A stretch of 64,000 nt of DNA from Desulfovibrio aminophilus (GTDB taxonomy: Bacteria > Desulfobacterota > Desulfovibrionia > Desulfovibrionales > Desulfovibrionaceae). The translations under genes were made by a program, and so were the position numbers. The stretch lies in assembly GCF_023660105.1 (NCBI RefSeq), contig NZ_JAMHGA010000017.1:1-64000 (forward strand). The letters run 5' to 3'. Below, one piece after another: positions 1-64,000 of this stretch (position 1 is its first letter; each line of letters opens with the position of its first letter). The notes beneath the pieces were generated by a model. It was given only the letters and a program-made list of their open reading frames with translations. It did not search any database and was not told the origin of the DNA.

Positions 1-553
1 TGGGGTCGATGCCGACGGTCGAGACGAGCAGGCCGAAGGCCCCGGAGAGCAGGCCCTTGAGCATGTTGTCCCGGGACATGACCGCGATGGTCGAGAGGCC
101 GAAGATGCAGAGCCAGAAGAATTCCGGCCCGCCGAAGTTGAGGGCGAAGCGGGCCAGGGGCGCGGACATGAAGAGCAGGAAGAAGGTGCCGACGATCCCG
201 CCGAAGGCCGAGGCCAGGAGCGAGGCGTAGAGGGCTTCGTCGGCGCGGCCTTGCTGGCACATGGGGAAGCCGTCGAAGGTGGTGGCCACCGAGGAGGGCG
301 TGCCGGGGGTGCGGATGAGGCAGGCCGAGTTGGCTCCGCCGTAGATGGCCCCGGCGTAGATCGCCCCGAGCATGATCAGGCCGCTGATGGGGTCCATGGC
401 GAAGGTGACGGGAACCATGAGGGCCACGCCCATGGTGGCCGTGAGGCCGGGCAGGGCGCCGATGATGATGCCGCCGGTGAGCCCGAAGATCATGAGCAAC
501 AGATTGAGCGGCTCGAAGATGTGTCCGATGGCCGGCAGCAGGAAGTCAGTCAT
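1..553 (-). CDS. tctA: Tripartite tricarboxylate transporter large permease TctA, N-terminal part (cut by window edge)
   Basis: Large membrane subunit of a TTT-family secondary carboxylate importer. The first 184 codons are visible; the rest lies beyond the left edge. The translation starts MTDFLLPAIGHIFEP and carries the TctA glycine-rich stretches GALPGLTATMGVALMVP and YGGANSACLIRTPGTPSS, which line the substrate path in this family. The start ATG (551-553) follows a GGAGG-like site. It sits 54 bp downstream of tctC. A tctB gene for the small four-helix subunit is not found between tctC and tctA, so it must lie further downstream, be fused, or be missing. From the neighbours I infer sulfolactate or a related C3 acid as substrate. 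Confidence 0.9.
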   Translation of the reverse strand, partial: MTDFLLPAIGHIFEPLNLLLMIFGLTGGIIIGALPGLTATMGVALMVPVTFAMDPISGLIMLGAIYAGAIYGGANSACLIRTPGTPSSVATTFDGFPMCQQGRADEALYASLLASAFGGIVGTFFLLFMSAPLARFALNFGGPEFFWLCIFGLSTIAVMSRDNMLKGLLSGAFGLLVSTVGIDP

Positions 554-607
554 GTCGATCCTCCAAGGAAGGAGGGGGCCGCTGGCCGACCCCCTCCGGG
601 CTGGGAG

Positions 608-1570
608 TTACTTCTTCAGCAGGCCATAGGACTCGAGCAGGGCGCGATCTTCCTCGGCCTTCTTCTGGACGTAGGCTTCGAATTCCGCTCCGTCCATGTA
701 CTCGGCGGGCTGTCCGGCCTTCTTCATGTCGGCCAGATAGTCGGGGTCGGTAGCGATCTTCTTGAAGGCGTCGCGCAGGAACTTGAGCTTCTCGGGCGCG
801 ATGCCCTTGGGGGCCACGAAGGCGCGGCGGATGTCGGAGACGACGTCGTAGCCCTGTTCCTTGAGGGTCGGAACGTCGGGCAGGAAGGCGTTGCGCTTCT
901 CGGCGGCCACGCCCAGGATGGTCAGCCGGTCCAGACTGCGCATGACGTCGTTGACGTTGCCGAAGATCACGTCCACTTCGCCGCCCAGCAGGGCCGCGTT
1001 CTGGTCCGCGGCGCCCTTGTACATGACCTCGGCGAAGTCCAGCTTGAAGTTGGACTTGACGCCGAGCATCATGAGGTGGTGGCCGGAGAAGGGGCCCACC
1101 AGGCCGAGCTTGACCTTGCCGGGGGCGGCCTTGGCGGCGTCGAAGACTTCCTTCACGGACTTGTAGGGGCTGTCCTTGCGCACGGCCACGACCTGCGGGT
1201 CGTTGACCACCTGGCAGATGTAGGCGAAGTCGCTGATCTTGTACTGCGCGCCCTGGGCCAGGGGCTGGAGCACGATGTGCGGCACGTTCACGCCGCCGAT
1301 GGTGTAGCCGTCGGCATCGGCGTGGGCGATCTCGCCGAAGCCGATGGCCCCGCCCGCGCCCGCCTTGTAGACGAAAATCCAGGATTCGGTGCCGAGCTTG
1401 TTCCAATACTTCTGCATGATGCGGGCCTGCACGTCGCTGGACCCGCCCGCAGTGAAGGCGATGATCATGTTGATGGGCTTTTCGGGGTAGGACCCGGCGA
1501 AGGCCGGTCCGGCGCAAAGGCCGAGCATGAGGGCGAAGAGCAGGAACATCCGACCGAGGCGTAGCTTCAT
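608..1570 (-). CDS. tctC: TctC/Bug-family periplasmic solute-binding receptor
   Basis: Periplasmic binding protein that hands substrate to the TctAB permease. It is 320 residues, normal for the family. A signal peptide is clear (MKLRLGRMFLLFALMLGLC, cleavage after AFA). The mature part begins with the Bug hallmark YPEKPINMIIAFTAGGSSD, and the second ligand-binding region (GLVGPFSGHHLMMLGV, then ALLGGEVDVIFGNV) is in the expected place. I chose the ATG at 1570 because GGGAGAA lies just upstream and the signal peptide begins there; an upstream in-frame start at 1627 would add a non-signal extension. It follows suyB after 169 bp that contain a strong hairpin. Likely cargo is sulfolactate, by context. 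Confidence 0.9.
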   Translation of the reverse strand: MKLRLGRMFLLFALMLGLCAGPAFAGSYPEKPINMIIAFTAGGSSDVQARIMQKYWNKLGTESWIFVYKAGAGGAIGFGEIAHADADGYTIGGVNVPHIVLQPLAQGAQYKISDFAYICQVVNDPQVVAVRKDSPYKSVKEVFDAAKAAPGKVKLGLVGPFSGHHLMMLGVKSNFKLDFAEVMYKGAADQNAALLGGEVDVIFGNVNDVMRSLDRLTILGVAAEKRNAFLPDVPTLKEQGYDVVSDIRRAFVAPKGIAPEKLKFLRDAFKKIATDPDYLADMKKAGQPAEYMDGAEFEAYVQKKAEEDRALLESYGLLKK

Positions 1571-1702
1571 GGCGTTCTCCCTTGGTGGCTTGTGCCGCTT
1601 GGCGGAGCGAACCAAAAGCGCCAGCACGGCATGCCGCGCGGGTGTCCGGTTCCGTTCCGCATGTCTCGTCTCATCATGGTCATCATCGTGGTCATTCGTT
1701 TT

Positions 1703-1730
1703 CCCGGCCCCGCCACGCGGCGGGGCCGGG
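1703..1730 (-). terminator. Strong GC hairpin between suyB and tctC (attenuator-like)
   Basis: A perfect 12-bp stem (1703-1714 with 1719-1730) closed by a 4-base loop. On the minus strand, the direction of the operon, no T-run follows, so it is unlikely to be a full Rho-independent terminator. It may protect the 3' end of the larA-suyAB message or set the ratio of enzyme to transporter. Confidence 0.5.
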
Positions 1731-1739
1731 AGTGTAGTC

Positions 1740-2903
1740 CTAGGCGCTCCGGTAGAGCTTGGTCAGAATGAACTCCCTGTGTCCGAGGACCTCGGCGCAG
1801 GTCAGGCGACCGTTGCAGGTCCGACGGAGCATGTCGAGCAGATTGTCACCCGACTGGTCGAGGGTCATCTCGCCGCGCAGGATGGCCGAGCAGTCGTAGT
1901 CCACGTGCTCGCTCATGGTCTTGGCGGTCAGCGGGTTGGCCGTGAGCTTGATCACCGGTTCGATGGGGTTGCCGATGATGTTGCCCTGGCCCGTGGGGAA
2001 GAAGTGGGCCACGAAACCGGCGGCGGCCCAGAGGGTCACGGCCTCGGCGGCCGCCGAGGAGGTGTCCATGAACCAGAGGCCCTTGCCGGTGGGGGCCTCG
2101 GCGGGGCCGAGAACGCCCACGTAGCGTGCCTTCTTGCCGATCTTCTGGAGGTTGCCGAAGGCCTTTTCCTCAATGGTCGTCAGGCCGCCGCGGATGTTGC
2201 CCTTGGTCGGCTGGGAGCCGGAGAGGTCGTCGGTCTTGAACTCGTTGATGAAGTCGTCATAGGACTTCCAGGTCTGGTAGAACTTCTCGCCGAGTTCCTT
2301 GGTGGCCGCGCGTTCCTTGCAGACCATCTCGGCGCCGGTGATCTCCGAGGTCTCGCCGAAGGAGCAGGTGGCTCCGGCGTCGACCAGCTTGTCGATGGCG
2401 TTGCCCACGGTGGGGTTGGAGGCCAGGCCGGAGGTGGTGTCGGACTCGCCGCACTTCACCGAGACCCAGATTTCGGAGAGGTCCACCTCGGTCTTCTGGA
2501 GTTCGGTCGCCCAGTGCATGTATTCCTTGGCCTTGCGGCTGGCCTCGGCGATGGTGCCGATGTCGCCGGTGCGCTCGATGGCGAAGCCGGTGACCGGCTT
2601 GCCGGTCTTGGCGATGCCGTCGACGATGATCTTGGTCCACTCGGGCTCGATGCCGATGACCACCACGGCGGCCACGTTGGGGTTGGAGCCGATGCCGATG
2701 AGGGTTCGGAAGGTCAGCATCAGGTCTTCGCCGAACTGCAGACGGCCGTAGGCGTGGGGCAGGGCCAGGGCGCCCTTGACGTTGTTGGCCACGGCTTCGC
2801 AGGCCGCGTTGGAGAGGTCGTCGAGCGGCAGGACCACCACATGGTTGCGGATGCCCACCCGGCCGTTTTCCCTACGGTATCCGAGAACTTTTCCCAGGCT
2901 CAT
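1740..2903 (-). CDS. suyB: (2R)-sulfolactate sulfo-lyase, large subunit SuyB (UxaA-family)
   Basis: Large subunit of the lyase that splits (2R)-3-sulfolactate to pyruvate and sulfite. At 387 residues it has SuyB length and covers the C-terminal UxaA/altronate-dehydratase-like domain. Visible family features are [19 protein letters not shown] at the N terminus, the cysteine-containing metal-region segments [13 protein letters not shown] and [14 protein letters not shown], and the C-terminal YDCSAILRG. Altronate dehydratase has the small domain fused or in a different gene setting; here a separate SuyA-type gene lies 3 bp upstream. The sulfite would feed dissimilatory sulfite reductase. A different UxaA-family hydro-lyase is the main alternative. 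Confidence 0.78.
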
Positions 2904-2906
2904 GAC

Positions 2907-3185
2907 TTACCACCTCTTGGTCTTGAGGTTGTGGATGTGGACGTGGTTCCCCTTCTTGAAGGCGGCGACCACCTTGCCGATGTCATGGCCGTACTTGAGC
3001 ACCGTTCCGCCGATATCCATGGGCTCCAGGGCGATCTTGTGACCCAGCGGGATGTCGTCCAGGGCCTTGACCTCGACCTTGGCCTGGGAATCCATGAACA
3101 GTCCCTGGGCCGTTTCGCCGGCCCGGATGTCCACCGTGGCCACGCCCACGGAGTCTCCTTTTTCGTGAACCAGGAATTGGATCAT
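2907..3185 (-). CDS. suyA: (2R)-sulfolactate sulfo-lyase, small subunit SuyA
   Basis: A 92-residue SAF-domain protein, the small partner of SuyB. It starts MIQFLVHEKGDSVGVAT and ends in HVHIHNLKTKRW; the HNLKT tail is the conserved end of the UxaA N-terminal (SAF) domain, and the KRW ending is, as I recall it, typical of SuyA. The ATG at 3185 has GAAGGAGG at good spacing. It lies 17 bp after larA and 3 bp before suyB, so the three genes are surely one transcript. Confidence 0.78.
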   Translation of the reverse strand: MIQFLVHEKGDSVGVATVDIRAGETAQGLFMDSQAKVEVKALDDIPLGHKIALEPMDIGGTVLKYGHDIGKVVAAFKKGNHVHIHNLKTKRW

Positions 3186-3202
3186 ACGGTTGCCTCCTTC
3201 GC

Positions 3203-4498
3203 TTATTTGTTCTCCCCGCCCTCGGGGGCACGCTGCCCCGCCGGACGGTGGAAAAACGTCGTGTTGGCGTTGGGAATGACCGCGACGCGGGGGCGCGCCG
3301 GGCCTTCGGCCAGCCAGGCGTCCAGCGTGGCCTGGGCCACCCCGGCGGTGATCTGGCACTCCTTGAGCGTGGCCGCGTCCAGGGCCGAGTCCAGGACCAC
3401 CCTGCGGCTGTCCAGGGAGAGGCCGAAGAGGTAGGCCTTGTGCGCGCCCATGCGGAAGCCGTGGGAGCGGAAGTCGGCCAGCACGTCGGCGGGCCGCGCG
3501 AAACGGCGCACGTAGTCGTGGTAGGTCTCGTCGCCCACCCCGCCGGGGCATTCGGCCAGCAGCAGCACCCGGCCGCCCGGCTTGGCGGCCTGGCAGGCCA
3601 TGTTCAGGCCCTTCTGGGCCTGGTACAGGCAGATGTCCTTGGGATGGCCGCCGCAGGAGGCCAGGACGATGTCGAAAGGCTCGTCCAGGGCCACGCCGTA
3701 GACTCCGGCGCAGACCTTCGCCCCCTCGGCCAGCACGGCCTCGGGGTCGCCCGCGCCGAGCCAGACGATGCGCTTGGCCGGACTCAGAACCACGTTCACG
3801 GCCAGGTGGATGCCGATGAGCCGGCCGGCCTCGTTGAGATCCTGGCGCACCGGGTTTTCGTCCAGCACCCCGGCCCGGGCCGAGGAGGCGAAAAGCCCGC
3901 CGTGGTTGGCCCGGATCATCTCGGCCGAGGCGCAGCCCACGGTGATGCCCTTGGAGCCGCCGGTGAAGCCCACGAACTGGTGAGGGTCCACCTGGCCCAG
4001 GACCAGCCGGAACTCGGCCGCGCCGATGGCGGCGTTGATCCGCACCGGGGTGCCGCGCGAGGTCCGGCCGTGCTCGGTCATGGGCGAAAGGTGGGCGTCG
4101 TGCCCGATGACCCGGCAGCCCCGGGCGGCTGAGGGCGGGATCACGCGCTCCAGCTCGGCCCGGGACAGGGCCGGGTGCAGGCCGCCGCCCACCACCACGG
4201 TGACGTCGCCGGGGGCGAGACGGGGCCAGAGGGCGAACAGGCGGTCCAGAAGAACGGGCAGGAGGTCCTTGACCGGCAGGGGCCGGGTTTCGTCGGGGAC
4301 GGCGATGGCCACGGAACCGGGCGCGGGACGGCCCCGGTGCTTCGACGTGTCCAGGGCCGAGTCCACGGCGCGGGCCAGGGCCTGGAGCGGGTCAGGGAGG
4401 TCCGGCGGCGGCGTGGGGCGGAGCAGATGCGCATCCACCCCGTCCGGGAGGACGAGGCGGCGAAGGCCGTGACCGTAAGGCAGTTCGATGTGCGGCAT
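3203..4498 (-). CDS. LarA-family nickel-dependent 2-hydroxyacid racemase, candidate sulfolactate racemase
   Basis: A 431-residue LarA homologue. LarA enzymes racemise or epimerise 2-hydroxyacids with a nickel-pincer nucleotide bound to a lysine. Visible are the N-terminal IELPYGHG, the histidine segment GHDAHLSPM, and HQFVGFTGGSKGITVG, whose lysine aligns with the cofactor-binding lysine of LarA. It is the first gene of the suyAB-tctCA operon, so I infer that it interconverts (S)- and (R)-sulfolactate for the R-specific lyase; lactate or malate racemase are alternatives. The start at 4498 is favoured by AAGGAG and because the sigma-54 promoter at 4521-4536 lies between it and the longer in-frame start at 4525. 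The cofactor genes larB, larC and larE are not in this window. Confidence 0.75.
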   Translation of the reverse strand: MPHIELPYGHGLRRLVLPDGVDAHLLRPTPPPDLPDPLQALARAVDSALDTSKHRGRPAPGSVAIAVPDETRPLPVKDLLPVLLDRLFALWPRLAPGDVTVVVGGGLHPALSRAELERVIPPSAARGCRVIGHDAHLSPMTEHGRTSRGTPVRINAAIGAAEFRLVLGQVDPHQFVGFTGGSKGITVGCASAEMIRANHGGLFASSARAGVLDENPVRQDLNEAGRLIGIHLAVNVVLSPAKRIVWLGAGDPEAVLAEGAKVCAGVYGVALDEPFDIVLASCGGHPKDICLYQAQKGLNMACQAAKPGGRVLLLAECPGGVGDETYHDYVRRFARPADVLADFRSHGFRMGAHKAYLFGLSLDSRRVVLDSALDAATLKECQITAGVAQATLDAWLAEGPARPRVAVIPNANTTFFHRPAGQRAPEGGENK

Positions 4499-4520
4499 AC
4501 GCGCTCCTTGTGCCGAAAAG

Positions 4521-4536
4521 AGCAATGCCCGTGCCG
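4521..4536 (-). promoter_or_regulatory. Sigma-54 -24/-12 promoter of the larA-suyAB operon
   Basis: Read on the minus strand the site is CGGCACGGGCATTGCT, matching TGGCACG-N4-TTGCW at all but the first base, with exact GG-GC spacing. Transcription would begin near 4510, leaving a leader of about 12 bases that carries the AAGGAG ribosome-binding site. A sigma-54 activator is encoded divergently next door. Confidence 0.72.
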
Positions 4537-4631
4537 AAATGGAGCGTTCTCATAATACATTGAAATATAATATGATTTATAAAATTTTGTGACCGAGAGG
4601 GCAAAATAACGCGCCCATTATCCGGCATTGC

Positions 4632-4645
4632 GACCAATATTGGTC
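4632..4645. promoter_or_regulatory. 14-bp perfect palindrome, probable activator-binding site
   Basis: GACCAATATTGGTC is a perfect palindrome centred about 128 bp upstream of the inferred larA start point, the usual distance for an enhancer of a sigma-54 promoter. A second copy (12 of 14 bases) lies at 4776-4789 in front of the activator gene, which supports it being the recognition site of that activator. Confidence 0.6.
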
Positions 4646-4775
4646 TTGCGTGGGGTCGGACAAAGACGATACAACAGCTGCGGACCGATGATGAGACGCC
4701 GAACAGCACGAAGGAACAGGCCGAGAGAGCAGTGACTTAATAATTTTCTTATTTTATACAGCTCGTTATCCTTGT

Positions 4776-4789
4776 GCCCAATATTCGTC
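4776..4789. promoter_or_regulatory. Second, imperfect copy of the palindrome, overlapping the regulator leader
   Basis: GCCCAATATTCGTC matches the perfect site at 4632-4645 in 12 of 14 positions and ends 10 bases before the regulator ATG, next to its GGAGGGG ribosome-binding site. This placement suggests autorepression. Confidence 0.5.
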
Positions 4790-4799
4790 TGGAGGGGCC

Positions 4800-6352
4800 A
4801 TGCTGCAAGACAAGACCAAGAGCTATGAGCTGCTGCTCAAGATCAACAACGCCATCGTGCACCAGACCTCGCGCGAGACCCTGTTCAACGCCCTGGCCCG
4901 CGAATTGCGCAGCCTCATCCCCTACGACCGCTTCAGCATCAATCTCTATGACGCCGAGCGGAAATACCTGACCTATTTCGCCACCGCCGCGGGCATTCCC
5001 CTGAGCGGCATCAGCAACCAGCCTCGGCCCCTGGAGAAGGGCATCTTCGCCCATATGGTCATCCGCACCCGTGAGCCGCTCGTCATCCCGGACCTGACCA
5101 GACAGACCTATTTCACCTCGGTGGACAACATGCTCCTGGTCGGGCTCACCGCCACCATGGTCTTTCCGCTGCTGGTGCGGAACACCGTGCTCGGCTCCAT
5201 CCACCTCTCCTTCCGCCAGGCCCCGGAGAACATGGACGCCCTGGCCGAGTTCTGCCGGGAGCTGTCCACCCAGGTGGCCCTCGCCGTGGACAACATGCTC
5301 TCGCACACCAAGCTCAAGGAGATGAACGAACAGCTCCAGCGCCAGAAGACGTATCTGCTCAAGCAGAGCGACGACGGCTACGAGATGAGCAACCTGGAGT
5401 TCGTCAGCCCGGCCATGAACGAGATCATGGCCCAGGTGGAGATGGTCGCGGGAACGGACGCCCCGGTGATTCTCACCGGCGAGACGGGCACGGGCAAGGA
5501 CTTCATCGCCCGGCACATCCACAAGATCAGCCAGCGCCGCGACGGCCTGCTGGTGAAGGTGAACTGCCCGGCCCTGGCGCCGTCGCTCTTCGAGTCCGAG
5601 CTCTTCGGCCATTCCAAGGGAGCCTTCACCGGGGCCGGCGGTCAGCGCGTGGGCCGCTTCGAGATGGCCGACGGCGGGACCGTGTTCCTGGACGAGATCG
5701 GGGACCTGCCCCTGCCGCTGCAGGCCAAGCTCCTGCACGTGCTCCAGGACCAGACCTTCGAGCGGGTGGGCGACAGCCGCTCCATCCGGGTCAACTTCCG
5801 GGTCATCGCGGCCACCAACAAGAATCTGGAGGACTGCATCCGGGAACGCACCTTCCGCTCGGACCTTTTCTATCGCCTGAGCACCATCGCCCTGCACCTG
5901 CCGCCCCTGCGCGAGCGGCCCGAGGACATCCCGCCGCTTCTGCGGGCGCTCAACGCGAGCCAGGCCCGGCTCCTGCACCGTCCCGCCCCGCGCTATCCCG
6001 ACGAGGTGGTGGACGACATCTGTCGCCATCCCTGGCCGGGCAACATCCGCGAACTGAAGAACCTGGTCAGCAGGATGATCATCATGCGGCCGGGGCAGGA
6101 GGTCTCCCGCGAGGACATCCGGGGCCACCTGGGCGAGGTGGTGGCGGAAACCCCCGGCGTGCGCTTCCCGACCCTGGACGAGGCCGAGTGCGCGCACATC
6201 GCCAAGGCCCTGGCCCGGTCGGGCGGCATGGTGGGAGGGTCGAAGGGCGCGGCCTCGCTGCTCGGGGTGCCGCGTTCCACCCTGCAGTACAGGATGCGCC
6301 GGTGCGGGTTGTCCGCGGAGGAGTTCCGCCCCCGGGGCGCCGTCCGCGAGGC

Positions 6353-6356
<4 letters not shown>
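4800..6356 (+). CDS. Sigma-54-dependent activator, GAF-AAA+-Fis type (probable regulator of the sulfolactate operon)
   Basis: A 518-residue FhlA/NtrC-class activator. An N-terminal GAF domain (about residues 15-165) would sense a small ligand rather than phosphate. The AAA+ domain follows, with Walker A GETGTGKD near residue 227, the sigma-54-contacting GAFTGA loop near 273, and Walker B FLDEIG near 297. A Fis-type helix-turn-helix ends the protein (GAASLLGVPRSTLQYRM). It is divergent from larA-suyAB, with a sigma-54 promoter and two palindromes between them, so it most likely activates that operon when sulfolactate or a metabolite is bound. The start has GGAGGGG directly upstream. The 3' end overlaps the convergent regulator by 4 bp. 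Confidence 0.9.
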
Positions 6357-7762
<1,406 letters not shown>

Positions 7763-7872
7763 GTCTGTATCCGCTTGAGGCGAGCATTTCAATATCCGTT
7801 CGCCGACAGTTCCCACCCCCGCGCCTTGCCCGCCGGCGGGGCATCTGCTATCACGGCTGCGGAACGCCAGAC

Positions 7873-9051
7873 ATGCGGAAGAAACTCCTCAACCTGCTCC
7901 TCGCACTCACGAGCGTGGGCCTCGTCTACGCGCTGGTGGAGTTTCTGCTCTTCCCCCTGCTGCTGCCGTTCCTGTCCCCCGCCGCGTACCACTCCTTCCC
8001 CCGCGACATGCGCCTCCCCGGCCAGACCTCCAAGGCCGGGCTGCTGCCCAGGCCGGGCTATCTGGCCCTGGCCGGGGACTCCTATGCCCAGGGCAAGGGC
8101 GACTGGTTCATCGACCTCGGCTACGATCGCGCGTCGCGGTTTCAGGCCGCGCACCTGCTTCAGGACGCCCTGGGACGCGACGTGGTCTCCTTCGGCCGCA
8201 GCGGCGCGGGCAGCGTGGACGGCCTCATCCTGGAGCCGCTTCAGGACCTGCGCGCCATGCGGCGGCGGGGGCTGAAGATCCCGGACCCCGGCTGCCTGCT
8301 GCTCTATTTCTACGAAGGCAACGATCTGCAGAACAACGGCAGCTTCCTGCGCCGCTACTTCGATCCCTTCCACCCCCGGGAGGATCTGCGGCGGCCCGGA
8401 GTGTTCCGCGCCTTCCTGGACGACATGACGACCCGTTTCGCCTCGGGCGCGTCCACCGAACCCGGCGACGACCTGCTCTTCAGCAACCTCGTGCTGCGCT
8501 TCCTGCGCGACCATGTCTGGTACCGGCTGACCCGGCGCGTGGTGGACCCCGATCCGCCGATGCCGCCCGGCATCGTCAACGCCGCCGTGGTGGGCGGACG
8601 GGCGGTGTTCCTGCCCGACCGGCTCCAGGCGCCGCCCCTGGACGAGCCAGGGGCCGATGACTCCCTGTTCGTCTTCGAACAGAGCGTCCTGTACATCCGC
8701 GACGCCCTGCCGAAGACCCGCTGCGTGGTGGTCTACGTGCCCTCGCCCCTGGCCTGCTACGCCTTGTCGGCGGCCCGGGTGCGGACCTACGACCGGCCGG
8801 ACGTCGACCACACCCCGGCCCAGGTGGCCGCGGGAAGCGACCAGCTGGCGGCCCATGTGCGGGCCTTCGCGGAGGGCAACGGCCTGGGCTTCATCGACAC
8901 CCGGCCGGAGGTGCGCGCCGCCGCCGCGCGGGAGCTGCTCCACGGCCCGCGCGACTGGGACCACTTCAACAAGGCCGGCTACGAGGCCTTCGCGCGGGGC
9001 ATCGAGGACGGTCTGACCCGGGGAGCCTGCGGCCCGGGGGCCCAGCCGTGA
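7873..9051 (+). CDS. Membrane-anchored SGNH/GDSL-hydrolase-like protein
   Basis: A 392-residue protein with one N-terminal hydrophobic segment (about residues 7-35) and a periplasmic SGNH-hydrolase fold. Block I is LALAGDSYAQG with the nucleophile Ser, block III is FYEGNDL with Asn, and block V is DWDHFNKAGYEAF with the Asp/His pair. Family members add or remove acyl groups on surface glycans. It opens a run of five overlapping genes for envelope glycan synthesis (7.9-14.0 kb), and its stop overlaps the GTG start of the next gene. The exact substrate cannot be read from the sequence. Confidence 0.8.
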   Translation: MRKKLLNLLLALTSVGLVYALVEFLLFPLLLPFLSPAAYHSFPRDMRLPGQTSKAGLLPRPGYLALAGDSYAQGKGDWFIDLGYDRASRFQAAHLLQDALGRDVVSFGRSGAGSVDGLILEPLQDLRAMRRRGLKIPDPGCLLLYFYEGNDLQNNGSFLRRYFDPFHPREDLRRPGVFRAFLDDMTTRFASGASTEPGDDLLFSNLVLRFLRDHVWYRLTRRVVDPDPPMPPGIVNAAVVGGRAVFLPDRLQAPPLDEPGADDSLFVFEQSVLYIRDALPKTRCVVVYVPSPLACYALSAARVRTYDRPDVDHTPAQVAAGSDQLAAHVRAFAEGNGLGFIDTRPEVRAAAARELLHGPRDWDHFNKAGYEAFARGIEDGLTRGACGPGAQP

Positions 9052-11165
9052 TCGGCCGCAGCGTCCCGGTCTTCTGTTACCACAACGTCTCGGACATGGA
9101 CGGTCTGGCCCCGGCCCGCTTCGAGGAACATCTCCGGGCCGTCGCCTCGGCCGGATACCGCACCATCGGCGCGGTGGAGCTCCTGGAGATCGCGCTCGGC
9201 AAGCGGTCCCAGCGCGGCCGCTGCTGCGTGCTGACCTTCGACGACGCGCACCTCTCCAACTGGCTGGTGGCGGCGCCGCTGTTGCGCAAGCACGGCATGA
9301 CCGGCGTGTTCTTCGCCCTCGCGGACTTCACGCTCCCGGGCACGGCGCGCACCACGGCCACGGCCCCGGCGCTGCTCCCCATGCCCGAGTCCTTCCGCCT
9401 GGCCCTGTCCGGCGACATGTCCCAGTTCATGAACGAGGCCGAACTCAAGGCCCTGGTCCGGGACTACGGCATGGAGGTCCATGCCCACGGCCGCAGACAC
9501 CAGGGAACCTTCCGCACGCTCACGCCCCGGAGCGTGGTCGGCGGCCGGAAGGCCCATTGGAGCGCCCACGGCATCTACGACCCGGTGGAGCCCGGCCTGC
9601 CGATCTTCGACGTGGGCAGCGCCTACGTCTACGACGGCTTCTGGCCCGGCCGCGACGAGCGCGGCCCGCGCTTCCGCCTGCGCTCCGAGGAGGAGCGCCG
9701 CGCCTTTTGCCGCGAGGACTTCCGCGTGAGCCTGGAGCGCATGCGGGAGATCAACGGCGGCGGGCCGCAGCTCTTCTGTTGGCCCTGGGGCCAGTTCGAC
9801 GCCGTGAGCGAGGAGGAACTCAAGCGCGCGGGCTTCGACGGGGCCTTCAGCCTGGAGCGCGGGCCCAACGCCCGGGGCACGGACCCCTTCCGGCTCAAGC
9901 GCATCGGCGTGAGCGCGCGCAAGAGCGGGGCCTGGGTCCGGGCCCGGCTGGCCATGTACGGCACGACCCCGGGCGCGCGGGTCTTCTTCAAGTTCTTCCG
10001 CAAGCGGCCCGAACCGCGCACGGTCCTGCTGGCCACGGACTCGACGAAGCTCTCCGGCGGCAGCCGCCAGTTGGTAAACAACGCCGAGGCCCTGCGCGAG
10101 ATGGGCCTGACCGTGCTGGCGGCGGTGCCCGAGGCCTCGGCCCTGGCCTCGGAACTGCGCCGGGCCGGGGTGCCGGTGCTGCCCTGGGACCGCTTCCGCG
10201 ACCCGCGGGCCACGGCCGGGTTCTTCCGCACCGTTTCCCGGGAGCAGGGCCTGGACGTGCTGCACGTCTTCCACAACCACGCCTACAAGCCCGCCATCCT
10301 GGCCCGGCTGCTGGGCGCGCGCTACAAGCTCTTCCTGAACCGGGGCGTGATCTTCAAGCCCAACCTCCTGGCCGGACTCTGGGCCCGCCTCTCCAGCGGC
10401 TTCATCTGCAACTCGTTGGAGTGCGCCCGGGTGCTGCGCCGCCACGGCGTGGCCAAGGGCCGCCTGAACGTGGTCTACAACTCCTTTCTCTTCGACGGCC
10501 CGCCGCCCGGGGAAGTGCCCCAGCGGCGCAAGCGCGGCCTGCGCGTGATCTACGTAGGCAACGAGGCCCCGGCCAAGGGCTTCGACGTCTTCGTGGCCAG
10601 CATCGCCGCGCTCCAGGCCTCGGGCCTGGCCAAGGACATGGAGTTCGTGGCCTGCGGCACGCGTCCGGCCGAGGCCGTGCTGCCCGGGCTGCCGCCCGGC
10701 GTGGCCGAGCGCCTGCGCCTCACCGGGGCCATTCCGCACGGCGAGGTGCTGCGCGAGTTGGCCGCCGCCGACGTCCTGGCCCTGACCTCGCGCCAGGAGA
10801 GCCTGCCCAACGTGCTCCTGGAGGCCTTCATGGCCGGGCTGCCCGTGGTCTGCACCTCGGTGGGCGGCATCCCGGAACTGGTGCGCCACGAGGTCAACGG
10901 CCTGCTCTGCCAGTCCGAGGACAGCCTGGGCCTGGCCGAGGCCTACTACGTCCTGGCCGGGGACCCGGCCGCCCGGCTGCGCATGGGCCGCATCAACCGC
11001 CGCATCGTCACCGGGCTCCTGGACAACCGGACCAAGGGCCGCAACCTCGTGCGGGTCTATTCCGGCGAACGCCTTTACGCCCCCCTGCCCATCGACGAAC
11101 TGGCCGCCTCCGTGCCCATGCCGGAGGCCGGGGAGGCCGGATGCCCGGGCCACGAGACGGACTGA
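9048..11165 (+). CDS. Fusion of NodB-type polysaccharide deacetylase and GT4 glycosyltransferase
   Basis: A 705-residue two-domain protein. The N-terminal part (about 1-310) is a carbohydrate esterase 4 fold: VPVFCYHNVS, the metal/catalytic motif LTFDDAH, and a later histidine-rich VHAHGRRHQGTF. The C-terminal part (about 325-690) is a GT-B glycosyltransferase of family 4 with IYVGNEAPAKGFDVF and the nucleotide-sugar motif ESLPNVLLEAFMAGLPVV. No signal peptide is visible, so both activities would be cytoplasmic and would act on a lipid-linked glycan. The GTG start overlaps the previous stop, and the end overlaps the next gene by 25 bp. The fused arrangement suggests transfer of a sugar followed or preceded by its N-deacetylation. 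Confidence 0.85.
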   Translation: MIGRSVPVFCYHNVSDMDGLAPARFEEHLRAVASAGYRTIGAVELLEIALGKRSQRGRCCVLTFDDAHLSNWLVAAPLLRKHGMTGVFFALADFTLPGTARTTATAPALLPMPESFRLALSGDMSQFMNEAELKALVRDYGMEVHAHGRRHQGTFRTLTPRSVVGGRKAHWSAHGIYDPVEPGLPIFDVGSAYVYDGFWPGRDERGPRFRLRSEEERRAFCREDFRVSLERMREINGGGPQLFCWPWGQFDAVSEEELKRAGFDGAFSLERGPNARGTDPFRLKRIGVSARKSGAWVRARLAMYGTTPGARVFFKFFRKRPEPRTVLLATDSTKLSGGSRQLVNNAEALREMGLTVLAAVPEASALASELRRAGVPVLPWDRFRDPRATAGFFRTVSREQGLDVLHVFHNHAYKPAILARLLGARYKLFLNRGVIFKPNLLAGLWARLSSGFICNSLECARVLRRHGVAKGRLNVVYNSFLFDGPPPGEVPQRRKRGLRVIYVGNEAPAKGFDVFVASIAALQASGLAKDMEFVACGTRPAEAVLPGLPPGVAERLRLTGAIPHGEVLRELAAADVLALTSRQESLPNVLLEAFMAGLPVVCTSVGGIPELVRHEVNGLLCQSEDSLGLAEAYYVLAGDPAARLRMGRINRRIVTGLLDNRTKGRNLVRVYSGERLYAPLPIDELAASVPMPEAGEAGCPGHETD

Positions 11166-12760
11166 CCGCCTTCTGGCGCGGCCTGGCCCCCGGGCTGCGG
11201 GACCGCCTGCTGCTGGGCTCCTGCGGCCAGCGGCATCTCCTGGACGCGGCCCGCGCCGCCCTGGCCCTGGGCTCGCCCGTGGCCCCGGCCCTGGTCCTGG
11301 CGTCCCTGGCCGAGGGCCCGCTGGACGGCGGGCTGGCCGCCGAGATTCTCGCCGCGCCGGATCTCCTCGCCGCCCTGCCCGGGGCGGTCCGGCCTTTGTT
11401 GGCCTCCCTGTCCACGGGCTGGAAACGGCCGGAGGACGTCGCGGGCTACGAGGAACTGGCCGCCGGGCGCGACCTGGCGGCCCTGCGCCGGTTCCTGGAT
11501 TCCCGCCTGGACCGCGGGCCGAGCCTGTTCTGGCTGAACCAATCCGCGTCCCTGGCCCTGTTCGAGAACGACCAGGACTGGCTGGCCGCGTCACTGGCCC
11601 GGCCCCTGCCGTCCGCCCTGGCTCCGGCCCTGGAGGCCCTGCGCGGACAGGCCGCCTTCCTGCGCGGGGACTTCGCGGCCGCCGACCGCCACTACGCCGC
11701 CGCCCTGGTCCTGGGGCCGTCGATCCTCATGCGCCGGGGGCTCTGCCGCCGGGCCCTGGGCGACGAGCCGGGCGCGGTCCGGCTTTTCCTGGCTTGCCTG
11801 GAGGCCGCGCCCTGGCACGCCACGGCCGCGCTCCTGGCCTCCGAGCCCCCGCTCCCGGCTTCGGCCCCGATTCCCGGTTCCCTGGCCGTGCTGCTCTATT
11901 CCTGGAACAAGGCCGCCGAGCTGGACGCCACCCTGGCCGCCCTGTTCGCCTCGGACCTGGGCGGAGCCCGCGTCATCGCCCTGGACAACGGCTCCACCGA
12001 CGCCACGGCCGAGGTGCTCTCGGCCTGGGCCGGGCGGAGCGGCGGACGGTTGGCCCGCGTGGACCTGCCGGTGAACGTGGGCGCGGCCGCGGCCCGCAAC
12101 TGGCTGGCCGCGCTGCCCGAGGTCCGGGCCGCCGACTTCGCCCTCTATGTGGACGACGACGCCGAGGTGCCGCCGAACTGGCTCGGGCTCCTGGGCGCGG
12201 CCGTGACCCGTTGGCCCGAGGCCTCGGTCTGGGGCTGTCGGGTAGTGGACCACGCCGGGCCCTGGCGCATCCAGGCCGCGGACCTGCACCCGGTCCTGCC
12301 CGAGCCACCGGACCCGCAACGGCCGGAGGAATTCCGCTTCTCGGACCTGCACATCCAGGACCTGGACATGGGCCAGTTCACCTACGCCCGGCCCTGCGTC
12401 TCGGTCACGGGCTGCTGCCATCTCTTCCGTTCCGCGACGCTGGCGCGTTCGGGCGGCTTTTCCCTGCACCTCTCGCCCTCGCAGTACGACGACGTGGAGC
12501 ACGACCTGCGGCTTGCGCGCGCGGGCGGCTTCGCCGTATACCAGGGCCGCCTGGCCGTGCGGCACCGGAAGCGCACGGGCGCGGCCGGACGCACCAGCCG
12601 CGCCGAGCACGGCAACGCCCTGGGCAACAAATTCAAGATGCAGGCCATGCATCCCCGCGCCGGGATGGAGGCCGTGGTCCGCGCGGACCGCGACCGCCTC
12701 CTGGAGGACCTGCTGGCCCGGCTGGCCGCGCTTCCGGCCCCGGACAAGGAACATTCATGA
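11141..12760 (+). CDS. GT2 glycosyltransferase with alpha-helical N-terminal repeats
   Basis: A 539-residue protein. Residues 1-240 are leucine/alanine-rich helices, probably TPR-like (ALEALRGQAAFLRGDFAAADRHY). Residues 245-500 are a GT-A family 2 domain: VLLYSWNKAAELDATL, ALDNGSTDATAEVL, and the DXD-type metal site ALYVDDDAEVPPNW. The late WGCRVVDHAG and a histidine-rich C-terminal region complete it. I chose the ATG at 11141, with GGAGG upstream, inside the end of the previous gene; the long open frame upstream of it is only the shadow of that gene. The stop overlaps the next ATG (ATGA). It probably extends the same surface glycan. Confidence 0.8.
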   Translation: MPGPRDGLTAFWRGLAPGLRDRLLLGSCGQRHLLDAARAALALGSPVAPALVLASLAEGPLDGGLAAEILAAPDLLAALPGAVRPLLASLSTGWKRPEDVAGYEELAAGRDLAALRRFLDSRLDRGPSLFWLNQSASLALFENDQDWLAASLARPLPSALAPALEALRGQAAFLRGDFAAADRHYAAALVLGPSILMRRGLCRRALGDEPGAVRLFLACLEAAPWHATAALLASEPPLPASAPIPGSLAVLLYSWNKAAELDATLAALFASDLGGARVIALDNGSTDATAEVLSAWAGRSGGRLARVDLPVNVGAAAARNWLAALPEVRAADFALYVDDDAEVPPNWLGLLGAAVTRWPEASVWGCRVVDHAGPWRIQAADLHPVLPEPPDPQRPEEFRFSDLHIQDLDMGQFTYARPCVSVTGCCHLFRSATLARSGGFSLHLSPSQYDDVEHDLRLARAGGFAVYQGRLAVRHRKRTGAAGRTSRAEHGNALGNKFKMQAMHPRAGMEAVVRADRDRLLEDLLARLAALPAPDKEHS

Positions 12761-13527
12761 CCAAGGACGCCACCGAACAATTCCTGGACAGCCTGCCGGA
12801 ACTCAAGCCCGGCGAGACCTTCCGCTTCGCCTGCCACCCCGGCGTGCCCTGCTTCAACGCCTGCTGCGGCGACCTGAACCTCATGCTCACGCCCTATGAC
12901 ACGCTGCGCCTGCGGCGCGGCCTGGGCGGGCTGCCCAGCCGCCTCTTCGTGGAGAAGCTGGCCGAGATTTCGGCCCGGGCCGACGGCTTCCCGACCATGC
13001 GCCTGCGCATGGAGGAGGGGGCCAGGAAGCCCTGCCCGTTCGTGCGGCCCGAGGGCTGCTCGATCTACGCCGACCGCCCCGGAGCCTGCCGCACCTATCC
13101 CCTGGGCCGCGCCACCCGGCCGGGCGAGGACGGCGTGCTGCTGGAGCAGTTCTTCGTGGTGCGCGAGCCGCACTGCCGGGGCTTCGAGCAGGAGGGCGAA
13201 TGGACCGCCGAGTCCTGGCTCAAGGACCAGGGCCTGGAGCCCTACAACGAGGCCAACGACCGCTACATGCGCCTGGTGGCGGACTGGCGGGCGGCGGGGC
13301 GCGGCCTGGACTCCCGGCGCGCGGGCATGGTCTTCCTGGCCCTTTACCAGCCCGACGACTTCCAGCGCTTCCTGCGCGACATGAAGATGTTCGAGCGCCT
13401 GGAGGCCGAGCCCGGCCGCGAGGAGCGGGTCATGGCCGACGAGGAGGCCGCCCTCGACTTCGGCCTGGATTGGCTGCGCCTGACGCTGCTGGGCCAGGCC
13501 GTGAACCTGCGGCCGAGGGGAGCATGA
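12757..13527 (+). CDS. YkgJ-family cysteine-cluster protein
   Basis: A 256-residue cytoplasmic protein with the metal- or cluster-binding cysteines of the YkgJ/CxxCxxCC family: [16 protein letters not shown] at about 26-41, then [18 protein letters not shown] and GACRTYPLG. Reactions in this family are mostly unknown; some members bind an iron or zinc ion. Its start overlaps the GT2 gene (ATGA), and its stop overlaps the next start the same way, so it is translationally coupled to the glycan operon. A role in that pathway is inferred from position only. Confidence 0.8.
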
Positions 13528-14012
13528 ACACCGCCCTGGCCCACGCCAAGGTCCTCGGCCTGGACGCCTTCCTGGCCCGCAGGCGGGCGCTGCCCCCGGA
13601 CTACCGGCTGGTCTTCACCAACGGCTGCTTCGACCTCCTGCACCCCGGCCACGTGGACCTTCTGGCCCGGGCCAGGGCCCTTGGCGACGGCCTGATCCTG
13701 GGGCTCAACTCCGACGACTCGGTGCGCCGTCTCAAGGGCCCGGAGCGGCCCGTGGTCTCCGAGCGCGAGCGGGCCTTCGTCCTGGCGGGCCTGGCCAGCG
13801 TGGACTTCGTGGTGGTCTTCGGCGAGGACACGCCCCTGGAGCTCATCACGGCGGTCCGGCCCCAGGTCCTGGTCAAGGGCGGGGACTGGCCCGTGGAGCG
13901 CATCGTGGGTCGGGAGGTGGTCCAGGCCGACGGCGGCGGCGTGCATTCCCTGCCGCTTCTGCCGGGCTACTCCACCACCGCCCTCATCGAGCGCATCCGC
14001 TCCGGCCGCTGA
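13524..14012 (+). CDS. rfaE2: RfaE2/HldE C-domain-like sugar-phosphate nucleotidylyltransferase
   Basis: A 162-residue cytidylyltransferase-fold protein matching the C-terminal half of HldE (heptose-1-phosphate adenylyltransferase). The phosphate-binding motif is [18 protein letters not shown] and the family's [16 protein letters not shown] and [14 protein letters not shown] follow. It would make ADP-glycero-manno-heptose for LPS core, using kinase and phosphatase steps encoded elsewhere. It closes the glycan operon. Its last 46 bases overlap the convergent GGDEF-EAL gene. Confidence 0.85.
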
Positions 14013-16465
14013 TCCTCGCGGCAGGGCCCGCCGTCGCCCAGCAGCCGGGCGATGAGCCGCCCGGCGTTGAATCCGTCCACGGGCTTGGAGAAGAGAAAGC
14101 CCTGGGCCTCGTCGCAGTTCTCGCGGGCCAGCCGTTCGAGCTGGTCCTCGCGCTCCACGCCCTCGGCCACCACGTTCAGGTTCAGGTTGCGGGCCAGGGC
14201 GATGATCGTGCGCACGATCTCGGGATTGGCCTCGCCGCTGATGAAGGAGCGGTCGATCTTGAGCGTGTCGATGGGCAGGCGCTGGAGGTAGTTCAGCGAG
14301 GAATAGCCCGTGCCGAAGTCGTCCACCACCAGCCGCACCCCCAGGTCGCGCAAGGCGTGCAGGGTCTCCATGCAGACCTTGGAATCCTTGAGCAGGGAGC
14401 TCTCGGTGAGTTCCAGCTTGAGGGCCCCGGGGGGCAGGCCGGTGCGGTCCAGGGCCTCCTGAACGCCGTCCAGGAAGTCCCGCCGCATGATCTGGCGGCT
14501 GGAGATGTTCACGCTCATGCTCAGGCCCGCGGCCTCGGGATGGAGGTCGCGCCAGCGGCGCATCTGGGCGCAGGCCTGGAGCAGGACCCACTGGCCCAGC
14601 GGCGCGATGAGGCCGGTCTCCTCGGCCACGGGGATGAAGCGGTCCGGCGAGATGCGGCCCCGGCGGGGATGCTCCCAGCGCACCAGGGCCTCGAAGCCCT
14701 TGAGCCGCTGATCGCCCACGGCCACGATGGGCTGGTAGTGCACGGCCAGCTCGTCCCGGTCCAGGGCCTGGCGCAGTTCCAGCTCCAGCTGCATGAACTC
14801 CGTGGCCTGCTCGTGCATCTTGCGGTTGAAGACCTTGTACTGGGCCGTGCCCTGGGATTTGGCCCGGTACATGGCGATGTCCGCGTCCCGCAGGATGTCC
14901 TCCGCGCCCCGGTAGGACTCGGCCCGGAGCACGATGCCGATGCTCGCCCCGCAGACCACGCCCGTGCCGTCGATGGCGAAGGGTTTCTCCATGGCCTCGT
15001 GGATGCGCCGGGCCACGCGGGTCACGTCGTGGGGATGCTCGTACTCCTCCAGGAGCAGGGCGAACTCGTCCCCGCCCAGGCGGGCTACGCTGTCCACGGA
15101 GCGCACGCAGGACTCCAGGCGGCGGGCCGCGGCCATGAGCAGCTTGTCCCCGGCCTGGTGGCCCAGGGAGTCGTTGACCGTCTTGAAGCGGTCCAGGTCG
15201 ATCATGAGCACGGCGAAGCGGTAGTCCTCGCGGCGGGCGGCGCGCTCCACGGCGCGCTCCACACGCTCGTTGAAGAGCAGGCGGTTGGGCAGGCCGGTGA
15301 GGGCGTCGTGGAAGGCCTGGTGCGCGAGCTGCTCCTCGAATTCCTTGCGTTGGGTGATGTCGGTGTAGATGTAGAAGACTCCGGCGATGCGCCCGGCCAC
15401 GCGCACGGGATAGCCGATGACCGCCACCGGGATGAGGCGGCCCAGGCGGTGGCGGCGCATGGTCTCGGCCTGGATGGGCTGCCCGGCCAGGACCGTGCGG
15501 TTGAAGCTCTCGGCCTCGTGGATGCGCTCCCCGGGCACCACCACCTCGCGGTTGAGCCTGCCGCGCACGGTATGGGCCTCGTGGCCGAAGAGGGCCTCGA
15601 AGCCGCTGTTCACGTTCACGATCCGGCCGTCCACGCCGATGAGCACGATGGCCTGGGGCGAACTCTCGAAGAGCTGATGGAAGTAGGCCCGCTGAGCCTC
15701 CAGATCTTCCTTGGCCCGCTTGCGTTCGGTGACGTCCATGACCGTGCCTTCGTAGAACTCCGGGCGGCCGTCCGGCCCGGGAAGGGCGCGGGAGTTCTCC
15801 GAGATCCAGATGCTGCTGCCGTCCTTGCGGTAGACCTCGGACTCGAAGGCCAGCACCTCCCCATGCTCGGTCATGAGGGCCATGTACTCGTCGCGGCGTC
15901 CGGGCCGGACATAGAGCTGGGAGGCGATGTCGTCGAAGTGGGCCTTGAGGGTCGCGGGCGAGTCGAAGCCGTACATCCGGGCCAGGGCCGGGTTGGCGTC
16001 CACGTAGCGGCCGTCGGGCGTGGTCACGAAGATGCCCTCCACCGCGTTGTCGAAGACGTTCCGGTAGCGCCGCTCGGAGCGCTCCAGGGCGGCCACGGCG
16101 GAGAGATCGCGGGCCAGGAGCAGGAGGCGTCCGCCCGGTTGCGGCACGGCCGTGACCTCGAAGGGCGCGGGCAGGCCCCGGGCCTGGCGCAGGCTCAGGC
16201 GCAGGCGGAGCGGGGCGGTGGCGGCGTCGCGCAGCAGCCGCTCCAGGCCCCGGCGGTCGGAGAGGGCGGCCGGGAGCAGGGCCGGGTCGCCGCCCGGCGT
16301 CGCGGCCAGGGGACCGAAGGCCTGGGCGAAGGCCGCGTTGGCCCGCTCCACGCGGGCGTCCGGCCCGACCAGGGCGGCCGGATCGGGCGCGCCGTCCAGG
16401 AGCAGGCCGAAGGCCGCGGCGGCGGTTTCGGAATCAAGGGGTTCGGTTCGCGTGGTCGGGGACAT
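13967..16465 (-). CDS. Cytoplasmic PAS-GGDEF-EAL protein (cyclic-di-GMP turnover)
   Basis: About 832 residues with no membrane segment. Three PAS-like domains come first (about 20-130, 140-270 and 275-390), then GGDEF (about 400-560; [15 protein letters not shown], intact active site) and EAL (about 575-820; [12 protein letters not shown], later [13 protein letters not shown], intact). The protein may make and break c-di-GMP, with balance set by the PAS sensors. The start is uncertain: 16465 has only a weak ribosome-binding site, and a longer frame runs to 16627. It overlaps rfaE2 by 46 bp at the 3' end. Confidence 0.9.
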
Positions 16466-16668
16466 GGGGCACCACCGGACGTTGTTTGGTCGATCAATAA
16501 AGCAAGGAACGTGCCCAGCCGCAATGTGCTGGAAGAGCGGGCCTTTTCCGGATCGCCCCGGCGGATGGCCTTGTCCTGGGCGGATTATTTGCCACAAATG
16601 CAATTCATGACAGGATGGAAATGACAAGCTTGTAAAAAATGGCGATCCACGGCCCCGCGCGGCGGTGG

Positions 16669-16697
16669 TTGACAGGGCCGTCGGGCAGGGCTATGTT
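16669..16697 (+). promoter_or_regulatory. Sigma-70 promoter of the CAU tRNA
   Basis: TTGACA at 16669-16674, a 17-bp spacer, and TATGTT at 16692-16697. Transcription would start near 16704, just ahead of the tRNA at 16718. Confidence 0.75.
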
Positions 16698-16717
16698 TCC
16701 CTGCTCGAACATTGTTC

Positions 16718-16793
16718 GGGCCAGTAGCTCAGTTGGCAGAGCCCCCGGCTCATAACCGGATGGTCCCAGGTTCGAATCCTGGTTGGCCCACCA
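16718..16793 (+). tRNA. tRNA with CAU anticodon (tRNA-Met or tRNA-Ile2)
   Basis: A complete cloverleaf with encoded CCA: acceptor GGGCCAG/TTGGCCC, D stem GCTC/GAGC, anticodon loop CTCATAA, T arm CCAGG-TTCGAAT-CCTGG. The anticodon is CAU. The acceptor pairs 4-69 and 5-68 are both C-G, which in E. coli favour the lysidine synthase TilS and hence tRNA-Ile2, so elongator Met is not assured. Base pair 27-43 is a C-A mismatch. Confidence 0.95.
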
Positions 16794-16868
16794 AGAGGAC
16801 GTATCTTGCCGGTGAAAAACGCCACGCTGCTTCCGAAAGGCGACCTGTCGCCGCTCTCAGGAGGACCA

Positions 16869-16910
16869 GGATGCTCCCCAGGGGAAAACCTCGGGGAGCA
16901 TCCTTGCTTT
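16869..16910 (+). terminator. Rho-independent terminator after the tRNA
   Basis: GGATGCTCCCC (16869-16879) pairs with GGGGAGCATCC (16893-16903), 11 bp without mismatch, followed by TTGCTTT. It ends 8 bases before the nif3-like start, so that gene is read by leak-through or has its own weak promoter. Confidence 0.75.
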
Positions 16911-16917
16911 GGTGGGC

Positions 16918-17691
16918 ATGAACATACATGATTTCCTGAATCAGGTCCGGGCCTTGGCCCCGGAACACCTGGCCAGCCCCTGGGACAACTCCGGGGTCCA
17001 GGTGGCCGGACCCGACCGGACGGTGCGCAAGGCCGCGGTGAGCCTGGAGCCCGGGCCCGACGCCCTGGCCCGGGCCCTGGACTGGGGCGCGGAGGTGGTG
17101 GTCGCGCACCACCCTCTCTACCTCAAGCCCGAGGCCCCCAAGACCCCCGGCCGCTACCTCGACGCCCTCCGCCTTCTCCTCTGCTCCGACACCTGGCTCT
17201 ACTCCGCGCACACCACCCTGGACAGCCGCCCCGGCGGCCCGGCCCGCTGGCTGGGCGAGGCCCTCGGCCTGCGGAACCGCGAGGTCCTGGAGCCCCTGGC
17301 CGACCCCGAGGCCGGTTTCGGCGAACTGGGCGACCTGCCCCGGGCGCTCTCCATCGACGCCTTCCTGAAGAAGCTCCGGCCCCTGGCGGGCGGCGCGGCC
17401 CTGACCCTCTGCGGTCCCGAGCCCGCGCGCATCCGCCGGGTGGCCTATTGCCCCGGATCGGGCTCCTCGCTGGCGGCCCTGGCCTTCGGCCGGGGGGCCG
17501 ACGTGCTCGTCACCGGGGACGTGAAGTACCACACCGCCCTGGAGGTCTCCGGCCTAGTGGTGGATGTGGGGCATTTCGCCCTGGAGGAGGAGATGATGCG
17601 CCGGTTCGCGGCCGAGCTGGCCCGGGCCGTGAAGGGCGTGTCCGTGCGCTTCTTCGAGGGGCGCGATCCGTTCCGGCGGGTGCCGGGCTAG
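16918..17691 (+). CDS. NIF3/YbgI-like dinuclear metal protein (DUF34)
   Basis: A 257-residue member of the NIF3 family. The two metal-binding regions are present: VVAHHPLYLKP with the histidine pair (about 65-70) and, near the C terminus, VDVGHFALEEEMM with His and Glu. The substrate-contact SAHTTLDSRPGG lies between them. The family has been linked to GTP cyclohydrolase-like or metal-insertase chemistry, but its reaction is not settled. ATG at 16918 has GGTGGG just upstream. It follows a tRNA and terminator. Confidence 0.88.
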   Translation: MNIHDFLNQVRALAPEHLASPWDNSGVQVAGPDRTVRKAAVSLEPGPDALARALDWGAEVVVAHHPLYLKPEAPKTPGRYLDALRLLLCSDTWLYSAHTTLDSRPGGPARWLGEALGLRNREVLEPLADPEAGFGELGDLPRALSIDAFLKKLRPLAGGAALTLCGPEPARIRRVAYCPGSGSSLAALAFGRGADVLVTGDVKYHTALEVSGLVVDVGHFALEEEMMRRFAAELARAVKGVSVRFFEGRDPFRRVPG

Positions 17692-17783
17692 GAACTGGGA
17701 ATCGCGCGGACCGTCTCGGCGGCCCGCGATCCAATACGCAGGGCCGCGCGGGGGCGCGCGTCCCGGGACCAAAGAGGGGACCT

Positions 17784-18533
17784 ATGTATCAGAAGCAGAT
17801 CGAACAGCTTATCTTGCTCCAGGCGGTCGACGACGAGATCATCGTTCTGGAGGCCGAAATCCAGCAGGCTCCCCAGGAGCTCTCGGACCTGGAAGGCCGG
17901 GTGGCCTCGCTCAAGGAGCGCCAGACCCAGATCGACGAGCGCCTGGAGATCCTCCGCGCCCAGCAGAAGAAACTCGAGTTCGAGATCGAGGAGGACGCGG
18001 GCAAGATCAAGAAGAGCAAGAACAAGCTGATGATGGTGGGCAACACGAAGGAATACCACGCCATGATGCGCGAGATGGACAGCCTCGAGCGGGTCAACCG
18101 CATGCGCGAGGAAGAGAAGATCGCCATCATGGAGGAGATCGCCCGCCAGGAAGAGGGTCTCACGGACCTGGACAAGGAGGCCGAGGGCATCCGCGAGGAG
18201 TACGCCGCCAAGAAGGCCACCCTGGACGAGCGCCTGGAGAAGGCCCGCAAGCGCGTGGACAGCCTGGACAAGAAGCGCAAGAAGGCCGGCAAGGTCGTGC
18301 CGCCGCCCATCCTCGGCCGCTACGAGTTCATCCGCGCGCGCATCGCCCATCCGGTGATCGTGCCCGTGGCCCTGGGCGTCTGCTCGGGCTGCAACATCAT
18401 GATTCCCCCGCAGATTTACAACGACCTGCAGAAGGGCAAGCAGATCATCGCCTGCCCCAACTGCCAGCGCCTCATCTACTGGCAGGAGCACGCGCCCAGC
18501 AGCGCGCCCTCGGTCCAGGACGAGGAAGAATAG
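17784..18533 (+). CDS. Coiled-coil protein with C-terminal C4 zinc ribbon
   Basis: A 249-residue protein. Residues 10-180 form a long, heavily charged antiparallel coiled coil. The end is a zinc ribbon (CSGCNIMIPP, then CPNCQRLIYW). This is the CT398-like/zf-RING_7 family, widespread in bacteria and of unclear role; the homologue in Chlamydia binds sigma-54 and secretion components. An AGAGGGG site precedes the ATG. It lies just ahead of the RNase P RNA gene. Confidence 0.85.
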   Translation: MYQKQIEQLILLQAVDDEIIVLEAEIQQAPQELSDLEGRVASLKERQTQIDERLEILRAQQKKLEFEIEEDAGKIKKSKNKLMMVGNTKEYHAMMREMDSLERVNRMREEEKIAIMEEIARQEEGLTDLDKEAEGIREEYAAKKATLDERLEKARKRVDSLDKKRKKAGKVVPPPILGRYEFIRARIAHPVIVPVALGVCSGCNIMIPPQIYNDLQKGKQIIACPNCQRLIYWQEHAPSSAPSVQDEEE

Positions 18534-18574
18534 CGCGTCTTCCCAGGCGCGCTTCGATGCATTAGGTGACAAGA

Positions 18575-18929
<355 letters not shown>

Positions 18930-18944
18930 GTTGTTCAGGACCGC

Positions 18945-18972
18945 GGCGGGGGAGGCGCTGGCCTCCCCCGCC
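18945..18972 (+). terminator. Hairpin terminator after rnpB
   Basis: A perfect 12-bp stem, GGCGGGGGAGGC with GCCTCCCCCGCC, and a GCTG loop. The T-run that follows is weak (ATGTTTC). It lies 18 bp before the chosen ispDF start. Confidence 0.65.
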
Positions 18973-18990
18973 ATGTTTCAGGAGAAAGGC

Positions 18991-20175
18991 ATGCCCCTCG
19001 GCACCGACATCTGGGCCGTGATCGTGGCCGCCGGAAGCGGTTCGCGGCTGGCCTCCGCCGGGCTCGGGCCCAAGCAGTACCTTCGCTGGCGCGGCGTCCC
19101 GCTGTTTTGGCATTCGGCCCGCACGCTCTCCCGGGTGGCGCGGGTGCGGGGCCTGGTCCTCGTCTTTCCGCCCGCCGACGTCCAGGCCATGGAGGCCGAG
19201 GTGGCCGAACTGGCCCGGGCCGAGGGCTTGGGCCTGTCCTGGCGCGTGGCCGCCGGCGGCGCCCGCCGCCAGGATTCCGTGCGCCTGGGGCTGGCCGCCC
19301 TGCCGCCGGAGTGCGGCTTCGTCCTGGTCCACGACGCGGCCCGGCCCTTCGCCTCGGCCGCGCTCACGCAGCGCCTGGTGGAGGCCCTGGACCGGGGCGC
19401 GCGGGCCGCGATTCCGGCCGTGGCCGTGAAGGACACGGTGAAGCGCGTGGCCGGAGGGCTGGTGGGCGAGACCCTGCCCAGGGCCGAGCTGGCCGCCGTG
19501 CAGACGCCCCAGGCCTTTGTCCGCGACATGCTGGAGACGGCCCACGCCGAGGCGCTGGCCCGGGGCCTGGAGGCCACGGACGACGCCTCCCTGGTGGAGG
19601 GGGCCTGCCCCGTGGCCGTGATCGAGGGCGAGGAAGCCAACGTGAAGATCACCACCGCCGAGGACCTGGCCCTGTTGAACGACGGGCGGCGGACCATCCC
19701 CTGCGCGGGCTGGGGCTACGACGTGCACCGCTATGGCGGGGAGCGCCCGCTGGTGCTCGGCGGCGTGCCCATCCCCGGCGGCCCCGGGGTGGTGGCCCAT
19801 TCCGACGGGGACGTGCTCCTGCACGCCCTGGCCGACGCCCTGCTGGGCGCTTTCGGCGGCGGCGACATCGGACAGCATTTCCCGGACACCGACCCCCGCT
19901 GGGCCGGGGCGGACAGCGCCGTGCTCCTCCTGGAGGTCCTGGCCCAGGCCCGGGCCGCCGGGGTGGAGGTGGTCCAGGCGGACCTCACGGTGGTGGCCCA
20001 GGTTCCCAGGATTTCCCCGCACCGCGAGGCCATCGCCGCCAACGTGGCGAACCTCCTCGGGCTGCCCCGGGCGCGGGTGAACGTCAAGGCCACCACCGAG
20101 GAGGGCCTGGGCTTCACCGGCGAGAAGCTGGGCATCAAGGCCGTGGCCCTGGTCTCGGGCCTGAGGAGCCTGTGA
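18991..20175 (+). CDS. ispDF: Bifunctional IspD-IspF (MEP isoprenoid pathway)
   Basis: A 394-residue fusion. The N-terminal half (1-230) is IspD, the CTP-dependent 4-phospho-methylerythritol cytidylyltransferase: VIVAAGSGSRL, VLVHDAARPF, AVQTPQAF. The C-terminal half (about 233-390) is IspF, 2-C-methylerythritol 2,4-cyclodiphosphate synthase: GYDVHRYGG with the zinc ligands Asp and His, AHSDGDVLLHAL, and TEEGLGFTGEKLGI. The fusion is usual in alpha-, delta- and epsilon-type proteobacteria. ATG 18991 has AGGAGA upstream; the in-frame ATG at 18973 sits inside the terminator stem end and has none. Confidence 0.95.
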   Translation: MPLGTDIWAVIVAAGSGSRLASAGLGPKQYLRWRGVPLFWHSARTLSRVARVRGLVLVFPPADVQAMEAEVAELARAEGLGLSWRVAAGGARRQDSVRLGLAALPPECGFVLVHDAARPFASAALTQRLVEALDRGARAAIPAVAVKDTVKRVAGGLVGETLPRAELAAVQTPQAFVRDMLETAHAEALARGLEATDDASLVEGACPVAVIEGEEANVKITTAEDLALLNDGRRTIPCAGWGYDVHRYGGERPLVLGGVPIPGGPGVVAHSDGDVLLHALADALLGAFGGGDIGQHFPDTDPRWAGADSAVLLLEVLAQARAAGVEVVQADLTVVAQVPRISPHREAIAANVANLLGLPRARVNVKATTEEGLGFTGEKLGIKAVALVSGLRSL

Positions 20176-20176
20176 C

Positions 20177-21007
20177 GTGACGCGTCGGACCCGGACGATC
20201 CTCGCCGTCTCGACGTTGCTCCTGGCCGCCTGCGCGGGCTGGTTCGGCCTGCGGGCCTACGTGGAGCGCGAGGTGCGCGCGGGCTTGGACGGGCTGCGGC
20301 CCGGCCTGGACGTGACCTTTTCCGGCCTGAGCCTCGACCTGTTCCCACGCGCGCTGGTGCTCACCGGGGTGACGGCCCGGACCCCGGAGGGCCCGGTGCT
20401 GCGCGCCGAACGGGCCCGCATCGAGGAATTCGACCTGGAGCACGCCACGCCCCACTTCGCGCGCGCGGCCTTCAGCGGCCTGACCGTGGAGGACCCGGCC
20501 TGGGGCTGGACGGCCCCGCCCTGCCGGGCCGACGTGGACTACCGCTACGACCCCGCGACCCGCGAGCTGACCGTGAACCGCCTGTCCCTGGACCAGCCGG
20601 AGACCTTCGAGGCCGACCTGTCGGGCCGCTTCGGCAACCTGGACCTGGAGCGCGTCCAGGACGGGCAGTATTTCGCCTCCAGCCTTGCCGGGCTGGAGCT
20701 GCGCTATCGGGACCGCTCCCTCCTGGGCCGCGTCCTGCAACGGGTCGCCGCCCAGTTCCAGACCAGCGAGGTCGTCCTGCGGACCCGCGCGGCGCTCTGG
20801 CTGGCGGCCCGCGAGGCCCAGGCCCGCGCGCGCGGCGAAGCCGCCTCGGCCTCGGCCCTGGAGGCCCTGGGCCGCTTCGCCCGGGCCCCCGGAGAACTGA
20901 CCGTGTCCCTGGCCCCGGCCGAGCCGGTGCCCTTCCTGTACCTCATCGCGGACGGCAACCTGCCCCGGATGCTGGCCCTGCTCAACGCCAGGATCGAGGC
21001 CCGCTGA
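20177..21007 (+). CDS. Unrecognised exported or lipid-anchored protein
   Basis: A 276-residue protein, GTG start one base after ispDF. The N terminus has a hydrophobic signal with a possible lipobox (LLLAACAG), though it could equally be a membrane anchor. The following YVEREVRAGLDGLRPGLDVTFSGLSLDLFPRA-like region resembles the start of AsmA/DUF945-type envelope proteins, but I cannot assign a family. It lies between ispDF and cysS in what looks like one transcript. Confidence 0.7.
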   Translation: MTRRTRTILAVSTLLLAACAGWFGLRAYVEREVRAGLDGLRPGLDVTFSGLSLDLFPRALVLTGVTARTPEGPVLRAERARIEEFDLEHATPHFARAAFSGLTVEDPAWGWTAPPCRADVDYRYDPATRELTVNRLSLDQPETFEADLSGRFGNLDLERVQDGQYFASSLAGLELRYRDRSLLGRVLQRVAAQFQTSEVVLRTRAALWLAAREAQARARGEAASASALEALGRFARAPGELTVSLAPAEPVPFLYLIADGNLPRMLALLNARIEAR

Positions 21008-21033
21008 CGCGAAATCGCCCATCGGAGAACGTG

Positions 21034-22491
21034 ATGCGACTCTACAACACCCAGGCCCGCGCCAAACAGGAATTCACCCCCCGCGAGGAGGGGAAGGTCT
21101 CCATGTACGTCTGCGGCATCACCGCCTACGACCTCTGCCACGTGGGCCACGCCCGCTCGGCCGTGGTCTTCGACGTGCTCGTGCGCTTCCTGCGCGGCAA
21201 GGGCCTCAATGTCACCTTCGTGCGCAACTTCACCGACGTGGACGACAAGATCATCAAGCGCGCCGGCGAGATGGGGCTCGCTTCCCAGGATGTGGCCGAG
21301 CGGTACATCCGGGAGTTCCACGTGGACATGGACCGCCTGGGCGTGCTGCGGGCGGACGTGGAGCCCAAGTGCACCGAGCACATCCCCGAGATGCTCGACC
21401 TGACCCAGGAGCTCATCCGGCGCGGCCAGGCCTACACCACGCTCTCCGGCGACGTGTACTTCCGGGTGCGGTCCTTCCCGGGCTACGGCAAGCTTTCGGG
21501 CCGGAACATCGACGACCTCCGCTCCGGCGCGCGCATCCAGCCCGGCGAGGAGAAGGAGGACCCCCTGGACTTCGCCCTCTGGAAGGCCGCCAAGCCCGGC
21601 GAGCCGTCCTGGGAGAGCCCCTGGGGTCCAGGCCGTCCCGGCTGGCACCTGGAGTGCTCGGCCATGAGCGAGAAGTACCTGCCCATGCCCCTGGACATCC
21701 ACGGCGGCGGCCAGGACCTGATCTTCCCCCACCACGAGAACGAGATCGCCCAGTCCGAGGCGGCCAGCGGCAAGGAGCTGGCCCGCTTCTGGGTCCACAA
21801 CGGCTTCGTGCAGATCAACTCCGAGAAGATGTCCAAGTCCCTGGGCAACTTCTTCACCATCCGCGACATCCTGGACAAGTTCCTGCCCGAGACCCTGCGC
21901 TACTTCCTGCTCTCCTCGCATTACCGCAGCCCCCTGGACTTCTCCTTCGAGGGCCTGGAGGAGGCCGAGAAGGCCCTGCGCCGGGTGTACACGGCCCGGC
22001 GGCAGATGGCCGAGGAGCTGGGCAAGGCCAAGTGGAGCGCCTCGCCCGTTCCGCCGGAGCTGGCCAAGGAGCTGGCCGAGCTGGAGGCGGGCTTCGGCGA
22101 GGCCCTGGAGGACGACCTGAACACGGCCGCCGCCCTGGGACACCTCTTCGGCGTGATCCGCCTGGCCGGGCGGCTGTCCGAGGACAAGGCCCTGCGCAAG
22201 TCCGAGGGCGCGCGGGAACTCTGGACCAGGATCGTCACGGACCTGGAGGCGTGGAGCGCCGTGCTCGGCGTGTTCGGGGCCGATCCCGTGGAGTTCCTGG
22301 CCGCCCTGCGCGACTGCCGCGCCGCCCGCAAGGGCATCGACGCGGCCGTGGTCGCGACCCGGCTGGAGGAGCGGAAACAGGCCCGGGCGGACAAGGATTT
22401 CGCCGCCTCGGACCGGATCCGCGACGAACTGGCGGTCATGGGCGTGGAGGTCAAGGACACGCCCCAGGGACAGGCCTGGGACGTGGCCTAG
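21034..22491 (+). CDS. cysS: Cysteinyl-tRNA synthetase
   Basis: Charges tRNA-Cys. A 485-residue class I synthetase with MYVCGITAYDLCHVGHAR (zinc Cys and the HIGH motif as HVGH), FTDVDDKIIKRA, WHLECSAMS and FPHHENEIAQSE (further zinc ligands), and KMSKSLGNF. The C-terminal helical anticodon-binding part is complete. The ATG at 21034 has GGAG six bases upstream; the GTG one codon earlier is less well spaced. Confidence 0.97.
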   Translation: MRLYNTQARAKQEFTPREEGKVSMYVCGITAYDLCHVGHARSAVVFDVLVRFLRGKGLNVTFVRNFTDVDDKIIKRAGEMGLASQDVAERYIREFHVDMDRLGVLRADVEPKCTEHIPEMLDLTQELIRRGQAYTTLSGDVYFRVRSFPGYGKLSGRNIDDLRSGARIQPGEEKEDPLDFALWKAAKPGEPSWESPWGPGRPGWHLECSAMSEKYLPMPLDIHGGGQDLIFPHHENEIAQSEAASGKELARFWVHNGFVQINSEKMSKSLGNFFTIRDILDKFLPETLRYFLLSSHYRSPLDFSFEGLEEAEKALRRVYTARRQMAEELGKAKWSASPVPPELAKELAELEAGFGEALEDDLNTAAALGHLFGVIRLAGRLSEDKALRKSEGARELWTRIVTDLEAWSAVLGVFGADPVEFLAALRDCRAARKGIDAAVVATRLEERKQARADKDFAASDRIRDELAVMGVEVKDTPQGQAWDVA

Positions 22492-22531
22492 GCTCGATCC
22501 GCGCGGGGGCTGGACGCCCCGGGGAGGGATC

Positions 22532-24262
22532 ATGATCCGTGCGCGAACCCCCGAGGAACTGGCCCGGCGCATCCGCCTGGCCCGAGGGCTGGAGCCCGCG
22601 GACCTGGTCCTGCGCAACGCCCGGGTGGTCAACGTCCTGTCCGGCGAGATCCACCCCGCCGACATCGCCGTGGCCGACGGCCTGATGATCGGCTTCCAGG
22701 CCCGCGAGGCGCGCGCCGAGCTCGACCTGGGCGGGCGGCACGTGGCCCCGGGCCTCATCGACGCCCACCTGCACATCGAATCCACCCTGCTCTGCCCCCG
22801 GGAGTTCGCCCGGGCCGTGGCCCCGCGCGGCACCTCCGCCGTGGTCTGCGACCCGCACGAGATCGCCAACGTGCTCGGGGCCGAGGGCATCGAATACATG
22901 CTGGCGGCCACCGCCGACTCGCCCGTGGGCTTCTTCTTCATGATGCCGTCCTGCGTCCCGGCCACCCACCTGGAGACGTCCGGCGCGGAACTCACGGCCG
23001 GGGACGTGCGCCGCTTCCTGGAGGCCCATCCGGGCCGCGTGCTCGGGCTGGCGGAGATGATGAACTTTCCGGGTCTGCTGGCCGGGGACCCGGAGGTCCT
23101 GGCCAAGCTTCTGGCCGCCGGGGACCGGCCCATCGACGGCCACGCCCCGCTGCTTTCGGGCCGCGACCTGGCGGCCTACGCGCTGTCCGGCCCGGGCAGC
23201 GACCATGAATGCACCACCGCAGCCGAGGCCCTGGAGAAGCTGCGCCTGGGCCTGCGGCTCATGATCCGCGAGGGCACCAGCGAGAACAACCTGGACGACC
23301 TCCTGCCCGCGCTCAACGAGTGCAACGCGGCCAACGTCATGCTGGCCAGCGACGACCTCCTGGCCCCGGACATCCTGGCCCGGGGGCACATGGACCACAA
23401 GCTGCGCCACGCCATCGCCGCCGGGGTGCCGCCGGTGCGCGCGACGCAGATGGCCTCCATCAACACGGCGCGGCATTTCGGGCTGACGGGCCGGGGGGCC
23501 GTGGCTCCGGGCTTCCGCGCCGACCTCGTGGTCCTGGATGATCTGGAGGGTTTCCGCGTGGCCGAGGTCTTCCTGGGCGGGCGCCGCGTGCGCGATCTGG
23601 ACTTCCCGCGCGGCGCGGGCGCGGCGCTTGCGTCCAGCATGCACCTGCCGGAGATCGGCCCGGAACTCTTTGTTCTGCCCGCCGGGCACGGCCGGGTGCG
23701 GGCCATCGGCGTGATCCCCGGCCAGCTCCTTACCGAGGCCCGCGTGCTCGAACCGACCCTGGAGCGGGGCCGCCCCGCGGCCGACTCGGACCGCGACCTG
23801 GCCAAGCTGGCGGTCATCGAGCGCCACCGGGGCACGGGCAACGTGGGCCTGGGGTTGGTCCAAGGCCTGGGCCTGCGGGCCGGGGCGCTGGCCTCCAGCG
23901 TGGGCCACGACTCGCACAACCTCATCGTGGCCGGAATGGACGACGCGGACATGGCCCTGGCGGCCCGCGAGGCCGCGCGGCTGGGCGGCGGCTTCGTGGC
24001 CGCGCTCAACGGCCGGGTGCGGGCCGCCCTGCCCCTGCCCCTGGCCGGGCTCATGGCCGACGGCTCCCTGGAGGAGACCTCCGGGCGCTTCGCGCGGCTT
24101 CTGGACAGCCTGTCCCCGGCCCTGGGAGAATTCCGTGGCAATCCCTTCGGCCTGCTCTCCTTCCTGGCCCTGCCCGTGATCCCGGCCCTGAAGCTCACGG
24201 ACCGGGGCCTGGTGGACGTCAACGCCTTCGGCTTCACGCCCCTGTGGACGGGCAAGGAATAA
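22532..24262 (+). CDS. ade: Adenine deaminase
   Basis: Converts adenine to hypoxanthine in purine salvage. A 576-residue amidohydrolase with the metal motif GLIDAHLHIESTLL, VVCDPHEIANVLG, then IDGHAPLLSG, and the Ade-type C-terminal segments GRDLAAYALSGPGSDHE, ASDDLLAPDIL, and VGHDSHNLIVAGM. Length and order fit Ade. GGGAGGG precedes the ATG. It follows cysS after 40 bp. Confidence 0.95.
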   Translation: MIRARTPEELARRIRLARGLEPADLVLRNARVVNVLSGEIHPADIAVADGLMIGFQAREARAELDLGGRHVAPGLIDAHLHIESTLLCPREFARAVAPRGTSAVVCDPHEIANVLGAEGIEYMLAATADSPVGFFFMMPSCVPATHLETSGAELTAGDVRRFLEAHPGRVLGLAEMMNFPGLLAGDPEVLAKLLAAGDRPIDGHAPLLSGRDLAAYALSGPGSDHECTTAAEALEKLRLGLRLMIREGTSENNLDDLLPALNECNAANVMLASDDLLAPDILARGHMDHKLRHAIAAGVPPVRATQMASINTARHFGLTGRGAVAPGFRADLVVLDDLEGFRVAEVFLGGRRVRDLDFPRGAGAALASSMHLPEIGPELFVLPAGHGRVRAIGVIPGQLLTEARVLEPTLERGRPAADSDRDLAKLAVIERHRGTGNVGLGLVQGLGLRAGALASSVGHDSHNLIVAGMDDADMALAAREAARLGGGFVAALNGRVRAALPLPLAGLMADGSLEETSGRFARLLDSLSPALGEFRGNPFGLLSFLALPVIPALKLTDRGLVDVNAFGFTPLWTGKE

Positions 24263-24325
24263 TGGAATCCACGGGAAACGGCTGCTAGATTGGTTGAAGC
24301 GCGAAACCCGGAGCAGAGGTTGTTC

Positions 24326-27300
24326 ATGCGTTGGGGACTGCGCAAGTCCACCCTGGCCGTCATCGGCCTGCTTTTCGCCCTGGTCACGGCGGGCCTGCTC
24401 CTTTTGTCCAACGGCATCCTGCAAAGCCGCTTCCTGGCCCTGGAGGAGGACACCGCCCGGGACAATCTGCGGCGGGGCGTGAACTCCCTGGCCCTGACCC
24501 TCGAGGACCTGGGCTCCCTGGCCAAGGACTGGGCCTGGTGGGACGACACCTCCCGCTTCGCCCGCACCGGCGCCGAGGAATACGTCGAGTCCAACCTGAC
24601 CCCCACGACCTTCGCGACCCAGAAGCTCAACCTGTTCCTGGTCTACAACGCGGCCGGCGGCCTCGTCTGGGGCCGCTATGCCGACGAGGACGGCAACCTC
24701 TCCTTCGCGCCGGCCGAGGCCCTGGCCTTCATGGCCCAGCGCGTGCTGCCCGGGGGGAGCCGTTTCGCGGCCGACGGCTTCGCCGGATACATGGTGCTGC
24801 CGGAGCGGGTCTTCCAGGTCTCCTGCCAGCGCATCCTGGACAGCAACCGCCAGGGGCCTCCGGCGGGCTGGCTGATCGCGGGCCGGGAAATCTCCCGGGC
24901 CTTCGTCACCCGGCTGTCCGAAACCCTGCAGCTGCCCCTGGCCCTGGGTCGGGAATCGGCCCCGACCCTGGTCCCGTCCGAGGACAGCATCCTGGCCTCG
25001 ACGTCGATCACGGATCTGGACGGCAATCCGTCCCTGACCGTCTCCGTGCGCACGCGTCGCGACATGCGCCAGGCGGGTGCGGAGGCCACGCGGAGCATCC
25101 TCCTTTCGATCCTGTTCACCGGCCTGGTTCTGGCGGGCCTGACCATGTTCTTCCTCGAACGCCGGGTGCTGGCCCGCGTGTCCCGCCTGGAACGCCAGGT
25201 AGCCGCGGCGGGCGGCGGAGGCCAGGCCCCGGTGTCCCTGGACGGCGACGACGAGCTGTCCAGTCTGGCCCGGAGCATCGAGGGCATGTTCCGGGAGCGC
25301 CGGGAAAACGAGAAGTTTCTCTCCCTGCTTCTGGACTCCCTGCGCGTGGGCGTGATCCTGGTGGAGGCCGACACCCGCCGCGTGGCCGAGATCAACGCCC
25401 TGGCCTGCGGGTTGGCGGGCCGTCCGCGCGGGGAGATCGTGGGCCGCCCCTGCCACGGCCTGCTCTGTCCCAACGGGGCCGGAGCCTGTCCGATCCTGGA
25501 CCGGGGCAAGGACGGAGGCGACGCCTTCAAGTGCCGGCTTCAGCTCCCCGACGGCGGGCGCATGGAGATCCTCAAGTCCGTGGCCCGGCTGTCCCTCAAG
25601 GGTCGGGACTACCTCCTGGAAACCTTCGTGGACATCAGCGAGCTGGAGAAGGCCCGGCACGCCCTGGCGGACTCCGAGGAACGCTATCGCGCCCTGTTCA
25701 TGAACACCGGCACGGCGGGCATGCTCATCGAGGCGGACACCCGCATCCGGCTGGCCAATGCGGAGTTCGCCAATCTGGCGGGCTTCGCCTCGGCCGACGA
25801 GGCCGTGGGCCGCAAGTGGACCGAGTTCTTCCATCCCGACGACGTGCCGCGCATGCTGGAGTATCACGCCATGCGCCGCAAGGGTCCCGGACTGGCCCCG
25901 CGCAACTATGAGGCCCGGGTGGTGAACCGCCGGGGCGAGGTCCGCGAAGTGTTCATGACCGTGGCCGTGATTCCGGGATCGGACATGAGCGTGGCCTCCA
26001 TCACGGACATCACGGACCGCAAGCGGGCCGAGCGCGAACTGGAGCGCCAGGCCTTCCACGACGAGCTCACCGGCCTGCCCAATCGCCAGCTGTTCCATGA
26101 CCGCCTGCGGCGGGCCATGCTGGCCTCCGGGCGTTCGGGCACGCAGGTGGGGCTCCTGCTCCTGGACCTGGACGACTTCAAGCACGTCAACGACACGCTG
26201 GGGCATTCCGCCGGGGACAAGGTCCTGCGCATGGCGGCCGAGCGGTTCGCCGGGGTGCTGCGCCGGGAGGACACCCTGGCGCGGCTGGGCGGGGACGAGT
26301 TCGCCGTGGTGGTCGAGAACCTGGAGGAGGGCATCGATCCGCTCACGCGCATCGCCGGGAGTCTGCTGGAGGTCATGGATCGTCCGTTTCAGTTGGACGA
26401 CCACGAGTTCTCCCTGGGCGTGAGCGTGGGCATCGCGGTCCATCCCCTGGACGCGGACACGGCGGAGCGGCTCGTGCAGAACGCCGACCTGGCCATGTAC
26501 CGGGCCAAGGAGTCGGGCAAGAACACCTTCAGCCTGTACAAGCGGAGCCTCAACGAGCAGGCCGCGCGGCGGCTGACCCTGGAGACGGACCTGCGCCGGG
26601 CCCTGGCCGAGGAGCGCCTGACCGTCTTCTTCCAGCCCAAGGTGGACATGGACGGCGGTTCCGTGGTGGGCATGGAGGCCCTGGTGCGCTGGCGGGAGCC
26701 CGACGGCTCGCTGCGGCCTCCGGCGGCGTTCATCGACTTCGCGGAGAGCAGCGGGCTCATCGTGCCCATCGACCTGTTCGTGCTGGAGGCCGCCTGCCGC
26801 CAGGCCGTGCGTTGGGCCGAGATGGGTTTCGGCGAGCTGACCCTGGCTGTGAACCTTTCGGCCCAGCACTTCCGGCGCGACGACCTGCCCCTGCGGGTTG
26901 CCGAGGTCCTTGAGCGCACGGGCCTGCCGTCGCGCCGCCTGGAGCTGGAGATCACCGAGACGGCCGTGCTCAAGAATTTCGGCGCGGCCCGGGCCGTGAT
27001 GGAGCATCTCCACGGCCGGGGCGTGTCCTTCGCCCTGGATGACTTCGGCACCGGCTATTCGTCCCTGAGCTATCTCATGTCCCTGCCGCTGCAGGCCATC
27101 AAGGTGGACAAGAGCTTCGTGGACCGCGTCGGCGAGGACAGCGGCCGGGGCGGGGCGCTGGTGCGCACCATCCTGTCCATGGCCGAGGGTCTCGGCCTGT
27201 CCACCGTGGCCGAGGGCGTGGAGACGCGGGAGCAGGCGGACTTCCTGCTCGGCGCGGGCTGCCGCCTGGCCCAGGGCTACCACTACGCCCCGCCGCTCCC

Positions 27301-27358
27301 GGCGGAGGAATTCGAAAAGCTCCTGCGCGGCGGGCCGCTCGGCGGCAAGCGCCCCTAG
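24326..27358 (+). CDS. Membrane CHASE4-PAS-GGDEF-EAL protein
   Basis: About 1010 residues. A first membrane helix (about 12-32), a periplasmic CHASE4 sensor (about 35-245) with the typical DWAWWDDTSRF, a second helix (about 252-272), a HAMP-like linker, and two PAS domains (about 325-435 and 445-570). GGDEF follows (about 575-740; [14 protein letters not shown]) and then EAL (about 750-1000; [25 protein letters not shown]). Both catalytic motifs are intact. It probably couples a periplasmic signal to c-di-GMP level. ATG 24326 is chosen because it opens the first helix and has AGAGG upstream. Confidence 0.92.
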   Translation: MRWGLRKSTLAVIGLLFALVTAGLLLLSNGILQSRFLALEEDTARDNLRRGVNSLALTLEDLGSLAKDWAWWDDTSRFARTGAEEYVESNLTPTTFATQKLNLFLVYNAAGGLVWGRYADEDGNLSFAPAEALAFMAQRVLPGGSRFAADGFAGYMVLPERVFQVSCQRILDSNRQGPPAGWLIAGREISRAFVTRLSETLQLPLALGRESAPTLVPSEDSILASTSITDLDGNPSLTVSVRTRRDMRQAGAEATRSILLSILFTGLVLAGLTMFFLERRVLARVSRLERQVAAAGGGGQAPVSLDGDDELSSLARSIEGMFRERRENEKFLSLLLDSLRVGVILVEADTRRVAEINALACGLAGRPRGEIVGRPCHGLLCPNGAGACPILDRGKDGGDAFKCRLQLPDGGRMEILKSVARLSLKGRDYLLETFVDISELEKARHALADSEERYRALFMNTGTAGMLIEADTRIRLANAEFANLAGFASADEAVGRKWTEFFHPDDVPRMLEYHAMRRKGPGLAPRNYEARVVNRRGEVREVFMTVAVIPGSDMSVASITDITDRKRAERELERQAFHDELTGLPNRQLFHDRLRRAMLASGRSGTQVGLLLLDLDDFKHVNDTLGHSAGDKVLRMAAERFAGVLRREDTLARLGGDEFAVVVENLEEGIDPLTRIAGSLLEVMDRPFQLDDHEFSLGVSVGIAVHPLDADTAERLVQNADLAMYRAKESGKNTFSLYKRSLNEQAARRLTLETDLRRALAEERLTVFFQPKVDMDGGSVVGMEALVRWREPDGSLRPPAAFIDFAESSGLIVPIDLFVLEAACRQAVRWAEMGFGELTLAVNLSAQHFRRDDLPLRVAEVLERTGLPSRRLELEITETAVLKNFGAARAVMEHLHGRGVSFALDDFGTGYSSLSYLMSLPLQAIKVDKSFVDRVGEDSGRGGALVRTILSMAEGLGLSTVAEGVETREQADFLLGAGCRLAQGYHYAPPLPAEEFEKLLRGGPLGGKRP

Positions 27359-27909
27359 AACTTGTCCCGGGCCTTGAGAAAGGCCGACTTCAGCTCCCCG
27401 TAGGCCCGCTCCAGGCCCTGGCGCAGTTCGTCCCAGGCGGGCTTGCCCGCGCGGCCGTAATCCTTGAGCCGGGCCGAGGCCTCGTCCGTGAGCTTGGTCA
27501 GGCGCTCGGCGGCCTCCTTGGCGTAGCGTTCGGCCTTGGCCTGGACCTTGTGGCGCTTGAGAAAGGCCCGGGCCTCGCGTACCTGGGATTCCAGGAGCAG
27601 GGAATAGGTCTTCAGGCCCAGCCATTCCTGACCCTGGCGCTGGGCCTCGCGCATCTGGGCCCCGGCCCGGAAGACCACGGCGCGGCGCGCCGGGATGGTC
27701 ACGGACTCGCCGGTGCGGGGATTGCGGCCGGCCCTGGCCTTGCGTTCGACCACGCGGAACGAGCCGAAGGGCCGCAGCTCCACGTCCTGGGCCGCGCCCA
27801 ATGCCTCGACCAGGCTCTCCACCACGGCGTCATAGGCCGTCTCGGCCGCCGCCTTGTTCGGAAAAACGCCGCTTTCCAGCATGCCGTCCACGATCATCCG
27901 TTTGCTCAT
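27355..27909 (-). CDS. HU/IHF-family DNA-binding protein with a long basic coiled tail
   Basis: A 184-residue protein. Residues 1-95 are an HU/IHF fold, with the DNA-binding arm motif RKARAGRNPRTGESVTIPAR. A further 90 residues, rich in Lys, Arg, Ala and Leu and likely helical (EARAFLKRHKVQAKAERY onward), are not in ordinary HU, which is about 90 residues. The tail suggests oligomerisation or extra DNA contacts. GGGAGG precedes the ATG. Its stop overlaps the convergent CHASE4 gene by 4 bp. Confidence 0.88.
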   Translation of the reverse strand: MSKRMIVDGMLESGVFPNKAAAETAYDAVVESLVEALGAAQDVELRPFGSFRVVERKARAGRNPRTGESVTIPARRAVVFRAGAQMREAQRQGQEWLGLKTYSLLLESQVREARAFLKRHKVQAKAERYAKEAAERLTKLTDEASARLKDYGRAGKPAWDELRQGLERAYGELKSAFLKARDKF

Positions 27910-28027
27910 GGGGCCTCCCTGGGGCTTGAGGTGTTGTCCGGCATTGTGCGCCGAAACCGGCGCGGTTTGCAAGCTCGGCCGGAACAGGGTACATCCGGGG
28001 CTGTTGGAAAACCCCCGGGAGCCGCGC

Positions 28028-28870
28028 ATGTCCAAGTTTTTTTCGATCCTGCGCATGGTCAAGATCGAACATTCGATCTTCGCCCTGCCGTTCGCCTATT
28101 CGGGCCTGTTCCTGGCGGCCGGAGGCCTGCCGGGCTGGTGGCCGCTCGTCGTGCTCACCGCGGCCATGATCGCGGTGCGCTCCTTCGCCATGGCCGCCAA
28201 CCGCTACCTGGATCTGGACATCGACCGCGAGAATCCGCGCACCCAGGACCGGCCCCTGGTCACCGGCGAGCTGACCAAGGGCTTCACCCTGGCCTTCATC
28301 GGCGGCTGCGCCCTGGTCTTCGTGGGGACCACGGCGCTCATGAACCCGCTTTGCCTCAAGCTCGCGATTCCGGCCCTGCTCTGGTCCGGGTTCTATTCCC
28401 TGACCAAGCGCTTCACCTGGCTCTGCCACTACGTGCTCGGCTCGGTGCTCGGGCTCGCGCCCATCGCGGGCTGGATCAGCCTCAAGCCCGAGTTCGCCTG
28501 GACCTGGCTCCTCCTGGCCCTGGCCGTGACCCTCTGGGTGGCCGGGTTCGACATCCTCTACGCCTGCCAGGACGTGGAGTTCGACCGCTCCAAGGGGCTC
28601 AAGTCCATGCCCGCCTGCCTGGGCCTGGAGCGGGCCCTGCGCCTGGCCCGCGACGGCCACATGGCCGCGGCCGGGCTGTTCCTCCTGGCCGGAATGACGG
28701 CCAACCTGCGCTGGTCCTATTTCGTCGTGGCCCTGCTCATCGGGGGCATCCTCTGGTTCGAGCACCGGCTCATCAAGCCGGACGACCTCTCGCGGGTCAA
28801 CTTGGCCTTCTTCACCCTCAACGGCTTCGTGGCCATCCTGCTCTTCGCCGGTGTGCTCCTGGGGCTGTAG
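28028..28870 (+). CDS. mqnP: UbiA-family prenyltransferase, probable MqnP
   Basis: A 280-residue integral membrane protein with about eight helices. The two aspartate motifs that bind prenyl diphosphate are NRYLDLDIDRENPRT (about 59-73) and YACQDVEFDRSKGL (about 178-191). The family attaches a polyprenyl chain to an aromatic ring. In sulfate reducers that make menaquinone by the futalosine route, the gene is usually the MqnP type; 4-hydroxybenzoate prenyltransferase (UbiA) is the alternative, and sequence alone does not settle this. Followed after 9 bp by mscS. Confidence 0.85.
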   Translation: MSKFFSILRMVKIEHSIFALPFAYSGLFLAAGGLPGWWPLVVLTAAMIAVRSFAMAANRYLDLDIDRENPRTQDRPLVTGELTKGFTLAFIGGCALVFVGTTALMNPLCLKLAIPALLWSGFYSLTKRFTWLCHYVLGSVLGLAPIAGWISLKPEFAWTWLLLALAVTLWVAGFDILYACQDVEFDRSKGLKSMPACLGLERALRLARDGHMAAAGLFLLAGMTANLRWSYFVVALLIGGILWFEHRLIKPDDLSRVNLAFFTLNGFVAILLFAGVLLGL

Positions 28871-28879
28871 GAGTCGCGC

Positions 28880-30175
28880 ATGAACACCGAGTCCGCGGCC
28901 GATCTTTCCCGGCTTCTCGCCCAATTCTGGGCCTGGCTCCAGGCGAACCTCCTGTCCTGGGCCGGGGTGGTCCAGCTGGCGGCCCTGCTGGCCGCGCTGT
29001 GCGTGTCCTGGGTGCTCTGGGGCCTGGCGCGCGGCAGGGTGCGGGCCTGGCTCTCGCGCCCCATTCCCGCCGGGCTGGCGGTCCTGGCCAACAACGCCGG
29101 GCGCTCGGTCTGGCCGCTGTTCTTCGTGGTCTGCTGCGGCGCTGTCGGCGCGGCCCTGGACGGCCTGCACCGGCCGCACCAGCTCACCGACATGGCCGTG
29201 TCCCTGACCCTGGCCTGGGTCATCATCCGCCTGTTCACCTCGCTCATCGAAAGCCGCTTTTGGGCCCGCATGGTGGCCGCCATCGTCTGGTCCCTGGCCG
29301 TGCTGGACGCCATCGGGCTGCTCAAGCCCGCCACGGCCTTCCTGGACTCCCTGGCCGTGACCCTGGGCGAGGCGCGGATTTCGCTCTGGGGCGTGCTCAA
29401 GGCCGTGGTGGTGCTCGTGGTGGCCCTGGAGGCCGCGGTGCTCGTGGTGCGTTTCGTGGAGAGCCGGGCGTCCCGTTCCTCAGAGATGTCGCCGTCGCTG
29501 CGGGTGCTGGTGGTCAAGGGCGCGCGCATCGGGCTCTACGCCCTGGCCGGGCTCATCGCCCTGTCGAGCATGGGCGTGAACCTCACCAGCTTGGCGGTTG
29601 TCGGCGGCGCGCTCGGCGTGGGCATCGGCTTCGGGCTTCAGAAAATCTTCTCCAACCTCGTGTCCGGCGTGATCCTGCTCCTGGACAAGTCCATCAAGCC
29701 CGGGGACATCATCGAGATCGGCGGCAACGTGGGCGAGATTCAGACCCTGAGCACGCGCTACGCCCTGCTGCGCACCCTGGGCGGCAAGGAAATCCTCGTG
29801 CCCAACGAGGACCTCATCAGCGGCCAGGTCATCAACTGGACGCGCACGGACCGCAAGTTGTGGGTTTCGGTGCCCGTGGGCGTGGCCTACGACGCGGACG
29901 TGCCGCTGGCCATGCGGCTCATGGTCGAGGCGGCCCGGTCAGTGGACCGCATCCTCAAGGACCCGGAGCCCTCGGCGCACCTCACGGACTTCGGGGACAA
30001 CAGCGTGAACCTGGCCGTGGGGTTCTGGATCAAGGACCCGGAGAACGGGCTCATGGGACTCAAGACGGACGTGAACCTGGCCATCTGGGAACGCTTCCTG
30101 GCCAACAAGATCGAGATTCCCTTCCCCCAGCGCGACATCCACGTGAAGTCCCTGCCCGAAGGGTGGGGGAAGTAA
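28880..30175 (+). CDS. mscS: Small-conductance mechanosensitive channel, MscS family
   Basis: A 431-residue channel with about five N-terminal helices, then the MscS pore and beta domain. The pore helix is ASLAVVGGALGVGIGFGLQKI, an Ala/Gly-rich TM3 pattern. The cytosolic beta segment GDIIEIGGNVGEIQTLSTRY and the late LVPNEDLISGQVINWT are diagnostic. It opens under osmotic downshock to release solutes. GGAG precedes ATG 28880; the preceding gene is 9 bp away, so the two are co-transcribed. Confidence 0.93.
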   Translation: MNTESAADLSRLLAQFWAWLQANLLSWAGVVQLAALLAALCVSWVLWGLARGRVRAWLSRPIPAGLAVLANNAGRSVWPLFFVVCCGAVGAALDGLHRPHQLTDMAVSLTLAWVIIRLFTSLIESRFWARMVAAIVWSLAVLDAIGLLKPATAFLDSLAVTLGEARISLWGVLKAVVVLVVALEAAVLVVRFVESRASRSSEMSPSLRVLVVKGARIGLYALAGLIALSSMGVNLTSLAVVGGALGVGIGFGLQKIFSNLVSGVILLLDKSIKPGDIIEIGGNVGEIQTLSTRYALLRTLGGKEILVPNEDLISGQVINWTRTDRKLWVSVPVGVAYDADVPLAMRLMVEAARSVDRILKDPEPSAHLTDFGDNSVNLAVGFWIKDPENGLMGLKTDVNLAIWERFLANKIEIPFPQRDIHVKSLPEGWGK

Positions 30176-30201
30176 GAATAATGTGAACAGGAGGGGTTCA
30201 G

Positions 30202-30900
30202 ATGACAATGCGAAAGTTGTCTATTCTTCTTTCTGTCTGGGTTTTCTTGCTATCAGCTTGTTCGCGGACATCATACTGGGTTAAGCCGGGAGGGAGTCAG
30301 CCTGAGTTTTATGCGACCCAGGCGCAGTGCCACAACCAAGCTTATTTTCTCCCGCAAACTCCAAAGATAGTATCAAACCCTAGCTATTTAGTTACAACAA
30401 CAACGCTGAATGGGACCGCATATTCAACAGTCCAGCCATATAAAAGTCCATACCAAAGTATGGCAGACGCATTGAGTAGTGCTTCTGCTGATTTCGCTGA
30501 TATCGCACGGCGAGAAAATTTTATTTAAAACTGTATGATTTCTAATGGTTGGACAAAAGTTGAGGAGTCTGCGCTATCTGTAACCGTTAAGGCCTATGCG
30601 GTGCGGAAGCCTGATAATGTGAATTATTCAGGGTCTGTAACTGGTCATATTGATAGAATTGGAACCATACGAGTGGTTGGTGATCATAATGAAATATGCG
30701 TCGGAACATTTCGCTATACATCTGTTCGCGGAGGAGACGGAATAATTCGTTGCGATGATGGAAAGAGCGCGAATATCAGTTTTGTTTCGGTATCCAATAC
30801 GAGTGGATATGGAGTTGGGACAAGCGATCAAGGCGATAGAGTGCTTTTTGTTTATGGAATGGACCGAGAAGAAGGGCGACAATATTTAACCGCAAACTGA
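30202..30900 (+). pseudogene. AT-rich lipoprotein gene interrupted by an in-frame TAA
   Basis: Two open frames (30202-30528 and 30535-30900) lie in the same reading frame, parted by one TAA at 30526-30528. Read through, they give a 232-residue lipoprotein: signal LSILLSVWVFLLSAC with lipobox, then a Gln/Tyr-rich part. Across the stop the text runs ARRENFI-stop-NCMISNGW; many small exported proteins have a F-x-x-C-M-x-x-x-G-W motif exactly there, which argues for one broken gene rather than two. The second frame has no ribosome-binding site. The C-terminal part has two cysteines (EICVGTF and IIRCDDG). Codon use is far more AT-rich than in the neighbours, so it is probably acquired. AGGAGGGG precedes ATG 30202. 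Confidence 0.6.
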
Positions 30901-30942
30901 TATGCGGGGGATGAGTGGTTTGAATTGGTAACTGTGAGTTTT

Positions 30943-32262
30943 TTAGAATCCATACCTCACGAACTCTTTCTCCCGCTTGTTCACGAACTGGATATACCTG
31001 AATTCGCCCTTCAGTTGTGACTCTTCCAGAATTTTATAGCCCAGGTCGCGGCATTCGTCGCAGGCGTGGAACGGGATTTCCAGGCCCAGGCAGAGCGGGT
31101 TGTTGGTCGAGCGCGACTCGATCTTCAACAGGCCCCGGCAGTTGCCGCAGAGGCGCAGCATCTCGGTCTGGGCCTCGGTGATCTCGTCCGTGTCGTAATA
31201 GATGTTTTTGCGCCGCACGAACCACTTGTCCGCGAACACGCCGTCCTTGGGCTCCTTGGGCGGGTTGAAGTAGAGTCCGCCCGCGATCTCGCAGACCTCC
31301 GCGATGTAGTCCGTGACCTTGCGCGGCTGGCGCAGGCGCTCCGGGTCGAAGCCCGGCTCGCGCACCCCGCTGGAGTCCAGCCCGGCCATGGCCAGGCAGA
31401 TGCCCAGGTTCACGTAGGGCAGCGCGCCCTGGATGGCGTAGCCGCCCTCCAGCACCGCGAGGTGCGGGGCGAGCCTGCGGTTCAGTTCGGCGTAGCCCTG
31501 GGCCGTGATGTTCATGTTCGTGATCGGGTCCGAGAAATGGTTGTCCTGCCCGGCGGAATTGACGATGATCTCGGGCTGGAAGTCCGCCAGGATGGGCAGC
31601 ACGACCCGGTCCAGGGCCATGAGCAGGCCCTCGTCCGAGGCGCCCGGGGGCAGGGGGATGTTGATGGTCCGGCCCAGGGCCGTGGGGCCGCCGCACTCCT
31701 TGGGAAAGCCCGTACCGGGGTAAAGCGTCCGGCCGTCCTGGTGCAGGGAGATGAAGAGTACGTCCGGGTCGTGCCAGTAGATGTCCTGGGTGCCGTCGCC
31801 GTGGTGGCAGTCCGTGTCCACCACCGCGATGCGCCGCACGCCGTAATGCTCCCGCAGCCATTCGATCATCACGGCTTCGATGTTGATGTTGCAGAAGCCG
31901 CGCGAGCCGTGGACCACCTTCATGGCGTGGTGGCCCGGGGGCCGCACCAGGGCGAAGGCCCGGTCGTGGACCTTGTCCATGACGAGCTTCGCGGCCGTGA
32001 TCGCGCCTCCGGCGGAGATGAGGTGCGAACGCGTGGTCACGGCGTCCACCTCCGGGAAGCAGAAGTGGGCCCGCTCCACGTCCTCCACCGAGGCCACGCC
32101 GGGCTTGTATTCCCGGATGCCCTCGATGTCGAAGAGCCCTTCCTCCTTGAGCTGGTCCTGGGTGTAGAGCAGGCGCTCCTCGCGCTCCGGGTGGGTGGGC
32201 GAGATGCTCCAGTCGAAGGCCGGGAAGAAGATGATCCCCAGGGAGTTGACGGCTTTCAGCAT
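30943..32262 (-). CDS. Histone-deacetylase-family hydrolase with C-terminal zinc-ribbon-like tail
   Basis: A 439-residue AcuC/HDAC-fold zinc hydrolase. The catalytic blocks are RPPGHHAM, VVDTDCHHGDGTQDIYW (zinc Asp and His), SLHQDGRTLYPGTG and NSAGQDNHFSDP. Bacterial members deacetylate acetyl-lysine, polyamines or acetoin-related substrates. Residues after about 330 form an unusual extension with CGNC and CDEC pairs, suggesting a zinc ribbon. It begins one base after the hyuA-like gene stops, so the two are co-translated and may act on one substrate. Confidence 0.88.
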   Translation of the reverse strand: MLKAVNSLGIIFFPAFDWSISPTHPEREERLLYTQDQLKEEGLFDIEGIREYKPGVASVEDVERAHFCFPEVDAVTTRSHLISAGGAITAAKLVMDKVHDRAFALVRPPGHHAMKVVHGSRGFCNINIEAVMIEWLREHYGVRRIAVVDTDCHHGDGTQDIYWHDPDVLFISLHQDGRTLYPGTGFPKECGGPTALGRTINIPLPPGASDEGLLMALDRVVLPILADFQPEIIVNSAGQDNHFSDPITNMNITAQGYAELNRRLAPHLAVLEGGYAIQGALPYVNLGICLAMAGLDSSGVREPGFDPERLRQPRKVTDYIAEVCEIAGGLYFNPPKEPKDGVFADKWFVRRKNIYYDTDEITEAQTEMLRLCGNCRGLLKIESRSTNNPLCLGLEIPFHACDECRDLGYKILEESQLKGEFRYIQFVNKREKEFVRYGF

Positions 32263-32263
32263 C

Positions 32264-33952
32264 TCAGGCCCTCCCGGTCAGGCGGAAAGCCACGCCCGGC
32301 TTGACCTGGCACTTGACGCGGATGTTGCGGCCCACGGTGGCGAGCCCGTCCACCATGTTGAAGGAGTCGGCCCGGGTGATCTGGGCCTCGGCCGAGTCCA
32401 GGACCACGCCCAGGGAGCCCAGGTGGCCCAGGAGGTGGCGCACGGCGTCGCGTTTGGCCTCTTCCAGGGTGTAGGTGCGCGGGATGTTTTCGCGGTGCTG
32501 GAGCGAGGGGATGAAGAGCACGTTCTTCTCCGTGTCCGCGAACAGCTCCAGGTCCCAGGTGCTGCGGGTGAGGGCCGCGCCCACGGCGTTGGCCACGGCG
32601 TAGTCCGGCGGGACCTCGGTGGAGAGCTGGAACTTGCGGAACAGGGGCATCTTCATGACCTCGGCCGGGCCGCCCATGACGTAGACCTTCTTGGGCACGA
32701 TGCGGCGGCCCTCCAGCAGTTCGTGGATGGTGTACACGGGCCGGTCGTTGATCTCGGCGGTCATCTCGCGCACGGCGGCGTGGATGGACCCGGCCGCCGC
32801 GTCCACGGCCTCCTTGGCCAATGCTTCCGGCTCCCGGCCGTGGGTCCGGGCCAGGACGGCCAGGGCCGAGCGCGAGGCCTCGGCGTCGCCCAGGGCGCAG
32901 AGCCCGGCGGCGTTCAGGGCGTCCACCAGGGTCGGAACGCTCCCGCCCTCGGCCACCGCCGGCCCCAGGCGGTTCGGCCCCACGCGCACGACCCCGTTCA
33001 GCACGGTCAGGGCCGAGTCGCCTCCGATGCCGATGGAGTGGACCTTGAGGGCCCGCACCAGGGTGGGGTGGGAGCCGATGTGGATGCCGTCCTGCTCCAC
33101 CAGGGGCGCGCCGCCCGCGAAGACGGCGATGTCCGTGGTGGTGCCGCCGATATCCAGGATCACGGAGTCGTGGGTGATGTCGCAGAGCGCGATGATGCCC
33201 ATGACGCTGGCCGCCGGTCCGGAGAAGATGGACTGCACGGGCATCCTGCGGGAGAGGGCCAGGGGGAAGGTGCCGCCGTCGGCCTTGAGCACGTTGACCT
33301 TCACGTGCCCGAGGTTCAGGTCGGCCAGGGTCTTCTCCACCGCGTCGGCGAAGCGGTTGTAGAGCCGCCAGACCGCGCCGTTGAAGAAGGCCGTGGCCGT
33401 GCGGCGGGGAAAGTTCAGGCGGCCGCCCAGCTCGTGGCCCAGGGTCAGGAAGTCCGCCCGGGCGCAAGCCCCTTCGCCCCGGCACAGGGCCAGGCGCACG
33501 GCGTTCTCGTGGCGCGGGTTGCGGGTGGAGAACTTGCCCGCCACGGCGAAGACCCGGATGTCGGCCTTGAGGCAGGAGTCCACGGCCGCCGCCACCTCGG
33601 CCTGGTCCAGGCGCTTCACTTCCGTGCCCCGGTGGTCGATGGAGCCCGAGAGCACGTGGAAGTGGCGGCAGAGCATGGCGTTGTAAGGGTCGATGCCCGG
33701 GCCGGGGATGAGCAGCACGCCCACCTCCTCGGTGCGGCCCTCGACGATGGCGTTGGTGGACAGGGTGGTGGAGAGGTTCAGGCGGCGGACCTGGGCGCGG
33801 TCCACCCGGGAGAGGATGTTCTCCAGGGCCCCGCGCACCGAGACGAGCAGGTCGGCGTGATCCGTGCGCACCTTGCAGGAGGCGGCCACGCCGTTGCGGT
33901 CCACGGCAACGGCGTCGGTGTGCGTGCCGCCCACGTCGATTCCAAGCAGCAT
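32264..33952 (-). CDS. Hydantoinase/oxoprolinase family protein (HyuA-like)
   Basis: A 562-residue ASKHA-fold protein. The phosphate-1 motif is GIDVGGTHTDAVAVD, phosphate-2 is VILDIGGTTTDIAVF, and the adenosine region is YVMGGPAEVMKMPLF. The family hydrolyses cyclic imides or carboxylates ketones using ATP. The HyuB/acetone-carboxylase partner is not next to it. Instead it is coupled to an HDAC-fold gene. The substrate is unknown. GGAG precedes the ATG. Confidence 0.85.
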   Translation of the reverse strand: MLLGIDVGGTHTDAVAVDRNGVAASCKVRTDHADLLVSVRGALENILSRVDRAQVRRLNLSTTLSTNAIVEGRTEEVGVLLIPGPGIDPYNAMLCRHFHVLSGSIDHRGTEVKRLDQAEVAAAVDSCLKADIRVFAVAGKFSTRNPRHENAVRLALCRGEGACARADFLTLGHELGGRLNFPRRTATAFFNGAVWRLYNRFADAVEKTLADLNLGHVKVNVLKADGGTFPLALSRRMPVQSIFSGPAASVMGIIALCDITHDSVILDIGGTTTDIAVFAGGAPLVEQDGIHIGSHPTLVRALKVHSIGIGGDSALTVLNGVVRVGPNRLGPAVAEGGSVPTLVDALNAAGLCALGDAEASRSALAVLARTHGREPEALAKEAVDAAAGSIHAAVREMTAEINDRPVYTIHELLEGRRIVPKKVYVMGGPAEVMKMPLFRKFQLSTEVPPDYAVANAVGAALTRSTWDLELFADTEKNVLFIPSLQHRENIPRTYTLEEAKRDAVRHLLGHLGSLGVVLDSAEAQITRADSFNMVDGLATVGRNIRVKCQVKPGVAFRLTGRA

Positions 33953-34057
33953 GAGGGCTCCGAGGTTGGCGTCAGCGTAGCACCCCGGGTCATAGCGCGT
34001 AAAGCGCGGGGAGAGGGCGGCGAACCGGCCGAACGGTCGCCGTGGGTCGGGGAGTGG

Positions 34058-34471
34058 TCAGTCGCCGTTTTTGAGACAGTCCTCGCAGACGCCGTCGAAG
34101 CGCACCTCGGCGCGCTCGATGCGGAACGGAACGCCCCGGGACAGGGCCTCCAGGTCCAGGATCGAGGGCGGCAGACATTCGGTGCGGCCGCAGCGGTTGC
34201 AGTGGAAGTGGCCGTGGCCCTTGGTCTCCGGTGAAGCCTCCAGACAGTAGCGCAGGGCCCGTTCGCCCGCGCTGTGCCGCCGGACCAGGCCGTGCTCCAC
34301 GAAGAGGTCCAGGATGCGGTAGAGGGTCACGCGGTTCATGCCCCCGTCCACCAGGGCCAGCAGCTCCTGGGGCGTGAGGGGCCGGCCCGCCTCGGCCAGC
34401 GCGCGCAGCGCCTGGACCCGGTGGGCCGTGGCCGCCAGCCCGGCCCGGTTGAGACGCGCCCTCACATTCAT
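34058..34471 (-). CDS. zur: Fur-family regulator, probable Zur
   Basis: A 137-residue Fur-type repressor. The winged helix is residues 1-80 (NRVTLYRILDLFVEHGLV), followed by the metal-binding part with HGHFHCNRCGRTEC and a C-terminal CEDC. The neighbour 38 bp downstream is znuA, so zinc is the likely effector. Two TGCAAC-N3-GTTGCA palindromes lie in front of znuA and the divergent permease, and are the probable targets. No palindrome of that type is seen in front of this gene itself. Fur or PerR function cannot be excluded. Confidence 0.82.
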   Translation of the reverse strand: MNVRARLNRAGLAATAHRVQALRALAEAGRPLTPQELLALVDGGMNRVTLYRILDLFVEHGLVRRHSAGERALRYCLEASPETKGHGHFHCNRCGRTECLPPSILDLEALSRGVPFRIERAEVRFDGVCEDCLKNGD

Positions 34472-34509
34472 GACGCCCCCCCTTTCGCGCGGTCTCCGCC
34501 GCGCCCCCC

Positions 34510-35403
34510 TTACTTCTTCATGCTCGTTCGGAAGGCCTTGGCCACCTCGCGCAGGTTCTCGGCCCAGTTCCCGGCCAGCGGGTCGGCCACGGCCACGGTC
34601 CCGCCGATGGCCCGGGCGATGGTCTCGGCCGTGCGTTGGGAGAACTGCGGCTGGACGAAGACCACCGTGATGCCGTCCTTCCTGGCCTCCTCAACCATGT
34701 GCGCCAGCTCCTTGGGCCCGGGCTCCTTGCCCTCGATCTCCACGGCCTCCTGGGTCAGGCCGTAGGTCTGGGCGAAGTAGCCCCAGGAGGGATGGAAGAC
34801 GAGGAAGGTCCGGCGGTTCTTGGGCACGCCCTTGAGCGCGGCGCGGATCTCGGCGTCGAGCTGGTCCAGCTCGCGCAGGAAGTCGGCCTCGTTGTGGCGG
34901 TAGGTCACGGCGTTGGCCGGATCGGCCCCGGACAGGGACTCCAGGATGTGCTCGGCGATGAACTTGACCAGGGGCGGCGCGGTCCAGACGTGCGGGTCGT
35001 CGGCTTCCGCGTGGCCGCCGTGGTGTTCTTCATGGGCCGCGCCCTCGCCGCCGTGGTGGTGATGCTCGGCCATGGGCAGCTTGCGGATGCCGAAGTCCGC
35101 GCGGACCACCTTGAGCCTGGGGTTGGCGGCCTGGAAGCGGGGCACCCAGGCCTCCTCGAACTCCAGGCCCAGGGCGAAGTAGAGCGCGGCCGAGGAGATG
35201 GCGCGCATCTGCGAGGGCTTGGGTTCGTAGGTGTGCGGGTCCGAGCCCGCCGGAACCATGACCGTGGTCTCCACCAGATCGCCGCCGATCCTGTCCACGA
35301 AGTATTTCATGGGTTCGATGCCCACGGCCACGGGCAGCTTGTCGGCCCAGGCCGGGCAGGCCCAGAGCAGGGCGAGGACGAGGACGGGGAGCAGGCGTTT
35401 CAT
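34510..35403 (-). CDS. znuA: Zinc ABC-transporter substrate-binding protein ZnuA
   Basis: A 297-residue periplasmic cluster A-I binding protein. Signal peptide MKRLLPVLVLALLWACPAWA. The metal ligands are in SDPHTYEPKPSQM, DDPHVWTAPP and LVFHPSWGYFAQ. A histidine-rich loop (AEHHHHGGEGAAHEEHHGGH) near residue 115 is typical of ZnuA. ZnuB and ZnuC genes are not in the window. It lies upstream of the zur-like gene on the same strand and is divergent from a permease pair. Two palindromes lie in the shared promoter region. Confidence 0.92.
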   Translation of the reverse strand: MKRLLPVLVLALLWACPAWADKLPVAVGIEPMKYFVDRIGGDLVETTVMVPAGSDPHTYEPKPSQMRAISSAALYFALGLEFEEAWVPRFQAANPRLKVVRADFGIRKLPMAEHHHHGGEGAAHEEHHGGHAEADDPHVWTAPPLVKFIAEHILESLSGADPANAVTYRHNEADFLRELDQLDAEIRAALKGVPKNRRTFLVFHPSWGYFAQTYGLTQEAVEIEGKEPGPKELAHMVEEARKDGITVVFVQPQFSQRTAETIARAIGGTVAVADPLAGNWAENLREVAKAFRTSMKK

Positions 35404-35439
35404 TGCGGGACCTCCGGTTTTGCGCTAGGGATGCGTGTC

Positions 35440-35454
35440 TGCAACAAAGTTGCA
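35440..35454. promoter_or_regulatory. Zur-type palindrome 1
   Basis: TGCAACAAAGTTGCA, a perfect 6-3-6 palindrome between divergent znuA and permease genes. Its centre (35447) is 24 bp from that of the second copy. Confidence 0.65.
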
Positions 35455-35463
35455 TGGACGTCA

Positions 35464-35478
35464 TGCAACAGAGTTGCA
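35464..35478. promoter_or_regulatory. Zur-type palindrome 2
   Basis: TGCAACAGAGTTGCA, identical to the first copy except for one base in the central triplet. Both arms are perfect. It lies 37 bp ahead of the permease ATG. Confidence 0.65.
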
Positions 35479-35515
35479 CTCCTTGTCAAGAACCGGCCGG
35501 AGAGCGGGACGGAAT

Positions 35516-36421
35516 ATGGATTTCAGCGGAATGCAGGCCTTCGCGGCGGTGGTCACGGCCATCGTGCTGGAGGCCGCGCCCTTTCTCCTGCTCGGCTCCC
35601 TGGCCGCCGGGGCCGTGGAGGCCTGGATGCCGGAGGGGGCCCTGGAGCGCCTGCTGCCCAAGAGCCGCCCGGGCCGCGTCCTGGTCGGGCTGCTGGCCGG
35701 GTTCCTGCTTCCGTCCTGCGAGTGCGGCATCGTGCCCCTGGCCCGGCGGCTGCTGCGCAAGGGCGTGCCCGTGGCCGCCGCGCTGCCCTACATGCTGGCC
35801 GCGCCGGTGGTCAATCCGATCTCCATGCTGGCCACCTGGGTGGCCTTCCGGGGCGACTGGGGCATGGTCCTCGGCCGGGTGGCCCTGGTGGCCGTCCCGG
35901 CGGCGGCCCTGGGTCTGGCCCTGGGCGACCGCAAGGCGCGGGACGTCCTGGCCCCGGGCCTGGACATGGCCCACGACGCGGGCTGCCCGTGCTGCTCCCT
36001 CGGCGGGGCGCACGGCGGATCGAAGATTCTCTCCGCGCTGCGCCACGCGGCCGAGGAGTTCCTGGACATGAGCCGGTTCCTCGTGCTGGGCGCGGTGGCC
36101 TCGGCCATCTTCAAGGTCTTCCTGCCCCAGGGCGTGCTGGAGGCCGTGGCCGGAAACCCGCTGGGCGCGGTGGCCGCGCTCATGCTCCTGGCCGTGCTGC
36201 TGTCCATCTGCTCCCAGGCCGACGCCTTCGTGGCCGCCAGCCTGACCATGTTCCCGCGCGGGGCCCAGCTGGCCTTCCTGGCCCTGGGGCCGGTGCTCGA
36301 CCTGAAGCTCATCCCGGCCTACCTGGCCGTGTTCCGGCGGCCGGTGGTCCGGGCCCTGGCGATCATGCCCACGGTGATCATCTTCGTCCTCTGCGCCCTG
36401 ATCGCGGCGCTCTGGGGCTAG
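35516..36421 (+). CDS. DUF318/ArsP_1-type permease, probable zinc-related transporter
   Basis: A 301-residue membrane protein of about eight helices. It carries the family segment FLLPSCECGIVPLARRL and a second repeat LSICSQADAFVAASLTMF. A cytoplasmic loop has a Cys-rich patch, HDAGCPCCSLGG, that could bind metal. Its partner TIGR03943-type protein is next. The position opposite znuA and the two palindromes suggest zinc control. I chose ATG 35516 because the palindromes would otherwise lie inside the coding sequence. Confidence 0.82.
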   Translation: MDFSGMQAFAAVVTAIVLEAAPFLLLGSLAAGAVEAWMPEGALERLLPKSRPGRVLVGLLAGFLLPSCECGIVPLARRLLRKGVPVAAALPYMLAAPVVNPISMLATWVAFRGDWGMVLGRVALVAVPAAALGLALGDRKARDVLAPGLDMAHDAGCPCCSLGGAHGGSKILSALRHAAEEFLDMSRFLVLGAVASAIFKVFLPQGVLEAVAGNPLGAVAALMLLAVLLSICSQADAFVAASLTMFPRGAQLAFLALGPVLDLKLIPAYLAVFRRPVVRALAIMPTVIIFVLCALIAALWG

Positions 36422-36423
36422 TC

Positions 36424-37209
36424 GTGCGCGGCCGCGTCATGCCCCTGCTGGACGGCCTGGCCCTGCTCCTCCTGGGCGGGCTCCTGGCCGGGCTGGCCCT
36501 CTCGGACCGCTACTGGTACTTTCTCAACCCCCGCTTCATCCCCGTGAGCCTCGTCACCGGGGCGATTTTGATCCTGCTGGCCCCCCTGGCGGCCACGCGG
36601 GCTCCCGGGCCCCGCCCCGGCGGCGTGCCGCGGCTGCTCTCCCTCGGGCTCTGCCTGGGGCTGGCGGCCCTGGCCGTGTCCAGCGTGGGCTCCGAGCCGT
36701 CCGCCGCTCCCACGCCGTCCCAGGCCCCGCGCCGGAGCTCCCTGGAGCCCGGGCCGGAGCCGGTGGAGCCCTCACGGGTCACGTTCGAGGGCCGGGAATA
36801 CGTGCGGATGAATCTGGCCGAGCTGTTCCTGCTGGCCGACCAGCGGCCCAAGGACGCGCCCGCGCGCTTCGTGGTCCGGGGCGAGGTCCGCCGGAGTCCG
36901 GCGCTGGACGGCCAGGGCCAGGCCCTGGTGAGCCGGGTGGCAGTGGTCTGCTGCCTGGCCGACGCCGTGGCCGCCGGGTTCCTGGCCGACGTGGGCGACC
37001 TTCCCCAGGGCCGCTGGGTGGAGGTCTACGGCCGTCTGGAACCTCTGGCGCGTGCGCCCCGCTCCGCGGACCTGCCCAGGAGCCCGGAGGCTGCCGTGAC
37101 CGTCTGCAACGAGCATTATCGGATCGCGGTCGAGGGAGCCGTTCCCGTGTCCCCGCCGGAAATGCCCTACATCTTCGAGTTCCGCGAGAAAGAGCCCTAC
37201 GCCTGGTAG
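36424..37209 (+). CDS. TIGR03943/DUF1980-type partner of the permease
   Basis: A 261-residue protein with three hydrophobic segments at the N terminus (about 12-30, 40-58 and 75-90) and a soluble domain after a Pro-rich linker. The soluble part (YVRMNLAELFLLADQRPK, then VVCCLADAVAAGF with adjacent cysteines, and YGRLE) matches this family, which always pairs with DUF318 permeases. The GTG at 36424 is two bases after the permease stop; an ATG at 36439 is also possible. Confidence 0.78.
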   Translation: MRGRVMPLLDGLALLLLGGLLAGLALSDRYWYFLNPRFIPVSLVTGAILILLAPLAATRAPGPRPGGVPRLLSLGLCLGLAALAVSSVGSEPSAAPTPSQAPRRSSLEPGPEPVEPSRVTFEGREYVRMNLAELFLLADQRPKDAPARFVVRGEVRRSPALDGQGQALVSRVAVVCCLADAVAAGFLADVGDLPQGRWVEVYGRLEPLARAPRSADLPRSPEAAVTVCNEHYRIAVEGAVPVSPPEMPYIFEFREKEPYAW

Positions 37210-37450
37210 CCCGGCCGCCCAGCCTGGCCCGCTCCTTGCTTCGTTTCCTCCCATCTGGGATGGATTGGTCATTTTTTAACAAAAATGATACGCCAGGATC
37301 GTGTTTCGCCGACTTCTTTTGCGGCTTTTACCTTGAAATAAAAGCAAAAAGTTGCTGTAGGCGGCGCGCGACACATATCGCCAGATTGGGGTAGAATTTT
37401 TCTTTTTTGTTAAAAGAAGAGAGGCGGCGGCCCCGCTTGGAGGAATCCCG
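37210..37450. other. Intergenic region ahead of amtB
   Basis: Becomes AT-rich after 37270. It holds two inverted 12-base copies, TTTTAACAAAAA (37274-37285) and TTTTTGTTAAAA (37404-37415), about 130 bp apart. I see no convincing sigma-54 or sigma-70 promoter match. Confidence 0.35.
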
Positions 37451-39026
<1,576 letters not shown>

Positions 39027-39037
39027 CGGCCGTTTCC

Positions 39038-41704
39038 ATGGGCCGGGACGCCGAGGCTCCTTCCCCGGCGGCCGTCGCGCTCGGCGCGGAGCGCACCGCC
39101 CTGTTCGACGACGCCCGCGCCGGGAACCTGGACGGGTTCCCGGCGCGCTGGTCCGCCGCCGTGGACCGCTATTTCCGCGCCCGGCTCGCGGAGCCGGCCC
39201 GGGCCCTCCCGGCCGTTCCCTTCTGCGTCCTGGCCGTGGGCGGCTACGGCCGCTCCGAACTCTGCCCCCATTCCGACCTCGATTGCCTCCTGCTCTTTTC
39301 CGGCCGGGTGCCGCGCCAGGCCCTCGACCTGGTCCGATCCCTGTTCCATCCGCTCTGGGACCTGGGCCTGGACCTGGGCCAGGGCGTGCGCTCCGTGTCC
39401 GACAGCCTGTCCCTGGCCCGCTCCGATCCCCAGGTTCTGGCCTCCCTGCTGGACGCCCGCTGCGTGGCCGGAGACCCGGCCCCGGCCGGGAAGCTGGAGG
39501 CGGGTCTGGCCGCGCGGGTGGCTCCGGCCCGGGCCCTGGGCTTCGCGCGCTGGCTGGCCGAGCAGAACTCCCTGCGCGAGGCCCAGTACGGCGACGCCTC
39601 CGGCCTGCTGGAGCCGGACCTGAAGAACGGCCTGGGCGGGCTGCGCGGCCGCCATCACATCCGTTGGCTGGAGCGCGTCCTGGCCCTCGGCGGGACGCCC
39701 CTGGACCTGTTCACCGGCGAGGAGCGCGCGGAACTGGACGCGGCCGAGGCCTTCCTCCTGCGCACGCGCGTGGCCCTGCACCTGGCCGCCGCGCGGCGGC
39801 TGGACACCCTGACCTTCGAGCACCAGCCCCGGGTGGCCGAGGCCTTGGGCTTCGGCGGGCCGGACCGGGCCCTGGCCGTGGAGTCCTTCCTTTCCCGGCT
39901 GCACCGCTGCATGGCCCGGATCAAGGCCATGCGCCAGGCCTGCTGGCGGGCCTGCTGCGCCGGGCCGCGCCGCCTCGTCCGGCCCGAGGACCCGAGGCTC
40001 GCGGACAGCCCGGCCGGGCTGGATTTCCGCGACCCGGGGCAGCTCTCCGCCGACCCCTCGGCGGCCCTGGCGATTTTTCCGGCCTCGGCCCGCTCCCGGC
40101 GGCCGGTGTCCTGGCCCGCCTTGCGGGCCATCCGCGCGGCCCTGCCCGGACTGTCCGCCGCCCTGTCCGGCCGCCCCGAGACCCTGCGGGCGCTGCTGGA
40201 GCTTTTCCTGGCCGATCGGGAGCCCGGGCAGGGCCCGGCCCAGGTGCTGGCCGAAACCGGCCTGCTCTCGGCCCTGGTCCCGGAATTCGGCCGGGCCGAG
40301 CACCTCGTCCAGTTCGACGACTACCATCTCCATCCCTTGGGGCGGCACACCCTGGAATGCGTGCGCGTCCTGGCCCGCTTCCTGCGGCCGGGCGCGGGCG
40401 GCGAGCCCCCCGGCGGCTGCCGCTGGTGCGGGGAGGCGGCGGGACGCCTGGACGATCCCACGGCGCTCCTGCTGGCGGGGCTGTGCCACGACCTGGGCAA
40501 GCCCCTGCCCGGAGACCACTCCGAGCGCGGCGGGGAACTCTGCCGCGAGGTGGCGGCCCGCTTCGGGGTCGCGCCGGAGACGGCCGAGGACGCGGCCTTC
40601 CTGGTGCGCCGCCATCTCTTCCTGCCCATCACGGCCACGCGCCGCGATCTCTCCGACGAGAACGTGGTTTCCCAGGCCGCCGAGGTGGTGGGCACGGCCC
40701 GCCGCCTGGACATGCTGGCCCTGCTCTCGGTGGCCGACTGCCTGGCCACCGGGCCCCGCGCCTGGAACAACTGGACCGCGGCCCTCCTGGCCGAACTGTT
40801 CTTCAAGGTCCGCAAGCTGCTCACCGAGGGCCCGCTGGCCGAGCCGGACGCGGCCCGCAGGATGGTGGAGAAGCGCGACCGGGTGCGGACCCTGGCCGCC
40901 GGGCGGTTCCCCTCCGAGGTGGTGGAGCGCGGCCTGGACGCCATGCCCGCCCGGGCCCTGCAGGTCCTGGACGCCGAAACCCTGGTGGAGCACCTGGACC
41001 TGGCCGGGGAGTTGGAGCGGGCCGTGGCCGAGGATCGTCTGCGCAAGCCCGGGGACAAGGGCGGGGTCGGAGTCTGCCTGGTCCGGGCCCGGCCGTCCGG
41101 GGTGCCGGGCTACTGGGAGCTGACCGTGGCCGCCCTGGACCGGCCCGGACTCTTCGCCACCCTGGCCGGGGTGCTCAGCCTGCACGGCCTGGACATCCGC
41201 TCGGCCGAGCTGCTCACCTGGAAGGGCGGCGCGGCCCTGGACACCTTCGTGGTTTCCGGGCCGCCGGACACTCTTTTCCCGGAGGAGGCCTGGGCCCGCG
41301 TGCAGCGCAGCGCCCACTACGCCCTCACCGGCAAGCTCGACCTGGAGTACCGGCTGGAGGAGCGCCGCCGTTCCCCCCTGAGCGTCTCGGCCGCCCGGCC
41401 GCGCTACCGGCCCTCCGTGAACGTGGACAACGACGAGAGCGACTTCCTCACCCGCATCGAGGTCAAGGCCGGGGACCGCCTCGGGCTCCTGCACGACATC
41501 GCCCTGGCCCTGCACCGCCTGGGCCTGGACATCCAGTCCGCGCGCATCGCCTCCTCCGGGGGGAGGGTGGCCGACGTGTTCTACGTCCGCGACGAGCTGG
41601 GGCAGAAGCTCGGCGGGCCGGAGCTGATCCGGGACGCCGGGCGCGCCCTGCTGGCGGCGGCGCGGGGCGAGGGCGGCAAGATTGATGGAACAATCGAACC
41701 ATGA
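39038..41704 (+). CDS. glnD: Bifunctional uridylyltransferase/uridylyl-removing enzyme GlnD
   Basis: An 888-residue nitrogen sensor that adds UMP to PII when glutamine is low and removes it when high. The nucleotidyltransferase site is VGGYGRSELCPHSDLD (residues about 65-80). The HD hydrolase motif is LAGLCHDLGKPLPGDHSERGG near 480, and two ACT domains close the protein (about 690-880; TVAALDRPGLFATLAGV and VKAGDRLGLLHDIALAL). It lies 11 bp after glnK. No clear ribosome-binding site is seen, so coupled translation is likely. Confidence 0.93.
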   Translation: MGRDAEAPSPAAVALGAERTALFDDARAGNLDGFPARWSAAVDRYFRARLAEPARALPAVPFCVLAVGGYGRSELCPHSDLDCLLLFSGRVPRQALDLVRSLFHPLWDLGLDLGQGVRSVSDSLSLARSDPQVLASLLDARCVAGDPAPAGKLEAGLAARVAPARALGFARWLAEQNSLREAQYGDASGLLEPDLKNGLGGLRGRHHIRWLERVLALGGTPLDLFTGEERAELDAAEAFLLRTRVALHLAAARRLDTLTFEHQPRVAEALGFGGPDRALAVESFLSRLHRCMARIKAMRQACWRACCAGPRRLVRPEDPRLADSPAGLDFRDPGQLSADPSAALAIFPASARSRRPVSWPALRAIRAALPGLSAALSGRPETLRALLELFLADREPGQGPAQVLAETGLLSALVPEFGRAEHLVQFDDYHLHPLGRHTLECVRVLARFLRPGAGGEPPGGCRWCGEAAGRLDDPTALLLAGLCHDLGKPLPGDHSERGGELCREVAARFGVAPETAEDAAFLVRRHLFLPITATRRDLSDENVVSQAAEVVGTARRLDMLALLSVADCLATGPRAWNNWTAALLAELFFKVRKLLTEGPLAEPDAARRMVEKRDRVRTLAAGRFPSEVVERGLDAMPARALQVLDAETLVEHLDLAGELERAVAEDRLRKPGDKGGVGVCLVRARPSGVPGYWELTVAALDRPGLFATLAGVLSLHGLDIRSAELLTWKGGAALDTFVVSGPPDTLFPEEAWARVQRSAHYALTGKLDLEYRLEERRRSPLSVSAARPRYRPSVNVDNDESDFLTRIEVKAGDRLGLLHDIALALHRLGLDIQSARIASSGGRVADVFYVRDELGQKLGGPELIRDAGRALLAAARGEGGKIDGTIEP

Positions 41705-41761
41705 TTATTGACATTTCGTATCAAGGGGGTACTGTGATTTCGCTGGAAAAAAGGGGGGGGA

Positions 41762-41980
41762 ATGGGACTTGTCATGGAATTCCGGCGGAGGCCCGATGCC
41801 GGTCCGGGGGGCGGCGTCTGGCACTGGTGCCGCTCCTGCCGCCATCTCCCGGGCGACGAGCCCGGGGTGCAGGTGCGGCGGCTGGAGCCGGGGGACGTGC
41901 CCGAGGAGGGCGATCTTTGCGAGGAATGCGCGGCCCTGGGGGAACGCATGGGCTGCGGACTCATCCTGCACGGGGAATGA
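41762..41980 (+). CDS. Small cysteine-pair protein, function unknown
   Basis: A 72-residue protein with two CxxC pairs, WHWCRSCRHLPGD and DLCEECAALGER, plus a late MGCGL. It probably binds one zinc ion. GGGGGGG precedes the ATG. An ATG at 41774 is also possible. Located just after glnD and ahead of a terminator. Confidence 0.6.
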   Translation: MGLVMEFRRRPDAGPGGGVWHWCRSCRHLPGDEPGVQVRRLEPGDVPEEGDLCEECAALGERMGCGLILHGE

Positions 41981-42064
41981 CGTGTGGGACGGGGGGAAGA
42001 AAAAGGCGGGGCCTGGGCGGTATTGCGTAGAAGAAGCAAAAACGACCTTTTTTAGATGAGTTAC

Positions 42065-42094
42065 AAAAGCCCCGTCAACCTGGCGGGGCTTTTT
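42065..42094 (+). terminator. Rho-independent terminator
   Basis: AAAAGCCCCG (42065-42074) pairs with CGGGGCTTTT (42084-42093), with more T after it. The A-run/T-run symmetry makes it bidirectional. It ends both the glnD side and the toxin-antitoxin operon that comes from the right. Confidence 0.85.
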
Positions 42095-42190
42095 GCTGGT
42101 ATTATGGCGTTACTCTCAACCTCGTGTTCTGGCTGGATATGCACGCCGGTGGGTAGCGCCCCCAGCGGTAAAAATCCCTCGGGGGAGAGG

Positions 42191-42511
42191 TCAAACCCGC
42201 ACGGCGTCAAGACCCTTATGCTTTACGATGAACAGGAGGCGCAGGGCGGGGCCGCCGGGCTTTTTTACGCCACGTTCCCAATCAGAAACAAGATTCTTGG
42301 AAACGTTCAGGTAGCGGGCAAAGACCGGCTGCGACAGACGCTCTCTTTCACGAATTGCCCGGATGTCTTCCGGTGCCATGGCTTCGGCCGGGACAAGGCA
42401 GGATTCGTCGAACTCTTTCATGGTCATCTTGTCTATCAGGCCGAGCTTATGGAGATCTTCCATGGTTTCATGGATTGCGGCGCTAGCTCCACTCTTATAG
42501 TTCTTGGACAT
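42191..42511 (-). CDS. Helix-turn-helix antitoxin/regulator (HigA/NadS type)
   Basis: A 106-residue protein with a Cro/C1-type helix-turn-helix (AIRERERLSQPVFARYLNVS, then NLVSDWERG). It is second after a RelE-type toxin gene, 12 bp apart, which is the HigBA order. It should neutralise the toxin and repress the operon by the palindromes at 42910-42950. GAGAGGAG precedes the ATG. Confidence 0.85.
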   Translation of the reverse strand: MSKNYKSGASAAIHETMEDLHKLGLIDKMTMKEFDESCLVPAEAMAPEDIRAIRERERLSQPVFARYLNVSKNLVSDWERGVKKPGGPALRLLFIVKHKGLDAVRV

Positions 42512-42523
42512 GACTACTCCTCT

Positions 42524-42889
42524 CTATGCTATTTCCACAAAAGTGCCCTCGCTGATCGCCTTTTCCAGGTCGCTCTCGGTCAAGGCGAACAGAGACTTCG
42601 CCATTTTCTTGAAGTCCTTCTCCTCCCTCTTGTCAATATTCGGCTGATCCGATTTGGCGAAACCGTACACGAAAAAGGAGCGGTCTCCTCGCCGGTAGCA
42701 TACGAGCACCCGGAATCCCCCCGACCTCCCGGCTCCCGACCGCGCTACTCGTTGCTTGTAAACCCCGCCACCGAGATCGGCGTCAACCTGTCCTTTTTCA
42801 AGCCGATCCACCGCATCTTTCAACGATTCATCGGCGATACCTTCTTTGCCTGCAAACCTGGCGAATGGTTTAGTTTTAAGTATTCTCAT
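42524..42889 (-). CDS. RelE/HigB-2-type toxin
   Basis: A 121-residue basic protein of the RelE_2 type (YKQRVARSGAGRSGGFRVLV, VYGFAKSDQPNIDKREEKDF). The core Arg, Tyr and Lys residues expected of ribosome-dependent RNases are present. It is followed by its antitoxin gene. AAAGG precedes the ATG. Confidence 0.83.
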   Translation of the reverse strand: MRILKTKPFARFAGKEGIADESLKDAVDRLEKGQVDADLGGGVYKQRVARSGAGRSGGFRVLVCYRRGDRSFFVYGFAKSDQPNIDKREEKDFKKMAKSLFALTESDLEKAISEGTFVEIA

Positions 42890-42909
42890 GCTGCCTTTCT
42901 GGCGTGTGG

Positions 42910-42950
42910 CACACTTGGTGTGACCCTTAAATATATCACACCAGGTGTGA
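42910..42950. promoter_or_regulatory. Two palindromic operators of the toxin-antitoxin operon
   Basis: CACACTTGGTGTG (42910-42922) and TCACACCAGGTGTGA (42936-42950), with centres 27 bp apart. A TATATTTAA box for the minus strand lies between them, so occupancy would block the promoter. Confidence 0.6.
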
Positions 42951-43123
42951 TGTCAATCAGCACTCTCCTCTGCCGCTGGAAGCCAAGTGGATAATCTCCC
43001 CTTTAAGCGCCGGCCTTGCTTTCAAGCACACCGTAGTCGCATCCAGCGAGTCAAAAGTCTCTCGGGCATATTGAGCGGCCAAACCATATTGACATCCTCG
43101 CCATTTCTGGCGATACTTGGCTG
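42951..43123. other. Region between the toxin operon and the methyltransferase gene
   Basis: Base composition falls here from GC-rich to mixed. I see no gene and no clear promoter. It marks the left boundary of the acquired block. Confidence 0.4.
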
Positions 43124-43792
43124 ATGGGATACGCAGGCGGCAAAGGACGCATCTACCAGCGACTACTCAATATGATGCCACCGCACACCACCTATGTGGA
43201 GACACATCTCGGCGGTGGCGCAGTGATGCGGAACAAGCGTCCAGCCGTACGACAAATCGGAATCGAAATAGACCCGGTCGTTTTCAAACGTTGGTCCGAA
43301 GCAAAAAAAACGCCTTGTGAACTCATTTGTGGTGATGCCGTAGCGTGGCTTGAACAATCCGATCTAGAGCTATCCGCCTTGATTTATGCTGACCCTCCCT
43401 ATGTTCGGGCAACTCGTCGCCGGTGCCGTGTCTACAGGTATGACTATACGGATGTGGATCATATTAGGTTGTTGGAATGCCTGAAGCGGCAGAAGTGCAT
43501 GGTCATGGTATCCGGGTATCGCAATGATATTTATGATGAAATGCTGAATGGATGGCAGCGTGCTTCGTTTATGGCAATGACCCACGCTGGAATGCGCGAG
43601 GAATTTGTCTGGTTCAACTTTAATCCACCTCAACAGCTACATGACGCACGACACCTTGGGGACGGATACCGCCAGCGTGAGATTATCAAACGACGCATGG
43701 CGCGATTGCGGCGGCGAGTTTCGGATCTGTCGCGCATAGAGCAGTTTTATTTGCTGGAGTGGTTACGGGCGGAGCTGGGGGGAATCGCATGA
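43124..43792 (+). CDS. D12-class N6-adenine DNA methyltransferase
   Basis: A 222-residue Dam-like enzyme. The AdoMet site is MGYAGGKGRIYQRLL with ETHLGGGAVMRNKR, and the catalytic motif IV is YADPPYVRAT. It is shorter than E. coli Dam (278) and lacks an obvious target-recognition insert of that size. The next gene, an OGG-like glycosylase, starts inside its stop codon (ATGA), so the pair is coupled. The target sequence cannot be predicted. No restriction nuclease is adjacent. Confidence 0.88.
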   Translation: MGYAGGKGRIYQRLLNMMPPHTTYVETHLGGGAVMRNKRPAVRQIGIEIDPVVFKRWSEAKKTPCELICGDAVAWLEQSDLELSALIYADPPYVRATRRRCRVYRYDYTDVDHIRLLECLKRQKCMVMVSGYRNDIYDEMLNGWQRASFMAMTHAGMREEFVWFNFNPPQQLHDARHLGDGYRQREIIKRRMARLRRRVSDLSRIEQFYLLEWLRAELGGIA

Positions 43793-44616
43793 GCAGAGTG
43801 ATCGGTATTGTCATCAATGAGCAGATTGTTAAAAGAATCATGCCCTGCTCCGAGGAGCAAGTATTACCAGGTATTGAGTGGGGTGATCCCTGGCGCCTAT
43901 TCACGCCTGCATATTGGCTGGTTCAAGCTTGGATGGCCGGCTTGGATACCAAGCCATTGACCAAGCATCGTGCCTGCAACGGGGTGGTCGACGAATTGGT
44001 ATTCTGTCTACTTGGTGGATATGGAATCACAGCAGAAATGGCCATGGCGGCGTATGAACAGTGCAGGAGAGCCGGTATCATTGAAGCAAGGGAGACGCGT
44101 CAAGAAGTTTGGGCGGACACTTTGAATACACCACTCACAATCGATGGGCGATATATACGATATCGTTATCCTAATCAAAAAGCAAAATACATCGCTTTGG
44201 CGATGAGAATTGTCCATAATGAGCCTCTTCACCTAGAGAGCGGGCTGATGCTCCGAGATCAATTACTCCACATACCGGGCGTCGGATACAAAACGGCCAG
44301 TTGGGTGGCGCGCAACGTCTTGGACTGCGATGATGTCGCGATCCTCGACATCCACATCATCAGGGCTGGCAACCTCTGTGGATTATTTACGAAAAATGAT
44401 AGGGTGGAGAAAGACTATCGTAGTATGGAGTGCCGTTTTTTGTCGTTCTGCCAAGCGTTAGGTATGCGTCCAGCCGTTCTTGACTGTGTTATTTGGGATG
44501 GTATGCGTGAAGCAGGCAATCTTCCAATCCGTGCGCTGAATCAAAAATGTTCAACCTTGGCAAGTAAAAAGAAGAGCGGTCGTGAAAGATCACATCGGTT
44601 CCGGCTTGAAATGTGA
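43789..44616 (+). CDS. HhH-GPD DNA glycosylase, OGG-like (Cap11-like)
   Basis: A 275-residue base-excision enzyme. The helix-hairpin-helix is LLHIPGVGYKTASWVARN; its Lys sits where OGG1-type bifunctional glycosylase/lyases have their Schiff-base lysine, and the catalytic Asp is in VAILDIHIIRAG. It should cut a damaged or modified purine and nick the DNA. OGG-like proteins are accessory genes (cap11) of type IV CBASS, together with QueC-like proteins. Here queC is next, convergent with no gap at all: stops at 44614-44616 and 44617-44619. Confidence 0.82.
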   Translation: MSRVIGIVINEQIVKRIMPCSEEQVLPGIEWGDPWRLFTPAYWLVQAWMAGLDTKPLTKHRACNGVVDELVFCLLGGYGITAEMAMAAYEQCRRAGIIEARETRQEVWADTLNTPLTIDGRYIRYRYPNQKAKYIALAMRIVHNEPLHLESGLMLRDQLLHIPGVGYKTASWVARNVLDCDDVAILDIHIIRAGNLCGLFTKNDRVEKDYRSMECRFLSFCQALGMRPAVLDCVIWDGMREAGNLPIRALNQKCSTLASKKKSGRERSHRFRLEM

Positions 44617-45210
44617 TTAGCGGTTCCATCCTATTGCTGCCATGACTTCGGAGTGCTTGCGACAGCCGGGGCACTGTCCGCACGCAAGTACACCAGCATG
44701 ACAGGAATGTGCCCACCCAAGAACGGCTGGCGTAACCCCAGACATGTTTATAAGTTCCGTTGTTGTATAATATAATGCCGGAGCTTCTACTTCAATCGCG
44801 CCTTCTTGTGCCCGCACCATTTCCGCTATGCTTCGCACAAATTCAGGATGTCCATCTGCATGGCGCCTGTCCGAACGCACCGTACCTATAAGGATTTTAG
44901 AGTAGCCGAAGCGCAATGCATACATCGCACCAATGGTGATAAGAAGTTGGTTGCGGAATGGCCAAAATTCGGCATGTGGCGATGCATGGATTGGTTCAGA
45001 CCCAGCCATTACTCCAGAACCAAGGCTGTTAATTGGAAGAGCGACTGTATCGTGCTTCAAATCAAGCGCAGCACATACTTTACTAGATGCTGTGAACTCA
45101 GCATTCGCCGAGCGCTGTCCGTAATCTATTGTCAAACAACAGGCAGGGTGTCGCCATGCAGCTATGGATATAGAGTCTATACCTCCGGAGAGCAGTAAAA
45201 GTTCAGACAT
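44617..45210 (-). CDS. queC: QueC-like 7-cyano-7-deazaguanine synthase
   Basis: A 197-residue PP-loop ATPase. The nucleotide site is LLLSGGIDSISIAAW, and the zinc site is SCHAGVLACGQCPGCRKH (C-x7-C-x2-C-x2-C). Canonical QueC turns 7-carboxy-7-deazaguanine to preQ0 by way of the 7-amido form. It is somewhat shorter than housekeeping QueC (about 230). Its start overlaps the end of the PfkB-NDT gene by 8 bp. In type IV CBASS a QueC-like protein (Cap9) is reported to join the deazaguanine to a protein N terminus; that activity is a real option here. Confidence 0.88.
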   Translation of the reverse strand: MSELLLLSGGIDSISIAAWRHPACCLTIDYGQRSANAEFTASSKVCAALDLKHDTVALPINSLGSGVMAGSEPIHASPHAEFWPFRNQLLITIGAMYALRFGYSKILIGTVRSDRRHADGHPEFVRSIAEMVRAQEGAIEVEAPALYYTTTELINMSGVTPAVLGWAHSCHAGVLACGQCPGCRKHSEVMAAIGWNR

Positions 45211-46438
45211 CTTTCATCAACTGCCAGCACGCTGCATAGACACCAGTAGCGAAGTCATTGGTTATTCCGCACCCCGATCCAAGCAACATGGTGAGAGGCT
45301 GTTCCCCAAGAGTCTCAGCCACCCCGATGACAGGAATTTCTTTGGCGCGAGCGTAACCGACCTCAAAAATAGTTCCCGAATCGAGCCCGTCAAGAACTGC
45401 AAATACCAATTCGCTTTTCTCCAATCCATCAAGATCACTTGGCGCCACCTCGTTAGGGGCACCTCTTCCCACATCATGAACGGGCGAGAAAACCTTGAAC
45501 CCCATATCTTGGAATGCTAATCGCGCCTCATCAACCAGCCATTGCTGAGCAGTTGAAAAGAACGGACCCGCAAGATATATCTGCCCTTGCGGGATTGGAC
45601 GGGCCGATGGCAGGGTCTTGTGGACGACGGCCGCCGAGGCTTCTGCCCTGATGCATTCCATCTGCTCGGGCGGAAATGCCTCCGACCTTGACTCGACATA
45701 AGCACTCACCATCCGAGATGCGAACCATGCTGATTCAAGTGGGGTTTTCTTTTCAGTCATCCAGGCATGGGCGTATGCTGCTGAGAAGACATCGCCGGAA
45801 CCGATCTTCCAAACCCTTTTTGATGGGAAGGCGTAGACCCATTGCTGGCTGACTACGGTTGCTACGAGGGCGCCCTGCGGGCCGCACTTGATGACCACAG
45901 CTACGCAGGAAGGCGTGGAAAGTAACTGTGTCGCCGCATCAGCGGGCGTGTTTGCTCCCGAGATTGCACGAGCCTCTGACCAGGACGCAACAATAGCCAG
46001 TTCATCAGCGGACGATCCATTGTCGTCGAAAGGTTTCGACCGGAACCCATCTTGGGGATCGTAGACGGCTCGCTTCGCAGTGACAGTCGGGCGACCTTCA
46101 ATCATTCCGTAAACGAGTGCGTCATTGGCAGAAATATCGCATAAGGGAATAGCGTCTGCCCGAGGCGGGTAAATATCAGGTTTCGCTAGAGGATGGCGGT
46201 AACGAAACCAGATGTCTGTATCGCTTTCGCATGCCCGCAAGACAATGCCTTTCCTGGCGGCAATCCGCCTGAATTCAGGCGCCAGACGAGGGCCGACTAC
46301 GGCGTTTAACTCGATTTGATTTCCGAGCCCGCTCAAAATGCAAGCGGCCCGAACACCGCTGCCGCGATATACTCTGGACTCGGGGAAGCAACATTCTTCT
46401 CCGTATGCTCCGCCCACAACCGTGATGTGGGGACTCAT
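45203..46438 (-). CDS. Fusion of PfkB-type kinase and nucleoside 2-deoxyribosyltransferase
   Basis: A 411-residue two-domain protein. Residues 1-265 have a PfkB/ribokinase fold, with the C-terminal catalytic motif KIGSGDVFSAAYAHAWM; the N-terminal sugar motif is altered (RGSGVRAACILSG). Residues 290-405 are a nucleoside 2-deoxyribosyltransferase/DNDT fold: IYLAGPFFSTAQQW, FAVLDGLDSGTIFEVGYA with the catalytic Glu. The second half would cleave or exchange an N-glycosidic bond of a nucleotide. The substrate could be a 7-deazaguanine nucleoside, but that is inference. The ATG at 46438 overlaps the preceding stop (ATGA). Confidence 0.85.
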   Translation of the reverse strand: MSPHITVVGGAYGEECCFPESRVYRGSGVRAACILSGLGNQIELNAVVGPRLAPEFRRIAARKGIVLRACESDTDIWFRYRHPLAKPDIYPPRADAIPLCDISANDALVYGMIEGRPTVTAKRAVYDPQDGFRSKPFDDNGSSADELAIVASWSEARAISGANTPADAATQLLSTPSCVAVVIKCGPQGALVATVVSQQWVYAFPSKRVWKIGSGDVFSAAYAHAWMTEKKTPLESAWFASRMVSAYVESRSEAFPPEQMECIRAEASAAVVHKTLPSARPIPQGQIYLAGPFFSTAQQWLVDEARLAFQDMGFKVFSPVHDVGRGAPNEVAPSDLDGLEKSELVFAVLDGLDSGTIFEVGYARAKEIPVIGVAETLGEQPLTMLLGSGCGITNDFATGVYAACWQLMKDV

Positions 46439-46749
46439 GCCCCCTCCACCCGCACAAGGCATTGACCGCCATCGGTTTCGACCACGACCGCTTGGTATTC
46501 AAACCCCATAAGCAAGCAGTCGAGCAATTGCGCCACCCGGGCACCCGTTAACGCTCCGACCAACTCGCCCTTGCGGAGGACGATGACGCCCTGTCCGCCT
46601 TCCATTACTTGAACAGAAAGAAGTTCACCAGGGACGAGATCTTCAAGGGCATCTGGTTGAGGCGAATTGACGGAAGCATTGAATTTAATATTCTCGCATG
46701 GATTCGCTGGCGCTGTTGGGGCATAGCCACCTGATCCCGATCCGCCCAT
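46435..46749 (-). CDS. Small Gly-rich N-terminus protein, candidate acceptor of QueC-type conjugation
   Basis: A 104-residue protein of unknown family. I chose ATG 46749 because AGGAGGAGA lies at ideal spacing; the longer frame to 46785 has no such site. After Met removal it would begin Gly-Gly-Ser-Gly-Ser-Gly-Gly-Tyr, flexible and exposed. A beta-rich body follows (LLSVQVMEGGQGVIVLRKGE, GFEYQAVVVETDGGQCLV). A free N-terminal glycine is what QueC-like Cap9 enzymes use in type IV CBASS as I understand it, and such a gene directly next to queC is striking. It is the first gene of the three-gene operon. Confidence 0.7.
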   Translation of the reverse strand: MGGSGSGGYAPTAPANPCENIKFNASVNSPQPDALEDLVPGELLSVQVMEGGQGVIVLRKGELVGALTGARVAQLLDCLLMGFEYQAVVVETDGGQCLVRVEGA

Positions 46750-47129
46750 ATTTCTCCTCCTAGGTTTGGCCCGCCGTAACGGCATGTTTGACCATCATAT
46801 TTCTATAAATAATGCACTATATATTTAGTTTTTGCAAGATCGAACCACTTTTGCCGCCTAGTACAAAAAAATAGTTTGAATTTCAGATCGGTGCTGACGG
46901 GCCCATCGTCGATAATTGAGATATACGAATGTTATCCATTAAGTCTCAAGTTGAAATTGATGTATGAGCAGCATAAGGTTGAAAAGGCCGTGCTCGATAT
47001 CCCCTTATAGAGGAGTCAGAAATCGCCAAGGCATCCAATATTCTAAGATAACACGACCTCGAATTGCCTTGCGTGAGAGCGCGTACACTTCAACGCAGTA
47101 GTGGTAACGGGAAAAATTGGGGGGAAGTA
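46750..47129. promoter_or_regulatory. Divergent AT-rich promoter region between the small Gly-rich gene and queE
   Basis: About 380 bp, clearly AT-rich, without a supported gene. For the minus strand there is TTGCAA (46832-46837) with a 17-bp spacer to CATTAT (complement of 46809-46814), giving a leader of about 53 bases. No promoter for queE could be fixed. A cis element for defence-type control could lie here. Confidence 0.4.
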
Positions 47130-47768
47130 TTGAGTCTCATCATCTGCGAGATATTTCAAAGCATCCAGGGCGAGTCCAGTCATGCCGGTTGGCCATGTGT
47201 GTTCGTGCGTGTTTCTGGTTGTAACTTGCGCTGCCGCTGGTGCGACACCACTTACGCCTACGAAGGCGGCACCCAGATGAGCGCAGAGGATGTCGTGGAG
47301 CAAATTGACTCTTTCGGTGCTTGTCGCATTGAATTTACCGGTGGTGAGCCGTTGCTACAGTCAGAAGTAGTGCTACTCGCCAGTCAATTGGCCTCTTCGG
47401 GAAGAACAGTGCTCGTTGAGACGAATGGTAGTCTAGACATAAGTGTACTCGATCCGAAGGTGATCGCAATTATGGACATAAAAGGTCCGTCGAGCGGCAT
47501 GGCCGAGCATGTGGACTTAACAAACCTATTGCGCTTACGAGGGCATGACGAAGTCAAGTTCGTCATTGGGCATCGTGACGACTATGCACACATGCTGAAA
47601 ATTTTGCCACACATTGACACTCGTCGCAACATTGTCAATGTCTCACCACTTTTCAACGAAATGAGCACTGCTGACCTGGCGAAGTGGATTCTGGAGGACA
47701 GGCTAGAGCTACGTCTGAACCTTCAGCAACACAAGTATATCTGGAGTCCTGACAAGCGAGGCGTGTAA
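47130..47768 (+). CDS. queE: 7-carboxy-7-deazaguanine synthase QueE
   Basis: A 212-residue radical-SAM enzyme that makes 7-carboxy-7-deazaguanine from 6-carboxy-tetrahydropterin. The cluster motif is GCNLRCRWCDTTYAYEGG, and the typical FQSIQGESSHAGWP and EFTGGEPLLQ are present. The start is a TTG at 47130, preceded by GGGGGGAAG; longer frames run upstream without a ribosome-binding site. It is separate from queC and opposite to it, 690 bp upstream of queD. Confidence 0.88.
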   Translation: MSLIICEIFQSIQGESSHAGWPCVFVRVSGCNLRCRWCDTTYAYEGGTQMSAEDVVEQIDSFGACRIEFTGGEPLLQSEVVLLASQLASSGRTVLVETNGSLDISVLDPKVIAIMDIKGPSSGMAEHVDLTNLLRLRGHDEVKFVIGHRDDYAHMLKILPHIDTRRNIVNVSPLFNEMSTADLAKWILEDRLELRLNLQQHKYIWSPDKRGV

Positions 47769-47857
47769 TATTCAAATTAACCATTTATTATATTACATAT
47801 AAAGCTAAGTGTGATTAATATCAAATAGATATCTGTATTATAGATTGTGGGGGTGAT

Positions 47858-48214
47858 ATGGAAATTCAAATTTGTTTGAGTTTTGATGCAGCGCACCGCT
47901 TACCTTGTGTTCCAAGTGAACATAAGTGTGCCCGCCTTCACGGGCATACATTTCATGTGGAGTTTTTTATTTCTGGTGAAGTCTCGCCAAAATATGGATG
48001 GGTTGCAGACTTTTCCGACATTAAGAAGGTCCTTAGATCCCATGTCGAAGTATTAGACCATGCGTATCTGAATGACATCGATGGATTGATAAATCCGACG
48101 TGTGAAAACATTGCTGTATGGCTTTGGCGCAGGATAAAGTTTGAGATTCAAGGTCTTTCTAAAATCACAGTGAAGGAATCGTCAACTTCCGCAGCAACCT
48201 ATACGGGAATATAG
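47858..48214 (+). CDS. queD: 6-carboxy-tetrahydropterin synthase QueD
   Basis: A 118-residue enzyme that converts dihydroneopterin triphosphate to 6-carboxy-tetrahydropterin. Zinc histidines are in FDAAHRLPCV and ARLHGHTFHVEF; the catalytic Cys lies in HKCARLHGH. GGGGG precedes ATG 47858. With QueE and QueC it gives preQ0 from FolE product; FolE is not in the window. It follows queE after 89 bp of AT-rich DNA. Confidence 0.9.
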   Translation: MEIQICLSFDAAHRLPCVPSEHKCARLHGHTFHVEFFISGEVSPKYGWVADFSDIKKVLRSHVEVLDHAYLNDIDGLINPTCENIAVWLWRRIKFEIQGLSKITVKESSTSAATYTGI

Positions 48215-48446
48215 AATTGCCCCCAATAGGATGCCAAGAAGGGCTGTGGCAGAACCAATTAATCTTAACAACCTGCGCCAGCTCGAAATATTTCAACTAA
48301 TCGTTATTCAAAACGATTTTTATTTTAGGGCGTGATTTTTTGTTCGCCTACAACGTAGCATCTCAACCTCTCGTTTTAGCTTGACTTTTTCGAAAAATTC
48401 TGACATATGATAACCGGTTTGAGGGCATGAACCGGAGGCGTTTTTG
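48215..48446. other. Region between queD and the transposase
   Basis: Non-coding. It should hold the left end of the insertion sequence. Only an 8-base inverted match, TTGACTTT near 48382 and its complement near 49963, was seen, too short to define terminal repeats. Confidence 0.3.
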
Positions 48447-49481
48447 GTGGGAACCCCGTTCCTTTTGCAGGCTATCGCCAGGTCCGATTGGACGGACGAC
48501 GTGCACACGATGCCCGAGGAGGAACTGTATGCTTTCCTCTGCGGCCTACGCTGGCCGACGACCAACGGCAGCCCGTTCTGCCCCAGATGCGGAAGCGTGG
48601 ATTTGTACCCCAACCGCACTCGCCGGCAGTGGAAGTGCAAGGACTGCGGCACCATATTCTCCCTGACCAGCGGCACCGTCCTGCATGGCATGAAGCTGCC
48701 CCTGCGCAAGCTGGTTCTGGCTGTCCTCACCTATGTCAACGCAGTCAAGGGACTGAGCGCCCTTCAGTTGGCGCGGCAAATCAATGTCCAGCACAAGACG
48801 GCCTTCATTCTCCTACACAAGCTGCGTGGGGCACTGTTGCAGGGTCGGCCGAAGACGAAGATGAGGGGCGTGGTCCAGATCGACGGTGCCTACATCATGG
48901 GTTCCGTCAGAAAGGTCAACCGGATTTCGGATCCGAAGCAGGCGCAGTGGCAGGAGGCCAGACGGGAGCGCGCCAAGCAGAAGAAGCATTGCATCCTCGT
49001 ACTCCGGCAGGCCGACAGGCTGGACAAGCCGTCCAGGACCCTGACGACGGTCATCAAGGAGGAGGCCAAGGGGAACATCCTGCCCTTCGCCCTGGACTGG
49101 GTGGACCGGACTGCGACCATCGTCTCCGACCAGCATCCGGCCTATGCCGAGCTTGCCGGTTTTTACAAGACCGAGGTCGTCAACCACGCCAAGAACTTCC
49201 GCGGGGAAAAGCCGATTGAGCACATCAATCTGGCCGAATCCTATTTCTCACGGTTCCGCCGTTGCTCTTGGGGACAGGTCCACAAGATGAGTCTGCGGCA
49301 CCTGGCGGCATACGCCAACGAAATCGCCTACCGCGAGGATACCCGGAGAATGCCGAACGGTGACATCGCCCAGGATGTCTTGAGCAAGGCGCTGTGCGGG
49401 ACAAAGCTGGACGAATGGACCTGCTATTCCTTCCGGGGCCGAAAGTCGTCCAGGGACAGAACCTTGCGGCTTGCGGCCTGA
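48447..49481 (+). mobile_element. IS1595-family (ISXO2-like) transposase
   Basis: A 344-residue DDE transposase. The N-terminal zinc ribbon is CPRCGSVDLYPN then WKCKDCGTIFS. The DDE core begins VQIDGAYIMG, continues IVSDQHPAY, and closes in the HINLAESYFSRFRR (N-x7-Y region of this family) and a Glu-bearing helix. GGAGG precedes GTG 48447. GC content is high, like the host and unlike the que block, so it is not from the same source. It marks the right side of the island. Confidence 0.85.
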
Positions 49482-49861
49482 TTTGCGTTCCGGATCCGCC
49501 AGTATTCCACCCGATCTTCCTTGAAACTCTCCACGAGTTTTTGCCGCCGCATGTACATGAGGCAGTGATGGGCCTTGCGGCGCCACCTTTCCTCTTGTCT
49601 GCCGATGCGGGCGCAGAACGCATCGCAGATGTCCTCCCGGGACATGGGCTTGCCGGCTTCGCGGAGGATGTTCAGGATGGGCCGCATGATGGTTCCGGGC
49701 GCCCTGGGTTCTTTGCGATGGACCGGGCGGATGGTGGATGCGTCGAATTCGGGAGCGATCAGCCCCATGACTAGGTCCAGTGCCCGGATCTGACGTCGTA
49801 AAAGTCGGGATTGAGACCCGCTGGGCTCGTTTTGGAGCCGCCAGAGAAGCGTGGCCTTCAT
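49424..49861 (-). CDS. Small winged-helix-like protein, possible IS passenger or resident gene
   Basis: A 145-residue protein with a possible winged helix (IMRPILNILREAGKPMSRED, then YMRRQKLVESFKEDRVEYW). It overlaps the transposase 3' end by 58 bp on the other strand. IS1595 elements can carry passenger genes, so it may belong to the element. A longer frame runs to 49969, but it would cross the hairpin at 49882-49904, so the ATG at 49861 is preferred; no strong ribosome-binding site is seen. Confidence 0.5.
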   Translation of the reverse strand: MKATLLWRLQNEPSGSQSRLLRRQIRALDLVMGLIAPEFDASTIRPVHRKEPRAPGTIMRPILNILREAGKPMSREDICDAFCARIGRQEERWRRKAHHCLMYMRRQKLVESFKEDRVEYWRIRNANQAASRKVLSLDDFRPRKE

Positions 49862-49881
49862 CTGGGCGACATGAAAAATGG

Positions 49882-49910
49882 AGCGGGGGACCTTGTCCCC
49901 CGCTATTTTT
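49882..49910. terminator. Perfect 10-bp hairpin terminator, bidirectional
   Basis: AGCGGGGGAC (49882-49891) and GTCCCCCGCT (49895-49904) with a CTT loop, then ATTTTT on the plus strand. On the minus strand CCATTTTT follows. It can end both the transposase transcript and htpG. Confidence 0.8.
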
Positions 49911-50030
49911 CTATCCGGCATCCTCGACCTTCTAGTCGACTTTGCGAGGAGATTCCAGCATAAAGTCAAAGAGGATCGGCAAGAGAGTTTTTGCTTTTTC
50001 TACGCAATGCCGGCCTGGGCCCCGCCTTTT

Positions 50031-51953
50031 TCATTTCTCGGCGTCCTGTCCGCGCGTCGCGGCGTACCAGCCGCTGGCCTTGGTCAGCAGGTCCTGCATG
50101 CGGCCCACCAGGGCGTGGGGATCGGCGAGGTAGCCGTCCAGGAGCAGGGCGGACTCGAAGAGCTGCCGGGCGGCCTGTCCCAGGAACGGGTCCTTGGGGT
50201 CCTCGCGGAACACGCCCAGGAGGTTGCGCACCAGGGGGTGGTCCGTGTTCACCTCCAGGACCTTCTTGGGGATGCTCGTGTCCCGGCTCATGACGCGCAT
50301 GATCTTGTCCATGGAGGAGGTCACGCGGCCGTCCGGGTTGGCCAGGCAGACCGGGCTTTCGGAGAGCCGGTCGGAGGCCTTCACCTCCGTGACCTGGTCG
50401 CCGAGGATTTCCCGGATGCGCGCCAGCAGGCCGGGCAGGGCCCCGGCGTCCTGCTCGGAGAGCGTTTCGGTCTTGCGTCCGCCGTCCGCGTCCGGGAACT
50501 GCTCCAGGTCGGCGGCCGGGGCGTGCTCGGCGGCGGTCAGCTTGAATTCTTTATACTCCCGCAGGCTCTCCATGACGAACTCGTCCACGGGCTCATAGAG
50601 GTAGAGGACCTCCAGGCCCTTGCGCCGGAAGATCTCCAGGTGCGGCGAGAGCCCGGCGGCCTCGCGGCTGGGCGCGAAGGCGTAGTACACGGCCTTCTGG
50701 CCGGTCCTGGCCCGGCCGATGTAGGCGTCCAGGGAGGTCAGGCCCTGGGCGTCGGCGTCGGCCGAGGAGTTGAAGCGCAGCAGGGCGGCGAACTTCTCGC
50801 GGTTGACGAAGTCCGAGTAGCCGGTCTTGAAGACCTGGCCGTGGGCGCGCCAGAACGCGGCGTATTTGTCCGCGTCCGCCGCCATCTTCTCCAGTTCCCC
50901 GAGCACCTGCTTGGTCAGGGTGGAGTGCATCTTGCGGATGAGCAGGTTGTCCTGGAGCGTCTCGCGCGAGATGTTCAGGGGCAGGTCCTCGGTGTCCACC
51001 ACGCCGCGCACGAAGGACAGGTAGCGCGGCAGCAGGTCCTTGTTGCGGCGCTCGATGAGCACGCGGCGCACGTAGAGGTCCTGGCCGAAGTCCTCGCGGT
51101 TCAGACCCAGGAGGTCCGTGTCGTGGGGCGGCACGAAGAGCAGGGCGTTGAACTGCACCGGCGCGTCCACGGAGATGTGCATGCACGCCAGGGGCTCGGC
51201 GTCGTCGTAGGTCAGGAAGGAGTAGAACTCCTTGTACTGCTCGGGCGTGACCTGGAACTTCGGCTCGCGCCAGAGCGCGGGCACGGTGTTCACCCGTTCG
51301 TCGTTCACCAGGATGGGGAAGGAGATGAAGTTGGAGTGGCGCGTGATGGTTTCCTTCACCAGCTCCGGGTCCGTGAACTGGGGGGCCAGGTCCGGCTTGA
51401 GCCGCACCAGGATGCGCGTGCCGCGCGGGGTCTCGGCCGGGGCCTCGGCGATGGTGTAGGAGCCCTTGCCGTCCGAGGTCCAGACCTGGGGCGCGGCCCC
51501 GGCCTGGGCGCTTCGGGTGGTCACCTCCACCGAGTCCGCCACCATGTAGACCGAATAGAAGCCCACGCCGAAGCGGCCGATGAGGCCCTCCAGCCCGGCG
51601 GAGCCGCCGTCGTCCTTGGCCTTGGCCGCCCGGCGCGCGAACTCGGCCGAACCCGAATGGGCGATGGTGCCGATGTTCTGGACCAACTCCTCGCGGGTCA
51701 TGCCGATGCCGTTGTCGGAGACGGCCAGGGTCTTGGCCTCGGCGTCCACGTCGATGCGGATGGCCGGGGCCGCGTCCTCGGCCGACTCCTCGGCGGAGGC
51801 GGCGGCGAAGCGCTGCTTGTCCAGGGCGTCGGAGGCGTTGGAGACGAGTTCGCGGAGGAAGATTTCCTTGTTGGTGTAGAGGGAGTGGACCAGGATGTCG
51901 AGAAGCTGCTTGATTTCCGCCTTGAATTCAAAGGTGGTTTCCGTGGCGCTCAT
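50031..51953 (-). CDS. htpG: HtpG, bacterial Hsp90 chaperone
   Basis: A 640-residue ATP-dependent chaperone. The GHKL ATP site is complete: LRELVSNASDALDK, VSDNGIGMTREEL, and GRFGVGFYSVY. The middle and C-terminal domains follow (ISRETLQDNLL; late NTDHPLVRNLL). The length is normal for bacteria. Leftward; ends near a terminator and the insertion sequence. Confidence 0.97.
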   Translation of the reverse strand: MSATETTFEFKAEIKQLLDILVHSLYTNKEIFLRELVSNASDALDKQRFAAASAEESAEDAAPAIRIDVDAEAKTLAVSDNGIGMTREELVQNIGTIAHSGSAEFARRAAKAKDDGGSAGLEGLIGRFGVGFYSVYMVADSVEVTTRSAQAGAAPQVWTSDGKGSYTIAEAPAETPRGTRILVRLKPDLAPQFTDPELVKETITRHSNFISFPILVNDERVNTVPALWREPKFQVTPEQYKEFYSFLTYDDAEPLACMHISVDAPVQFNALLFVPPHDTDLLGLNREDFGQDLYVRRVLIERRNKDLLPRYLSFVRGVVDTEDLPLNISRETLQDNLLIRKMHSTLTKQVLGELEKMAADADKYAAFWRAHGQVFKTGYSDFVNREKFAALLRFNSSADADAQGLTSLDAYIGRARTGQKAVYYAFAPSREAAGLSPHLEIFRRKGLEVLYLYEPVDEFVMESLREYKEFKLTAAEHAPAADLEQFPDADGGRKTETLSEQDAGALPGLLARIREILGDQVTEVKASDRLSESPVCLANPDGRVTSSMDKIMRVMSRDTSIPKKVLEVNTDHPLVRNLLGVFREDPKDPFLGQAARQLFESALLLDGYLADPHALVGRMQDLLTKASGWYAATRGQDAEK

Positions 51954-52071
51954 GCCTGAGGTCTCCTTGGGTGCGGAACAAGGTATCCCCGCCGGGACGG
52001 GGATCCCGGTCGGGAGGGAAGCGGCGGCGCGGGGTGGGGCGGACGGCCCAGGACGGCCCGGCGCCGCTGGT

Positions 52072-52686
52072 TCAGGTAGTCACGCCCTTGATTTTGTCAA
52101 GAAGGAAGCGCTCCAGCTCGCGGCGGTCCTTGCGCAGACGGACCAGCTCGGCCTCCAGGATCTGGAGCTTGTTCTTCAGGTCGGCGTTCTCGGAGCGCAG
52201 GCAGTCCAGTTCGCCGGAGTGGCAGGCCAGGCGCTGGGCCGCCTCGTCGAGGGTTTCCTGGATGCGGGAGGTGTCCTCGGCGGGCAGGGCCTGGGCCGGG
52301 ACCAGTCCGGTGAGCGCCTCGCGGATGCCCTGGCCCAAGGCGCGGGCCATCTCCAGGCCCATGCCGGCGGCCAGGCGCAGGGCGGGCTCCAGGGCCTGTT
52401 CGGACAGCGCGGCCGGGGTCTCGGCCAGGGGCGGGACGGCCTGGGCGTTGAGGGGATAGGTGCGGGCCAGTTCGGCCATGACCTCTTCCGAGGAGTGCCC
52501 GGCCTTGAGCATGCGGGCGATGGTCCGGAAGGCCTCCACGGCCTCGGGCTGGAAGCGCTTCAGGCGGCCCCGGCCGAAGCTGGGCAGGTATTGGGAGAAG
52601 CGGTTCTTCCAGTAGTGCAGGGTGGATTCAGGCACGTCCAGCTGACGCGCGATCTCGGCCACGGATAAAAGGCGTTTTTCCGCCAC
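52072..52686 (-). CDS. MerR-type regulator with coiled-coil tail
   Basis: A 204-residue protein. Residues 1-65 are a MerR-type winged helix (SVAEIARQLDVPESTLHYWK). A linker and a C-terminal coiled coil (GELDCLRSENADLKNKLQIL) follow. It has no metal-binding Cys array as in metal-sensing MerR, so it may be a structural or chromosome-related regulator. I chose GTG 52686: GGAGGG lies ahead. It is divergent from lrp. Confidence 0.78.
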   Translation of the reverse strand: MAEKRLLSVAEIARQLDVPESTLHYWKNRFSQYLPSFGRGRLKRFQPEAVEAFRTIARMLKAGHSSEEVMAELARTYPLNAQAVPPLAETPAALSEQALEPALRLAAGMGLEMARALGQGIREALTGLVPAQALPAEDTSRIQETLDEAAQRLACHSGELDCLRSENADLKNKLQILEAELVRLRKDRRELERFLLDKIKGVTT

Positions 52687-52800
52687 CGCGTTCTTGCCCT
52701 CCGGTTCCGGTTTGCCAGGATATACATGAAGCGGACTCCGGGCACAAGGCGGGAACTCCGTCCGGGGCCGGCCCGGGATTACAGAATTGTAGGAATGAAA

Positions 52801-52835
52801 AAAATATTGACAAATATTTTCTGAAAGGAATAAAC
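52801..52835 (+). promoter_or_regulatory. Promoter and palindrome in front of the lrp-ald operon
   Basis: TTGACA (52807-52812), 17 bp, ATAAAC (52830-52835). The -35 hexamer overlaps a perfect palindrome, AAAATATT-GACA-AATATTTT (52801-52820), an AT-rich site of Lrp type that suggests autoregulation. Confidence 0.5.
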
Positions 52836-52873
52836 CAGCGCTGTAAATTTTCGAAAAGGAAAATAGGCCGCTC

Positions 52874-53359
52874 ATGAAAGTCACCCTGGACCAGCTGGAC
52901 AAACGCCTCGTGGCGGTCCTGGCCGAAGACGGCCAGGCCTCGGCCGGAGACATCGCCGCCAAGCTGGGCGTGAGCGGCCCCACCGTGCGCTCCCGGCTCA
53001 AGAACCTGCTGCGCGCGAGCCTCGTCAAGGTGGCCGGGCTGGTGGACCCGTTCCGGGTCAAGGGCCTCTGCGTGGCCCTGGTGGGGCTTTCGCTCACCAG
53101 CCACAAGCAGCTGGACGAGAAGCTGGAGCAGATCGCGGGGCTGCCCAACGTGAACTGGGCCGCCGTGGTCACCGGCCGCTACGACATCCTGGTGGAGCTC
53201 GTCCTGCCCGACGACGTGGGCGAGCTGTATTCCTTCCTGGACCGGGACCTGTCCCAGGTGGGCGGCATCGGTTCCAGCGAGACCTTCGTGGTCATGAAGG
53301 CCAGGCGCAAGTGGGTGCCCCTGCCCCGGGGCGCGCGCGCCTGGTTTTCTGAACCATAA
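52874..53359 (+). CDS. Lrp/AsnC-family regulator
   Basis: A 161-residue regulator: helix-turn-helix (LDKRLVAVLAEDGQASAGDIAAK region) and a RAM/AsnC ligand domain (VTGRYDILVELVLPDDVGEL). It lies 27 bp ahead of alanine dehydrogenase on the same strand. Lrp-type proteins often control ald in response to alanine, so that is the likely target. Confidence 0.9.
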   Translation: MKVTLDQLDKRLVAVLAEDGQASAGDIAAKLGVSGPTVRSRLKNLLRASLVKVAGLVDPFRVKGLCVALVGLSLTSHKQLDEKLEQIAGLPNVNWAAVVTGRYDILVELVLPDDVGELYSFLDRDLSQVGGIGSSETFVVMKARRKWVPLPRGARAWFSEP

Positions 53360-53386
53360 TCACCAACCCCTGACAGGAGCCTTCCC

Positions 53387-54493
53387 ATGATCATCGGCAT
53401 TCCCAAGGAGATCAAGACGCTGGAGAACCGGGTGTCCATGACCCCCGGCGCAGTGGAGAGCCTGGCCCGCCGCGGCCACACCGTGCTCGTGGAGAGCGGC
53501 GCCGGTCTGGGCAGCGGCCTGACCGACGCGGAGTATCAGGCCGCCGGAGCCAAGCTGGTGAACGCCAAGGACGCCTGGGCGGCCCAGATGGTCATCAAGG
53601 TCAAGGAGCCGGTGGCCGCCGAGTACCAGTACCTGCGCGAGGACCTGCTGCTCTTCACCTACCTGCACCTGGCCGCCGACCGGCCCCAGACCGACGCCCT
53701 GCTCAAGGCCGGGACCACGGCCGTGGCCTACGAGACCGTGCAGAAGGCCGACGGGAGCCTGCCCCTGCTCACGCCCATGAGCGAAGTGGCCGGACGCATG
53801 GCCACCCAGGTGGGCGCTCACTACCTGGAGAAGACCCAGGGCGGCCGGGGCGTGATCCTGGGCGGCGTGCCCGGCGTGCCCCCGGCGTTCGTGCTCATCC
53901 TCGGCGGCGGCGTGGTCGGCACCAACGCGGCCAAGGTCGCCGTGGGCATGGGCGCGCGCGTGATGATCATGGACCTTTCCCACTCCCGCCTGCAGTACCT
54001 GGACGACATCTTCCAGGGACGGCTCATCACCATGGCCTCCACCGAGCCGAACATCCGCGAGGCCGTGCGGCGCGCCGACCTGGTGGTGGGCGCGGTGCTC
54101 GTCACCGGCGCCAAGGCCCCGCGCCTCGTGACCCGGGACATGCTCTCGACCATGAAGGAGGGCTCGGTGATCGTGGACGTGGCCGTGGACCAGGGCGGCT
54201 GCGTGGAGACCATCAAGGCCACCACCCATGACCACCCCACCTACGTGGTGGACGGCGTGGTGCACTACGGCGTGGCCAACATGCCCGGCGCCGTGCCGCG
54301 CACCTCGACCTTCGCCCTGGTGAACCAGACCCTGCCCTACGCCATGAAGCTCGCCGACAAGGGCATCGACGCCCTGCGCGAGGATACGGCCCTGCTCAAG
54401 GGCCTGAACACCCACAAGGGCAAGCTGACCTTCAAGGCCGTGGGCGAGGCCTTCGGCATCCCGGCCGTCAGCCCCGAGGCGGCCCTGGCCTGA
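53387..54493 (+). CDS. ald: Alanine dehydrogenase
   Basis: A 368-residue NAD-dependent enzyme that interconverts alanine and pyruvate plus ammonia. It opens [20 protein letters not shown] and carries the Rossmann motif [20 protein letters not shown]. The active-site Lys and His segments ([20 protein letters not shown]) are present. It may use pyruvate and ammonia balance in amino-acid fermentation. Operon with the lrp gene. Confidence 0.95.
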
Positions 54494-54505
54494 CGCGCCC
54501 TCTCC

Positions 54506-54538
54506 GGCGGACGGGGCCTTCCGGGGTTCCCGTCCGCC
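54506..54538 (+). terminator. GC-rich hairpin after ald
   Basis: GGCGGACGGG (54506-54515) pairs with CCCGTCCGCC (54529-54538). No T-run follows on the plus strand, so termination there may be partial. Confidence 0.5.
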
Positions 54539-54550
54539 GCCAAAAAGCGC

Positions 54551-54580
54551 GGCGGGACGGGCCGAAAGGCCCATCCCGCC
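54551..54580 (-). terminator. Terminator of the mucR-like gene
   Basis: GGCGGGACGGGCC and GGCCCATCCCGCC form a 13-bp stem with one mismatch and a GAAA loop. On the minus strand, GCGCTTTTTGG follows. Confidence 0.75.
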
Positions 54581-54603
54581 GCCGTCTCGTTCGTGCCGGG
54601 GGG

Positions 54604-54987
54604 CTATTTGCCCCGTTTCTCCCAGAGCTTCATCTCGCGCATCTTTTTGCGCCGCTCACGCTGCAGGGCCTTGCAGACCAGGGGCGTGTCCGCCGGATAG
54701 CCCCATTTGGCCCGATACTGCTCGGGCGTGAGCCCGTACTTGGCCAGGTGCCGCCGGGTGAGCACCCGGAAGGGCCGGCCGGACTCCAGGCAGACGATGC
54801 TCTTTTCGCGCACGGCCTTGCGCGGATCCAGGGGGGCCGCGTCGACGGGCGGTCCGGCCTTGGGCCGGACGTCGCCGAGGCGGGCGTTCAGGCCCCGGAT
54901 CAGCTCCAACATCTCCTCCGCCGTCATGGCCCGCACGCGGGCCTGGGCGGCCGTCAGCTCGATGGCTGCCTTCAACGGAAAATCCAT
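54604..54987 (-). CDS. MucR/Ros-type regulator with a degenerate zinc finger
   Basis: A 127-residue protein of the MucR/Ros family: MTAEEMLELIRGLNARL at the start, and the finger-like IVCLESGRPFRVLTRRHLAK with YGLTPEQYRAKWGYPAD. In Ros the finger is Cys-x2-Cys; here the second Cys is Ser (CLESG), so zinc binding by that route is unlikely. Family members are nucleoid-associated silencers or regulators of surface functions. GGAGGAGG precedes ATG 54987. Confidence 0.85.
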   Translation of the reverse strand: MDFPLKAAIELTAAQARVRAMTAEEMLELIRGLNARLGDVRPKAGPPVDAAPLDPRKAVREKSIVCLESGRPFRVLTRRHLAKYGLTPEQYRAKWGYPADTPLVCKALQRERRKKMREMKLWEKRGK

Positions 54988-55244
54988 GCGCCTCCTCCTT
55001 TGCGGAACAGCGCTCTTACATCCCATGATTCTTGAAAAGTCAAAAGCAATCTTTCGTTTTCCGTTAGAATGCATCACATGGCGCATGGCCCCCACCCCGG
55101 AAGCGGCGCGGCGGGCGAAGCGGCGGGAATCATCGCGGGACAGAACGCGCTTGCTTTTTTATCGGCGGGGGTTATCCTTTTACAAGGAGTGTCCAGGCGG
55201 AATCCATCCTTGAACGCATGAAGCGAAGGAACCAGGGTGGAAAC

Positions 55245-55511
55245 ATGGCGAGAAAAATGGACCCCGAACTGCTCTATGTGGAATGCGCGCAGTGCGGCCA
55301 CCCGCTGCTCTGGGCCGCGGGCGACACCACCCGCATCCTGCTCGGCGCGGGCATCGACCCCGCCTCCCTGGACGAGACCTGCATGATCGTTTCCGATGGC
55401 TGCCCCCGTTGCGCTCCAGGGGAAAAGGTCTTCTCCACCCATGTGGTCCGGCTGGCCACGGACCGTCCTCCGGCGCGCCTGGCCTCGGGCGCGGGGGCGG
55501 GAACCAGCTGA
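55245..55511 (+). CDS. Small zinc-ribbon-like protein
   Basis: An 88-residue protein with CAQCGHPLLW and SDGCPRCAPGEK, two Cys pairs that may bind zinc. GTGGAAAC precedes ATG 55245; an ATG at 55218 has no such site. Alone between mucR-like and the convergent moaA. The role is not known. Confidence 0.68.
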   Translation: MARKMDPELLYVECAQCGHPLLWAAGDTTRILLGAGIDPASLDETCMIVSDGCPRCAPGEKVFSTHVVRLATDRPPARLASGAGAGTS

Positions 55512-55523
55512 TCGGGCGGCGCG

Positions 55524-56516
55524 TCAGCCGCCGATGGCGGACATGGACGTGCCGCAGACGCCCCGGCCGCGCGCCCGCTTCTCCAGGATCTCGTGTCCCA
55601 GGGGCTTGCGCGCGCCGGCCAGGAGCAGGACCTTGCGCAACTGCTCGGCGCCCAGCCGGGGATGGCGCAGGATGCCCTTGAGCCGGTAGACCTTGTCCGA
55701 GAACAGGCAGGTGCGCAGGTGGCCGTCGGCCGTCAGGCGCAGGCGGTTGCACGTGCCGCAGAAATGGTTCGTCAGGGGCGAGATGAGCCCGAAACGGCCC
55801 TGGCCTCCGGCGATGGAGTAGACCTGCGCCGGGCCCTGGTCCGCGCTGTTGCGGGGCAGGGGGGCGAGGTCCGCCAGCTTTTGCGCCGCCTCCAGGATTT
55901 CCCCGGCCGTCCAGACCGCCTCCGGGCTCCAGTCCGAGCCGCCCATGGGCATGAACTCGATGAAGCGCACGTCCAGGGGGCGGCTGCGGGCCAGGTCCAG
56001 GAAGGCCCCCAACTCGCCGTCGTTGACGCCCTTCATGGCCACGGCGTTGATCTTCACGCGGAATCCCAGGTCCAGCGCGGCCTGGATGTTCTCCCAGACC
56101 TGCGGGAACAGGTCCCGGCCGGTGACCCGGGCGAATGTGGCCGGGTCCAGGGTGTCCAGGGAGATGTTCAGGCGCGAAAGCCCCCGCCCGCGCAGGAAGG
56201 CGAGGTGCGGCCCGATGAGCGTGGCGTTGGTGGTCACCCGCGCGTCCAGGTCCGGGAAGCGGGCCAGGACCTCGGCCACGAACTCCGGGAAGCCCCTGCG
56301 CGCGAACGGCTCGCCGCCGGTGAACCGGACCTTGCCGATGGACAGGCTTCGGGCCAGGGCGATGACCTCCAGGAGCTCCTCGTAGCGCAGGATCTCCGGG
56401 TGCGGAATGAAGGTCTGCTCCTGGGCCGAGCAGTACAGGCAGCGCAGGTTGCAGCGGTCGGTGACGCTGATGCGCAGGTAGCTCACCACCCGTTGCCGGG
56501 CGTCGGTCAGGATCAT
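55524..56516 (-). CDS. moaA: GTP 3',8-cyclase MoaA (molybdenum cofactor)
   Basis: A 330-residue radical-SAM enzyme for the first step of molybdopterin synthesis. The first cluster motif is TDRCNLRCLYC, the second is the C-terminal HFCGTCNRLRL plus a later Cys (RTCLF). The GGEPFARRG motif and the terminal Gly-Gly (SAIGG) are present. Its ATG overlaps the purE stop (ATGA). Molybdenum or tungsten formate dehydrogenases are the likely clients in this organism type. Confidence 0.95.
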   Translation of the reverse strand: MILTDARQRVVSYLRISVTDRCNLRCLYCSAQEQTFIPHPEILRYEELLEVIALARSLSIGKVRFTGGEPFARRGFPEFVAEVLARFPDLDARVTTNATLIGPHLAFLRGRGLSRLNISLDTLDPATFARVTGRDLFPQVWENIQAALDLGFRVKINAVAMKGVNDGELGAFLDLARSRPLDVRFIEFMPMGGSDWSPEAVWTAGEILEAAQKLADLAPLPRNSADQGPAQVYSIAGGQGRFGLISPLTNHFCGTCNRLRLTADGHLRTCLFSDKVYRLKGILRHPRLGAEQLRKVLLLAGARKPLGHEILEKRARGRGVCGTSMSAIGG

Positions 56517-57007
56517 TTCTTTTGTTCCAGGGAGGCCGCCGCCTTCTCCACCGAGGCGACGAACCCCTCGCGGGCCTTGGCGATGCGCCCGGCGAGGCCC
56601 GTGTCGGACAGGGCCAGGATCTGGGCCGCCAGCCAGGCCGCGTTGCGGGCCCCGGCCGAGTCCAGGGCCACGGTTCCCACCGGGAAGCCCGGGGGCATCA
56701 TCACGGTGGAGAGCAGGGCGTCCATGCCGCCCAGGGCCGAGGCCGACAGCGGCACGCCGATGACCGGCTTGGCCGTCTTGGCGGCCACGGCCCCGGCCAG
56801 GTGCGCGGCCATGCCCGCGGCGCAGATGAAGACCTGGCAGCCCTTCTCCTCCAGCTCGGCCACGAGCCGGGCCGTGCGTTCCGGGGTGCGGTGCGCGCTG
56901 GTGACGGTGAAGACGTGCTCCACGCCCAGGTCGTCCAGGACCTGGGAACAGGGGCGCATCTTCTCCTCGTCCGAGATGCTGCCCATGAAGATCGCGACCT
57001 TGACCAT
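56513..57007 (-). CDS. purE: N5-carboxyaminoimidazole ribonucleotide mutase PurE
   Basis: A 164-residue class I PurE of purine synthesis. It has the signatures FMGSISDEEKMRPCSQ (phosphate loop), TSAHRTPERT, and ICAAGMAAHLAGAVAA with VIGVPLSASALGG. It lies 5 bp after purD and overlaps moaA. No purK is in the window. Confidence 0.95.
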   Translation of the reverse strand: MVKVAIFMGSISDEEKMRPCSQVLDDLGVEHVFTVTSAHRTPERTARLVAELEEKGCQVFICAAGMAAHLAGAVAAKTAKPVIGVPLSASALGGMDALLSTVMMPPGFPVGTVALDSAGARNAAWLAAQILALSDTGLAGRIAKAREGFVASVEKAAASLEQKK

Positions 57008-57012
57008 GTCCG

Positions 57013-58293
57013 TCAGCCTCCGATGCGTTTCAGTCCCTTGGCGCCGATGTCGCGGCGGAAATAGCTCTTCTCGAAGCGGATGCGCCCGACGGCCTCGTAG
57101 GCCGCGGCCTGGGCCCCGGCCAGGTCCGCGCCCAGGGCTGTGACGCCCAGGATGCGGCCGCCGCTGGTGACGATCTTGCCGCCCTCCAGCCGGGTTCCGG
57201 CCTGGAAGACCTTCACCCCGGGCACGGCGTCGGCCTCGGCGATGCCCGTGATCTCCATGCCCTTGGGATAGGCCCCGGGGTAGCCCTCGGCGGCCATGAC
57301 CACGCAGAGCGCGGTTTCGGGACGGCAGCGCACCTCCACCCCGCGCAGGTCGCCCTTGGCGCAGGCCAGCATGATCTCGGCAAGGTCCGAATCCAGGCGC
57401 AGGAGCAGGGGCTGGCACTCGGGGTCGCCGAAGCGCACGTTGTACTCCAGGACCATCGGGCCCTTCTCGGTGTACATGAGTCCGGCGTAGAGCACGCCCC
57501 GGAAGGGCTGGCCCTTGTTGGCCAGGTTTCTGAGGATCGGCGCGATGACCAGCTCGGCGGTCTCCTCGTAGCGCGCGCCGGGCAGGATCGGGGCCGGGCT
57601 GTAGGCCCCCATGCCGCCGGTGTTGGGGCCGGCGTCGCCCTCGCCCACGGCCTTGTGGTCCTGGGCCGAGGGCAGCACGGCGTAGCGCTCGCCGTCGCAG
57701 AAGGCCAGGAAGGAGGCCTCCTCGCCCACCAGGGCCTCCTCCACCACCACCCGGTCCCCGGCAGAGCCGAAGGCCTTGTGGACCATCATGTCCTCCAGGG
57801 TGGACAGGGCCTCCTCGGTGGTCTTGGCCACCACCACGCCCTTGCCCGCGGCCAGGCCGTCGGCCTTGATCACCAGGGGCGCGCCGCGCTCCGCGACGAA
57901 GGCCCGGGCGCGTTCGAACTCGTCGAAAACCATGAACGGCGCGGTGGGCACGCCGGATTCGCGCATGACGGTCTTGGAGAAGGCCTTGCTGCCCTCCAGG
58001 TTGGCCGCGAAGGCGCTGGGGCCGAAGCAGGGGATGCCCTCCTTCTCCAGGGCGTTCTGCAGGCCCAGGACCAGGGGGGCCTCGGGACCGGCCACCACCA
58101 GGCCGACCTGTTTCTCCTTGGCCAGGGCCACCAGTCCGGGCAGGTCGGAGTCGGACACCGGCACGTTGACGCCCTCCTGGGCCGTGCCGCCGTTGCCGGG
58201 GGCGATGAACAGTTCCGTGACCAGGGGGCTCTGGCGCAGCTTCCAGGCCAGGGCGTGTTCGCGCCCGCCGGAGCCGACGATGAGAATGCGCAT
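57013..58293 (-). CDS. purD: Phosphoribosylamine-glycine ligase PurD
   Basis: A 426-residue ATP-grasp enzyme. The N-terminal MRILIVGSGGREHALAWKL, the ATP-grasp core IKADGLAAGKGVVVA, and the metal segment NVRFGDPECQPLLL are all intact. It precedes purE. GAGGTGATCC precedes ATG 58293. Confidence 0.97.
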   Translation of the reverse strand: MRILIVGSGGREHALAWKLRQSPLVTELFIAPGNGGTAQEGVNVPVSDSDLPGLVALAKEKQVGLVVAGPEAPLVLGLQNALEKEGIPCFGPSAFAANLEGSKAFSKTVMRESGVPTAPFMVFDEFERARAFVAERGAPLVIKADGLAAGKGVVVAKTTEEALSTLEDMMVHKAFGSAGDRVVVEEALVGEEASFLAFCDGERYAVLPSAQDHKAVGEGDAGPNTGGMGAYSPAPILPGARYEETAELVIAPILRNLANKGQPFRGVLYAGLMYTEKGPMVLEYNVRFGDPECQPLLLRLDSDLAEIMLACAKGDLRGVEVRCRPETALCVVMAAEGYPGAYPKGMEITGIAEADAVPGVKVFQAGTRLEGGKIVTSGGRILGVTALGADLAGAQAAAYEAVGRIRFEKSYFRRDIGAKGLKRIGG

Positions 58294-58364
58294 GGGATCA
58301 CCTCGCTGGAAAAATCCCCTTCGATGTAGTGGAAAGGGAAAACGTTGGCAAGGCGCGGAGGGGA

Positions 58365-59258
58365 TCAGGCGTCCTCGTCGGGGAGGTCCCAGGCCCGGCG
58401 CACGCAGGCCCGCACGGCGGCCACCAGGGGATCGGCGGAGCGCCGCGACGCCCAGGCCAGCCGGACGGAGATGTCCAGGCCTCCGCCCTCCCAGATCTGC
58501 CCCTCGCTCCGGGCCGCCAGGACCTCGGCCCGGTCCAGGCGCAGGAAGCAGGCCCCCTTGCCCGCCTTGAGCAGGGCCACGAGCATGTTCTCGTCGTTGG
58601 CGGCCAGGATCTTGTTGGGCGTCACGCCCCGCTCCTCCACGTAGGAGGCGATGGCCCGGTGGAAGGGGCAGTCGGGCGGAGCCCAGAGCCAGGGCCGGGT
58701 GGCGAGCCGCTCCAGGGGTTCGGCGCGGCACTCCGGTCCCCACTGGGCGGGCAGGACCAGGACTAGGCGGGAGCGCGTCAAAAGCGCCGTCTCCACCGAT
58801 GGGTGGGGGCTCTCGCCGTAGATGTAGCCCGCGTCCAGGCGGCCGGAGTCCAGGTCGTGGCGGATTTCGCCGGAATTGGAGATGAGCAGCTCCAGGGAGA
58901 TGCCCGGGTGTTCCTGGGACACGGCCTGGGTCAGGCGGCTCAGGCGCAGGAACTCCGGGTCCGTGTTGTGGCCCAGGCGGAAGGAGCCGGTGAGTCTGCC
59001 GTTGAGGCTCCTGGCCTGGTGCAGGAACTCCTCGGCGCTGCGCAGCGTGGCCTCGGCCCGGTCGCGGAGCACGCGCCCGGCCGGGGTCGGCTCCATGCCC
59101 TTGGACGTGCGGGCGAACAGGCTCACGCCCAGCTCCTCTTCCAGGGCCTTGATCTGGGCGCTGACCGCGGGCTGGCTCAGGCACAGCCGCTCGGCCGCGC
59201 GGGAGAGGTTGCCCTCGTCGGCCACGGCCACGAAGGTTTTCAGCTGATAGAGTTCCAC
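58365..59258 (-). CDS. LysR-family regulator
   Basis: A 297-residue LysR-type protein: winged helix at the N terminus (NLSRAAERLCLSQPAVSAQI) and a type 2 periplasmic-binding effector domain. GTG 59258 is chosen because GAGG lies at good spacing and the family start VELYQLKTFVAVAD fits; an upstream ATG at 59294 would add 12 residues. No adjacent divergent target is obvious; the next gene on the plus strand is the 57-residue protein. Confidence 0.87.
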   Translation of the reverse strand: MELYQLKTFVAVADEGNLSRAAERLCLSQPAVSAQIKALEEELGVSLFARTSKGMEPTPAGRVLRDRAEATLRSAEEFLHQARSLNGRLTGSFRLGHNTDPEFLRLSRLTQAVSQEHPGISLELLISNSGEIRHDLDSGRLDAGYIYGESPHPSVETALLTRSRLVLVLPAQWGPECRAEPLERLATRPWLWAPPDCPFHRAIASYVEERGVTPNKILAANDENMLVALLKAGKGACFLRLDRAEVLAARSEGQIWEGGGLDISVRLAWASRRSADPLVAAVRACVRRAWDLPDEDA

Positions 59259-59395
59259 GACCGCCTCATACACCGGCCCGGCCGGCCGGGACAATCGGAA
59301 AAACCGAAGGCCGCCTTCGGATCATGCGATTGGATCGCGCGCCCGGTTCTGGACTAGTCTCGGCCTGGAAGCAACATCCAGCCCGGGAGGAGGCC

Positions 59396-59569
59396 ATGAC
59401 CGCCGCGTCCGATTTCAGGCTTTTCGTCCGCTTTCTCGTGCTCCCCGAGGATTCCGCCGGGGGCGGCGTCCGCCGGACCTGCGGCTCGCGTTGCGCGGCC
59501 CTGGTCAAGACGGCCTTCTGGCTGGCCGCCGCCGTGGCCGCCGGGCTCTGCCTGGGCCGCCTCGGCTAG
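59396..59569 (+). CDS. 57-residue single-helix membrane protein
   Basis: A short protein with one predicted membrane helix (ALVKTAFWLAAAVAAGLCLG) near the C terminus and two cysteines before it (TCGSRCAALV). GGGAGGAGG directly precedes the ATG, which supports translation. It overlaps the convergent aminotransferase end by 4 bp. Unknown role. Confidence 0.55.
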   Translation: MTAASDFRLFVRFLVLPEDSAGGGVRRTCGSRCAALVKTAFWLAAAVAAGLCLGRLG

Positions 59570-60753
59570 CGGAAGCGCGCCCGGGCCCGCTTGAATCCCT
59601 CGCGCGAACGCTCGATCACGTCCTCGCCCACGCAGAAGGCCAGCCGGAAGTAGCCCGGCGCGCCGAAGCCCCGGCCCGGCACGGCCAGGACCAGCTCCTC
59701 GGCCAGGACCCTGCAGAACTCCACGTCGTCGCCCCCCGGAGCCAGGGGGAAGAAGTAGAACGCGCCCGTGGGCATGTGGAACTCGTAGCCCGCGTCGCGC
59801 AGCACGTCGGCCATGAGGTCCCGGCGGCGGCGGTAGATGTCCACGTCCACCTGGCTGCCCAGGGCCTTGAGCAGGAGCTTCTGGGCCAGGGCCGGGGCGT
59901 TCACGAAGCCCAGGATGCGGTTGGCCAGGGTGATGCCGTTGACCAGCTCGGCGTGCTCCGGCATGGCCGGGTTGACCAGGGCGTAGCCCACCCGCGCGCC
60001 CGCCAGGGAGAGGTTCTTGGAGAAGGAGCTGAGCACCACGGTGTGCTCGTAGAGCGGCAGGAGCGAGGGCACTTTCGCGCCGTCGAAGGCCAGGAAGCGG
60101 TAGGGCTCGTCGGCCAGGAGGAAGATCGGCCGCGCCCGTCCCTCGGAGTGCCTGCGCAGGAGCGCGGCCAGCGCGGCCAGCTCCTCGCGGGAGTAGATGC
60201 GGCCCGTGGGGTTGTTCGGGGAGTTGATGAGCACGGCCCGGGTGCGGGGCGTGATGGCCGCCTCCAGGGCCGCCAGGTCCAGGCTGAAGTCCGCCGCGGT
60301 GGGCACGGGCTTGAGCGTCCCGCCGTGGTTCTCCACGTAGAATCCGTATTCCACGAAGTAGGGCGAGGGGCAGATGACCTCGTCGCCGGGGTCCAGGGCC
60401 GCGCGGTAGAAGGCGTTCAGGGCCCCGGCCGCGCCGCAGGTGATGACCAGGCAGTCCGGCGTGACCGCCACGCCCTGCTCGCGGGAGACCTCTTTCGCCA
60501 GGGCCTCGCGCACCTTGGGGTAGCCGAAGTTGGGCATGTAGCCGAAGGCGAAGGGCTGTCCGGCCTCCTCGGCCAGGTCGCGCAGGCCCTCGCGGACCGA
60601 CACCGGCGGGGGCAGGTCCGGGTTGCCCAGGCTGAAGTCGCAGACGGCCGTCTCGCCGTGCTTCTTCTTCAGCTCGATGCCCGCCTCGAACATGCGGCGG
60701 ATCCACGAGGACCGCTCCATGTATCCCTTCACCTGCGACGACAGAACCTGCAT
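59566..60753 (-). CDS. PLP-dependent aminotransferase, class I/II
   Basis: A 395-residue fold type I aminotransferase. The PLP lysine is in SSFSKNLSLAGARVGY; INSPNNPTG and ADEPYRFL contact the cofactor. The N-terminal arm is complete. AAGGAG precedes ATG 60753. Substrate is not evident; aspartate or aromatic aminotransferase is plausible. Confidence 0.9.
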   Translation of the reverse strand: MQVLSSQVKGYMERSSWIRRMFEAGIELKKKHGETAVCDFSLGNPDLPPPVSVREGLRDLAEEAGQPFAFGYMPNFGYPKVREALAKEVSREQGVAVTPDCLVITCGAAGALNAFYRAALDPGDEVICPSPYFVEYGFYVENHGGTLKPVPTAADFSLDLAALEAAITPRTRAVLINSPNNPTGRIYSREELAALAALLRRHSEGRARPIFLLADEPYRFLAFDGAKVPSLLPLYEHTVVLSSFSKNLSLAGARVGYALVNPAMPEHAELVNGITLANRILGFVNAPALAQKLLLKALGSQVDVDIYRRRRDLMADVLRDAGYEFHMPTGAFYFFPLAPGGDDVEFCRVLAEELVLAVPGRGFGAPGYFRLAFCVGEDVIERSREGFKRARARFR

Positions 60754-60924
60754 GTCCGACTCCTTTCGTCTCCGGCCTCCGGGGGCCGTTTGTCGCGTTT
60801 TCCGCCCGGCCGGAGCCGGGGCGTGCAGACTGGTGTGCCCCGTTTTCGCCCGCAATGCAACGTCCCCCGGCGGGATGGGCTCGGGCCGGTTGAGGCTTGC
60901 CCGGGCTTGGGGTAGTGAAGCGGG

Positions 60925-61671
60925 ATGGGGTCGATGGTCGTCCTGCGCGGGGTGGTGAAGGCCCTGCTGAGCCTGCGCTACCGGATCGAGGTGCGCGGCC
61001 TGGAGGCCGTGCGCGCCCGGGGCGACCGGAAGATCCTCTTCCTGCCCAACCATCCGGCGCTCATCGACCCGGTGATCGTCATGGCCGCCCTGCACAAGGA
61101 TTTCCATCCCCGGCCCCTGGCCAACGCCAAGCGCACGGACCTGCCGGTCATCGGCTGGATGGCCCGGCGCGTGGGCACGGTGCTCATCCCGGACCTCATG
61201 GCCCCCTCCCGGCGGGAGATGCGCGAGGTGGCCCGGGGCCTGAACATGGTTCGGCGGGTGCTGGACGACGGGGCGAACATCCTGCTCTATCCCGGCGGGC
61301 AGCTTTCGCGGGAGCCCGTGGAGCGCCTGGGCGGCAAGGGGGCCGTGGACCGGCTGCTCAAGGCCGTGCCGGACGCCCGCGTGGTCCTGGTGCGCCAGCG
61401 GGGCCTGTGGGGCAGCAGCTTCAGCTGGGGCTTCGGCCGCGAACCCCACGTGCTGGGCAACCTGCCCATGCAGCTGGCGGCCCTGGCCGCGGCCGGAATC
61501 GTGGGCCTGCCCCGGCGCACGGTGGTGCTGGAGCTGGACGAGCCCGGGGACTTCCCCCGCGACGGCGGCCGCGCCGAGGTGAACGCCTACCTGGAGCGGT
61601 TCTACAACGCCACGCCCAACCCCGTGGTCCGGGTGCCCTATTTCTGGTGGCGTTCCCGGGAGGGCGCATGA
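60925..61671 (+). CDS. PlsC-like lysophospholipid acyltransferase
   Basis: A 248-residue acyltransferase. Block I is LPNHPALIDPV (H-x4-D), and the later LLYPGGQLSREP fits block III. The family acylates lysophosphatidate or other glycerolipids. Its stop overlaps the start of the sensor kinase (ATGA). Starts at 60925 or 60934 are both open. Confidence 0.82.
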   Translation: MGSMVVLRGVVKALLSLRYRIEVRGLEAVRARGDRKILFLPNHPALIDPVIVMAALHKDFHPRPLANAKRTDLPVIGWMARRVGTVLIPDLMAPSRREMREVARGLNMVRRVLDDGANILLYPGGQLSREPVERLGGKGAVDRLLKAVPDARVVLVRQRGLWGSSFSWGFGREPHVLGNLPMQLAALAAAGIVGLPRRTVVLELDEPGDFPRDGGRAEVNAYLERFYNATPNPVVRVPYFWWRSREGA

Positions 61672-64000
61672 AGCCCGGGGCCGCGCTCCTCTGCCTGCTG
61701 CTCCTCGTCCTCTGTCCGGCGGCCCTGTCCGCGCGGGCGGGAGGCAAGAAGGACATCCTCTTCGTCAACTCCTACCACAACGGCTACGCCTGGTCCGACG
61801 ACATCCTGGCCGGGGTGCGCGAGGGGCTGGCCGAGAGCGGCGCGGACGTCAACCTGCAGATCGAGTACCTGGACGCCAAGAAGCACGACCTGGAGAGCCT
61901 GTCCAAGGCCTACCTGGAGCTGTTCCGGGGCAAGTTCGCCCGCCACCGCTTCAACGCGGTCATCGCGGCCGACAACGACGCCTTCAACTACGTCATGTCC
62001 GTGCGCGACGAATTGTTCCCCGGCGCGCCGGTGGTCTTCTGCGGGGTGAACGAGCAGGAGCGGCTGCCCCAGGCCATGCACAACGTCACCGGCGTGGTCG
62101 AGAACATCGACGTGGAGGAGAGCCTGCGCATCGCCATGCGCCTGCACCCGGGCCGGGACAAGGTGCTCGTGCTCGGCGACCGCTCGACCACCGGCATGGC
62201 CATCCGGGCCCAGGTGGAGCAGGCCGTGCCCGCGCTCCGGGATCGGCTGGCCTTCACCTTCGTCTCGGAGAACAATCTGGCGCATCTCATGGAACTCGCC
62301 CGCACCGCCCGGGGCGACACCCTGATCTATTTCATCCCGATGTATCAGGACGTCTCGGGGGAGTCCTTTTCCACCCCGGAAATCCTGGCCCAGATGTCCG
62401 CCCAGGCCGGCGCGCCGATCTACAGCAACTGGGAGTTCCTGCTGGGCCACGGCATCGTGGGCGGCCACCTGCTGCGCGGCGAGGACCACGGCCGTCTGGC
62501 CGCCCGTCTGGCCCTGCGCGTGCTTCAGGGCGAGAGCCCCGACGCCCTGGGCATCGACAAGAAGGTCTACGGCCGCTTCATGTTCGACCACGACCAACTG
62601 GAGCGCTTCAAGATCCGCCGGGAGGACCTGCCCGAGGGCAGCATCGTGATCAACGAGCCGCCCACCTTCTACGAACTGAACAAGCAGGTCTTCTGGATCC
62701 TCATCGTGAGCTTCCTGGCCCTGTCCATGGTTCTCGTCTCCCTGGTGAACAACATCAAGCGCCGCAAGGTCATCGAGCGCCGGATCAAGGACCAGGTGGC
62801 CTTCCTCCAGCTGCTCATCGACACCATCCCCCTGCCCATCTACTACAAGGGCGGGGAAGGGCAGTACCACGGCTGGAACGCGGCCTTCGAGCGCTGGTTC
62901 GGGCTCACGCGCGGCGAGGCGCGCGAGGGCGGGGCCGTGGGGGCCGCGCTCGTGCAGCTGGACGAGGGCGCCGGGCCGCGCGAGCTGCGGCCGGGCCAGG
63001 TGCGCAGCGAGGAGCGCCGCCTGCTCTCGGCCGACGGCACCCCGCACGACGTGGTCCTGCACCAGGCGGCCTACTTCGACGCCACCGGGGCCGAGGGCGG
63101 CCTGGTGGGCGTGATCTACGACATCTCGGCCCTGCGCCGGGCCGAGGAGGACCTGCGCGCGGCCGAGGAGAAGTACCGGGGCATCTTCGAGAACTCGCCC
63201 CTGGGCATCTTCCGGGCCGGGCCGGACGGGCGCTATCTGGAAGTGAACCAGGCCCTGGCGGCCATGCTCGGCTGCGAGAGCCTGGAGGAGGCCCGGGCCT
63301 CGGACCTGAACCTGCTGGCCGTGCTGCGCGCGGACCCGGACCGGGAGGCCGCGCTCCTGGCCGCGCCCGAGAGCGGCGGGGTGGTGCGCTTCGAGACCCG
63401 CTTCAAGCGCAAGGACGGCCGGAGCATCACCGTGACGGTGAACATCCGGCCTGTGCTGGACGAGGACGGCCTGCTCCGCCACTTCGAGGGCATGGTCGAG
63501 GACGTGACCTTCAAGGCCAACCTCGAGCGCCAGCTTCGGCAGTCGCAGAAGATGGAGGCCATCGGCACCCTGGCCGGGGGCATCGCCCACGACTTCAACA
63601 ACATCCTGACCTCGATCCTGAACTCCACGGAGCTGGCCCTGCTCGACCTGCCGGTGGGCGTTCCGGCCCGGGCCGATTTGGAGCGCGTGGTCCGCGCGGC
63701 GCATCGGGGCAGCGCCCTGGTGAAGCAGATCCTGACCTTCTCGCGGCCCTCCCAGGAGGGTTTCCAGGCCACGGACGTGGCCGCCGTGGTCCGTGACGCC
63801 GTGGGCCTGCTGCGGGCCTCCATGCCGCGCAACATCGTGGTGGTGGAACAGCTGGAGGCCCGGCGCGCGCACAGTTTCGCCGACCCGATCCAGATCCAGC
63901 AGATCGTCATGAACTGCGTGACCAACGCCTTCCAGGCCCTGCGCGACATCGGCGGCCGCATCGAGATCGCCCTCGTCGAAGAGGTCTTGGGCGAGGAGCG
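61668..64000 (+). CDS. Sensor histidine kinase with periplasmic ABC-binding-like domain (cut by window edge)
   Basis: The first 777 codons. A signal peptide (MKPGAALLCLLLLVLCP), a periplasmic ABC_sub_bind-type domain (about 25-330) as in sugar-linked sensors, one membrane helix (about 347-367), two PAS domains (about 375-490 and 500-620), a HisKA domain with GTLAGGIAHDFNNILTS (phospho-His), and the first part of the ATPase domain (VMNCVTNAFQALRD, the N box). It would sense a small periplasmic ligand. The partner regulator or receiver is beyond the window. Confidence 0.9.
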   Translation, partial: MKPGAALLCLLLLVLCPAALSARAGGKKDILFVNSYHNGYAWSDDILAGVREGLAESGADVNLQIEYLDAKKHDLESLSKAYLELFRGKFARHRFNAVIAADNDAFNYVMSVRDELFPGAPVVFCGVNEQERLPQAMHNVTGVVENIDVEESLRIAMRLHPGRDKVLVLGDRSTTGMAIRAQVEQAVPALRDRLAFTFVSENNLAHLMELARTARGDTLIYFIPMYQDVSGESFSTPEILAQMSAQAGAPIYSNWEFLLGHGIVGGHLLRGEDHGRLAARLALRVLQGESPDALGIDKKVYGRFMFDHDQLERFKIRREDLPEGSIVINEPPTFYELNKQVFWILIVSFLALSMVLVSLVNNIKRRKVIERRIKDQVAFLQLLIDTIPLPIYYKGGEGQYHGWNAAFERWFGLTRGEAREGGAVGAALVQLDEGAGPRELRPGQVRSEERRLLSADGTPHDVVLHQAAYFDATGAEGGLVGVIYDISALRRAEEDLRAAEEKYRGIFENSPLGIFRAGPDGRYLEVNQALAAMLGCESLEEARASDLNLLAVLRADPDREAALLAAPESGGVVRFETRFKRKDGRSITVTVNIRPVLDEDGLLRHFEGMVEDVTFKANLERQLRQSQKMEAIGTLAGGIAHDFNNILTSILNSTELALLDLPVGVPARADLERVVRAAHRGSALVKQILTFSRPSQEGFQATDVAAVVRDAVGLLRASMPRNIVVVEQLEARRAHSFADPIQIQQIVMNCVTNAFQALRDIGGRIEIALVEEVLGEE

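Follow-up and report, generated by a model that had tools for sequence, protein, structure and literature searches.

A mobile gene set pairing a QueC-family ligase with a small glycine-tailed protein, probably acting in phage defence

The window, a 64,000-nucleotide stretch of a Desulfovibrio aminophilus contig, carries a mobile, widely conserved gene set that forms a real system. The reading preferred here, to which a probability of about 0.6 is assigned, is a mobile system in which a QueC-family ligase (QueC4) conjugates a 7-deazaguanine to the N-terminus of a small tailed protein (SM) in phage defence. QueC4 and SM are proposed as its working core, with the conjugation step suggested by the SM tail, the QueC4 active site and the QueC4 model. 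The anti-phage role is probable by genomic context and by analogy with known systems.

Gene content and organization

All seven genes listed in the earlier note are present by Pfam or TIGR matches, the small Gly-rich protein being without a family (Table 1). The locus occupies an AT-richer block, as had been described, with a GC content of 0.47–0.59 across 42–50 kb compared with 0.71 and 0.68 in the adjoining kilobases. Inverted repeats of 44 nt (42000–42043 and 49987–50030, 82%) stand at the ends of the element, and in the two same-genus genomes that lack it the flanking sequences join to within 4 bases. The abutting and overlapping gene ends can be read directly from the sequence: the methylase stop is overlapped by the OGG ATG at 43789, the 3' ends of QueC and OGG abut (44616/44617), PN and QueC overlap by 8 nt and the PN ATG at 46438 overlaps the SM stop (the OGG and PN starts were picked by eye). 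PN combines a PfkB and a nucleoside deoxyribosyltransferase domain in a single frame, with the motifs GxGD and GTx[FY]E invariant in 15 aligned rows. The toxin–antitoxin pair and the insertion sequence were not found as recurrent neighbours of the loci described below and their membership of the system is not supported.

Table 1. Features of the inserted element (positions in the window)
Feature	Coordinates	Strand	Matches and remarks
Inserted element with whole locus	42014..50019		Absent from 2 same-genus genomes
Toxin–antitoxin pair, RelE-family toxin and HTH antitoxin, passenger	42191..42889	-	PF06296 2.8e-47, HTH_3 2.9e-6
D12-type adenine DNA methyltransferase, optional member	43124..43792	+	PF02086 1.3e-8; 33/103 loci
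OGG/HhH glycosylase (OGG), near-core member	43789..44616	+	PF22175 1.8e-17; 89/103 loci
QueC4, QueC-family ATP-dependent ligase	44617..45210	-	PF06508 4e-26; 97/103 loci
PN, PfkB kinase–nucleoside 2-deoxyribosyltransferase fusion	45203..46438	-	PF00294 1e-8, PF05014 2e-16
SM, small protein, MGGSGSGG tail and HIRAN-like domain	46435..46749	-	102/103 loci; proposed conjugation substrate
QueE, 7-carboxy-7-deazaguanine (CDG) synthase, supply gene	47130..47768	+	TIGR04349 1.8e-67, under that model's cut-off
QueD, CPH4 synthase, supply gene	47858..48214	+	PF01242 1.3e-32
IS1595-family transposase, passenger	48444..49481	+	PF12762, NF033547

The host queuosine pathway

The earlier note held that the idea of a system would fail if the que genes were the host's sole queuosine copies, with tgt and queF elsewhere. 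The host's only clear QueC-family and QueE genes do lie in the island, and tgt (a full-length Tgt on contig C38, and the host's single TGT-family match) and queA lie outside it, as this explanation would have it. However, queF was not found in the host genome, the YPDC motif is without its Tyr and Cys in QueC4 and the block is an insertion missing from two genomes of the same genus, so that a host pathway is largely refuted and scarcely credible.

The remaining host matches are an MnmA-like protein, weak radical-SAM matches to QueE (best 8.5e-6) and a second PTPS-family gene. The two same-genus genomes, one of them 87% complete, gave no strong QueC or QueE match, which favours the preferred reading. 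Against it, QueE matches, some of them weak, were obtained with one QueE model in only 17 of 20 host genomes examined. Since the host lacks QueF and, outside the island, any clear QueC or QueE, queuosine synthesis cannot be completed with the island que genes, which probably serve to provide CDG, the known product of QueD and QueE, and these two genes are optional suppliers.

Conservation, distribution and variants

A reference set of 103 loci, picked by PN and ranging from haloarchaea to proteobacteria, defines a conserved cassette of SM, PN and QueC4, usually accompanied by OGG. In 102 loci SM immediately precedes PN, both on one strand, an arrangement that is more than chance. A QueC-centred nucleobase-conjugation system, as first suggested, is favoured by this conservation, by the SM tail and by the Cap9-like QueC4 model, but QueD and QueE (two loci and one locus, respectively) and the methylase prove to be only optional. 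A further gene, X, absent from the window, follows QueC in 67 loci and resembles the SagB-type peptide dehydrogenases of RiPP clusters, with matches to TIGR03605 below cut-off (1.6e-14 and 3.5e-17, two members scanned).

The distribution is patchy: within the phylum, 3 of 395 genomes were positive, the window's own genome included, and 22 of 5426 Escherichia coli genomes matched, with the match covering 80% or more of the query in 18. The E. coli copies inspected occupy a recombinase element adjoining a helicase and a nuclease gene, a prophage and a tRNA-Sec island, and a dGTPase accompanies 3/3 of them. Among 12 annotated plasmid loci, three (L004, L009 and L018) have no defence-type neighbour of the kinds counted, as a raw count. 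A phage-borne metabolic gene was considered and set aside, a PN search of 50,697 phage records returning one record that matched the deoxyribosyltransferase part only. A single-protein scan of viral contigs with PN gave no match; of 80 viral contigs retained, 6 were used, the others matching the deoxyribosyltransferase domain alone by their listed query range.

Such a mobile distribution is not accounted for by a purine or 7-deazapurine salvage operon, in which PN and QueC4 would recycle bases or nucleosides with SM as a regulator or scaffold. Salvage also leaves SM, its conserved extreme N-terminus and the OGG and methylase partners unexplained, and is considered quite unlikely, even though the PfkB and deoxyribosyltransferase families are nucleoside-metabolic, an HTH family occurs within 6 kb in 15 of the 103 loci and, in the part of their paper covered, Libby et al. 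propose salvage for QueC cluster 4 and note HTH neighbours (PMC13329287). In locus L009 a VUT-family transporter annotated for queuosine salvage lies downstream of QueC and X, a setting counted in favour of the conjugation reading.

The presence of a deoxyribosyltransferase, a kinase, a DNA glycosylase and a DNA methylase in one cassette could instead indicate DNA modification or restriction, with QueC4 and PN making a 7-deazaguanine deoxynucleotide for phage or own DNA, OGG excising and the methylase marking self. In 12 of the 103 loci there is also a dGTPase within 6 kb, an enzyme that would release deoxyguanosine. This explanation is nonetheless unlikely: in contrast to dpd DNA modification, no DpdA transglycosylase was found and the single TGT-family match of the host is the Tgt noted above; 70 of the 103 loci have no methylase match, some of them being cut by contig ends; and the SM tail is unexplained unless SM carries the base.

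QueC is missing from five loci with complete flanks and from one cut contig. The position of QueC is taken in five Bacteroidota loci by a PurA-like ligase with an altered aspartate loop. The SM tails of QueC-less Bacteroidota are mixed (two MSKR, the rest Gly-rich or of ambiguous start) and so do not support a joint disappearance of tail and QueC. The best plasmid relative of this enzyme (34% identity, L214) has no SM, PN, QueC or OGG match nearby. Four rhizobial loci combine QueC and OGG with a TIR-TGT and a TIR protein starting MGGG; in one of these, L017, the TIR-TGT matches the PADLOC TGT model at 1.8e-22, and the matches of this locus to the PN, QueC and OGG profiles arise partly by construction, the locus itself having been used in refining them. 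A Proteus locus (L192) holds a divergent SM–PN–QueC–OGG cassette (profile matches of 2e-9, 7e-24, 2e-22 and 1e-5, respectively), with a last protein that matches no Pfam family.

The small tailed protein

SM is a key part of the system that the earlier note overlooked. Its start is most likely at 46749, giving MGGSGSGG, rather than at the upstream ATG of a longer ORF, because the ATG there has AGGAGG six bases upstream. With starts chosen blind, Gly occupies position 3 in 93 of 99 SM proteins from QueC loci. The narrower rule M-[SGATC]-G describes 64 of 92 SM proteins, compared with 6/108 for PN, 2/99 for QueC, 1/89 for OGG, 0/33 for the methylase and 1/67 for X; the motif is absent from some SM copies (L003 and one copy each in L008 and L091). 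These N-termini resemble the MGGS and MGTS termini used by QueC-family ligases in type IV CBASS and Qat: the CD-NTase of a type IV CBASS locus (L191) begins MGGSGGGFF and a Vibrio SM begins MGGSGGGFS. Against the preferred reading, most SM tails open with Ser, not with the Gly found in the window, and no report of conjugation to Ser was found in the literature covered.

The body of the SM model superimposes on the HIRAN domains of HLTF (Z 9.0–9.1) and Rad5 (Z 8.0) and on lp_0118 (Z 11.9), with the next other fold at 5.7, and lp_0118 is also the best Foldseek hit (E 1.3e-3). The SM body is a likely DNA-binding fold that probably resembles HIRAN, as judged from the predicted structure; the resemblance is structural only, with 0/25 SM members matching Pfam HIRAN. 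Rad5 HIRAN, in the portion of the source consulted, does not share the 3'-hydroxyl preference of HLTF (PMC7804152). Sequence searches with SM gave no family and no convincing relative, and weak matches to the GreA/GreB C-terminal domain (1 of 25 members, 0.0035), PUA_4 (two members, 0.022) and CBS-domain chains in the PDB (0.016) were set aside.

The QueC-family ligase

The QueC4 model is closest to Cap9 (Z 21.4), followed by QueC (19.2 and 18.0) and QatC (15.3), and Cap9 also ranks first by a small margin in a profile search (57.9 versus 56.7 bits). In an alignment of 94 QueC4 rows the base-reading Asp and the Arg-Asn pair are kept in 94/94 and the zinc Cys residues in 93–94, while the stacking Tyr of QueC and Cap9 is His in 92. 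The YPDC motif is replaced by HADG in the window and by His-x-Asp-Gly in the consensus (His 92/94, Gly 93/94); its Tyr and Cys are kept in 8/8 QueC rows compared, and Tyr to Ala in this motif kills E. coli QueC, as given in the part of the paper covered (PMC13329287). A quick tree was run, in which the placement of Cap9 hangs on one long row. No clear type IV CBASS locus beyond L191 was found among the loci fetched to add Cap9 rows, and GSGxLxG, which is not clear in the Pseudanabaena Cap9, was dropped as a link between Cap9 and QueC4.

The altered motif raises the possibility that QueC4 modifies the SM N-terminus with an acid other than CDG, and the PurA-like ligase replacing QueC in Bacteroidota would handle another purine. 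The guanine-reading Asp is, however, invariant in QueC4 and the island carries QueD and QueE, which are known to make CDG, so that a different acid is decidedly unlikely.

The window enzyme also carries the CH(x)5CxxCxGCxK signature and the PfkB-NDT neighbour that mark PF06508 cluster 4 of Libby et al. (2026), who report PfkB-NDT in about 89% of neighbourhoods; the QueC–PN pairing is therefore already published, in the part of that paper available (PMC13329287). The same part gives no SM, OGG or SagB-like partner for cluster 4 and prints YGQ(x)6E, whereas the window reads YGQRSANAE, that is YGQ(x)5E, with this Glu in 93/94 rows; the paper may count otherwise. No printed description of SM or of the whole gene set was found, the cluster 4 paper being covered in part.

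Comparison with known defence systems

The locus shares with type IV CBASS a QueC-family ligase of ∼185–200 residues with Q(x)5E spacing, a partner with an MGG-type N-terminus and a base-exchange-family enzyme alongside, PN here standing in place of Cap10. OGG is another accessory gene of type IV CBASS. Unlike in CBASS, the partner is a small HIRAN-like protein and the cassette often adds a SagB-like oxidase, a methylase or a dGTPase. The reported lack of a CD-NTase is borne out, with no nucleotidyltransferase family in 11 island ORFs scanned (a 181-residue ORF by Pfam only). No TGT-like Cap10 was found in this locus, such a domain being met only in the rhizobial TIR variant, and the CBASS locus L191 has no SM, PN or OGG match. 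Cap9 remains the closest solved structure, with Asp and Arg-Asn kept and Tyr changed to His.

With qatABCD the locus shares a QueC-family protein and a partner with an N-terminal MG motif, which is essential for defence in that system (PMC13279940). No QatA NTPase or QatD TatD nuclease family was found in the island ORFs scanned, nor a QatB look-alike, and QatC differs in its N- and C-terminal extensions and in having Thr/Thr for Tyr/Asp, neither of which applies to QueC4.

Proposed mechanism and implications

In the preferred reading, CDG would be made for the system by QueD and QueE, encoded in the island here and by the host in other loci. Methionine aminopeptidase would trim Met1 of SM, so that its flexible Gly/Ser tail ends in an exposed small residue, which is Gly in the window and mostly Ser in other loci. 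QueC4 would activate CDG with ATP and join it to the SM α-amine instead of ammonia, a joining that Cap9 performs with an MGGS-tailed CD-NTase. More speculatively, PN, holding the place of the TGT-like Cap10 in type IV CBASS, might act on the conjugate by reading it or by adding deoxyribose and phosphate; the HIRAN-like body could direct the tag to phage DNA that is single-stranded or has ends; and OGG, which belongs to a DNA glycosylase family, could work on the tagged site or shield the host.

A tentative and rather unlikely extension is a protein-linked deoxynucleotide, in which QueC4 tags SM, PN adds 2-deoxyribose and phosphate, the HIRAN-like body delivers the product to free phage DNA ends and OGG acts there, with both the ligase (QueC or the Bacteroidota PurA-like enzyme) and the tagged protein (SM, TIR protein or CD-NTase) being modular. 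The deoxyribose donor could come from the dGTPase found beside some copies.

One system was reported in 2025 to deazaguanylate protein, and the same was inferred for another. The present locus suggests a third, in which the substrate protein is different and minimal and has a likely DNA-binding fold as its body rather than a cyclase, and the rhizobial TIR-protein variant suggests a fourth. Conjugation of SM by QueC4 would give a role to a published orphan QueC cluster for which purine salvage had been guessed, and the natural E. coli copies make this role testable in E. coli. With a PurA-like ligase able to stand in for QueC, the joining of purines to protein ends may be a wider chemistry.

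Genomic island

A possible QueC-centred defence or nucleobase-conjugation locus was proposed in the earlier note; family scans recovered all seven of its genes in the window, correctly named. On the minus strand, the genes for a small Gly/Ser-tailed protein (SM), a PfkB kinase-nucleoside deoxyribosyltransferase fusion (PN) and QueC mutually overlap. On the plus strand, the genes for the D12 adenine DNA methyltransferase and the OGG/HhH glycosylase (OGG) overlap and form a tail-to-tail junction with QueC; QueE and QueD are divergent from SM. The most likely SM start has a strong ribosome site and gives the N-terminus MGGSGSGG. These genes lie in an island that two genomes of the same genus lack: at the empty site, their glnD and htpG are separated by a terminator-like hairpin, and this comparison places the island in the hairpin loop. 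The island showed no recognisable recombinase of its own.

Features of the window and of two compared loci
Feature	Positions	Remarks
Second AT-rich kilobase	30001-31000	GC 0.468 amid GC-rich surroundings
Inverted repeats	42000-42043, 49987-50030	44 nt, 82%; island borders
Island	42014-50019	
RelE-family toxin and HTH antitoxin	42191-42889	Left end of island
SM start	46749	Minus strand
181-aa ORF	49424-49969	Right end of island; no Pfam family
SagB-like flavin dehydrogenase gene, L082	9792-10466	Example of gene X
VUT-family transporter gene, L009 (Roseivivax plasmid)	9501-10040	PF02592; queuosine salvage by annotation; downstream of QueC and X

Conserved gene set and distribution

The 103 loci compared were chosen by PN similarity: besides the window, they comprise 16 plasmid loci, 80 genome contigs (the best of 282) and six viral contigs (out of 80). 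By construction PN is present in all, and the sampling is biased to PN relatives; a few near-copies are included, and L006 and L071 are one record. With profiles built here, SM was matched in 102 of these 103 PN-chosen loci, QueC in 97, OGG in 89, the methylase in 33, QueD in two and QueE in one, with a weaker QueE match (1e-5) in L008 beyond that count. In 102 loci SM immediately precedes PN, both being on the same strand. Among neighbours up to 6 kb away, clustering picked out gene X (67 loci), an HTH protein (15 loci) and a dGTPase (12 loci). Gene X follows QueC and is absent from the window; both of the X proteins that were scanned resemble peptide dehydrogenases of the SagB type. A further SM-PN pair lies close to the first in L008, L091, L094 and L109, and QueD and the weak QueE match of L008 lie between its two pairs.

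Hosts include proteobacteria, myxobacteria, Bacteroidota, one cyanobacterium and haloarchaea. Its occurrence is sparse and scattered: the cassette is present in three of the phylum's 395 genomes, counting that of the window, and in 22 of 5426 E. coli genomes. In each of the three E. coli loci examined, profiles of the set matched SM, PN, QueC, OGG and methylase; in one of them the methylase is cut by an insertion sequence. Evidence for a defence role is indirect and comes from the gene neighbourhood. One E. coli copy is in a recombinase element, with genes for a helicase and a nuclease next to it, and the identical nuclease accession scans as OLD-type in plasmid copy L011; another is in a prophage and another in a tRNA-Sec island, and a dGTPase accompanies all three. 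By plain tally, a TIR, multi-ubiquitin, restriction-endonuclease or dGTPase gene lies within about 7 kb in nine of 12 annotated plasmid loci among L003-L018, and none of these four kinds in the other three (L004, L009 and L018). PADLOC gave no match for this system's SM, PN, X or OGG.

Substrate supply

The que genes might simply be the queuosine pathway of the host, with tgt and queF elsewhere, as the earlier note had allowed. This is very unlikely: Tgt and QueA are present in the host, but QueF was not found there. The host's other QueC match is, as named from its sequence, an MnmA-like protein, and the QueE search of the host gave one clear match, in the island, and two weak radical-SAM ones. 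QueD and QueE thus travel with the cassette here, in a host that without the island seems unable to make 7-carboxy-7-deazaguanine. The two same-genus genomes gave neither a strong QueC (E < 1e-40) nor a strong QueE match; 10 of the 39 genomes searched have a QueC match of this strength. In G098, a genome of the same family, the cassette and a separate QueD-QueE-QueC-family cluster lie on different contigs, and the QueE of that cluster is 66% identical to the island's. For 20 of 80 loci chosen, 17 of the 20 host genomes have a QueE match, some weak. The L009 transporter offers an alternative base supply.

The ligase and the SM tail

In the classification of Libby et al. (PMC13329287), the window QueC fits cluster 4, for which that paper reports a PfkB-NDT neighbour in about 89% and proposes purine salvage; the second motif is printed there as YGQ(x)6E, whereas it is read here as Q(x)5E. 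Among the 94 rows of the window ligase and its relatives (QueC4), the guanine-reading Asp and the Arg-Asn pair are kept in all, the zinc cysteines in 93-94, and the stacking Tyr is replaced by His in 92. In a quick tree QueC4 forms one group (support 99) separate from eight QueC of relatives and near the single row of Cap9, the type IV CBASS ligase (support 84, with a long-branch warning). The QueC4 model (pLDDT 92) best matches Cap9 (Z 21.4 over 173 residues), with further matches to QueC (19.2 and 18.0) and QatC (15.3).

SM consists of a short kept N-terminal motif, a variable linker (about 10 to well over 100 residues) and a conserved domain at the C-terminal end. With starts picked from ribosome site and start codon alone, Gly3 is present in 93 of 99 SM from loci with QueC (L059, for which no start was obtained, is outside the 99); residue 2 is S in 74, G in 12, T in five, A in four, P in two, and H and C in one each. 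Gly3 is missing in L003, L004, L008, L091, L103 and L110, and an alternative start yields M-S-G in L004, L103 and L110. Under a narrower rule, M-[SGATC]-G begins 64 of 92 SM, 6/108 PN, 2/99 QueC, 1/89 OGG, 0/33 methylases and 1/67 X. The N-terminus is MGGS in type IV CBASS cyclases and MGTS in QatB; Gly2-to-Asp kills defence in both systems, and Met1 before a small residue is typically cleaved off (PMC13279940). The cyclase of the type IV CBASS locus L191 begins MGGSGGGFF, compared with MGGSGGGFS in a Vibrio SM. A Proteus locus found with a Cap9 query holds a divergent SM-PN-QueC-OGG set, its SM beginning MGSTGSG.

Our main reading is that QueC4 joins 7-deazaguanine to the SM N-terminus in an anti-phage system, with a probability of roughly 0.6; the boldest reading of what PN, OGG and the methylase might then do, that the system makes a protein-linked deoxynucleotide, is unlikely.

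The SM domain

No convincing relative of SM was found by sequence. Its model (pLDDT 86, low over the first 20 residues) matches lp_0118 (Z 11.9) and then the HIRAN domains of HLTF (9.0-9.1), Rad5 (8.0) and Hachiman HamB (7.3), the next non-HIRAN fold scoring 5.7; the best hit with Foldseek alone is also lp_0118 (1.3e-3). The HIRAN domain of HLTF binds ssDNA as well as the free 3'-hydroxyl of that strand, that of Rad5 binds ssDNA without 3'-hydroxyl preference (PMC7804152), and HLTF is recruited to stalled forks by HIRAN (PMC4666394). Because the HLTF and Rad5 domains bind ssDNA, the predicted HIRAN-like fold is a lead towards DNA binding, short of proof. Three haloarchaeal SM proteins (L014, L018 and L215) have two domain copies, with the tails MGGGSGG, MCGGGS and MGGGGSS; that of L014 has a long acidic linker before the domains.

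Variants

Four rhizobial plasmid loci (L017 and L188-L190) form a TIR variant with QueC, OGG, a fusion of TIR with a TGT-like domain (PADLOC TGT model, 1.8e-22 in L017) and a PN whose deoxyribosyltransferase half by eye is without its motifs. All four encode a small TIR protein with an MGGG N-terminus, to which the tail has apparently been transferred, and the deoxyribosyltransferase may have been replaced by the TGT-like domain. Further TIR genes adjoin this variant. In all five Bacteroidota loci without QueC (L068, L080, L098, L099 and L102), a PurA-like ligase follows PN; PF00709 was found in the two scanned. Relative to solved PurA, the nucleotide site is kept and the TTGRxRR stretch, which binds aspartate in PurA, is replaced.

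Novelty and classification

Among the papers listed in searches of the open-licence PMC literature, no description was found of SM or of the gene set beyond the QueC-PN pairing; that pairing is already published, and SM and the full gene set are apparently undescribed there. The system is classed as a probable further form of QueC-dependent protein tagging, deazaguanylation being the subject of PMC11996544.
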